In this document: piece by piece, positions 1-38,052 of the stretch
How positions within the stretch are numbered: position 1 is the first letter of the stretch
How the letters are laid out: each line of letters begins with the position of its first letter
From: Methanobacteriaceae archaeon
GTDB taxonomy: Archaea > Methanobacteriota > Methanobacteria > Methanobacteriales > Methanobacteriaceae
Direction: 5' to 3'
Assembly (NCBI GenBank): GCA_020854915.1
Contig: JAHKLT010000072.1
Span: 1-38,052 of the forward strand
DNA: 38,052 nucleotides
Notes under the pieces: model-generated
Seen by the model: only the letters and a program-made list of their open reading frames with translations
The model's database searches: none
What the model was told of the DNA's origin: nothing
Made by a program: the position numbers and the translations under genes

Positions 1-44
1 ATTCTGGTTTAAAAGACTCTAAATTAAAAATTATTAATAATAAA

Positions 45-76
45 AGTGTACTTTTATGAAATATCATTTGTACACT
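45..76. repeat. Inverted repeat upstream of the TM2-like gene
   Basis: AGTGTAC (45-51) and GTACACT (70-76) are perfect inverted copies separated by 18 bases, about 100 bases before the start of the small membrane protein. The pair could be an operator or the end of a feature lying left of the window. An AT-rich stretch with TATA-like character (about 142-160) lies closer to the gene. No function can be shown. Confidence 0.35.
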
Positions 77-175
77 ATCAAACAATATAAAATAAGCATT
101 GTATATCCTCAGAAAAAATTAAATTATCGGACACCTTGTTATATAATATATATTTATATTAATGGAGGTAAAAAT

Positions 176-388
176 ATGGCAAATGCAATTCTTGCAGCAA
201 TTTTGTCTTTAATCCTTCCAGGATTGGGGCAAATATATGGTGGTCAAGGACTTATGAAAGGTATTGGTTTCATAATTATAGCATTAATATTAAACATTAT
301 TAGTGCTAGTACTTACTCAGTCATATGGCTAATATCAATTATATTTACACTTTATGCAATATATGATGCATATGTAAATGTACATTAA
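176..388 (+). CDS. Small TM2-like membrane protein (70 aa)
   Basis: A 70-residue, two-helix membrane protein. The first hydrophobic segment (about residues 3-16) runs into PGLGQIYGGQ, the turn motif typical of TM2-domain and related small membrane proteins; a longer hydrophobic stretch (about 29-63) follows, ending in YDAYVNVH. The start was set at 176 because AATGGAGGTAAAAAT, a strong ribosome binding site, lies just before that ATG. An in-frame ATG at 56 would add 40 residues of poor sequence that includes the ribosome binding site. The biochemical role of such proteins is not established. It stands alone, and a T-rich tract follows its stop. Confidence 0.75.
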   Translation: MANAILAAILSLILPGLGQIYGGQGLMKGIGFIIIALILNIISASTYSVIWLISIIFTLYAIYDAYVNVH

Positions 389-390
389 AG

Positions 391-410
391 TTTTTCTTTT
401 TTTATTTTTT
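391..410 (+). terminator. T-rich tract, probable terminator
   Basis: Directly after the stop of the TM2-like gene the plus strand runs T5-C-T7-A-T6. Oligo-U tracts without a strong stem are typical archaeal termination signals. It also touches the 3' end of the convergent glycosyltransferase at 409, so it may separate the two transcripts. Confidence 0.5.
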
Positions 411-1425
411 ATACTTGGTATAAAAATTCTTTAAAATTCATAAATTGTGCTAATGTTTGATCTTGAATAATTTCTGGCATTACAATAGCTACAAAGATTC
501 CACATAAACCAAAAAATATACCTATAGCCCATATCATTCTAACAGCTGTTTTTTCTTTAACAGGTTTTTTTAAAACAAAACGAATTAATGATTTAAAGCC
601 TTGTTCTGGCCTAATAAGTTTACCTTCTTCATTTATTTGTGTTGGTTTATGTTCTTGTCTTTCCATAAGTCCTGCACTGTAAAACTTTAAAGCTGCATCA
701 ATAATATTTGGAAGCAAAATAATAAAAGCTATTAATTTAACTCTTCCAATAAAAGCAATTGATATAATAGCTGCACCAATAACTAAAGTACCTGTATCTC
801 CTGGAAAAACTCGAGCTGGATGTTTGTTAAAATAGAAGAATCCAATTAATGATCCAAGCATACTCATACTAATTATTGTAACATCATATTTTCCAAGTAA
901 TAAACAAGCAATTGTAAGAGATCCTAATGCAATAATACCTAATCCAGATTCAATCCCATTTAATCCTGCAAGCATATTTGTTAAGTTTGAACCTATAGAA
1001 ATAGCTATTGGAATAGAAATTAAATATAATAATCCAACATTTGGTGGTGCAACCCATATTAAAGGTAAACCTGCTAAAAATAATAAAACTAATTTTTCTT
1101 TTGATGATAAGACAAGTAAATCATCAACTATTCCTATGATTCCAACAAGAAGTATTATAATTAATACAATAGATAGCTCTAAAATTAATATTTGGTGAAA
1201 ATAAATTCCAATAAAAATACCTATAATAAATCCAAATAAGATTCCAATACCACCCATTTCTGCGACAATAGGCTTTAATACTTTATGAATATCTTTTCCT
1301 ACTATTTCAGCATTTTCAAGTTTTCTTATAAGTCTTGGCATAGAAATCCAAGTAACAGAAAAAGAAAGTATACCACAAATAGCAGCTATTAAATATAAAG
1401 GTAAAGATTGATCAAATAAAAACAT
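409..1425 (-). CDS. Glycosyltransferase family 4 phosphosugar transferase (MraY/WecA/AglH-like)
   Basis: A polytopic membrane enzyme of 338 residues with about ten hydrophobic segments. Family motifs are visible: AEMGG (55-59), the catalytic aspartate pair DD (101-102) followed by SSKEK, the N-rich loop NMLAGLNGIESG (150-161), FPGDTG (207-212) and a basic EHKPTQ loop (259-264). Such enzymes move a sugar-1-phosphate from a UDP-sugar to a polyprenyl phosphate in the cytoplasmic membrane. In Methanobacteriales that could start N-glycan lipid synthesis (AglH-like) or build a pseudomurein lipid precursor (MraY-like); the sequence alone does not decide. It is the last gene of the metG cluster, 50 bases after the HTH gene. 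Confidence 0.8.
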   Translation of the reverse strand: MFLFDQSLPLYLIAAICGILSFSVTWISMPRLIRKLENAEIVGKDIHKVLKPIVAEMGGIGILFGFIIGIFIGIYFHQILILELSIVLIIILLVGIIGIVDDLLVLSSKEKLVLLFLAGLPLIWVAPPNVGLLYLISIPIAISIGSNLTNMLAGLNGIESGLGIIALGSLTIACLLLGKYDVTIISMSMLGSLIGFFYFNKHPARVFPGDTGTLVIGAAIISIAFIGRVKLIAFIILLPNIIDAALKFYSAGLMERQEHKPTQINEEGKLIRPEQGFKSLIRFVLKKPVKEKTAVRMIWAIGIFFGLCGIFVAIVMPEIIQDQTLAQFMNFKEFLYQV

Positions 1426-1475
1426 ATAACTATATTTGTATTTTTATTAAATAAATTTATCTATAAACTTATGAC

Positions 1476-1940
1476 TTAACGACCATTAAGAATATAGTAA
1501 ACAGTTCGAATAGGTATGTTTAATTTAGAAGATATTTCTTTTGGGTTTTTTCCATCATCTTTCATGGATTTTACAATTAATTTAGTGTTTTCATCATACT
1601 TTCTTTTATAATTATCAATTTTCACATTATTATGTTTACTTAAAAGATAATATACTCTTTTTATAGGTATCTCTAATTTTTTAGAAATCTCTTTTGGTGT
1701 GAGATTTTGCTTAGATAAGTTTAAAATATCTTTTTCTTCTTCAAGATATTTTTCTTTAGCACCTTGATTATATTCAATAGAAACTTCTATTGATAAATCG
1801 TTTAAGACTTCTAAATATTTTTTAGGAATTCTATTATACAAACTTTTAGAACAAGTAATTTTTTCAAGATTAGGATATTGATCTATTAGTTCTACAATTT
1901 TATGAGAACTTAAAGGGATTGTAATATGTATTTTTTTCAT
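1476..1940 (-). CDS. DUF1699-like protein with two tandem helix-turn-helix repeats
   Basis: 154 residues. The first 55 (IVELIDQYPNLEKITCSKS) resemble the small archaeal DUF1699 fold, judged by eye from the PNLEKI..S pattern. The rest holds two near-copies of a helix-turn-helix: LTPKEISKKLEIPIKRVYYL (about 80-99) and KNPKEISSKLNIPIRTVYYI (about 131-150). Each fits the sigma-70 region 4 / Hin type, so DNA binding is likely, but the target is unknown. The start is an ATG preceded by AGTGTTTTT, 7 bases after the DUF530-like gene, so it is probably co-transcribed with metG. Confidence 0.6.
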   Translation of the reverse strand: MKKIHITIPLSSHKIVELIDQYPNLEKITCSKSLYNRIPKKYLEVLNDLSIEVSIEYNQGAKEKYLEEEKDILNLSKQNLTPKEISKKLEIPIKRVYYLLSKHNNVKIDNYKRKYDENTKLIVKSMKDDGKNPKEISSKLNIPIRTVYYILNGR

Positions 1941-1947
1941 AAAAACA

Positions 1948-3519
1948 CTATTTTTTAATTAGTTCTAGGAATTTTTTTGATTTTTCACTCTTTGGTTTTT
2001 TAATAATTTCAATATTATTAATTTCTTTTTTAATTTTAGAAACATTAACATCAAAAGAATTACCTATATTTTCAATATCAATATCTGAATTTAAATTAAT
2101 TAAAGCAGCACCAAGTGCAGGGTAATTAATTTTCATATTAGAATTTTTTATAAGTTTTTCAAGTTTAAATTTTTCATATAGGATTAAATCCATATTCTCT
2201 ATTGAAATGATCTTCTCATGAGCTTCATCAGCTAAAACACGAATTACTTTTTTATAAGTTTTTTGAAAAATACTTCTCTGTTGACGATCTAATTCTACTC
2301 TAATATATGGAAAAGGACTGGATAATTTTCGTCGTCTATTATTCGAACTAGTTAAATAATATTTAAAAATATCCCATATAATCAATGCTGATGGTAGATT
2401 TGTAAAAATTGTTTTTTCAGTATTTTCTTTAATATTTAAATCTCTTTTTAAAACACGATTTAAATTATCAAATTTATCAATATATCCTATACTTTTAAGT
2501 TTTTCTTTAATTTTCAATTGTCTCCAATCTTCTAAATCATTTGGATTTTCAAGAAAATCAGGATTTTGACTATTAATTTCATCACATATATGTTCATAAT
2601 TATTTAAACGTTTAAAATCAGTCAAACGTTTTTTAAAAAAAGAATCTTGAATATTTAAAACTATATTTTCACTATATCTTACATAAGCAAGAGCTAGTGC
2701 ATTTCTTGCGTGTTTATCATTGATGATGGCAGGTTTAGACCTATGAAAACTTAATCTTTCAATTCTAACATCTTTACCATATTGCCTTCTTACCTCTTCT
2801 TCATAGTCATCTAAAAAATCTGAGTCTAGAGAAATATTTTTATGAAGAATGCGATCATTTTTATCTTTATATCTAATACTCATAGATATAGTTTTTACTA
2901 CACCTCGGCGTTCTTGCTTTAAGATTTTTATTACTTTTTGAAATGCATTTCTTCCCCAATTACTAAGTTTTGTTCTTAAAACCATATAGTTTCCAGAATA
3001 AGGTAAATAAGGTAAGATTCCAATTCTATGAGTTCTATCATTATTTATTTTAAAAGAAAATTTAGTGGATTTACAAGAACATCTAGAATCATTATCTTTA
3101 TATTCATTGATTCTATAAGTTTTATAACAAGATTTACATTTTAAATTACTATACTCTTCTAAATTACCAATAGCTATTTTATGAGAATCAATAGCTGATG
3201 ATACTCTATCCAAGATGTTTTTCTTAGCAACAGCTTTTGTTCTAAAGTATTGGTTATGACGACTTGATTCTCTTCGCTCTTCAACTGTAACTTCATCAAT
3301 TACATTAACACCATATTTATTTAAAGATCTAAAAGGAGCAGTATAACCTTGTGAATCCATAATATTTTTCATTTCTTGAAGATGATCTAATCTATCGCAT
3401 AATCTAAAATAAACTGATTTAAAAGTATCAAAGTTTTCAAGATTTTTAAAATCTAGTTTCTCACTATCTAGATTATTAAGATATTTTTCAGCTTTTGTAA
3501 TAATAGCTGATTCTTCCAT
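1948..3519 (-). CDS. DUF530-like archaeal protein with small zinc-ribbon
   Basis: 523 residues, soluble, basic and rich in Lys/Asn. A knuckle with C128, C131, C147 and C149 suggests one bound zinc. The rest shows no catalytic motif that I recognise; a Tyr- and Arg-rich stretch (about 165-200, HRIGILPYLPYSGNYM) is probably the conserved core. Length and layout fit the uncharacterised archaeal DUF530 family, from memory. The start ATG has AGGTGAT seven bases before it and lies 19 bases after the metG stop, implying translation from the same transcript and perhaps a link to tRNA or RNA handling. That link is inference. Confidence 0.6.
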   Translation of the reverse strand: MEESAIITKAEKYLNNLDSEKLDFKNLENFDTFKSVYFRLCDRLDHLQEMKNIMDSQGYTAPFRSLNKYGVNVIDEVTVEERRESSRHNQYFRTKAVAKKNILDRVSSAIDSHKIAIGNLEEYSNLKCKSCYKTYRINEYKDNDSRCSCKSTKFSFKINNDRTHRIGILPYLPYSGNYMVLRTKLSNWGRNAFQKVIKILKQERRGVVKTISMSIRYKDKNDRILHKNISLDSDFLDDYEEEVRRQYGKDVRIERLSFHRSKPAIINDKHARNALALAYVRYSENIVLNIQDSFFKKRLTDFKRLNNYEHICDEINSQNPDFLENPNDLEDWRQLKIKEKLKSIGYIDKFDNLNRVLKRDLNIKENTEKTIFTNLPSALIIWDIFKYYLTSSNNRRRKLSSPFPYIRVELDRQQRSIFQKTYKKVIRVLADEAHEKIISIENMDLILYEKFKLEKLIKNSNMKINYPALGAALINLNSDIDIENIGNSFDVNVSKIKKEINNIEIIKKPKSEKSKKFLELIKK

Positions 3520-3538
3520 TAAATCACCTAAAAATGAT

Positions 3539-5512
3539 TTATTTTATTCTTTCACCAATTTTACATTCATCTGGACTTAGAAGTGCAACACTGTCATCAG
3601 TTGCAAGAATCATTCCTTGAGATTCTGTACCAAATAACTTAGCAGGCTCAAGGTTAACAATAACAGCTACCTTCTTAGAAATCAATTCATCAATTTCATA
3701 ATTTTGGGCTATACCTGCAACAACTTGTATTACTTTTTCTCCAATATCAACTTGAAGTTTTAATAGTTTATCAGATTTTTTAATTTTTTCAGCTTCTTTA
3801 ATTTGTCCAATTCTAATATCTACTTTTCCAAATTCATCAATAGAAATTAATTCACTCATATTATCACTTTTTAAATTTTCATATAATTTTTCTTTTTCTT
3901 TTTCAATAATTTCTTCATCAATTTTTTTAAATAAAGGTTTAGGTTTGGAAATTTCATGACCAGTAGCTAATAAAACACTTGCATCTTTCCATTCATTAGA
4001 AGTTTTTAAATTCATTATCTTAGCTATTTCATCTGCCTTATTTGGAATATATGGTTTTAAACAAATAGCTAAAATTTTAGATAATTGATTAGAAAGATAA
4101 ATACAATTAGCTGCTTTTTCTGGGTCTTCTTTAACAGCTTTCCAAGGTTCTTGATCATTAAAATATTTGTTACCTTTTTTAGCTATTTTAAATATTTCAA
4201 TTAAAGCTTCCCTAAATTTAAAATCAGAAATTAAATCTCCAACTTTACTTGGAACTTTATCCATAGCTATTTCAAATTCTTTATCTTCTTTAGAAGGGTT
4301 TGTATAATCTGGAATTTTAGATTCAAAATATTTACTTGTAAAAGTAAAAGTTCTATGTAAGAAGTTACCTAATACATCAGCAAGTTCATCATTTACTCGT
4401 CTTCCAAAATCATCCCATGAAAAATCAGTGTCTTTATTTAAAGGAGCATTAATTGTTAAATAATATCTAAGTAAATCTGAATCAAAATCTTTTATAAAAT
4501 CATTTATCCAAATAACCCAATTTTTACTTGTAGACATTTTTTCTCCTTCTAAAGATAAAAATTCTCCAGCAAAAATATTATCTGGAAGTTTACATCCATA
4601 ACCTTTTAAAAGAGCTGGCCAGAAGATAGAATGATGATAAATAATATCTTTACCAATGAAATGAATTGCATAATCATTCCAATAATCTTCCCATTTCTCA
4701 TTAGATTTCTTAGACCATTGAGAGGCAGAAGAGATGTATCCTAAAAATGCTTCACCCCAAACATAAATAACCTTGCCTTTTGCTTCATCTAATGGAACTG
4801 GAACACCCCAATCCATATTTCGTGTTAAAATCCAATCATCCAAACCATCTTTTAACCAATTTCCAGCATAATTTTTAACATTAGCTGGTAAATTATTATT
4901 AGATGAAATATACTCTTCAATATCTTTTTGAAATTTACTTAAAGCAAAAAAATACTGATAAGTATCTTTTATTACAGGAGTATTTGAACAATTTAAACAT
5001 TTTGGATTATCTAGTTCAGTTGGTTCTAAATGTCTACCACATGCTTCACAATGATCTCCTCTTGCATCAGCACCACAAAAAGAACAAGTTCCTTCAACAT
5101 ACCTATCAGGTAAAAATTTAGAACATTCCTCACAATATAACTGTTGGATATTTTTTTTATAGATTAAATCTTTATTATACAAATCTAGGAAAAAATCTTG
5201 AGCTATTTTATAGTGAGCTTCATCACTAGTACGAGTAAAACTATCTAGGGAAATATCACATGATTCAATATCACGAACAATCATATCATGGTATCTTTTA
5301 GATATTTCAATAGGTTTTTTATTTTCTTTATCAGCATTTACAGCAATAGGGGTCCCATGCTCATCAGTAGCACAAACAAGTAGAACATCATTGTTAATCA
5401 TCCTATTATACCTTGCATAAATATCAGCAGGTAAATAAGTAGATCTTAAATGACCTAAATGACAGGGGCCATTAGCATATGGAAGTGCACATGAAATAAA
5501 TATTTTTGACAT
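3539..5512 (-). CDS. metG: Methionyl-tRNA synthetase
   Basis: Charges tRNA-Met with methionine in the cytoplasm. The class I signature is HLGH (18-21) and the second is KMSTS (325-329), a KMSKS variant. Between them four CxxC knuckles (YCEEC, CSFC, CEAC, CLNC; about 125-180) make the double zinc-ribbon of archaeal-type MetRS. An alpha-helical anticodon-binding region follows, then a C-terminal EMAPII/Trbp111-like tRNA-binding domain (about 555-657, DIRIGQI...[11 protein letters not shown]). At 657 residues it is full length, with the C-terminal domain fused, not separate. It is the first gene of a four-gene minus-strand run. ATTGTAAGGAGAAAAAC before the start serves as ribosome binding site. 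Confidence 0.97.
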
Positions 5513-5810
5513 TAATGTTTTTCTCCTTACAATAATTAAATAATAATATAATTATGTAATTTTACATATTTAAAAATTAAGATTTATAATTATAATAAAA
5601 TTTTAATTAAATTATAGATTATTAAGTAAAAATAATATTGTTTACTATGAACTTATTTTTAAATTAAATATAAACAATAATATTCTCAAATCAAATAATT
5701 TAAGCAAAAATTAATCAAATAGGTATTTAAAGTAAAAATTGTATTTTAATAAAATTTTTGTAATAAAATAAATCTAAAAATTTTTATTAATTAAAAATAA
5801 ATGAATAAAT
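5513..5810. promoter_or_regulatory. Divergent metG/priL intergenic region
   Basis: 298 bases, nearly all A and T, between two divergent housekeeping genes. It must hold both promoters, but TATA boxes cannot be picked with confidence in such sequence. One inverted repeat stands out: TATTGTTTA (5636-5644) and TAAACAATA (5671-5679), 26 bases apart, near the middle. No short ORF or structured RNA was recognised. Confidence 0.5.
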
Positions 5811-7142
5811 ATGTATAAAGTTTCTTTTATAAATCCCTTATCAAATGAATCTCAAGAAGTAGTTCGAGAATATGGAGATTTAAATTCTGTTTTTAATGAA
5901 AATGAAGAATTAATTAATATAGTTCTTAAAACACAAAATCAAAAGATTTCTAATGAAACTTTAATTCCTAAAAATTTAGGAGAATTAGCTATTAAAAGAT
6001 TAAATTGGTATATTGAAAAAAGATACAATAAAAACTTTAATAATTCATATTATGAGTACATACTAAATCCAGAAATCAGTAAATGTGATGTATTAGTATT
6101 CCACCTACTATCACAAGCAATAGCTATGAAATTTAACATTACATCAAGAGAAACACGTTTATTCATTGAATCACAAGGAAGTTTAGTAGATGATCGTCTA
6201 TCAAAAATACCACCCCACTTTAGAAGTGAATTTCTTGATAAAGTATTAAACGAAATGACAGATAACATTGAAATCAATTGGAAAACATTGAAAGATACAA
6301 TAGCTAGTCGTAAATTATCTCTTACTGATTTAATAATTGATAACGGTGAAATTGTTCTTGAAAAAGAGGATTTTTTAGAAAAATATTCTGATGAATTTAA
6401 GGATCGATCACCAGAGAGAATGTATGATATTATTATTGGAGATAATGTTAAAGAACTTCTACTTTCAAGAATAATAATGCAAAAAACTGAAGACTATATC
6501 AAAAAAATCAAAGATATGTCTTATACTATTGAAATCCATCCATCAATTGAAAAAATTGGAGAAGAACTAGCAAGTATGATTCCTGAAAAAATAAGTAGCT
6601 ATAATACATCTTATGGATCTGGAATTGGATTATTTGGAGATATGAAAGTTGAAAAATTAATAAGAGAAGCTTTCCCCCCATGTATAAATAATACTATGAA
6701 TGGTGTATCATCAGGAGGACGTAATGACGCAATAGTCTTACTTTTAACATCATTTTTATCATATGCTAGATTATACCCTAATATTTTTGCATCAGAAGAA
6801 CTAATGAAAGTATCAGATATTGATAAAGACCTATCTATCACAGAAAATGAAATACTACCTTTAATTTTTGAAGCTGCAGAAAATTGTTCCCCACCACTAT
6901 TTAGTGATCAACCTCAAGAAAAACTAAATATTATTTCAAAATTAGGTTTTGGACTACATGAAAAAATTAATATTGAAAATGAAGGAGATACAACATGGTA
7001 TACACCCATGAGTTGTGATAAAATAAAAATACACCTACCACAACTATGTAAACCTGATAAAGACTGTAAAAATATTAATAATCCTTTATCTTGTTATGCT
7101 AGAAAGAAAAATAATCTAAAAATAACAAAAAAAGAAGAATAA
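5811..7142 (+). CDS. priL: DNA primase large subunit PriL
   Basis: Regulatory, iron-sulfur subunit of the archaeal/eukaryotic-type primase; with PriS it makes RNA primers at the replication fork. The C-terminal half carries the family hallmarks: FPPCI with C291, SGGRNDAIVLLLTSFL (301-316), SPPLFSDQP (360-368), and a Cys-rich end with C402, C413, C419 and C428. Four of these cysteines should hold the [4Fe-4S] cluster, probably C291 plus three of the C-terminal ones. 443 residues is a normal length. No Shine-Dalgarno is visible before the ATG, so a leaderless or very short leader mRNA is likely. The small subunit gene is not in the window. Confidence 0.93.
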   Translation: MYKVSFINPLSNESQEVVREYGDLNSVFNENEELINIVLKTQNQKISNETLIPKNLGELAIKRLNWYIEKRYNKNFNNSYYEYILNPEISKCDVLVFHLLSQAIAMKFNITSRETRLFIESQGSLVDDRLSKIPPHFRSEFLDKVLNEMTDNIEINWKTLKDTIASRKLSLTDLIIDNGEIVLEKEDFLEKYSDEFKDRSPERMYDIIIGDNVKELLLSRIIMQKTEDYIKKIKDMSYTIEIHPSIEKIGEELASMIPEKISSYNTSYGSGIGLFGDMKVEKLIREAFPPCINNTMNGVSSGGRNDAIVLLLTSFLSYARLYPNIFASEELMKVSDIDKDLSITENEILPLIFEAAENCSPPLFSDQPQEKLNIISKLGFGLHEKINIENEGDTTWYTPMSCDKIKIHLPQLCKPDKDCKNINNPLSCYARKKNNLKITKKEE

Positions 7143-7145
7143 AGT

Positions 7146-7649
7146 TTATTCTTCAAATATTCCTTCTTCTCCTTGAACTGCATCATAATACTGATTAATA
7201 ATTGTACTTTCCCATTTATTATAATTAAAGTATTCATCTTCTTCGAATCTATCAGCTAAAATAGATATTTTACGTGAATCTTCATCAATATCTTCCCTCT
7301 TACAAAATTCAGATACAATATCTGGAGTATACTCTGAAGGATCATCACTTTTAAAATCTAAATATTCTTCATACTCCTTACCTGAAAATAAATCTTTTGG
7401 ATTTACTGGATCTTCTTGAGAATCAATAGAATATAATTCAATAAAAGTAAAACGATCTAATGGTAAATCATTAATATCTAAACCTAAATTTTTAATTTCC
7501 CCAGTTGAAATATCCATAATAGTATAACCTGTCCTTTGACATGGAATCCATTTTTCATAAGCTGGTTTAACAATATCTTGAGGACTTAAATCAGTTAAAC
7601 GTGCTTTAAGCTCTTCTAAATCAATGTAATCATTATCATCATCTAGCAT
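7146..7649 (-). CDS. Uncharacterised acidic protein (167 aa)
   Basis: I do not recognise this protein. It is strongly acidic (many Asp/Glu, starting MLDDDNDYIDLEEL and ending GEEGIFEE), soluble, without signal peptide or membrane segment. One WIPCQRTGYTIMDISTGEI stretch (about 33-51) looks like the most ordered part. AGGTGAAAAG before the ATG is a good ribosome binding site. It is convergent with priL, with only 3 bases between the stops. Codon use matches the neighbours, so I see no sign of recent transfer. It is probably lineage-specific; no function is proposed. Confidence 0.75.
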   Translation of the reverse strand: MLDDDNDYIDLEELKARLTDLSPQDIVKPAYEKWIPCQRTGYTIMDISTGEIKNLGLDINDLPLDRFTFIELYSIDSQEDPVNPKDLFSGKEYEEYLDFKSDDPSEYTPDIVSEFCKREDIDEDSRKISILADRFEEDEYFNYNKWESTIINQYYDAVQGEEGIFEE

Positions 7650-7789
7650 CTTTTCACCTAATTTTAAAATAAGAATTTTTTAATATTAATAATTATTTAC
7701 AATATGAATTAGAATAATCAAAAATTAAATAAATTTAAATAATATTTAAAAGAAATTATAATTAATTAATATTAATATTTTGTGATATA

Positions 7790-8542
7790 ATGAGTGGAAA
7801 GGTAATTTTTATTGGAGCTGGTCCTGGGGACCCAGAACTTTTAACTATGAAAGGGTATAAAGCTATTGAAAAAGCAGATGTAATAATTTATGCAGGATCT
7901 TTAGTAAATAAACAAGTATTAGATCATAGAAAAGAAGAAAGTGAAGTTTACAATAGTGCATCACTAGATTTAAATCAAATCATAGAAATAATCGAAGAAG
8001 CTATTAAAAATGAGAAACTTGTTGCAAGAGTCCACACAGGAGATCCTTCAATTTATGGAGCTATTGGAGAACAAATTAGAGAACTTAAAAATAGAAACAT
8101 TGAATACGAAGTTATTCCAGGTGTAAGTTCAGTATTTGGAACTGCATCTGTTTTAGAAGCAGAATTAACATTACCTGAAATCTCTCAAACTGTAATCATT
8201 ACAAGACCAGAAGGTAGAACTCCAAAACCAGAAGATGAAAGTTTAACAAGTTTAGCAAGTCATCATGCAACAATGTGTATATTCCTTGGAATTGGAATGA
8301 TTGATAAAGTTGTTGAAGATCTAAGTGAAGAATATGATGAAAATACACCAGTAGCAGTAGTTAGAAAAGCTACATGGGAAGACCAGTTAATCATAAAAGG
8401 TACATTAAAAACAATAGCTCAAAAAGTAAAAGACGAAAATATAACAAAAACAGCAATGATTATTGTAGGAGATGTACTTGATCCTGGAGATTTTACACCT
8501 TCTAAATTATATGATAAAAATTTTAAACACGAATATAGGTAA
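7790..8542 (+). CDS. cbiF: Cobalt-precorrin-4 C(11)-methyltransferase (CbiF/CobM)
   Basis: SAM-dependent methylation of C-11 of cobalt-precorrin-4 in the anaerobic corrinoid (B12) pathway; methanogens need corrinoids for Mtr and methyltransferases. The N-terminal motif GAGPGDPELLTMKG (8-21) and YAGSLV (34-39) are typical of the tetrapyrrole methylase family and of the CbiF group. VHTGDPSIYGAI (85-96) is the second conserved block. 250 residues is the normal size. A GTGAT ribosome binding site precedes the ATG. It is not adjacent to other cobalamin genes here. Its last codons lie in the first copy of an imperfect 39-base repeat. Confidence 0.92.
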   Translation: MSGKVIFIGAGPGDPELLTMKGYKAIEKADVIIYAGSLVNKQVLDHRKEESEVYNSASLDLNQIIEIIEEAIKNEKLVARVHTGDPSIYGAIGEQIRELKNRNIEYEVIPGVSSVFGTASVLEAELTLPEISQTVIITRPEGRTPKPEDESLTSLASHHATMCIFLGIGMIDKVVEDLSEEYDENTPVAVVRKATWEDQLIIKGTLKTIAQKVKDENITKTAMIIVGDVLDPGDFTPSKLYDKNFKHEYR

Positions 8543-8611
8543 AAATTAATCTTCTATTCCCTAAATAACTAATTTAAACACAAATATAGGTAAAAATTAA
8601 TTTTCTATTTC
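8522..8611. repeat. 51-base-period tandem duplication covering the ends of two convergent genes
   Basis: 8522-8560 and 8573-8611 match at 36 of 39 bases, 51 bases apart. The first copy contains the last codons of cbiF (KHEYR and stop). The second contains the last codons of the convergent RNA-binding protein gene (EIEN and stop on the minus strand). Read on the minus strand, the first copy would give GIED and stop. The event therefore duplicated a convergent gene junction, leaving relic ends of both genes. Confidence 0.8.
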
Positions 8612-9019
8612 CTTTTTTATTTTTGAAATAGCTATTTCTTTTTTAGCAGGATAAGCTGCAATTTTAACTTTTAAATGAATACAATTTCCAGAATCAACAA
8701 TAGTCCATTTTTCATTTATTGCATCTTCTTTTGAAAATCTTAAAAATAAATTGGCATTATCATCCATTTTTTTATCTAAATCTAAAATAAGTTTATCTAT
8801 TTGATATCTATCTAAATTTTTAAGAGAATTAAAAAATTCTTTTGTAAATCTTTTTTTATCAACTAAACCTGTTAAAATAGTAATATCATCATTAAAAATA
8901 CCATCTGCTTCTTCTTTTTCAATCCGCGCAGATGGTAAAATATTTAAAAGCCCTTGAATTAATTCATCTTCATTCTCATCTTTATATACAAAGATTCTAA
9001 ATCTAATATTATGTATCAT
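8597..9019 (-). CDS. RNA-binding protein, COG1325 type (exosome-associated)
   Basis: 140 residues. The start IHNIRFRIFVYKDENEDELIQGLLNILP, the central FFNSLKNLD and the end ENLFLRF-like/IHLKVKIAAYP block fit the archaeal RNA-binding family (PF01877/COG1325), small ribosomal L5-like fold proteins tied to the archaeal exosome and ribosome biogenesis. In many archaea this gene lies by rpl15e and RNase P subunit genes, and here it follows rpl15e on the same strand, 166 bases downstream. The function is inferred from family and neighbour. The last codons lie in the second copy of the tandem duplication. Confidence 0.7.
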   Translation of the reverse strand: MIHNIRFRIFVYKDENEDELIQGLLNILPSARIEKEEADGIFNDDITILTGLVDKKRFTKEFFNSLKNLDRYQIDKLILDLDKKMDDNANLFLRFSKEDAINEKWTIVDSGNCIHLKVKIAAYPAKKEIAISKIKKEIEN

Positions 9020-9158
9020 AAAAACACTGTCTTTTAGTAAATATAATAATTCTATAAATAAGTTTATTTAAACCTTATCAATGATTTATTTTTATATTTA
9101 TGTTTATAAGAATCTTTGAAGATAGTAATGGTAATAAAATATATAAAATTAGTTATAA

Positions 9159-9173
9159 TTAAAAAAATAAAAT
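9159..9173 (-). terminator. U-rich tract after rpl15e
   Basis: Read on the minus strand, TATTTTATTTTTTTAATT follows the rpl15e stop by about 15 bases. This is a plausible archaeal oligo-U terminator separating rpl15e from the downstream RNA-binding protein gene. Without a clear stem, the call rests on composition. Confidence 0.35.
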
Positions 9174-9185
9174 AGGAAAAGTAAG

Positions 9186-9737
9186 TTATTTTCTTCTAGC
9201 TTGTTCACTACCTTTTCCTTTAAATCTAAGCCCTCTTCCTTTTGTTCCTGCACTAGTTAAACCTCTTAGAGCTCTGTTAGTGTGTTTTTTAGAACAGATC
9301 CAATTAATTCTTTTATCATTTTTAATAGATGGACTTTGTGGGTCTACTAAAATAACTTCATAAAATTTAAATTTACCGTCAGACCATACCCAGTAAGAGT
9401 TTAAAACTTCTAAGTTTGGATATTTTTTAGAAACACGTTCTTCAGCTATTCTTTGGATTGATTTAGATGGAGTAATTTTATTTACACCCATTCTTTTTGG
9501 TTTACGACCTGCAGTAAAACGAGTTTTTCTTCTTCCACCACGTCTTACTCTTGTTCTTACAACAATAAATCCTTTTTTAGCTCTATAACCTAAGTTTCTA
9601 GCACGATCAATTCTAGTCGGTCTATCAATTCTTTGGACAACTTTTTCTCGTCTCCATTTCGGAGCTCTTTCCCACATGAGTTCTCTTACATAAGACTCAT
9701 CTGGTTTTTTCCATGCTTCTCTAATATATTTATACAA
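9186..9737 (-). CDS. rpl15e: 50S ribosomal protein L15e
   Basis: Archaeal/eukaryotic large-subunit protein of 183 residues, highly basic. The order [59 protein letters not shown] and [18 protein letters not shown] follows the family from end to end. The start is TTG at 9737, giving MYKYIREAW as in other archaea, with AGAGGTG six bases before it. The GTG at 9746 lies inside that ribosome binding site and is unlikely to be used. It is separated from the upstream kinase gene by a leader with two hairpins, so it probably has its own promoter. Confidence 0.95.
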
Positions 9738-9773
9738 AATTAACACCTCTTGTTCAGCTTAAAGCCACATCCA

Positions 9774-9789
9774 AGGGAAATATGTCCCT
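9774..9789 (-). promoter_or_regulatory. Leader hairpin upstream of rpl15e
   Basis: Minus-strand AGGGA, loop CATATT, then TCCCT, about 36 bases before the rpl15e start. It is more GC-rich than its surroundings and lies where an r-protein gene leader would be. It may be a leader element for L15e autoregulation or simply part of the promoter; nothing in the sequence decides. Confidence 0.35.
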
Positions 9790-9810
9790 ATAAGAGTATT
9801 TTTAAAAAAA

Positions 9811-9830
9811 ATCGTTAATATTTTAACGAT
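9811..9830. repeat. Perfect 8-bp inverted repeat between pfkB-like gene and rpl15e
   Basis: ATCGTTAA, loop TATT, TTAACGAT: a perfect dyad 55 bases after the kinase stop. On the minus strand the transcript continues with A/U-rich sequence (TTTTTTTAAAAATAC), so this may be the terminator hairpin of the ehaR-ftr-kinase operon. It could equally be an operator for rpl15e. Confidence 0.5.
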
Positions 9831-9884
9831 AATTAAATATTTGTAATAGCTATTTATAAAGGTTATTATTTATTTATATAAGAA

Positions 9885-10826
9885 TTAATTAATTTCATTT
9901 TCAAAAAGTTTTACCTCATCAATACTTGGAAAACCATCACTACCAAACTTTTGAATATATTTTGAAGAAATCCAATTAGCTATTTTACAAGATTTTAAAA
10001 GAGAATATCCCTTAAGATAAGAATATAAAAATCCAGAATTAAATATATCTCCTGCACCTGTTGTATCTGCAACTTCAGCATCAAATGCTTTTACATCTAC
10101 AAATCCATCTTTATTCATTGCAAAAACTCCATTAGAACCTTTTTTTACAACAATTATTTCAATCCCATAATCTAAAAGATTTGATGCTATTTCTTTTACA
10201 GTTTTTGAATCATCATACAATATTTTTAATTCTTTTTCATTAATTAAAAGAATATTAGTTCTATTTAGAATTTTTTTTAATTCATCTAATCCTTTTTTTA
10301 CATAGATCGTTCCAGGATCAAAACTTAATACAATATTTTCATCTAATTTATCGATTAGGTCTTTTTGAGCATTAAATGAATCACCAACAAATGAAGTAAA
10401 ATGAATAATTTTAGATACAGTTATATTTTGAATATTAATTTCATCTATTGAAATATCATCATTAACACCAGAATCAACATATAAAGCTCTATTACCTAAT
10501 TTATCAACAAAACCTATAACTTTCCCAGTTTCACCCTTTTTTGAATAGATTAAATTATTTGTAAAAACTTCATTATATGCTAAATTTAATTCTAAAACAT
10601 CCCCATCAGGATCCTCAGATATTTTTCCAATATAAGATGTTTTAATTCCAAGTTTTGATAACCCAATTATTGTATTAGCTGCAGAACCTCCTGGACTTTC
10701 ATAAAGTGATTTAATATAGCTTTCTTCATCCCTACAGGCAATATCTTCAACATGATAAAGTTTATCTAAGTTTAATGCACCAAATCCTATAACTTCAACA
10801 TCTAAATCATTACCTAAAATTTTCAT
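9885..10826 (-). CDS. PfkB/ribokinase-family kinase, eha-associated
   Basis: 313 residues. The ribokinase-fold hallmarks are PGGSAANTIIGLSKLG (about 45-60) and the anion-hole/catalytic motif DTTGAGDIFNSGF (254-266) with D260 as probable base. Phosphorylates a sugar, nucleoside or related alcohol from ATP; the substrate cannot be read from the sequence. It begins 8 bases after the formyltransferase paralogue with AGGTGAT before the ATG, so it is the third gene of one operon. From memory, a ribokinase-like gene also follows ehaR and ftr-2 at the end of the eha operon of Methanothermobacter. A role tied to Eha is inference. Confidence 0.8.
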   Translation of the reverse strand: MKILGNDLDVEVIGFGALNLDKLYHVEDIACRDEESYIKSLYESPGGSAANTIIGLSKLGIKTSYIGKISEDPDGDVLELNLAYNEVFTNNLIYSKKGETGKVIGFVDKLGNRALYVDSGVNDDISIDEINIQNITVSKIIHFTSFVGDSFNAQKDLIDKLDENIVLSFDPGTIYVKKGLDELKKILNRTNILLINEKELKILYDDSKTVKEIASNLLDYGIEIIVVKKGSNGVFAMNKDGFVDVKAFDAEVADTTGAGDIFNSGFLYSYLKGYSLLKSCKIANWISSKYIQKFGSDGFPSIDEVKLFENEIN

Positions 10827-10834
10827 TAAATCAC

Positions 10835-11719
10835 CTATAAAATATCTAGCAAGTTATATTTTTTATCTCCTAATTTGCCATTAAAGTTTCCTGCAGAAAT
10901 TTTTAAAACTCCTTCAATATCACAGATTGTATCAATAGCTGCTTTTATAGAATTTTTCATAGATTCCTCATCAACAGCATTGATAACAATTTCAGGAATA
11001 TAATTTATATCACCTGGAACTTTAGAAATATCTTCTAACTTTTCTTTTAGAGAAGGACAATAGTAATGATTTGTTGATGGACCAATCCAAGGATAATTAG
11101 TTTCAGGTTTTGAAGCTGCAGAACAGATTCCAAAAGGTGCACAAACTCCTTCAGTTGCCATTATTTCATTAAGAGCTATTTTTCCTGCTTTTAAAACAGC
11201 TTCTTGAGAATCACACATATACCAAAAATTAGCACCCATTATTCCATTAGAATAAGATAATTTTTCTTCAATTTGAAAATCAGGTACAGCTATTGGAACA
11301 TTAATCATATCTCGACCATATTTATTTATTTTCCATTCATAACCATCTCCACAATTACCTACTTGTTTTTCCATACTAATATATCCTTCAGGATTATTAG
11401 TGTAGTTAAAAACACGTGTAAATGGTTTTACTAAAATATCTTGTCTTACCCTATAAGATAGTTCTAATTCAAATTTTTCAATATTGCGACTTCCAAACCA
11501 ATACTGAACAATTGCACCATATCGACCATCAGGAGTTTTAGATTTAGGTAAGAATCCTTCAACTCCCCCTTCAACTCTACCAATAACTGCACTAGGAGTA
11601 GCTGTAGAGTCATATGCTGCTTGTTTAACAATTTCTTTATTTGGTCCAGTTATTAAAGCTCTAATATATATACCATCAAATGCTTCAAAATATGTATCTT
11701 CTACTTTTTTATAATCCAT
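10835..11719 (-). CDS. Formylmethanofuran:tetrahydromethanopterin formyltransferase paralogue (Ftr-2-like)
   Basis: 294 residues, similar to Ftr throughout. EDTYFEAFDGIYIRALIT matches the Ftr N-terminus (EDTFAEAFEAKMARVLIT), TPDGR and EEKLSYSNGIMGANFWYM fit the middle, and KISAGNFNGKLGDKKYNLLDIL matches the conserved C-terminus. True Ftr moves a formyl group from formylmethanofuran to H4MPT in the second step of CO2 reduction. This copy diverges strongly in the middle (for example an FGSRNIEKFELELSYRVRQD stretch), so it may have lost or changed that activity. Its place between an EhaR-like gene and a kinase marks it as the eha-linked paralogue, not the housekeeping Ftr. TGAGGT precedes its ATG. 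Confidence 0.85.
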   Translation of the reverse strand: MDYKKVEDTYFEAFDGIYIRALITGPNKEIVKQAAYDSTATPSAVIGRVEGGVEGFLPKSKTPDGRYGAIVQYWFGSRNIEKFELELSYRVRQDILVKPFTRVFNYTNNPEGYISMEKQVGNCGDGYEWKINKYGRDMINVPIAVPDFQIEEKLSYSNGIMGANFWYMCDSQEAVLKAGKIALNEIMATEGVCAPFGICSAASKPETNYPWIGPSTNHYYCPSLKEKLEDISKVPGDINYIPEIVINAVDEESMKNSIKAAIDTICDIEGVLKISAGNFNGKLGDKKYNLLDIL

Positions 11720-11728
11720 TTTAAAACC

Positions 11729-12787
11729 TCATCCTAAATTACTAATAGCTTGACCTCTAATTTCTGTTCTAATTTTTTTACTGTTTTTTAAAATAAAATC
11801 TAAATTATTCTTATCAATGATTTTAATAATAGGATAATTATAATTGCTAAAAGATTCAAAAAACTTTTGAGTAATCCATAAATCAATATCATAAATGTTA
11901 AATAATTCTTTTAAATTATTTTGAGTATTATAATCTTTTATAAACTCCAATACTTTCTTTTTATCAAATTTTGAATAAATATCAGCTATTAATGCTGTTG
12001 GTATTGAATTAATAGATACAATAGCTATTTCTGCTTCTTTTAAAGAGTAGATATTTCCATTAAAAGATATAGATATTCCATTATTTTTTCGAGCATAATT
12101 TAAAGGCTCACAATCAGTGATACTATCACCAATATAAAATATATTATTTTTATCTATCTTATTATCAGAAATTATTTTTTCAATAGCTAATTGTTTTTCA
12201 ATACCTCCTACAGTTTTGATTTTAGATAAATATTTATTTATACCCATCTTAGGAATTTGATTGAAAAATATATCATCTAAAACTTTCAAATCTTTATTTT
12301 TTTCTGGATCTAAGTTTATAATAATGTTTTTAAATTCTTTAATTTTATTTATTTCATCATTGTTAATTTTAAAAGAATCTAAGTTTAAAAAAGTGTAAAA
12401 TGTTTTATCAAAAGGAAAATCCATATAATCACAAACAGCACTGATATACTGTCCATAGCTAGTACTTACAATATATGAATTCATAAATCTTTTTATAAAG
12501 TTTAGTGAATCTTTTGCATAGCTTATCTCTAAAATATTTTTTTTTGAAAAATTAATCAAATCATCATTAGAAATATTTTCAGCTTTTAAAAAAGGAATAA
12601 TCAATTTTAAAGTATTGCCTGCATTATAATCTGATTTTTTAATAACATCGACTAAATAATCATCAAATAAACTTAATGTTTTAAATAGTTTATCTCCAGA
12701 ATCAATAAAATACTCACACATTTCATATGCATTATCATTTAATGTTAAAGGTCCTTCACAATCAGAAATAAATGATTTCTCAAACAA
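11729..12787 (-). CDS. ehaR: HAD-superfamily protein, EhaR-like
   Basis: 352 residues. HAD motif I appears as SDCEGPLT (8-15), where the second catalytic Asp of the usual DxD is Glu. The distal motif IYIGDSITDCEPLNYAR (about 217-233) has the acidic pair that holds Mg2+. A DxE motif I in an archaeal HAD protein, next to an ftr paralogue and a ribokinase, fits energy-converting hydrogenase A subunit R. The Asp-to-Glu change suggests altered or absent phosphatase activity. The start is TTG at 12787 with GGTGAT five bases before it; the ATG further upstream is out of frame. First gene of a three-gene operon, with no hydrogenase genes within 12 kb on either side. Confidence 0.65.
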   Translation of the reverse strand: MFEKSFISDCEGPLTLNDNAYEMCEYFIDSGDKLFKTLSLFDDYLVDVIKKSDYNAGNTLKLIIPFLKAENISNDDLINFSKKNILEISYAKDSLNFIKRFMNSYIVSTSYGQYISAVCDYMDFPFDKTFYTFLNLDSFKINNDEINKIKEFKNIIINLDPEKNKDLKVLDDIFFNQIPKMGINKYLSKIKTVGGIEKQLAIEKIISDNKIDKNNIFYIGDSITDCEPLNYARKNNGISISFNGNIYSLKEAEIAIVSINSIPTALIADIYSKFDKKKVLEFIKDYNTQNNLKELFNIYDIDLWITQKFFESFSNYNYPIIKIIDKNNLDFILKNSKKIRTEIRGQAISNLG

Positions 12788-13045
12788 AAATAATCACCAT
12801 AAAACTTAAAAAATAATTTATATTATTTATTATAAGTTTTCTGATATAAAAAATGTGTTAATATTTTTAAAAAAGAAAATTTTTTTTATTTGATTGAGTG
12901 TTGGACAAAAATACCTTTTTCAAGAAAGATGTTTCTTCAAATTTCAAACAAAGGATTAAACTATCGTTTTAAGAAAATGATTTTGAATTTTGGCCGAGCC
13001 TCTGATTAAATTAATTTATTTAAAAAATATTTTTACATGTTATGT
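12788..13045. other. Gene-free stretch upstream of ehaR
   Basis: 258 bases. TTTTTTATATC (minus strand, near 12843-12855) could be the TATA box for the ehaR operon. AAGAAA-GATG-TTTCTT (12922-12937) is a perfect 6-bp hairpin, and GGCCGAGCC near 12992 is an isolated GC-rich spot. I found no ORF or known RNA in it. Confidence 0.4.
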
Positions 13046-13240
13046 TTAATATTTAGACTTAATATTTTCTAAATAATAATTATCTACATCACGAGCAGAA
13101 ATTAAATCTTCAAATACAGATACCGGAACATTAACTGCTTCAAACTTTTCACCATTTTGATAATAAATAATGAGGTTTTGATTTTTAGGTTTATACTCCG
13201 CTAATTTAATCAATTTTGAATTTATTATTCTTAATGTCAT
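13046..13240 (-). CDS. KTSC-domain protein (64 aa)
   Basis: Single small domain. The end VNVPVSVFEDLISARDVDNYYLENIKSKY (too long to be chance) follows the KTSC pattern of P..V...LL.A.SVG.YFN..I...Y, with a preceding short beta hairpin (NLIIYYQNGEKFEAV). KTSC domains occur alone or fused to lysyl-tRNA synthetase-like or phage-encoded proteins and are often carried on mobile or accessory DNA; their function is unknown, with RNA binding suggested. Here the domain has lost the usual S/G pair (RDVDNYYLE for SVGKYFN). It is isolated in a gene-poor stretch of about 1 kb. No good ribosome binding site is seen. Confidence 0.7.
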   Translation of the reverse strand: MTLRIINSKLIKLAEYKPKNQNLIIYYQNGEKFEAVNVPVSVFEDLISARDVDNYYLENIKSKY

Positions 13241-13832
13241 TATATTTAAGTTGTATTTTTTATTATATAAACTTTTAAATGTTATATATAAAACTTATTA
13301 ACAATAAAAATTTTAAAATTATTCAAATATTAAAAATAATAGGGTCCTAGATTTTTGGAAAAAATCAAAGGTATTTAATATCTCATTTCACATGTTTAGA
13401 ATCCATTGAGCATTCATCCTATAAAAGTACAAATTCTATTGCCCTTTTGAGTACAAATTCTAAAATTTAAAGCTCTGATTTTAATAATAAAGAAAATTCA
13501 CATACTCCAAAATCAGGTGAAAATAGACTTTATGGAAAATGCTTTAAATTAATGTGTATTCATTTTACTAAATATATATGAATTTTAAGACGAAATTCAT
13601 TTGTACTTTTAGAAAATCAACACAATTCTATCTTAAAACACATCAAACAACCATCAGGCATTCTTATTTTTTTCATAAAAATCTAGAACCTTATAAAAAT
13701 AATAATATAAGATTTAAAACACCAAGCGATAATTTAATAAGTTATCATAATTTTAATTAATAATTCAAGTTAAAATAATTTTAAAAATAAAAAAAAATAT
13801 TCATAATAAGATTATAAAATAAATTTAATAGA
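13241..13832. other. 592-base gene-free region with repeats
   Basis: No convincing gene. It holds a 13-base direct repeat AGTACAAATTCTA (13426-13438 and 13450-13462), a 13-base inverted pair TAAAAGTACAAAT (13422-13434) with ATTTGTACTTTTA (13599-13611), and a perfect hairpin ATGAATTT-TAAGACG-AAATTCAT (13578-13600). These suggest the remains of an inserted element or a MITE-like unit of about 190 bases. A 60-codon ORF at 13578-13760 shows no protein-like composition. The ABC permease gene ends at 13833. Confidence 0.55.
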
Positions 13833-14987
13833 TTATATATCTCTATCAAATTTTTTTACACCTATTACAAAGAATAGTAAAGTAAAACCTAATAATATTA
13901 ATAGATCTAACCAAACATCACCTAATGTTTGACCTTTTAACATTATTCCCCTCATTGCATCGTTTAAATATGTTAAAGGAAATATATAAGCTATTTTTTG
14001 GAATATCCAAGGCATAGTTTCAATAGGATAAAAAACACCTGATATAAACATCATTGGAAATGTAAATGGCATAACCATTTGTGAATAATCTTCTTGGTTT
14101 GAAGCTCTTGAAGACACCATAATTCCAAATCCAACAAAGCATAGTGCACCAATCATAAGTACAATAATAGTTGGTAGAATTCCACCTTTTGCAGATGCAC
14201 CAAATAAAATAATTGCTGCAAACAATAATATTAATGCTCTTATAAATTCTACTGATAATTTTCCAGCTATTTTCCCACCAATAACAGTAGCAACAGTAGT
14301 AGGAGTCATGAATAACCTAGCTAGTTCTCCAGTTTCTCTTTCTCCAGCTATTGACGCACCCATTCCCATCATACAAGACATCATTATTGTCATTCCAAGA
14401 ACTGCTGGTACTAAAAAATCAATGTATTTAATATCGCCATATATTTTATCAATGTCTAAATTAATCATTGATTTAAAGGAATCAATATTAAAACCTTGTG
14501 AATTATCCATATTCCCATTTGTAAGAAAACTAGATATTTTTGAACTTTCACCTATTGAAATATTTTGGAAAATAGCTTGAGTAGCAGGTACTAATGTTTG
14601 ACTAGCCATTTGATCTGAAGAATCTAAGTAAAAATCCACTGTTTTCTCTTCATTAATTTGTTCATCATAATCCGAAGGTAAAATAATCGCTCCTTTGACC
14701 TTTCCAGAATCAACTAGATTTTTACCATGATTTATATCACCTGTAATTTCAACAACTTTATAGATTTTATTTGATTCTATAGCATCAATTGTTACATCTG
14801 TTAAATCACCTTCACTTTGAGATACTATAACAACTGGTAAATCTGTAAGTTCACCACCCATTCCATAACCAAATAATAAAATCATTATTATAGGAAAAAC
14901 TAATATTGAAAATAGTCTTGCAGGATGCCTTTTTAAACTTAACCACTCTTTTTTTACCAGCCAAAAGATTTTTTTTCTTTCACTCAT
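13833..14987 (-). CDS. ABC-2 type transporter permease
   Basis: 384 residues from the ATG at 14987, which has AGGTGAT seven bases before it; the GTG at 14996 belongs to that ribosome binding site. One N-terminal membrane helix (LFSILVFPIIMILLFGYGMG), a large external domain (about 50-180, with VDFYLDSSDQMASQTLVPATQ), and then five helices with MSCMMGMGASIAGERETGELARLFMTP, the ABC-2 coupling region. The pattern is that of the DrrB/YhfE-type exporter subunit. Starts at the ATPase stop, so it is translationally coupled. It probably exports a drug, lipid or peptide; the substrate is unknown. Confidence 0.9.
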   Translation of the reverse strand: MSERKKIFWLVKKEWLSLKRHPARLFSILVFPIIMILLFGYGMGGELTDLPVVIVSQSEGDLTDVTIDAIESNKIYKVVEITGDINHGKNLVDSGKVKGAIILPSDYDEQINEEKTVDFYLDSSDQMASQTLVPATQAIFQNISIGESSKISSFLTNGNMDNSQGFNIDSFKSMINLDIDKIYGDIKYIDFLVPAVLGMTIMMSCMMGMGASIAGERETGELARLFMTPTTVATVIGGKIAGKLSVEFIRALILLFAAIILFGASAKGGILPTIIVLMIGALCFVGFGIMVSSRASNQEDYSQMVMPFTFPMMFISGVFYPIETMPWIFQKIAYIFPLTYLNDAMRGIMLKGQTLGDVWLDLLILLGFTLLFFVIGVKKFDRDI

Positions 14988-14996
14988 TAAAATCAC

Positions 14997-16028
14997 CTAT
15001 GCTCTAGCATCGTCTTCTGCTTCAGAAGTTACTTTAATAAAAACATCTTCAAGTGATGGTTCTTCAGATGAAAAAGAAGAAATTATTCCTCCATCTTTTA
15101 TAATTGAACTTGTAATATTATTAATAGCTTTATCTTCAAATTTATCTACCTGGAGTTCCACTCTTCCTTGTTTTGAAATATTCACATCAAAAACAAAGTC
15201 AATACTTTTAAGATTATTAATCAATTCATCTGAAATATTTTCTATTAAAAAAGATAATCTCCGATAATTAAATTCTAATTTTTCATTATTATTTTGAATA
15301 TTAGATAAAGTTTCTTTAATATTACTATAATTTTGTTTTTCCTCATTTAAAAGAATATCTTTTAATCCTCTAGGACTATCATAAGCAACAAGATTACCTG
15401 TATTTATTATAGCAACATTATCACATAACCTATCTACTTCATGCATATCATGCGAACATAAAATAATTGTATGGCCACTACTGTTTAAATCTTCCATTAA
15501 CTCCCATAAAATTCTTTTAGTAGTTGGATCAAGTCCTATTGTAGGTTCATCTAAAAATAAAATTTCAGGTCTATGAACTAAGCTAGCAACCAGAGATGCT
15601 TTTTGTTTTTGACCACCAGATAATTGTCCTATTCTTTTATCTTTAGCATAAGTAATATCTACTAAATCCATTAATTCATTAATTCTATCTAATTTATCTT
15701 CTTCTTTAACTCCATAAAAATCAGCACATAGCTCTGCATTTTCTAAAACAGTTAAATCTTTATACAAACTAACATGTTGAGGCACCATGCCTAATGTTTC
15801 TCTAACTTCATTTGGATTTTTTTGTATATCAAATCTAGATACAGTAGCTGTTCCAGAGCTAGGATATGCTAAACAAGTAAGCATTTTAATAGTTGTTGTT
15901 TTTCCAGCCCCATTAGGTCCAAGCATTCCAAAAATAGAATTTTTAGGAATTTTCATAGTTAATGAATTAACTGCAGTGAAATCTCCATATTTTTTTGTTA
16001 ATTTTTCTGTTTCAATTATATATTTCAT
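14997..16028 (-). CDS. ABC transporter ATP-binding protein
   Basis: 343 residues. Walker A GPNGAGKTT (37-45), Q-loop VPQH (82-85), signature LSGGQ (136-140), Walker B ILFLDEPT (156-163), D-loop and a switch His (SHDMHEVDRL). The C-terminal extension of about 110 residues ending SFSSEEPSLEDVFIKVT is typical of DrrA/CcmA-type exporters. It energises the permease encoded just downstream and is preceded by the PadR-type regulator 12 bases upstream. CGGAG precedes its ATG. Confidence 0.95.
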   Translation of the reverse strand: MKYIIETEKLTKKYGDFTAVNSLTMKIPKNSIFGMLGPNGAGKTTTIKMLTCLAYPSSGTATVSRFDIQKNPNEVRETLGMVPQHVSLYKDLTVLENAELCADFYGVKEEDKLDRINELMDLVDITYAKDKRIGQLSGGQKQKASLVASLVHRPEILFLDEPTIGLDPTTKRILWELMEDLNSSGHTIILCSHDMHEVDRLCDNVAIINTGNLVAYDSPRGLKDILLNEEKQNYSNIKETLSNIQNNNEKLEFNYRRLSFLIENISDELINNLKSIDFVFDVNISKQGRVELQVDKFEDKAINNITSSIIKDGGIISSFSSEEPSLEDVFIKVTSEAEDDARA

Positions 16029-16040
16029 TTTATACTCCGT

Positions 16041-16472
16041 TTAATCAATTATAAATCCCAAATCATTTAAAAATTCTCTCCAAATATCTTTAGAAATTAA
16101 TTTTTCATTTTTAAATTTAATATGCTTTAATAAACATTCACCTTTTGATGTAGTATTATAAAATTTAACTTTTTTATTATTATTATCCCCCCATTCTCCT
16201 AAAATTAAGCCATTACTTTCCATTTCATGTAAAAGAGGATATATTTTACTTGAATTAAATTTTGGAATAATATTTTTTTCAATTAATTCTATGAAAAAAT
16301 CATCTAATGATTTCATAATCCCATAGCCATGAATTTTTTCTTTATTAATAATCCATAATATTATGACTCTTAAAAAACCATTAGGAAAATGTTTAAAAAA
16401 CTTTTTGGAATTAAAATTTGAATCTTTAAATTCCTTTACAAATTCATTATCACAATACTCATCTTTTTCCAT
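16041..16472 (-). CDS. PadR-family transcriptional regulator
   Basis: 143 residues. The winged HTH is seen in FLRVIILWIINKEKIHGYGIMKSL (about 33-56), then SSKIYPLLHEMESNGLI (about 75-91) and a beta wing KVKFYNTTSKGECLL. IHGYGIMK and YPLLHEMESNGL are PadR hallmarks; the coiled-coil C-terminus is short, as in PadR-s1. I set the start at the ATG at 16472 with AGGGTGT nine bases upstream; an ATG at 16517 would lie upstream of the TATA-like box. PadR proteins usually repress their own operon and release on ligand binding, so it should control the exporter downstream. Confidence 0.88.
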   Translation of the reverse strand: MEKDEYCDNEFVKEFKDSNFNSKKFFKHFPNGFLRVIILWIINKEKIHGYGIMKSLDDFFIELIEKNIIPKFNSSKIYPLLHEMESNGLILGEWGDNNNKKVKFYNTTSKGECLLKHIKFKNEKLISKDIWREFLNDLGFIID

Positions 16473-16490
16473 TATATAATACACCCTATT

Positions 16491-16529
16491 TTTATATAAA
16501 AATTTGAGATATATCAAATTTAGATATAT
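16491..16529 (-). promoter_or_regulatory. PadR operon promoter with candidate operator
   Basis: TTTATATAAA (16491-16500) is a TATA-like box 19 bases from the PadR start. Directly upstream lies the near-dyad TTTGA-GATATA-TCAAA (16503-16518), with a partial second copy of its core (AGATATAT at 16507-16514 and 16522-16529). A dyad that covers the BRE position would let PadR block TFB/TBP binding. Prediction only. Confidence 0.45.
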
Positions 16530-16570
16530 ATTTTATTATTAATAAAGATTTCTAAAGAAAATAAAAGAAA

Positions 16571-16583
16571 AGCTATATAAAAT
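16571..16583 (+). promoter_or_regulatory. TATA box for the epimerase gene
   Basis: GAAAAGC-TATATAAAATTT reads as BRE plus TATA about 28 bases before the ATG at 16605. With no Shine-Dalgarno (AAAGATAAAATC before ATG), this spacing predicts a leaderless mRNA. Confidence 0.5.
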
Positions 16584-16604
16584 TTAACTTTTAAAGATAA
16601 AATC

Positions 16605-17537
16605 ATGAAAAATAAAAAAGTTCTTGTAACAGGAGGATTAGGATTTATTGGATCACATATTGTAGAAGAATTAGTAGAAAATAATGAAATTACAATTATA
16701 GACGATGAATCTACTGGAAAAATTGACAATTTAAATTGTATTGAGCATTCGAATATTACTTTAATTAAAGAAAATCTAAATAATCTAGATTTAGATGAAA
16801 TATTAAAGAATATTGATTATGTATTCCATTTAGCTGCAATGGCAAGTGTTCCATTAAGTGTAGATCAACCTTTAAAATCAACAGAAAATAATCTCAATGC
16901 AACAATAAAACTAGCAATATCCTGTAAAAATCAATATATTAAGAAAATCGTGTTTGCTTCATCTTCAGCAGTTTATGGAAACAATATAAACACACCTCTT
17001 AAAGAAACAGAACCATTAAATCCAACATCACCTTATGCTGCTTCTAAAGCAAGTTGTGAATTATATCTTAAATCATTTATTGAGAGTTATAATTTAAATT
17101 CAGTATCACTCAGATTTTTCAATGTATTTGGACCCAAACAAGATGTTAACTCGCAATATGCTGCAGTCATACCTAATTTTATATATGCATTAATTAATGA
17201 TAAAGAACCCATAATCTATGGAGATGGTAATCAGACTCGTGACTTTATTTATGTAAAAGATATTGTAAAAGCATGTATATCTGCATGTGAATCTGATTAT
17301 AACGGAGTAGTAAATGTTGCATCTGGTGAAGAAATAACTATTAATGAACTATTTGAAGCAATACAAAATATTTTAAATTCAAATATTAATCCTAAATATC
17401 TAGATGAACGTAAAGGAGATATAAAATATTCTTCTGCAGATGTTTCAAGAATGAAAAAAATAAACTTTAAAGCAGACCCTACAATGTTTAAAAGACAAAT
17501 TGAAGAAACTGTAAAGTGGTTTAAAAATTATAATTAA
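16605..17537 (+). CDS. NAD-dependent sugar-nucleotide epimerase (GalE-like)
   Basis: 310 residues, extended SDR fold. The NAD motif GGLGFIG (10-16), LAAMA (77-81), the active-site triad with S120/S121 and YxxxK (Y144, K148) and RFFNVFGPKQ (about 168-177) are intact. It probably interconverts UDP-glucose and UDP-galactose or the GlcNAc/GalNAc pair, supplying surface polysaccharide or N-glycan precursors; substrate choice needs more than motifs. Divergent from the PadR operon. It overlaps the convergent downstream gene by 4 bases at 17534-17537. Confidence 0.88.
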   Translation: MKNKKVLVTGGLGFIGSHIVEELVENNEITIIDDESTGKIDNLNCIEHSNITLIKENLNNLDLDEILKNIDYVFHLAAMASVPLSVDQPLKSTENNLNATIKLAISCKNQYIKKIVFASSSAVYGNNINTPLKETEPLNPTSPYAASKASCELYLKSFIESYNLNSVSLRFFNVFGPKQDVNSQYAAVIPNFIYALINDKEPIIYGDGNQTRDFIYVKDIVKACISACESDYNGVVNVASGEEITINELFEAIQNILNSNINPKYLDERKGDIKYSSADVSRMKKINFKADPTMFKRQIEETVKWFKNYN

Positions 17538-17908
17538 TGTAAACCACAATTACTACAAGAATGTCCTTCATCCCCTTCATCAGGAATAGGTTTTTTAATT
17601 TCTTGTAATGTTACAGCTATTGAATAATATTTAGTACCATGGTCTTCTCTTTCAATAACAGGAGAAATGCCTTTAAAATAACATTTTATATCCCCAGTAT
17701 TTCCTATATCAAACGAAATAGGTTCACCTAATTGAAATCTTTGAAAATAATCAAGAATTTCATCTTTTTGTTTTTCTAAAACTCTTAAATTGACTGTTAA
17801 AATATTATTTTCACCTGTTTTTAAACCAACATTTTTTTGATCTAATTCTAACTGCCTACCAAGTTCTTTTTTAAAAGTTACTATATTATCTATATTGTTT
17901 GATACCAT
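17534..17908 (-). CDS. Uncharacterised protein with C-terminal CxxC (124 aa)
   Basis: I do not recognise this protein. The middle looks like a compact beta fold (ENNILTVNLRVLEKQK ... GDIKCYFKGISPVIER ... YYSIAVTLQEIKKP). The tail EGDEGHSCSNCGLH has a CxxC plus His that could bind metal. Soluble, no signal peptide. It lies convergent with, and overlaps by 4 bases, the epimerase gene. The composition is like its neighbours. A metal or redox role for the tail is a guess. Confidence 0.75.
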   Translation of the reverse strand: MVSNNIDNIVTFKKELGRQLELDQKNVGLKTGENNILTVNLRVLEKQKDEILDYFQRFQLGEPISFDIGNTGDIKCYFKGISPVIEREDHGTKYYSIAVTLQEIKKPIPDEGDEGHSCSNCGLH

Positions 17909-18189
17909 AAAATCACATTAAATATTAAATATTTTTTTTATATAGATTAAATATGTATTTTTTATTAAATAAAATTATAGTAAACAATACACCAATGAAC
18001 AAAAAAATACATTAAAAAATTAAAAAGAATTATGAATTTACAAAATTTATCATAAATTGTCACGATTTTTAATAACCTTTATATTTTATATTTTACATAA
18101 TTATTAATTATTAGAGATATACATCATTTAGCTATTTAAATAAATTTTAAACTAATAAAAAAATATTAACAATAAAAAAAGGTGTTATA
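17909..18189 (+). promoter_or_regulatory. Regulatory region before the acyl-CoA ligase/VOR operon
   Basis: 281 bases between divergent genes. AACC-TTTATATTTTA at 18074-18088 fits BRE plus TATA and predicts a leader of about 80 bases. Just upstream ACAAAATTTATCATAAATTGT (18040-18060) is a near-perfect dyad with one bulged base, a good candidate operator for the XRE-cupin regulator at 18190. Another promoter must serve the gene at 17908. Confidence 0.4.
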
Positions 18190-18738
18190 TTGAAAGAATT
18201 TAATAAAGATATTGGTAAAAGGATCAAAGAGTTAAGAGAACTTTCTGATAAATCAATTGAAGAATTTGCAGAAGAATTAAATATTGATGGAAATACCTAC
18301 AAAAAATACGAAAATGGAGAGTTAGATATTCCTGCTAGCTTTTTATATGAAATAGCAAACAATTTAAAAGTCGATTTAAACTTACTTTTAACAGGTGAAG
18401 AGAGTAGAATGCATATTTTTGATGTAACAAGGGCAGGAAAAGGAATTTCAGTGAATAGAAGTAATCAATACGAATATGAAAATTTATGCAATAAATTTAT
18501 TCATAAAAAATCTGAAGTATTCGTTATAACAGTAGAACCTAAAGAAAAAAGACCATCTTTAAATACACATCCTGGACAGGAATTTAATTATGTTTTAGAA
18601 GGTAGTCTAAAAATATACATTCACGAGAATGAAATTATTTTAAACAAAGGAGATTCTATTTTCTTTGATTCAAAACACAAACATGCTATGGAAGCATTAA
18701 ACAATGAAAAAGCTAAATTTTTAGCAGTTATTATGTAA
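18190..18738 (+). CDS. XRE-family regulator with cupin sensor domain
   Basis: 182 residues. N-terminal XRE helix-turn-helix (about 9-62: [23 protein letters not shown] ... [23 protein letters not shown]), and C-terminal double-stranded beta-helix cupin 2 (about 105-180) with [31 protein letters not shown] and [18 protein letters not shown]. This two-domain type often controls catabolic or acyl-CoA genes, sensing a small organic acid or its CoA ester. The start is TTG at 18190 with AAGGTG six bases upstream. It lies 13 bases before the acyl-CoA ligase, so it should regulate its own operon. Confidence 0.88.
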
Positions 18739-18751
18739 ACTGGGGTTAAAA

Positions 18752-20401
18752 ATGTCATCATTATTAAAAAACTTTGTTAAACAAACAGAATTCGACTCTT
18801 ATGAAGATTTTAATGAAAATTTTGAATTTAAAATACCTGAAAACTTTAATTTCGGTTTTGATGTAGTAGATAAATATGCAGAAATTGATCCTGAAAAAAT
18901 AGCTCTTATATGGACTGATGATGAAGAAAAAAAAGTCTTTACATTCCAAGATATTAAAAATTATAGTAATAAAGTTGCAAATTTAATTAAAAGCCTTGGG
19001 GTTACAAATGGAGATAAAGTAATGGTAACCTTAAAAAATAGATATGAATTCTGGTTTACATTAATAGCTCTTCATAAAATTGGTGCAGTAGCTATTCCTG
19101 CAACACATATGTTAAAATTTAAAGATATCAAATTTAGAATTAAAAAAGCTGATGTTAAAATGATTATCTCAATAGATGAAGATAATATAATAGAAGATTA
19201 TGATAAATCTGAAAAAGAGCTAGGTATTAACATAAAAAAACTAGTAATTAATAGAGATATTAATGGATGGTACAATTTTTCAAAAGAAATAGAAAAAATG
19301 AGCAATGAATTTAAAAGGGAATATAAAAATAAGAATAATAATCCAATGCTTATATTTTTCAGCTCAGGAACAACTGGCCTTCCAAAAATGGTAGAACATG
19401 ATTATTTATATCCATTTGGACATATAATTACTGCAAAATACTGGCATAATGTTGTTGAAAATGGAATACATCATACAACCGCAGATACTGGTTGGGGAAA
19501 AGCTCTTTGGGGGAATTTATATGGTCAATGGATTGCAGGAACATCTGTTTTTATTTATGACTACATCAGATTTGATCCTCAAAAATTTTTAAATAAAATT
19601 ACAGAAGAAAAAGTAACAACTTTTTGTGCACCTCCAACAATTTATAGATTACTTATTAAAGAAGATTTAAGTAAATATAATTTTGAAAATCTTACTTATG
19701 TAACAACTGCAGGTGAACCTTTACCTTATGAAGTTTCTAAAAAATTTAAAAAAATAACTGGGTTAACAATTAAAGAAGGATTTGGACAAACAGAAACAAC
19801 ACTTTCAATAGCAACCTTTATTTGGATGGACTCAAAACCAAATTCAGTAGGTAAACCCTGCCCTATTTTTAATATAGAACTTTTAGATAATAATGAACAA
19901 ATACCTGATATTGGTGATGAAGGAGAAATCACAATTAATGTTTCAGAAGGAATTCCACCAGGTTTATTTAAAGAATATTACAAAGATGAAGAAAAAACTA
20001 AAAAAGTTTGGTATAATAACCATTATCACTGTGGGGATACTGCTTGGGTGGATGAAGATGGATATTATCAGTTTGTTGGAAGAAATGACGATATAATTAA
20101 AAGTTCTGGATATCGTATAGGCCCATATGAAGTTGAGAATGCATTAATATCCCATGATGCTGTTTTAAATTGTGCTGTAACAGGTTATCCTGATAAAATT
20201 AGAGGCCAAATTGTTAAAGCAACAATAGTTTTAACAGAAGGTTTTGAACCTTCAGAAGAATTAAAAAAAGATATTCAAAATCATGTTAAAAATGTAACAG
20301 CACCTTACAAATATCCTAGAAAAATTGAATTTGTAAAAGAAATACCAGAAACGATTAGTGGGAAAATAAGAAGAGTTGAAATTAGAAATAAAGATCAATG
20401 A
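18752..20401 (+). CDS. AMP-forming acyl-CoA synthetase
   Basis: 549 residues of the ANL superfamily: acid + ATP + CoA to acyl-CoA + AMP + PPi. P-loop [17 protein letters not shown] (about 199-215), EGFGQTET (A5), [34 protein letters not shown] (A7-A8) and the C-terminal lysine in ISGKIRR (K538) are all intact. The size and motifs fit the medium/branched-chain acyl-CoA synthetase group more than classical acetyl-CoA synthetase. It sits between an XRE-cupin regulator and vorCBA, pointing to activation of isobutyrate, isovalerate or 2-methylbutyrate for VOR; this is inference. Confidence 0.85.
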
Positions 20402-20405
20402 TATT

Positions 20406-20636
20406 ATGAAAAAACCAAGTCCATTTCCAATTATACATAAAAATGAATGTAAAGCTTGTAAGAGATGTATTATAGCATGTCCCTTAAATCTATTAGAATT
20501 AAGTGAAGATCTAAATGAAAATGGATACCAGTATGTAAAATACAAAGGTGAAGGTTGTACTGGTTGTGGAAATTGTTATTATTCATGCCCTGAACCATTA
20601 GCTATAGAAGTTCATACATATAAAAGAAAAAAATAA
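20406..20636 (+). CDS. vorC: Ketoisovalerate oxidoreductase ferredoxin subunit VorC
   Basis: 76 residues with two complete 4Fe-4S motifs: C15, C18, C21, C25 ([12 protein letters not shown]) and C51, C54, C57, C61 ([12 protein letters not shown]). This delta-type subunit carries electrons between the TPP active site and ferredoxin. The ATG at 20406 gives the usual length; a TTG at 20376 would add ten residues and overlap the ligase gene. It follows the ligase stop by 4 bases. It is one of three subunits, vorC-vorB-vorA in that order. Confidence 0.88.
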
Positions 20637-20655
20637 AATTTTAAGGAGGTTAATA

Positions 20656-21708
20656 ATGAGTAATCAAATGATAAAAGGAAACACTGCTGTAATAATTGGT
20701 GCTATGTATGCAGGTTGCGATTGCTATTTTGGGTATCCAATAACCCCTGCTAGTGAGATATTACACGAAGCTTCAAAATATTTCCCACTTACAGGTAGAA
20801 AGTTTGTTCAAGCTGAAAGTGAAGAAGCATCAATAAACATGGTTTATGGTGGAGCTGCAGCAGGACACAGAGTAATGTCAGCATCATCTGGCCCAGGAAT
20901 GAGTTTAATGCAAGAAGGAATAGCTTATCTTGCAGGTGCAGAATTACCAGCAGTAATTGTAGATATTATGAGAGCGGGACCAGGTCTTGGAAATATAGGT
21001 CCAGAACAAGGCGATTATAATCAAAGTGTTAAAGGAGGAGGTCATGGAAATTATAAAAACATTGTTCTAGCTCCTAATTCTGTTCAAGAAATGTGTGACT
21101 TAACTATTAAAGCTTTTGAACTTGCAGATAAATATAGAAATCCTGTTGTTGTTTTAGCAGATGGAATACTTGGACAAATGGCAGAACCTCTAAATTTTCC
21201 AGAAATAGCTATTGAACCAGAAATTAATAATGATTTATCTGTTCGTGGGACTGAAGAAACAATGGAAAACTTAGTTAGTTCTATATTTCTCAATTTTAAA
21301 CAATTAGAAGAGTTTAACTATGCGATTCAAGAAAAATATGAAGAAATTAAAGAAAATGAAATTGAATTTGAAGAATATGAGCTCGAAGATGCAGAAATAG
21401 TTTTAATTGCATATGGAATAAGTAGTAGATTATCCAGATCAGCAGTTGACACCTCAAGAGAAAAAGGAATTAAAGTTGGATTACTTAGACCAATTACATT
21501 GTTTCCCTTCCCAGAAGATAAAATTAAAGAATTATCCGATAAAGGAGTAATATTTATATCTGTTGAAATGAGTAATGGTCAACTTCTTCAAGATATTCAA
21601 CTTGCAGCTTCAAGAAAAGAAGATACTTATCTTGTAAATAGAATGGGTGGAAACTTAATAGAATTAAATGATATCATGAAAAAAATTGAGGAGACAAATA
21701 ATTTATAG
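20656..21708 (+). CDS. vorB: 2-oxoacid (ketoisovalerate):ferredoxin oxidoreductase alpha subunit VorB
   Basis: 350 residues, same size class as VorB of Methanothermobacter. It has the alpha-type signature [11 protein letters not shown] (about 25-35), [30 protein letters not shown] (about 52-81) and [11 protein letters not shown]. Catalyses, with VorA and VorC, the CoA- and ferredoxin-dependent conversion of branched-chain 2-oxoacids to acyl-CoA, or the reverse carboxylation during assimilation. A strong ribosome binding site (AAGGAGGTTAATA) precedes the ATG. Homology to KorA makes 2-oxoglutarate a possible alternative substrate, but the fused beta-gamma partner favours VOR. Confidence 0.88.
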
Positions 21709-21719
21709 GTTGTGTAAAT

Positions 21720-23168
21720 ATGGATAATGAAAATATAAATGATGATTTTGAATTAAAGATATTAAAAAATCCTGACTCAATTTATGATAATTTTTCTAGA
21801 AAAGGAGAAGGAAAACAATCTGTAACTCATTACTGTGGTGGTTGTGGTCATGGAATTCTACATAAACTAATTGGAGAAGTAATGGATGAATTAGAAATCC
21901 AAAAACGTTCTGTTATGATATCACCAGTTGGTTGTGCTGTATTTGCTTATTACTATTTTAATTGTGGTAATGTTCAAAGTGCACATGGTAGAGCTCCTGC
22001 TGTTGGAACTGGACTATCAAGAGCAGAAGATAATGCTGTTGTAATGTCATATCAAGGAGATGGTGATTTAGCCTCTATAGGTTTAAATGAAACATTACAA
22101 GCAGGTAATCGTGGGGAAAAAATAGCTGTATTCTTTGTAAATAACACTGTTTATGGTATGACTGGAGGACAAATGGCTCCAACAACATTAGTTGGTGAAG
22201 TAACAACAACTTCCCAAACAGGACGAGATCCTAACTATGCAGGTTATCCTATACACATGTGTGAATTAATTAATAATCTTAAAGCTCCAGTGTTCATCGA
22301 GAGAGTTTCCCTTTCAAATCCAATGAATATTAGAAAAGCAAAAAAAGCTATTGAAAAATCTTTAAGAATACAAAAAGAAGGAAAAGGTTATAGTTTCATT
22401 GAAGTTTTAGCGCCTTGTCCAACAAATTTAAAAATGGATAGTGAAGAAATACAGGAATTTGTTGAAAAAGAACTGGAAAAAGAATATCCATTAGCTTGTT
22501 TTAGAGATAGAAGTTCTGAAGTAGAAAGTATAAAAAGACCAGATAGTAATTTTTCTAAAGAAAAATTAGATGAAATATTTAATATTAATAGAGGAATTTC
22601 ATTTAAGTTAATAGATGATGATAGTATTAAACCCTTTTCAATAAAAATAGCTGGTTTCGGAGGTCAAGGAGTATTGAGTGCTGGTTTAACAATTGCACAA
22701 GCTGCTTGTAATGAAGGAAAACATGTTTCTTGGTATCCTAGCTATGGTCCAGAACAAAGAGGAGGAACTTCTAATTGTTCTGTTGTGATCTCTGGAAAAG
22801 CAATAGGAACACCAGTAGTAGAAGATATAGATGTTCTAATAGCTTTAAACAATTCTTCAATTAAGAAATTTTCAGATGATGTTAAAGAAGATGGTATAAT
22901 CCTTTATGATTCACATATTGATGATGTTAATATAAATAAAAATGTTAAATCAATACCAATACCTGCTGTAAAAATAGCTGAAGAAAATGGTAATATTAAA
23001 ACTGCTAATACTGTATTTCTTGGAGTTTTATCAGAATTGAATAAAATTATTTCTAAAGATGCTTATATTGAATCTATTAAAGATATTTTTGCTGGAAAAG
23101 AAAAAGTAATAGATACAAATATTAGTGTTTTAGATTCTGCTTCTAAATGGACAAGAGAAAATATTTAA
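21720..23168 (+). CDS. vorA: Ketoisovalerate oxidoreductase VorA, fused beta and gamma subunits
   Basis: 482 residues. The beta part binds thiamine pyrophosphate: CGGCGHG (39-45), QGDGD (112-116) and [11 protein letters not shown] (141-151). The gamma part begins near 305: [18 protein letters not shown], then [21 protein letters not shown]. This fusion, with small VorC and 350-residue VorB, is the arrangement of methanobacterial VOR. In a hydrogenotroph the enzyme probably works in the carboxylating direction for valine, leucine and isoleucine synthesis from acyl-CoA. It lies 11 bases after vorB. Confidence 0.92.
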
Positions 23169-23179
23169 TTGGTGATTTA

Positions 23180-24490
23180 ATGAGCTATAAAAAGATAAGT
23201 AAATATTTCTTAGATAATTCTAATGTTTCAGTTGGAGATACTATCACCATTACTAAAACAGATATTGAATATAAAGGAATTTTACTAGATAGAAATGATA
23301 ACAGCGAAGATGGATATATTGTTCTTAAATTAGATAGTGGATATAATATAGGGATAAATATTGAAAATAGTGAAGTTAATCTTGTTGAAAAAGGTAATAA
23401 ACCAAAAATTGGTTATGATAATAAACAAATTGCTAAAAGTGATAAAAAAGAGAATATATCTATTATTTCAACCGGAGGAACAGTTTCTTCCATAATTGAT
23501 TATAAAACTGGAGCAGTTCATCCTGCTTTTACAGCTGAAGATTTACTTAAAGCAAATCCAGAATTATTAGATTTAGCTAATTATGAAGTTAAAGCTTTAT
23601 ACAATATATTAAGCGAAAATATGAAACCTGAGTATTGGGTTGAAGCTTCAAAATCAATAGCTGATGATATATCTTCTGGCTCTGATGGAGTTGTTGTAGC
23701 ACATGGTACAGATACATTACATTATACTTCTGCGGCATTAAGTTTTATGCTTGAAACACCAGTTCCAATTGTTATTACTGGAGCTCAAAGAAGTAGTGAT
23801 AGACCTTCAACTGATGCTTCATTAAATTTAATTAATTCTGTTAAAGTTGCTAAATCAAATATTGGTGAAGTTGTTGTATGTATGCATGAAACTTTAGATG
23901 ATTCAAGTTGTTTAGTTCATCAGGGAACTAAAGTTAGGAAAATGCATACAAGTAGAAGAGACACATTTAGAAGTATTAATACAGAACCAATAGCAACTGT
24001 AAAAAATGATAATATAATAATAAATTCGGATTATAGTTATTTTAAAAGAGGAAAAAGGGATTTAAGATTAAATAATGACATTGAATATAAAGTTGGATAT
24101 ATTAAAAGTTTTCCAGGAATAACTAATGAGTTAATAGATTATCATATTGACAAAGGATATAAAGGTATTTTAATTGAAGGCACTGGTTTAGGCCATATTC
24201 CAGATTATATTGTTGATTCTATAAAACGAGCAAAAGAAGAAAATATAGCAATAGTTATGAGTTCACAGTGTTTATATGGTCGAGTTAATATGAATGTTTA
24301 CAGTACAGGGCGAAAATTAGTTGATGCTGATATAATTTCTGGGGAGGATATGACTCCTGAAACTGCTTATGTTAAATTATGTTGGGTTTTAGGACAAAGT
24401 AACCAAATAAATGAAGTGAAAGAATTGATGAATAAAAATATTGCTGGAGAAATATCTTCAAAATCTTCAGTAAAAAATTTCTTAAATTAA
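23180..24490 (+). CDS. gatD: Glutamyl-tRNA(Gln) amidotransferase subunit D
   Basis: 436 residues. With GatE converts Glu-tRNA(Gln) to Gln-tRNA(Gln) in archaea; GatD is the glutaminase. After an N-terminal beta-barrel (about 1-85) the asparaginase-like domain shows [24 protein letters not shown] and [16 protein letters not shown], with the Thr-Thr-Asp-Lys-type active site region. Start chosen at ATG 23180, with TTGGTGATTTA before it; an earlier in-frame ATG at 23147 lies within vorA. It is 11 bases after vorA. Confidence 0.96.
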
Positions 24491-24502
24491 GGTTGTGTTA
24501 GA

Positions 24503-26374
24503 TTGGATTTTGATAAATTAGGTCTTAAAATGGGTCTTGAAATTCACCAACAATTAAATACTATGCATAAACTATTTTGTCCTTGTAAAACTGAATTAAT
24601 TGATAAAGATTATGATAATATAATAAAACGTAATTTAAGACCCACACAAAGTGAATTAGGAGAAATTGATAGAGCAGCATATGCAGAATCAATACAAAAA
24701 TTAAATTTTAAGTATGAATCTTATAATAGTGAAACCTGTCTCGTTGAATGTGATGATGAACCACCATATAGTTTAAATGAAGAAGCTCTTGAGATATCTA
24801 TTATTATAGGTGAATTATTAAATATGCATATTGTAGATGAATTTCATACAATGAGAAAACAAGTTATAGATGGAAGTAACACTGGTGGTTTTCAAAGAAC
24901 TGGTTTAGTTGCAACAAATGGTCATTTGGATACTCCTTATGGTAAAGTAATTATTGAAAGTTTAGGTCTTGAAGAAGATGCTTGTAGAAGAATTGAAACT
25001 ACTGATGATTTTACGGAATTTAGATTAGATAGACTTGGTATACCTTTAGCTGAAATAACAACTGATCCTTCAATGCATCATCCTGAACAAGTTCGTGAAG
25101 TTGCATATATGATTGGGCAAATCTTAAGAAGTACAAATGTTAAAAGAGGTCTTGGAACAATTAGACAAGATGTAAACATTTCTATTGAAAAAGGAGCTAG
25201 AGTTGAAATTAAAGGTGTTCAAAATCTTGATTTATTTAATAAAATTGTTGAAAATGAAATTCAAAGACAATTAACATTAATTGAAATAAAAGATGAACTT
25301 AAATCAAGAAATGCTAAAGTAATTGAAGAAATTTATGATTTAGATGAAATATTTGAAAATACTGAGTCTAAAATTTTATCTTCTGCAGAATCTATAAAAG
25401 GAATTGTTTTAAAAGGATTTGGTGGTTTAATAGGAAAAGAAGTTCAAAAAGGTAGAAGATTTGGAACAGAAATTGCAAGTTATGCGAAAAAAAGAGGAGT
25501 TTCTGGTATATTTCATACTGATGAGCTTCCAGCATACGGAATTAGTTCTAATGAAGTAGAAAAATTAAAAAAATCATTGAATCTAGATGAAAATGATGCA
25601 ATTATAATTGTAGCCCACAACGAAAAAATAGCTATTTCTGCTTTAGAAGAAGTTAAAAAAAGAGCTAATTTAGCATTTAAAGGAGTCTTAGAAGAAACTA
25701 GAAAAGCTCTTGAAGATGGAAATACAGAATATATGAGACCACTACCAACTGCAAATAGGATGTATCTTGAAACTGACATCCCATCATTTAAAATTGAAAA
25801 AAAACTAGTTAAGTCTATAAAAGATAATTTACCTGAACTTCCAGATGTTAAAAAAGAACGAATTATTAATGAATATAAATTAAGTGAAGATTTAGCTAAT
25901 CAAATAGTTAAAAAAGGTATTTGTGATGATTTTGAATGTATAATTCCATCTTTAAAATTAGATTCAATAACAATCGCCTCTGTTTTAGCATATGATATCC
26001 CAGAAATTAAAAGAGAAGGACATAATACTTATAATTTAGATAATAATAAATTAATCTCCATATTTTCATTAGTTGAAAATGGTAAGATTTCAAAAGATGC
26101 AATATCAAATCTAATGATTAAAGTATGTGAAAGTCCAAATAGTAATATAGAAAAAATTGCTGAAGACAATAATCTAACACTTTTAAGTGAAGATAAAGTT
26201 ATTGAAATCATTTCAGAAATTGTAAAAAACAATGCAAAAATGATTGAAGAGAGAAAAATGAGTGCTATGGGTCCCTTAATGGGAATGAGTATGAAAAAAC
26301 TTAAAGGTAAAGCAGATGGTAGTCTTGTAAATAAAGTTGTGAAAGATGAAATTCAAAAGCAATTAAACACATAA
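24503..26374 (+). CDS. gatE: Glutamyl-tRNA(Gln) amidotransferase subunit E
   Basis: 623 residues. The start has the GatB/E cradle motifs: [36 protein letters not shown], and then [16 protein letters not shown], the kinase/transamidase centre. An AspRS-like insertion region (about 290-400) distinguishes GatE from bacterial GatB, and a C-terminal YqeY-like tail ([15 protein letters not shown] ... [18 protein letters not shown]) binds tRNA. It starts at TTG with GGTTGTGTTAGA just before it. Works with GatD upstream; the two genes are 12 bases apart. Confidence 0.96.
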
Positions 26375-26383
26375 GGCAAAACT

Positions 26384-27298
26384 ATGAAAGAATATGATAT
26401 TATAATTATTGGTGCTGGTCCAGCTGGATTAACAGCAGGTATTTATGGTGGAAGACAAGGGAAAAAAACTTTAATATTAGATAAAGATCTTGTTGGAGGT
26501 GTTGGTCGTGAAGTTCCTGCAATGGAAAATTATCCAGGTTTTGATATTATAGCAGGAATCAAATTAATTGAAAAAATACAAAAACAAACAGAAAAGAATT
26601 CAGAAATTAGAGAATTAGAGTCAATAAAAAGAATAGATAAAATAAAAGATTTAGACTTTAATTTTAATATTGAAACAGATAAAGATGAATATCTATGTAA
26701 AGCTATTATCTTAGCTACAGGTTCTTCTTACAGACATTTAAATGTAGAAGGAGAAAAAGAATTCTTAGGGAGAGGAGTTGCTTATTGTGCTACTTGTGAT
26801 GGAATGTTTTTTAGAGGAAAAGATGTAGCTATTGTTGGAGGAGGAAATAGTTCTCTTCAAGAAGCTATTTATCTTACAAACATTGGATGTAATGTTACAA
26901 TTATTCATAGAAGAGATAAATTTAGAGCTGATATATTCCTCCAAGAACGAATCAAAGAAAAAGGAATAAATGTTATTTATAGTAGCCAAGTTAAAAAAAT
27001 TGAAGGAAAAAATTCTGTAGAATCTATAACTCTTTTAAATAATAAAAATGAAGAATATAAATTAAAAGTAAGTGGAGTTTTTATATCTATTGGATATGAT
27101 CCTCAAACAGAACTTGCTGAAAAATTAGGTGTTGAACTTGATGAAAAAAAATATATTAAAACAGATAAAAGTCAAAAAACCAACATAGAATATGTTTATT
27201 CAGCAGGTGATGTAACTGGTGGAATAAAACAATGGATAGTTGCAAGTAGTGAAGGTGCAATATCCGCATTATCTGCATATAATGATTTAGAAAAATAA
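26384..27298 (+). CDS. trxB: Thioredoxin-disulfide reductase-like flavoprotein
   Basis: 304 residues. FAD motif GAGPAGLTAG (10-19), active-site CATC (C135, C138), second Rossmann motif GGGNSS and HRRDKFRA in the nucleotide binding domain, and YVYSAGDVTGG near the end. Reduces thioredoxin-like proteins. In several methanogens TrxR uses NADPH or reduced F420; the intact HRRD...R pattern here fits NADPH. It lies 9 bases after gatE on the same strand, so it may belong to the same transcript. Convergent with the short membrane gene at 27300. Confidence 0.93.
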   Translation: MKEYDIIIIGAGPAGLTAGIYGGRQGKKTLILDKDLVGGVGREVPAMENYPGFDIIAGIKLIEKIQKQTEKNSEIRELESIKRIDKIKDLDFNFNIETDKDEYLCKAIILATGSSYRHLNVEGEKEFLGRGVAYCATCDGMFFRGKDVAIVGGGNSSLQEAIYLTNIGCNVTIIHRRDKFRADIFLQERIKEKGINVIYSSQVKKIEGKNSVESITLLNNKNEEYKLKVSGVFISIGYDPQTELAEKLGVELDEKKYIKTDKSQKTNIEYVYSAGDVTGGIKQWIVASSEGAISALSAYNDLEK

Positions 27299-27299
27299 A

Positions 27300-27446
27300 T
27301 TAATATTTTCTATCTGTTAAATAAATATATATAAAATATGCTATAACTAAAACAACGATTAACGGTAAAAGCCACATGAATAATTGAAATACAACAACCG
27401 CAATTAAAATAGCTATTATAACATAAAATAAATCTTTAAGCTCCAT
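27300..27446 (-). CDS. 48-residue double-helix membrane protein
   Basis: A small gene that usual length cut-offs would miss. The protein is MELKDLF followed by two hydrophobic helices (about residues 8-23 and 25-43), split by QLFMWLLP, and ends TDRKY. The charge pattern (acidic/basic N-terminus, basic C-terminus) and the intact 49-codon frame across a highly A/T-rich stretch argue it is real. No Shine-Dalgarno; TTTATATA lies about 15-20 bases upstream, which suggests a leaderless or near-leaderless transcript. It stands divergent from guaAA and ends 2 bases from the trxB stop. No function is proposed. Confidence 0.6.
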   Translation of the reverse strand: MELKDLFYVIIAILIAVVVFQLFMWLLPLIVVLVIAYFIYIYLTDRKY

Positions 27447-27512
27447 ATTAAAAAATATATAAATAAGAATATATATCTTTTTTTAAAATATAATAATAAA
27501 AGGATGTGAAAA

Positions 27513-28070
27513 ATGACAATTCTAATTATTAATAATAAAGGACAATACAACCATAGAATCCAAAGGGCTTTAAAATATTTGAACATACCCTGTGAACTTG
27601 TATCAAATGATTTATCCATAGAAGAAATCGAAGTTAAAAAACCTAAAGGCCTTATTTTAGGAGGAGGCCCTTCGATTGATGAAGGGGGATTATGTGAAGA
27701 TTATATTAAACATTTTAAAATCCCCGTTCTTGGAATATGTCTTGGCCATCAAATAATAGCTAAAACTTTTGGTGGTAAAATTAATAATTCTGAAAATGAA
27801 AGCTACGCAAAGGTAAAAATAAACATATTAGATGATGAAAATTTATTTAAGAGTTTAGCTCCTAAAATGGAAGTTTGGTCTTCCCATAAAGAAGAAGTTG
27901 AAAAAATACCAGATGATTTTAAAATATTAGCAAATTCTGAATTATGTGATGTTGAATCTTTTAAACATAGAGAATTAGACATTTACGGAATTCAATTCCA
28001 TCCTGAAGTACATCACACCCCTAAAGGTTCTGTAATTTTTGAAAATTTTTATAACATCTGTAATAAATAA
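27513..28070 (+). CDS. guaAA: GMP synthase subunit A (glutamine amidotransferase)
   Basis: 185 residues, class I glutaminase. Catalytic C76 in GICLGH, and H163 and E165 in FHPEVHH. It passes ammonia to the ATP-pyrophosphatase subunit GuaAB for XMP to GMP. In archaea the two activities are on separate proteins, as here. GGATGTGAAAA precedes the ATG. The two halves are separated by a small ORF, which is unusual for a tight pair. Confidence 0.95.
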   Translation: MTILIINNKGQYNHRIQRALKYLNIPCELVSNDLSIEEIEVKKPKGLILGGGPSIDEGGLCEDYIKHFKIPVLGICLGHQIIAKTFGGKINNSENESYAKVKINILDDENLFKSLAPKMEVWSSHKEEVEKIPDDFKILANSELCDVESFKHRELDIYGIQFHPEVHHTPKGSVIFENFYNICNK

Positions 28071-28083
28071 TTAAGGTGAAAAT

Positions 28084-28347
28084 ATGATTAATAATGCTGA
28101 AGATTTAAAAAATAAAGCTATTGACAACAAACCAGGTCTTAGAAAAGAATATGTTAATATCACAGTAGGTGATGAAGAATATGGATTTAGAATATCTGGT
28201 ATTGGTGAAAAAGCTGTAAAAATTGAAAAATTTATAAAATATGATGATATCATTGAAGCAGTAGAAAATGGAAATGATAATGGTTTAGAATCCATTATAA
28301 AAAAGATAATTGAAGAATACGAACCTCCTGCTCCTGAAGAAGAATAA
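28084..28347 (+). CDS. Small acidic protein between guaAA and guaAB (87 aa)
   Basis: I do not recognise the family. The protein is a compact mixed fold: [20 protein letters not shown] (about 20-39), then helices [10 protein letters not shown] and [31 protein letters not shown] before the ATG is a strong ribosome binding site. It lies 13 bases after guaAA and 13 bases before guaAB, so its transcript is part of the GMP synthetase operon. A role in assembly or ammonia transfer of the split enzyme is possible but unsupported. Confidence 0.75.
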
Positions 28348-28360
28348 TTTGGTAGAAAAA

Positions 28361-29287
28361 ATGCTGAATCCAGAAGAATTTATTAAAGAAGCAATTACAA
28401 AAATCAAAGAGGAAATTGGGGATGAAAAAGCAGTTATAGCTTTATCCGGAGGAGTAGATAGTTCTGTATGTTCTGTTCTAGTTAAAGAAGCTATTGGTAA
28501 TAATTTAATAGCTATTTTTGTAAATCATGGTCTACTTCGTGAAGGAGAAGTTGAAGAAGTAATTAATACATTTAAAGATAAAATTAATTTTAAGTATGTT
28601 GATGCTTCAGATGAATTTTTAAATGCACTTGAAGGAGTAGAAGATCCTGAAGAAAAAAGAGAAATAATTGGAAAAATTTTTATTGATGTATTCCAAAGAG
28701 AAGCAGATAAAACCGATGCAAAATTTTTAGTTCAGGGTACAATAGCTCCAGACTGGATAGAAACTGAAGGAAAAATTAAATCCCACCACAATGTAAAATT
28801 ACCAAGTGGAATGATTTTAAATATAGTAGAGCCAGTTAGAGATTTATATAAGGACGAAGTTAGAGAAATAGGCTTGGAATTAGGTTTACCTGATTCAACA
28901 GTATACAGACAACCGTTTCCAGGACCAGGATTAGCTGTTAGAGTTATAGGTCCTTTAACCAAGGAAAATTTAAAAATTTGCAGACAAGCTAATAAAATTG
29001 TTTCTGATGAAATTGAAGAAGCTGGACTTAATAAAGATTTATGGCAATATTTTGCTGTTTTAACTGATACTAAAGTTACAGGTGTTAAAGGTGATCAACG
29101 TGATTTTGGATATCTTATTGTTTTAAGACTTGTCAGCTCAGTTGATGCAATGACGGCATACATTCCAGAATTACCATGGGAGATTATTAGAAAAATATCT
29201 AAAAGAATAAGTTCTGAAGTTTCTGAAGTTACACATGTTGCTTTATCTATAAGTGATAAACCTCCAAGCACAATTGAATTTGCATAG
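28361..29287 (+). CDS. guaAB: GMP synthase subunit B (ATP pyrophosphatase)
   Basis: 308 residues from ATG 28361 (GGTAGAAAAA before it); an upstream in-frame ATG at 28310 would overlap the small ORF and gives no family sequence. PP-loop [10 protein letters not shown] (near 25-34), the [12 protein letters not shown] region, and C-terminal dimerisation domain with [13 protein letters not shown] and GDQRDFGY, ending [11 protein letters not shown], the typical GMPS end. Adenylates XMP and takes ammonia from GuaAA. Confidence 0.96.
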
Positions 29288-29289
29288 AC

Positions 29290-29946
29290 ATGACTAATAT
29301 GAATAATGAAACAAGAAAATGCCAATTTTGTGGTGAAAAAATTTCTCAAGAAGAATTAGAATGTAAAAATTGTTTTAATAAAATAGAAAACAAAAACCAA
29401 TTCTTATCTAAAAATCATGGTTCATATAATTATGTAATTGAAGAACTTGAAGAAGAAAAATATACTTCTTATAAAAAAAGATTTTCAAATTTTTTTCCTA
29501 TTAGAAGATTTTTTCTTTTAATAATTTTTACTTTCGGGCTTTATAAAATTTTTTGGTTTTATAAAAATTCAAAATTAGTTTTTAAAGAATTAAAAATTAA
29601 CAGTAATCCTCAAATTAGAACTATTCTTTTATTTATACCATTTATAAACATTTTTATTTATTATTTATATTTAAAAGATATACAAAACCTTCTAAAAGAA
29701 AATAATTTAGAAAATTTTTCTAATATATGGAATTTGATTTTTTATTTTTCTTTTCCTATATTAAATATTTGGTCAGTTTTAAATATTCAGGAACATTTAA
29801 ACGAATATTGGAGATATAAAACTCCTAATTTAGAAATTGAATTTAAATTTAAAACTATTGAAAAAATTGTAATGATTTTAATCCCACTAATTTTATTTGG
29901 ATTAATAATTTCAGGATTTTTATATATTTTAATAATTTTATTATGA
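29290..29946 (+). CDS. Zinc-ribbon membrane protein, DUF4234-like
   Basis: 218 residues. N-terminal zinc ribbon [18 protein letters not shown] (about 11-28), a soluble linker, then four hydrophobic segments, about residues 77-94, 115-132, 152-170 and 195-218. [20 protein letters not shown] resembles the DUF4234 core of small membrane proteins. The function is unknown. It lies 2 bases after guaAB and overlaps nreA by 4 bases (ATGA), so it is co-translated with that DNA-repair gene. I see no usable ribosome binding site; start 29290 or the ATG at 29299 are both possible. Confidence 0.75.
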
Positions 29947-31121
29947 TAAAAACAAAGAATGCTTATTTAAAAAAATTAACAGATAAAATTCAGATGAAAT
30001 CTGTTAAAATAGGAAAAGATTTAGATGGAAGTACTCCCCCATCTGTTTTTATAGGTAGATGGAGTTATCCAAAAGTATATGCAGGTCCTATGATGGTTCC
30101 CGAAGTGGGAGATACTTCAATAATGGACACTCCAGAACTTTGGATTGATGAGAAAAAAACTCAAGAAGATATTATCAACTATCGTATGAATCTTGTAAGA
30201 GGAAAACAATTAATGAAAGTTGATGAGTTAGATAATCCTTTTATTGAAAAATTACAGGATATTTCTCTTGCATCAAAATCAATAGAGAGCGAAGCTACTT
30301 TTAAAAAAAGACCACAAGGATCATTATTAAGCGAAGATAGTACTCCTCACGGACCAAGTGGTTTAATTCAAAAATTTGATATAGATGCTGTTAAATGGGA
30401 CAAACAACTTGAAAAAACATTTTATGATACTGATTTAAAAGCTAGTGATGCAGTTATAAATTTACATCAAAAAGAAGTTCCATTTTCAGCTATGCAAAAA
30501 GCATTTTCTGTTGGAGCTATTGGAACTAAAGAAAGAAGAAAATTAGTGCCTACTAGATGGTCTATTACAGCATGCGATTCTTCACTTGCAAATATCCTAC
30601 TTAAAAAAGTTAGACAATACCCCATTTTAGATACACATAGAGTTTATGAATTTTCTAGTCTAAATAATTATTATGCTGTTATACTATTACCAACTGAATG
30701 GCAGTATGAATGGATGGAAGCATTTATAAAATTGATAGGTAAAGAAGAATTAATTTTCTCAGATTATGAAACAAATGAAGGTAAAAAAGAATATTCTTCT
30801 GTTGGAGGATGTTTTTATACTTGCAAAATGAGTGTTTTAGACAAATTGGCTGAAGAGAAAAAGCAAGCAGGAGTAATTGTTTTAAGAGAAGCATATTCTG
30901 GATATGTTCCACTTGGAGTTTTTAATGTACGAGAAAATATTAAATATGCTATGAATAACAAATATAAAGAGTTTGAAACCTTGAAAAATGCTGTAGAATA
31001 TGTTTCAACAAAATTAAAAATACCAATTCATAAATACATAAAACAAAGTGATTTACTTGATGAACTACTTCATCATAAACAAACAACATTAGATATCTAC
31101 TTTAAAAAAGGAAAAACATGA
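29943..31121 (+). CDS. nreA: DNA repair protein NreA
   Basis: 392 residues. [35 protein letters not shown] and [11 protein letters not shown] are NreA-family motifs, and [16 protein letters not shown] follows in the second half. Haloferax NreA is involved in mitomycin C damage repair and interacts with PCNA. The C-terminal QTTLDIYF (380-387) fits a PIP box. The Cys-rich zinc finger often present at the N-terminus is missing here: the protein begins [17 protein letters not shown]. The start overlaps the stop of the previous gene in ATGA, and its own stop overlaps the next start the same way. Confidence 0.9.
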
Positions 31122-32077
31122 AATTATTTTTTAAAAAGCCATCATATGAAACACAAATGGTTAAATCAAAAATAGCTTTAGGTGAAAATATTTTTGATTT
31201 GTCACCTCAAATAATTGCAGAGGAAAAAATTAAAAATATAACAAAACATAGCTATTGTAATTTAACAAATAGTGGTAATGCTAGTATCTTTCTTGCACTT
31301 TCAGCTATTAATAATAAAATTATTATTCCAGATCAAGGAGGATGGAATGGATTCAAACAAATAGCTAATTTATTAAATAAAGAGGTTGAAATTCTTAAAA
31401 CAGATGATGGAATTATTAACTTAGATTATTTTAATGAATTAGATTTAGATAATAGTGCATTAATTACAACAAGTTTTGCAGGATATAGTGGTGAACAAGA
31501 TATTAAATCTATTTCAAAATATTGTAATGATAATAATATTTTATTAATTGAAGATGCATCTGGAGGAATATGTGATAATAAAAAGAAAATTGGAAATGGA
31601 AATTATTCCGATATAATAATTGCATCTACTGGTTCACCAAAAATGATTAATGTGGAAAACGGTGGTTTTATAAGCTATAATGATGAAAAATTAATAGAAA
31701 AATTTAAAATCCCCCTAAAAACATCAAAATGTGATCTTATTACAGCTGGAGGAATAGCTACTGAAATAAAACAAACCCCTAAAAATTTTAAAACCACAAC
31801 AAAAGCTTGTAAATATTTAAAAAATAATTTAGATAATGTTATTCACAAAGAAAAAAGAGGAATTAATGTTATTATAAAAACTAAAGATTCTAAAAAAATG
31901 ACTTTTAATCTTAGAAATGAATTTTTATTAGATAAAAAAAGTTTTTTTACTAAATGTCCTAATTATAATCGTGTAAAAAAGAAAGGAGTAGCTATTGAAA
32001 TTAAAAATCTAGATATTTCTTGTTTAAATAAAGAAAATTTAGATTTAATTATTGAAAAAATTAAATTATATCAATAG
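31118..32077 (+). CDS. DegT/DnrJ-like PLP-dependent aminotransferase homologue
   Basis: 319 residues; full DegT proteins are about 370. The fold is recognisable: [18 protein letters not shown] (PLP phosphate binding), IEDASGG (about 142-148) for the ED.A motif, and [19 protein letters not shown] with the likely Schiff-base Lys. The C-terminal small domain is short, so the enzyme may use an unusual partner or be inactive. In other archaea such enzymes make amino-sugars. It overlaps nreA by 4 bases (ATGA) and the convergent cgi121 by 7 bases. The link to nreA is unexplained. Confidence 0.7.
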
Positions 32078-32562
32078 TCAACATTAAGTTTTGTAATTTT
32101 ATCTATAATTATATCTTCAATGTCTATGATAGCTAATTCTTCATCAGATATATTATACTCATTCTTTAATTTTAAAATATTAGGAGATAAAACATCATCA
32201 TCTCGTGAAAAATTATTATTTAATGCATTAAGTATTTCATTAGAACAGTTTGAAATTATAACACATAAATTCATTTTTCCATTTTTCAAACCAAGAATAT
32301 CAAATGCTTTAGAAATTTGTCTTTGAGCAGATAATCTTAAAATAATTTCAACAGATAAATCATTAGCTATATTTTCACTTCTTTTAAAAGAATTAATAGC
32401 TTGAAAAACACCATGTCTAATATGTTTTTTACCAGCAATGAAATCAGCATCAATTAGTTGAATTAAACAATCATGATCTTTATTTAAATCCTTAATATAT
32501 TTTAAAGTTTCTTCAATATTGTTAATTTCTCCAGTGAAACCATAAATTTTAAGACCATCCAT
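32071..32562 (-). CDS. cgi121: KEOPS complex subunit Cgi121
   Basis: 163 residues from ATG 32562, the start matched by MDGLKIYGFTG against the family start (IxxxGxxG). GTGAT lies nine bases before it. A TTG at 32586 gives 8 more residues inside cimA. The core IQLIDADFIAGKKHIRHGVFQAINSF and EIILRLSAQRQISKAFDILGLKNG is typical of Cgi121, which binds tRNA and PRPK/Bud32 in the KEOPS t6A machinery. It follows cimA directly and is convergent with the DegT-like gene, overlapping it by 7 bases. Confidence 0.88.
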   Translation of the reverse strand: MDGLKIYGFTGEINNIEETLKYIKDLNKDHDCLIQLIDADFIAGKKHIRHGVFQAINSFKRSENIANDLSVEIILRLSAQRQISKAFDILGLKNGKMNLCVIISNCSNEILNALNNNFSRDDDVLSPNILKLKNEYNISDEELAIIDIEDIIIDKITKLNVDY

Positions 32563-32578
32563 ATTCAAAATATCACAG

Positions 32579-34051
32579 CTATTCAATTAACCTATTTATC
32601 CCACTAATATATGCTTCAACACTAGCATTAATAATATCTGGTCTAGTACTTCTAGCAGATAAAACTTTATCACCTTTTTTAAGTTTTACAATAACATCAA
32701 TTATTGCATCAGTACCACCAGTAATAGCATCTACGTGATATTCAACAAATTCAATACCTTCGAATTCGGAAATTCCTTTATTTACCGCATTAATAGCTGC
32801 ATCAACAGGACCTATACCTACATCTGCTTCAACAATTTCTTTACCATCAATATCCAATTTAACTGAAGCTGTAGGCATGACTGAATTTCCAGAAACGATA
32901 TTTAAATCAACAAGCTTTATTCTTTTCTCATAATCAATATTCAATACATTATCAGCAATAGCTTGAAGATCAACATCACTAACTGTTTTTCCCATATCTG
33001 CTAATGATTTAACATCTTTAAAAATTTCTTTTAATTGCTCATCATTTACTGTTATACCTAACTCTAGCAATTTGCTATTTAATCCTTTTGTTCCAACATG
33101 TTTCCCAACAATAAATTTACGTTTGTGACCAACAAGTTCAGGAGTCATAGGTTCATATGTTTCAGCATTTTTAATAACACCATCGGAATGAATACCTGAT
33201 TCGTGAGCAAATGCATTTTCACCTACAACTGCCTTATTAGGCTGAAGATATACTCCAGTCAATCTTGCTGCAAGTTTAGAAGCAGAATACAATTCATCCA
33301 TTTTAATATCAGTTTCAAATTCATCAGCAAATAATATTTTTATTGAAGAAACAAGTTCTTCAAATGAAGCATTACCTGCTCGCTCACCAATACCATTAAT
33401 GGTAGAATGAAATTCTTTTGCTCCCCCTTTAAGAGCAGCAATAGTATTAGCTACAGCTAGTCCAAAATCATTATGACAATGAACACTAATTGGGGCATTT
33501 AATTTACTAAGTCTTGAGAATATGTCATAGGAGATACTGGGGCTTAAAACACCTACAGTATCACAAAAACATATCCTATCTGCACCAGTTTCTATACCTA
33601 CAGAAAAAACTTTCTCTAAAAAATCTAAATCAGATCTTGAAGCATCTTCTGCAGATAATTCCACACCTAAACCATGATCCTTACAATAATCAATAGCATT
33701 ATTAGATAAATCCAGAAGTTTTTCCCTAGTTGTTTTTAACTTCTCATTAATATGTAAATCAGAAGTAGGAACTACTAAATTAACATCATCAACATCACAA
33801 TATAAACAATAATCAATATCTTTAAAAATTGGACGTGAAAAACTTAAAATTCTTGCATTAAAACCTTGAGCAGAAATATTTTTAATAGCTTCTCTTTCAC
33901 CTGCAGAAGTTACAGCTGATCCTGCTTCAATGAAATTAACTCCAATTTCATCTAATTTAGAAGCTATTCTTAATTTTTCATTTCCCGTTAAAGAAACACC
34001 AGGAGTTTGTTCTCCATCTCTTAAAGTAGTATCCAACACTTTTATTTTCAT
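32579..34051 (-). CDS. cimA: (R)-citramalate synthase (CimA)
   Basis: 490 residues. TTLRDGEQTPGVSLT at the N-terminus, SAEDASRSD, HCHNDFGLAVAN and FAHESGIHSDG are HMGL-like/LeuA-family motifs; VVSGN..PTASVKLD at the regulatory C-terminus is closest, from memory, to Methanocaldococcus CimA (491 aa). CimA condenses pyruvate with acetyl-CoA to citramalate, the first step of the pyruvate route to isoleucine. LeuA or a homocitrate synthase cannot be excluded. GTGTGAT precedes the ATG. Its end overlaps the possible TTG start of cgi121. Confidence 0.82.
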   Translation of the reverse strand: MKIKVLDTTLRDGEQTPGVSLTGNEKLRIASKLDEIGVNFIEAGSAVTSAGEREAIKNISAQGFNARILSFSRPIFKDIDYCLYCDVDDVNLVVPTSDLHINEKLKTTREKLLDLSNNAIDYCKDHGLGVELSAEDASRSDLDFLEKVFSVGIETGADRICFCDTVGVLSPSISYDIFSRLSKLNAPISVHCHNDFGLAVANTIAALKGGAKEFHSTINGIGERAGNASFEELVSSIKILFADEFETDIKMDELYSASKLAARLTGVYLQPNKAVVGENAFAHESGIHSDGVIKNAETYEPMTPELVGHKRKFIVGKHVGTKGLNSKLLELGITVNDEQLKEIFKDVKSLADMGKTVSDVDLQAIADNVLNIDYEKRIKLVDLNIVSGNSVMPTASVKLDIDGKEIVEADVGIGPVDAAINAVNKGISEFEGIEFVEYHVDAITGGTDAIIDVIVKLKKGDKVLSARSTRPDIINASVEAYISGINRLIE

Positions 34052-34178
34052 AAAATCACACGTATTATTTATTATTATTACATTTAATATATAAAGCTTT
34101 TTATAAAATATAATTCAAAAATTAATAATTTATTTTAATAATAATCAAAATATTTGATGAAATCCGAATAAAATAATA

Positions 34179-35219
34179 TTATTCTTTAATTCTTATAACA
34201 GAAATAATTCTAGTTAGGCTTCTGTGCATTTTTATTTCATATTTTTCAACAAGTTCAAAACCAATTTTATCCAACATATTATTTAAATCTAGATAATGAG
34301 GACTTGCCATACACAAAAAAGCATTATGTTTCATGTTTTTATAAATAGACTCTAAAAATTGATAAAAAATTTTATCACTACTAATTCCCATAGTAGAAGT
34401 TGATATACCATAAGGAGGATCAGTAACAACTGCATCCACTTTTTCATACATTTTTAATTCCCTAACATCAACATGAAAAGTTTTATAATCAGAAATATCA
34501 CAATAATCTAAGTTTATACCTGTACCATTTTTCATTTTCCAATTAACATCAGAGCCTAAAACTTTAGAACCAATTAATCCAGCTTCAATTAAAATTCCAC
34601 CAGTACCACAAAAAGGATCTAATAAAAGCTGATTCTTTTTAATTCTAGATAAATTTACCATACAACGAGCTAATTTTGGACTCATAGAACCTGGATAAAA
34701 AAATGGTCTTTTATGAGGCTTCATATCCTGAAAATGTTTCTTATTTAATTTGAATTTTTCAATAGCTATAAAAACATCATTTTCAAAAACAAGCACCCTA
34801 ATAAGTGATGAAGGATTCTCAAGTTTGACTTTAATATTATCTTTATTAAATGAATTTAAAATTAAATAACCAATATCCTTTTCATAAGAAACTGTATCAA
34901 TCCCACTATTAAATCTTTTAACCCTAACAGCAAAATTCTCATCAATATATTGATTCCAATCTATATTCAATATATCTTTTTTAAAGTTATTAATATCTGA
35001 TTTAATAATTATTTCATCAATTTCATGCGTATATGCAAGTCTTTCAACTAAACTTTTATAATTATCGTAAAAATCTTCATTATCCAAAAAATCAAGCAAA
35101 ACTAATCCACTACATATTTTATTTACATTAGCTGGAATATTTTCACATTCCAAAACTGCATTAAGTTCTGCAATCGGCAATTTATCATGTTCTTGAGATT
35201 GTATTAATAATAATTCCAT
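34179..35219 (-). CDS. tRNA (guanine(10)-N2)-dimethyltransferase (Trm-G10)
   Basis: 346 residues. N-terminal THUMP/NFLD-like domain (about 1-165) for tRNA binding and C-terminal SAM methyltransferase: LLDPFCGTGGILIEAG (about 196-211) and the catalytic DPPY (267-270). The HRSLTRIISVIR end is typical. Makes m2G/m2,2G at position 10 of tRNAs in archaea. 346 residues is full length. AAGGTAAGGA precedes the ATG. Confidence 0.9.
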   Translation of the reverse strand: MELLLIQSQEHDKLPIAELNAVLECENIPANVNKICSGLVLLDFLDNEDFYDNYKSLVERLAYTHEIDEIIIKSDINNFKKDILNIDWNQYIDENFAVRVKRFNSGIDTVSYEKDIGYLILNSFNKDNIKVKLENPSSLIRVLVFENDVFIAIEKFKLNKKHFQDMKPHKRPFFYPGSMSPKLARCMVNLSRIKKNQLLLDPFCGTGGILIEAGLIGSKVLGSDVNWKMKNGTGINLDYCDISDYKTFHVDVRELKMYEKVDAVVTDPPYGISTSTMGISSDKIFYQFLESIYKNMKHNAFLCMASPHYLDLNNMLDKIGFELVEKYEIKMHRSLTRIISVIRIKE

Positions 35220-35255
35220 TAAATATTCCTTACCTTGTGTTTAATATAATTTAAT

Positions 35256-36305
35256 CTATCTTTTAAATTTTTTAGAATGTTTTGTTAAAATATTTTCATC
35301 ATTTGATAATTTTTTAGAATTATTATTATCTTCATTTTCTTCTTGATTAGGATAATTTTCTTTAATATTCTCATCAGAAAAATTCTGAATGTCCTTATTA
35401 TATTCAAAATTATTCTTATTTTGCCTTGGAACTTGGTTTTGGTAATATTTATTTTCATTTGGATAAAAACGTTTATTATTATCTAAATTATCCATATCTC
35501 GATATATCCTATTGTCAAAATCATCATCATAGTCTAAATCATTATTATAATCAGGATTTTTATTTATATTCTTTTCATGCTGATTTTTTCTATAAAATTC
35601 TTCTTGAAAATTATCTTCAGGATAATAATCATCTCTATTGTAATTATCATTAGGATAATATTCACCATTTTCATATGGTGGAAAATCCTCTCTAAAGTTT
35701 AATGAATTATCAGAAATATATTGTTCATCCATACGTTCATCATTATAATTTTTAAGATTAGAATAATTTTCTCTAGAAAATCTAACATGATTTAAATTAT
35801 TAAATATTACCTTTTCAATATTATCAGGATTTGAAATATTTTTTAATAAAATATTATTATTATCATATGCACTATATGCTGATATAGAACCTACAGAAAA
35901 GATTCTACCAAAAATACTTTGTGAAGAACTTACATCTTGAATACTACTATAAGGCATATAATTTTTTTTAGTTAAGAATAGACCTTTTTTTGTAATAATT
36001 CTTTGATTAGATAAAATATATTCTGTTGAATACCATGAAATTATTTGCCAAATAATATAAAATATTAAAACTAAAGCTACAACAACAATAGCTATTACAA
36101 CATAACTTGTTAAAGGTAAATTAATACGACTAATCAAATATACTTGTAAATCAGCAATAAATTTAATAATCGGAGAAGTAGAACCTAACAATAAAGCTAA
36201 TAATATAAAAGCAAAAATAGCTTTTTTTGCAGAAAAAAAGAAATTTGGTTTTACTTTATATATAATTTTTTCATTAGGTATTTTATTATCCTTATTAAAA
36301 AACAT
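35256..36305 (-). CDS. PH-domain membrane protein with Asn/Asp/Tyr-rich tail
   Basis: 349 residues. Two membrane segments (about 29-46 and 66-87) lie before a bacterial-type PH (YdbS/bPH2-like) domain, STEYILSNQRIITKKGLFLTKKNYMPYSSIQDVS (starting about 92). The PH fold continues to about 165. The rest (about 180-349) is low-complexity, N/D/E/Y-rich (ENYPNQEENEDNNNSKK). The tail contains repeated acidic N-rich clusters and is probably disordered and cytoplasmic. Its function is unknown; such proteins often take part in membrane or envelope stress. Confidence 0.75.
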   Translation of the reverse strand: MFFNKDNKIPNEKIIYKVKPNFFFSAKKAIFAFILLALLLGSTSPIIKFIADLQVYLISRINLPLTSYVVIAIVVVALVLIFYIIWQIISWYSTEYILSNQRIITKKGLFLTKKNYMPYSSIQDVSSSQSIFGRIFSVGSISAYSAYDNNNILLKNISNPDNIEKVIFNNLNHVRFSRENYSNLKNYNDERMDEQYISDNSLNFREDFPPYENGEYYPNDNYNRDDYYPEDNFQEEFYRKNQHEKNINKNPDYNNDLDYDDDFDNRIYRDMDNLDNNKRFYPNENKYYQNQVPRQNKNNFEYNKDIQNFSDENIKENYPNQEENEDNNNSKKLSNDENILTKHSKKFKR

Positions 36306-36362
36306 GATAATAATTATATCAAATGTTTCTAATAAATTTTTTGTTAAAATAAGTTAATAATT

Positions 36363-36370
36363 AAAAAAAA
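36363..36370 (-). terminator. U-run after C/D sRNA
   Basis: On the minus strand the outer stem of the sRNA is followed at once by a U8 run, the arrangement of an intrinsic-like terminator. It probably sets the 3' end of the PAN-sRNA transcript. Confidence 0.5.
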
Positions 36371-36440
36371 TATTAAGCCTCAGTTCGCCCATCATTCATC
36401 ACATATCAGAGCTCATAGGGTTCATCATTGGCTTAATATT
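36369..36440 (-). ncRNA. C/D box sRNA guiding 2'-O-methylation
   Basis: On the minus strand, in order: outer stem AATATTAAGCC (36440-36430); box C ATGATGA (36428-36422); 12-nt guide ACCCTATGAGCT; box D' CTGA (36409-36406); spacer TAT; box C' GTGATGA (36402-36396); 12-nt guide ATGATGGGCGAA; box D CTGA (36383-36380); stem GGCTTAATATT (36379-36369), which is perfectly complementary to the first. All four boxes fit archaeal consensus and both guides have the standard 12-nt length. By the D+5 rule, the guide before box D would pair with UUCGCCCAUUA, which I recall in archaeal 23S helix 92. The gene starts 6 bases after the PAN stop codon, so it may be processed from that mRNA. Confidence 0.93.
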
Positions 36441-36446
36441 AAAAAG

Positions 36447-37697
36447 TTAACCAAACATTACTCCAGCTTCCTTTTTATATTCCTCATCGTGTTCAACTTG
36501 CATGATTTTATCAACAGCATCCATAAAATCAGCTACAAGAACTTCATCCCTTTTTTCTCTAATAGCAAACATTCCAGCTTCAGTACAAATAGCTTTTAAA
36601 TCAGCACCAGAAGCACCTTCAGTTAATGTAGAAAGTAAATCAATTTCTGCTTCATCTGCTAATGACATGTTTTTAGTATGAATTTTAAGGATTTCTCTTC
36701 TACCATCTTCATTAGGAAGAGGCACTTCTATGAACCTATCAAATCTTCCAGGTCTTAAAAGAGCAGGATCTAAAATATCTGGCCTATTAGTTGCAGCAAC
36801 TATACCAATATCTCCACGAGAATCAAATCCATCTAATTCAGCCAATAATTGCATCAATGTTCTTTGAACCTCTCTATCGCCACTAGTTGAGCTTTTAAGT
36901 CTTTTTGCAGCTACAGCATCAATTTCATCAATGAAAATAATAGATGGAGCCTTTTCTTTTGCAAGTTCAAAAACTTCCCTTACAAGTCTTGCACCTTCAC
37001 CAATATATTTTTTAACAAATTCAGATGCAACTATTTTAATAAATGTTGCATTTGTTTCATTAGCAACTGCTTTTGCAAGTAAAGTTTTTCCTGTTCCAGG
37101 AGGACCATATAACAATATACCTTTTGGAGGTTCAATACCAATTTTTTCAAAAAGTTCAGGTTCTTTTAAAGGTAATTCAACTGTCTCTTTAATTTCTACA
37201 ACTTGATCTTCTAATCCACCAATTTTTCCATAAGAAATACTAGGTTTTTCTTCAACTTCCATTCCAGAAACATTAGGATCTTTTTCTGAAGGTAAAACTT
37301 CAACAACTCCAAAAGTTTGCTGATTTAAAGCAACCCTTGAACCTGGAATAAGTAGATCTTCATCCAAAAATTTTGAATAGTTTATTAAGAAATTAGGACC
37401 TGTACTACTTTTTACTGTCATTCTAGAATCATCTAATATTTCTGTAATTGTCGCAAGAACTAATGGAGGAGATCTAAATCTTTCTACTTCTCCTCTTAAT
37501 GATTTTGTTTCACGTTCTAATCGGATTTTTTCGTTTTCGGTTAGAACTTTATCTTTTTCTAATTTTCTAACTTTCCACATTAAATTACGTTTAGTTTTGG
37601 AATTTTCTTCTTTTAATAAATTAATCTCTTCTTTAAGACTTTCAATTTTATTAACTAATTGTTGATTAGAAGAATTTTCCATATCATTTTTTTCCAT
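36447..37697 (-). CDS. pan: Proteasome-activating nucleotidase (PAN)
   Basis: 416 residues. An N-terminal coiled coil (about 11-72), an OB domain (about 76-140), and an AAA+ ATPase: Walker A GPPGTGKT (198-205), Walker B IIFIDEID (253-260), Arg-finger region LLRPGRFDR (313-321). It unfolds substrates and feeds them to the 20S proteasome. The C-terminus is MFG instead of the HbYX motif with Tyr; the middle residue is Phe. The start ATG follows CGGATGATGTGTA. The sRNA lies just after its stop. Neither proteasome subunit gene is in the window. Confidence 0.96.
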
Positions 37698-37927
37698 TAC
37701 ACATCATCCGTTTTATGAAATTTTATTAATTTATTTTTAAATCCTATATGTTCATAATAAATGTTAAATAATAACAATAAATTAAAATTTAACATTTTTT
37801 TAATATTTCTATTAAATCAGATACATTAAACATATCTTATATAATAATTTAATAGAATATATATGAATTAATATATGATTTAATTATTATTTAAAGTTTA
37901 TGGTGAAAAGTAGTCAGTGTCAATTTG
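37698..37927. other. PAN upstream region with 11-bp inverted repeat
   Basis: 230 bases with no gene. AAATGTTAAAT (37759-37769) and ATTTAACATTT (37787-37797) form a perfect inverted repeat with a 17-base loop about 60-100 bases upstream of PAN. On the plus strand it is followed by a T-run, so it might also be a terminator for a transcript coming from the left. From about 37908 the sequence becomes less A/T-rich (GGTGAAAAGTAGTCAGTGTC), perhaps the end of an insertion element. Confidence 0.45.
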
Positions 37928-38052
37928 TTAGTTGTTTTTTATGGAGTTTCCCCAGCGTTGTGAGCGGTTGTATATTTGGTTCATGAATCCTATTCCTGTT
38001 TTGTATTTATTTTTATCTGCTTTGGGCATTGTATTACCAATATAATTTTCAG
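37928..38052 (-). CDS. 3' end of a gene cut by the window edge, possibly a transposase
   Basis: An open frame runs from the window edge to a TAA at 37928. The 40 visible residues include NYIGNTMPKADKNKYKTGIG and end QRWGNSIKNN. They are basic and aromatic, as in the C-terminal tails of many DDE transposases, but there is no diagnostic motif. The DNA here is clearly richer in G and C than its neighbours, and the nearby GTAGTCAGTGTCAA may be an insertion sequence end. The other end is outside the window. This is probably part of a mobile element; the family is unknown. Confidence 0.5.
   Translation of the reverse strand, partial: ENYIGNTMPKADKNKYKTGIGFMNQIYNRSQRWGNSIKNN

Follow-up and report, generated by a model that had tools for sequence, protein, structure and literature searches.

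The 38,052-nt stretch of Methanobacteriaceae DNA analysed here (the window) carries on its minus strand the gene for the proteasome-activating nucleotidase, pan (36447..37697; TIGR01242, 626 bits against a cut-off of 500), and directly 3' of it a 72-nt C/D box sRNA gene that extends from outer stem to outer stem over positions 36369..36440, also on the minus strand. The pan stop codon, TAA, occupies 36449-36447 and lies six bases from the sRNA stem. Read along the minus strand from 36440 to 36369, the order is AATATTAAGCC A ATGATGA ACCCTATGAGCT CTGA TAT GTGATGA ATGATGGGCGAA CTGA GGCTTAATATT, followed by a T run. These elements correspond to the 5' arm of the outer stem (AATATTAAGCC, 36430..36440), a C box that fits RUGAUGA (36422..36428), a D' guide of 12 nt (ACCCTATGAGCT, 36410..36421), the D' box (36406..36409), a 3-nt D'-C' spacer, the C' box (36396..36402), a D guide of 12 nt (ATGATGGGCGAA, 36384..36395), the D box (36380..36383) and the 3' arm of the stem (GGCTTAATATT, 36369..36379), which pairs with the 5' arm at 11 of 11 positions. 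The eight-U run at 36363..36370, eight T on the sense strand from 36370 to 36363, shares the last two stem bases and is the probable transcript end. The initial annotation had described all of this, from the four boxes, the two 12-nt guides and the 3-nt spacer to the perfect 11-bp stem, the U8 run and the start six bases after the pan stop, and we recovered every element as given there.

The layout is that of archaeal C/D box sRNAs: the C and D boxes lie near the ends and are joined by a terminal stem, internal D' and C' boxes are separated by a short spacer, and the guides, in the range of ~10-12 nt, are complementary to stable RNA with the target nucleotide at box+5. A search for the four-box pattern gives a single occurrence in the window and none in 200 dinucleotide shuffles. 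A scan of the window sRNA against Rfam at gathering thresholds gave no match, while relaxing the thresholds brings up archaeal C/D families as the top-scoring ones, with sR1 first. Judged from its sequence, the element is an archaeal C/D box methylation guide, and a chance origin is excluded.

To follow the gene through related genomes, pan was taken from 139 genomes of the family and the sequence downstream of it inspected in about 60, covering most genera; one further useful locus (L001) came from a PAN protein search of GTDB contigs. The same sRNA core is present in all of the downstream stretches long enough to judge, and 50 of these sequences (alignment A1) were used to build a covariance model, which matches the window sRNA at 36367-36441 with 101 bits. 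Across A1 the TGATGA of both the C and the C' box and the CTGA of both the D' and the D box are invariant, and the D'-C' spacer measures 3-5 nt, reaching about 7 nt in G139. In a sample of the phylum, the model finds matches in 140 of the 152 genomes of the class and in 19 of 20 genera, including three further families. The genomes that lack a match are nearly all incomplete; one of them, G003, is listed as 95% complete and likewise yielded no full-length pan. The sRNA again lies 3' of pan in the 13 genomes that represent the other three families, so that the persistence of this arrangement in related genomes, put forward in the initial annotation as a check, holds at every locus inspected in four families. 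The distance from the stop codon to the C box ranges from 12 to 287 nt overall and from 14 to 23 nt in all deeper families. The pan-homologue loci of other archaea were also searched for the sRNA and none was found there, the best other match having an E-value of 5.6. The outer stem covaries in relatives, with double changes at 10 of its 11 pairs and a covariation score of 0.324 against a shuffled mean of 0.153; none of 500 shuffles scored as well, and no offset of a sliding stem partner comes near the observed score.

The D' guide, which the initial annotation could not place but proposed to align with the rRNAs and tRNAs, implies the target AGCUCAUAGGGU. In its own 1.66 Mb genome the only exact match to this target is the sRNA gene itself, and there are three matches with one mismatch. 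One of these is the intron-containing elongator tRNA-Met(CAU), where the guide forms 12 pairs, one of them G-U, with GGCTCATAGGGT (G000:C44:24548-24559), making it the sole stable RNA among the exact and one-mismatch matches. The remaining two were discarded as targets, since both lie in apparently protein-coding DNA. Base 5 of the guide, counted from box D', lies opposite C34, the wobble base of the CAU anticodon. The duplex spans the 5' exon-intron junction, with 8 exon pairs and 4 intron pairs (GGGU); the mature tRNA would retain 8 of the 12 pairs, and the duplex energy is -20.7 kcal/mol with the precursor versus -10.7 kcal/mol with the mature loop. As read from the sequence, exon CUCA (32-35) pairs with intron UGGG in a bulge-helix-bulge with the bulges UAG and AUA, which implies cuts after A37 and before A38 and an intron of 35 nt, and it is from these cuts that the last four target bases, GGGU, are taken to be intronic. 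A free-energy fold of the pre-tRNA did not reproduce the exact bulge-helix-bulge, and an ARAGORN run did not call the intron-containing tRNA-Met.

Guide and target are both strongly conserved. GCUCAUAGGG is present at the exon-intron junction of tRNA-Met in all relatives inspected, as are the intron bases GGG, and the core of the D' guide, CCCTATGAGC, is invariant in A1 and retained in the deeper families. Substitutions in the guide fall only at its two ends, with a T at the 5' end in G009 and G139 and an A or G next to D' in G120, G102 and G103, and these end positions are where pairing matters least. Because hardly any variation exists in either partner, no compensatory guide-target changes are available for scoring. 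Against 16S and 23S rRNA, for which E. coli represented the archaeal 16S and the 5' half of the 23S, the D' guide has no site of at least nine pairs. With C34 at +5 and a pairing that takes in intron bases, the guide corresponds to the sR49 / sR-tMet functional type, and on this sequence evidence the main target of the sRNA, left unplaced by the initial annotation, is most likely C34 of elongator pre-tRNA-Met. The intron of this tRNA (G000:C44:24548-24596; L168-L236, L280-L292) is strongly conserved throughout the family beyond the bases paired by the guide, for example in GCTCTGACT in mid-intron, a constraint that the guide does not explain in full.

For the D guide, the window genome itself offers no rRNA, none having been assembled in this MAG, and its rRNA targets therefore derive from the few relatives with readable rRNA and from E. 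coli. The core of the guide, TGATGGGCGA, is invariant in A1. The initial annotation had paired it with the 23S A-loop and assigned the target to C2558 in E. coli numbering; the numbering is correct, and the window guide does form 11 contiguous pairs, one of them G-U, starting at box D, with the site UUCGCCCAUUA, seen in several relatives with readable rRNA, which places C2558 at D+5. The pairing nevertheless does not single out this site, given that 16S C1402 fits equally well and that the 23S match is lost in two species. In the same register, the 16S site ACCGCCCGUCA, exact in the Methanobrevibacter-like 16S fragments inspected, has C1402 at D+5 and forms 9 contiguous pairs (positions 3-11, one G-U) that begin at the third base from box D and reach the threshold of at least nine pairs; the duplex energies are equal, at -17.2 kcal/mol for 16S and -17.1 kcal/mol for 23S. 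In a random control with the same rule over ~4.9 kb of rRNA, 15% of composition-matched guides reached at least one rRNA site and 1.4% reached two, so that an rRNA match alone is weak evidence. In a separate observation, the 23S A-loop helix of G006 and G007 (genus g5; L331, L332 near base 97) is altered to GGGGUUGUUCACCC, with both sides of one helix 92 pair changed.

These assignments have to be weighed against several alternatives. That the D' guide addresses some other target and matches tRNA-Met by chance is extremely improbable, considering that this tRNA alone among the exact and one-mismatch matches is a stable RNA, that the D'+5 base is the very wobble C methylated by the same machinery in other archaea, and that the intronic GGG is kept in all relatives inspected. 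The choice for the D guide is closer. An action on 23S C2558, with the 16S match arising by chance, has in its favour the longer run of pairs from box D, the standing of the A-loop as a methylation hotspot in all domains (PMC4644070), and guide base 2, which is always A, pairs with 23S U2555 and faces 16S C1399 unpaired, the single point in the guide itself that favours 23S. Against it, the two species G006 and G007 have the A-loop sequence UUCACCC, with a mismatch beside the target that weakens the 23S duplex to -11.7 kcal/mol, yet their guides are unchanged; guide base 1, which adjoins box D, is in many genomes a U, unable to pair with 23S U2554; and guide base G10 only wobbles with the 23S site, where A would pair better, yet it is constant in A1. 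Moreover, the archaeal A-loop sites on record are U2552, G2553 and C2556 (PMC4644070, PMC2584109), with C2558 not among them, while the equivalent of 16S C1402 is methylated in Pyrococcus abyssi (Cm1376), yeast (Cm1639) and human (Cm1703) (PMC7005279, Table 4). We thus regard a 23S target in place of the 16S one as unlikely, and 16S C1402 as the probable target of the D guide ahead of C2558, although both may be used. At guide bases 8 and 10, where the two sites differ by a transition, the guide has U and G, which alone among the four bases can pair with either site, and both are constant in all aligned genomes; that one sRNA serves three translation centres, the tRNA-Met wobble base and, through its single D guide, both 16S C1402 and 23S C2558, is nonetheless a speculative reading that we hold to be rather improbable.

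Gaps as short as that between pan and the sRNA in the window leave no space for a promoter between them, and archaeal C/D sRNAs are commonly processed from neighbouring transcripts, the box motifs and protection by proteins being sufficient for maturation (PMC7994747). Release from the pan transcript, the probable host, is hence the default reading and, from the gene arrangement, a likely one, but regulation cannot be concluded from the placement alone. An sRNA-specific promoter within the 3' end of pan would find a candidate in TATAAAAA, which lies at a plausible distance about 35 nt upstream of the stem in the window; these bases are, however, pan codons, and a TATA-like motif appears in only 7 of the 38 short-gap genomes, with no consistent element, so that we consider an independent promoter improbable. 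The initial annotation also raised a link between rRNA modification and the expression of a proteasome regulator; one form of it would have the sRNA regulate pan expression, or the reverse, with the placement joining RNA modification to protein turnover. The position 3' of pan is indeed kept in four families over the full range of gaps, in spite of differing downstream neighbours, but most archaeal C/D sRNA genes simply ride on neighbouring transcripts (PMC7994747), and the gap exceeds 200 nt in some genera, which suggests that close coupling is not required. We find no support for a regulatory connection with the proteasome and estimate it to be very improbable.

The surroundings of the locus vary more than its core. 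In two deeper families a convergent reading frame leaves ~75 nt 3' of pan, and the sRNA fills that space; this frame, of ~240-256 aa (L267 862-1593, L269 886-1611, L277 718-1488), begins right after the sRNA and sits between it and the PH-like gene that directly follows the sRNA in the window and in Methanobrevibacter. With the convergent frame present in some lineages, what lies downstream of the sRNA varies, but its association with pan does not. Two genes downstream of the sRNA, in the window (34179-35219, minus strand) and also in several relatives, lies a methyltransferase of the TIGR01177 family (341 bits, cut-off 317), possibly a tRNA G10 enzyme. In many genus g9 genomes there is a further, more divergent pan-like gene (about 60-64% identity), in some of them forming a tandem pair, and in some Methanobrevibacter-like contigs (L333, L334, L335; G037, G060, G073) the 3' end of the 16S rRNA lies on the same strand within a few kb of the pan-sRNA locus.

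Considered together, the observations suggest an sRNA with two working guides, which we regard as a likely reading on the basis of sequence comparison: the D' guide would address C34 of pre-tRNA-Met and the D guide most likely 16S C1402, with the sRNA itself most likely excised from the pan transcript. According to Grosjean et al. (PMC2584109), Cm34 in the tRNA-Met of archaea is introduced under the guidance of a separate C/D sRNA whose pairing extends into the intron, so that methylation has to precede splicing; in human elongator tRNA-Met, the same base is methylated by box C/D RNPs (PMC6601510). The window sRNA agrees closely with this scheme. It would be cut from the 3' end of the pan transcript and protected by its bound proteins and outer stem, and L7Ae, Nop5 and fibrillarin would assemble on it and 2'-O-methylate C34 while the intron is present. 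As the D' duplex would cover the cleavage site together with all of the 5' strand in the bulge-helix-bulge, binding of the sRNP would preclude that of the splicing enzyme and vice versa, and methylation would be followed by splicing. The D guide would direct 2'-O-methylation of 16S C1402, in the decoding centre at the P site, with 23S C2558 as a possible additional or alternative target.

The class Methanobacteria, including the gut and rumen methanogens, thereby gains a specific candidate guide for the methionine anticodon, encoded by a gene whose position after pan is preserved across four families. In the literature searched, we found no published account of such a guide in gut or rumen methanogens; the supplement to PMC2584109, where 18 Cm34 guide candidates are listed, may already include Methanobacteria members. 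For the conserved Cm at 16S C1402, the sRNA is likewise a candidate guide in archaea: its predicted target is the same nucleotide as Cm1376 of P. abyssi, for which PMC7005279 names no guide, Cm1639 of yeast and Cm1703 of human.

Among known guide RNAs, the closest in function are sR49 of Pyrococcus (Rfam RF01303) and the Haloferax volcanii guide for Cm34 of pre-tRNA-Met (Joardar et al., 2011, as cited in PMC6601510), which likewise are separate C/D sRNA genes rather than intronic ones and pair with elongator pre-tRNA-Met across the exon-intron junction, with C34 at +5 and methylation before splicing (PMC2584109). The window sRNA nevertheless falls outside the sR49 sequence family, scoring 14.8 bits with the RF01303 model, for which the gathering cut-off is 50, and unlike the halobacterial Cm34 guides, which have more degenerate boxes and a D'-C' spacer of 19-21 nt (PMC2584109), it has canonical boxes and a spacer of 3 nt. 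In four-box layout and size it resembles sR1 (RF01152) and other archaeal C/D families, but its score with sR1 (40.1 bits, E-value 4e-9) is below the curated cut-off of 45 and the guides differ. With the tRNA-Trp intron guide (sR50 type) it shares a C/D-guided Cm34 on the pre-tRNA before splicing, although that guide resides within the tRNA intron and the one described here after pan. The tRNA-targeting C/D sRNAs of Pyrobaculum (summarised in PMC7994747 from Lui et al., 2018) likewise direct one guide at a tRNA, in some cases at its wobble position; there, according to the same summary, the second guide is without a target, whereas here it is invariant and fits rRNA, which suggests that a tRNA-directed guide RNA can also bear a working rRNA guide, contrary to the Pyrobaculum pattern. 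By its sequence, the window sRNA is thus a new and well-supported member of the known archaeal C/D class, unusual in combining a guide for a tRNA with one for rRNA.
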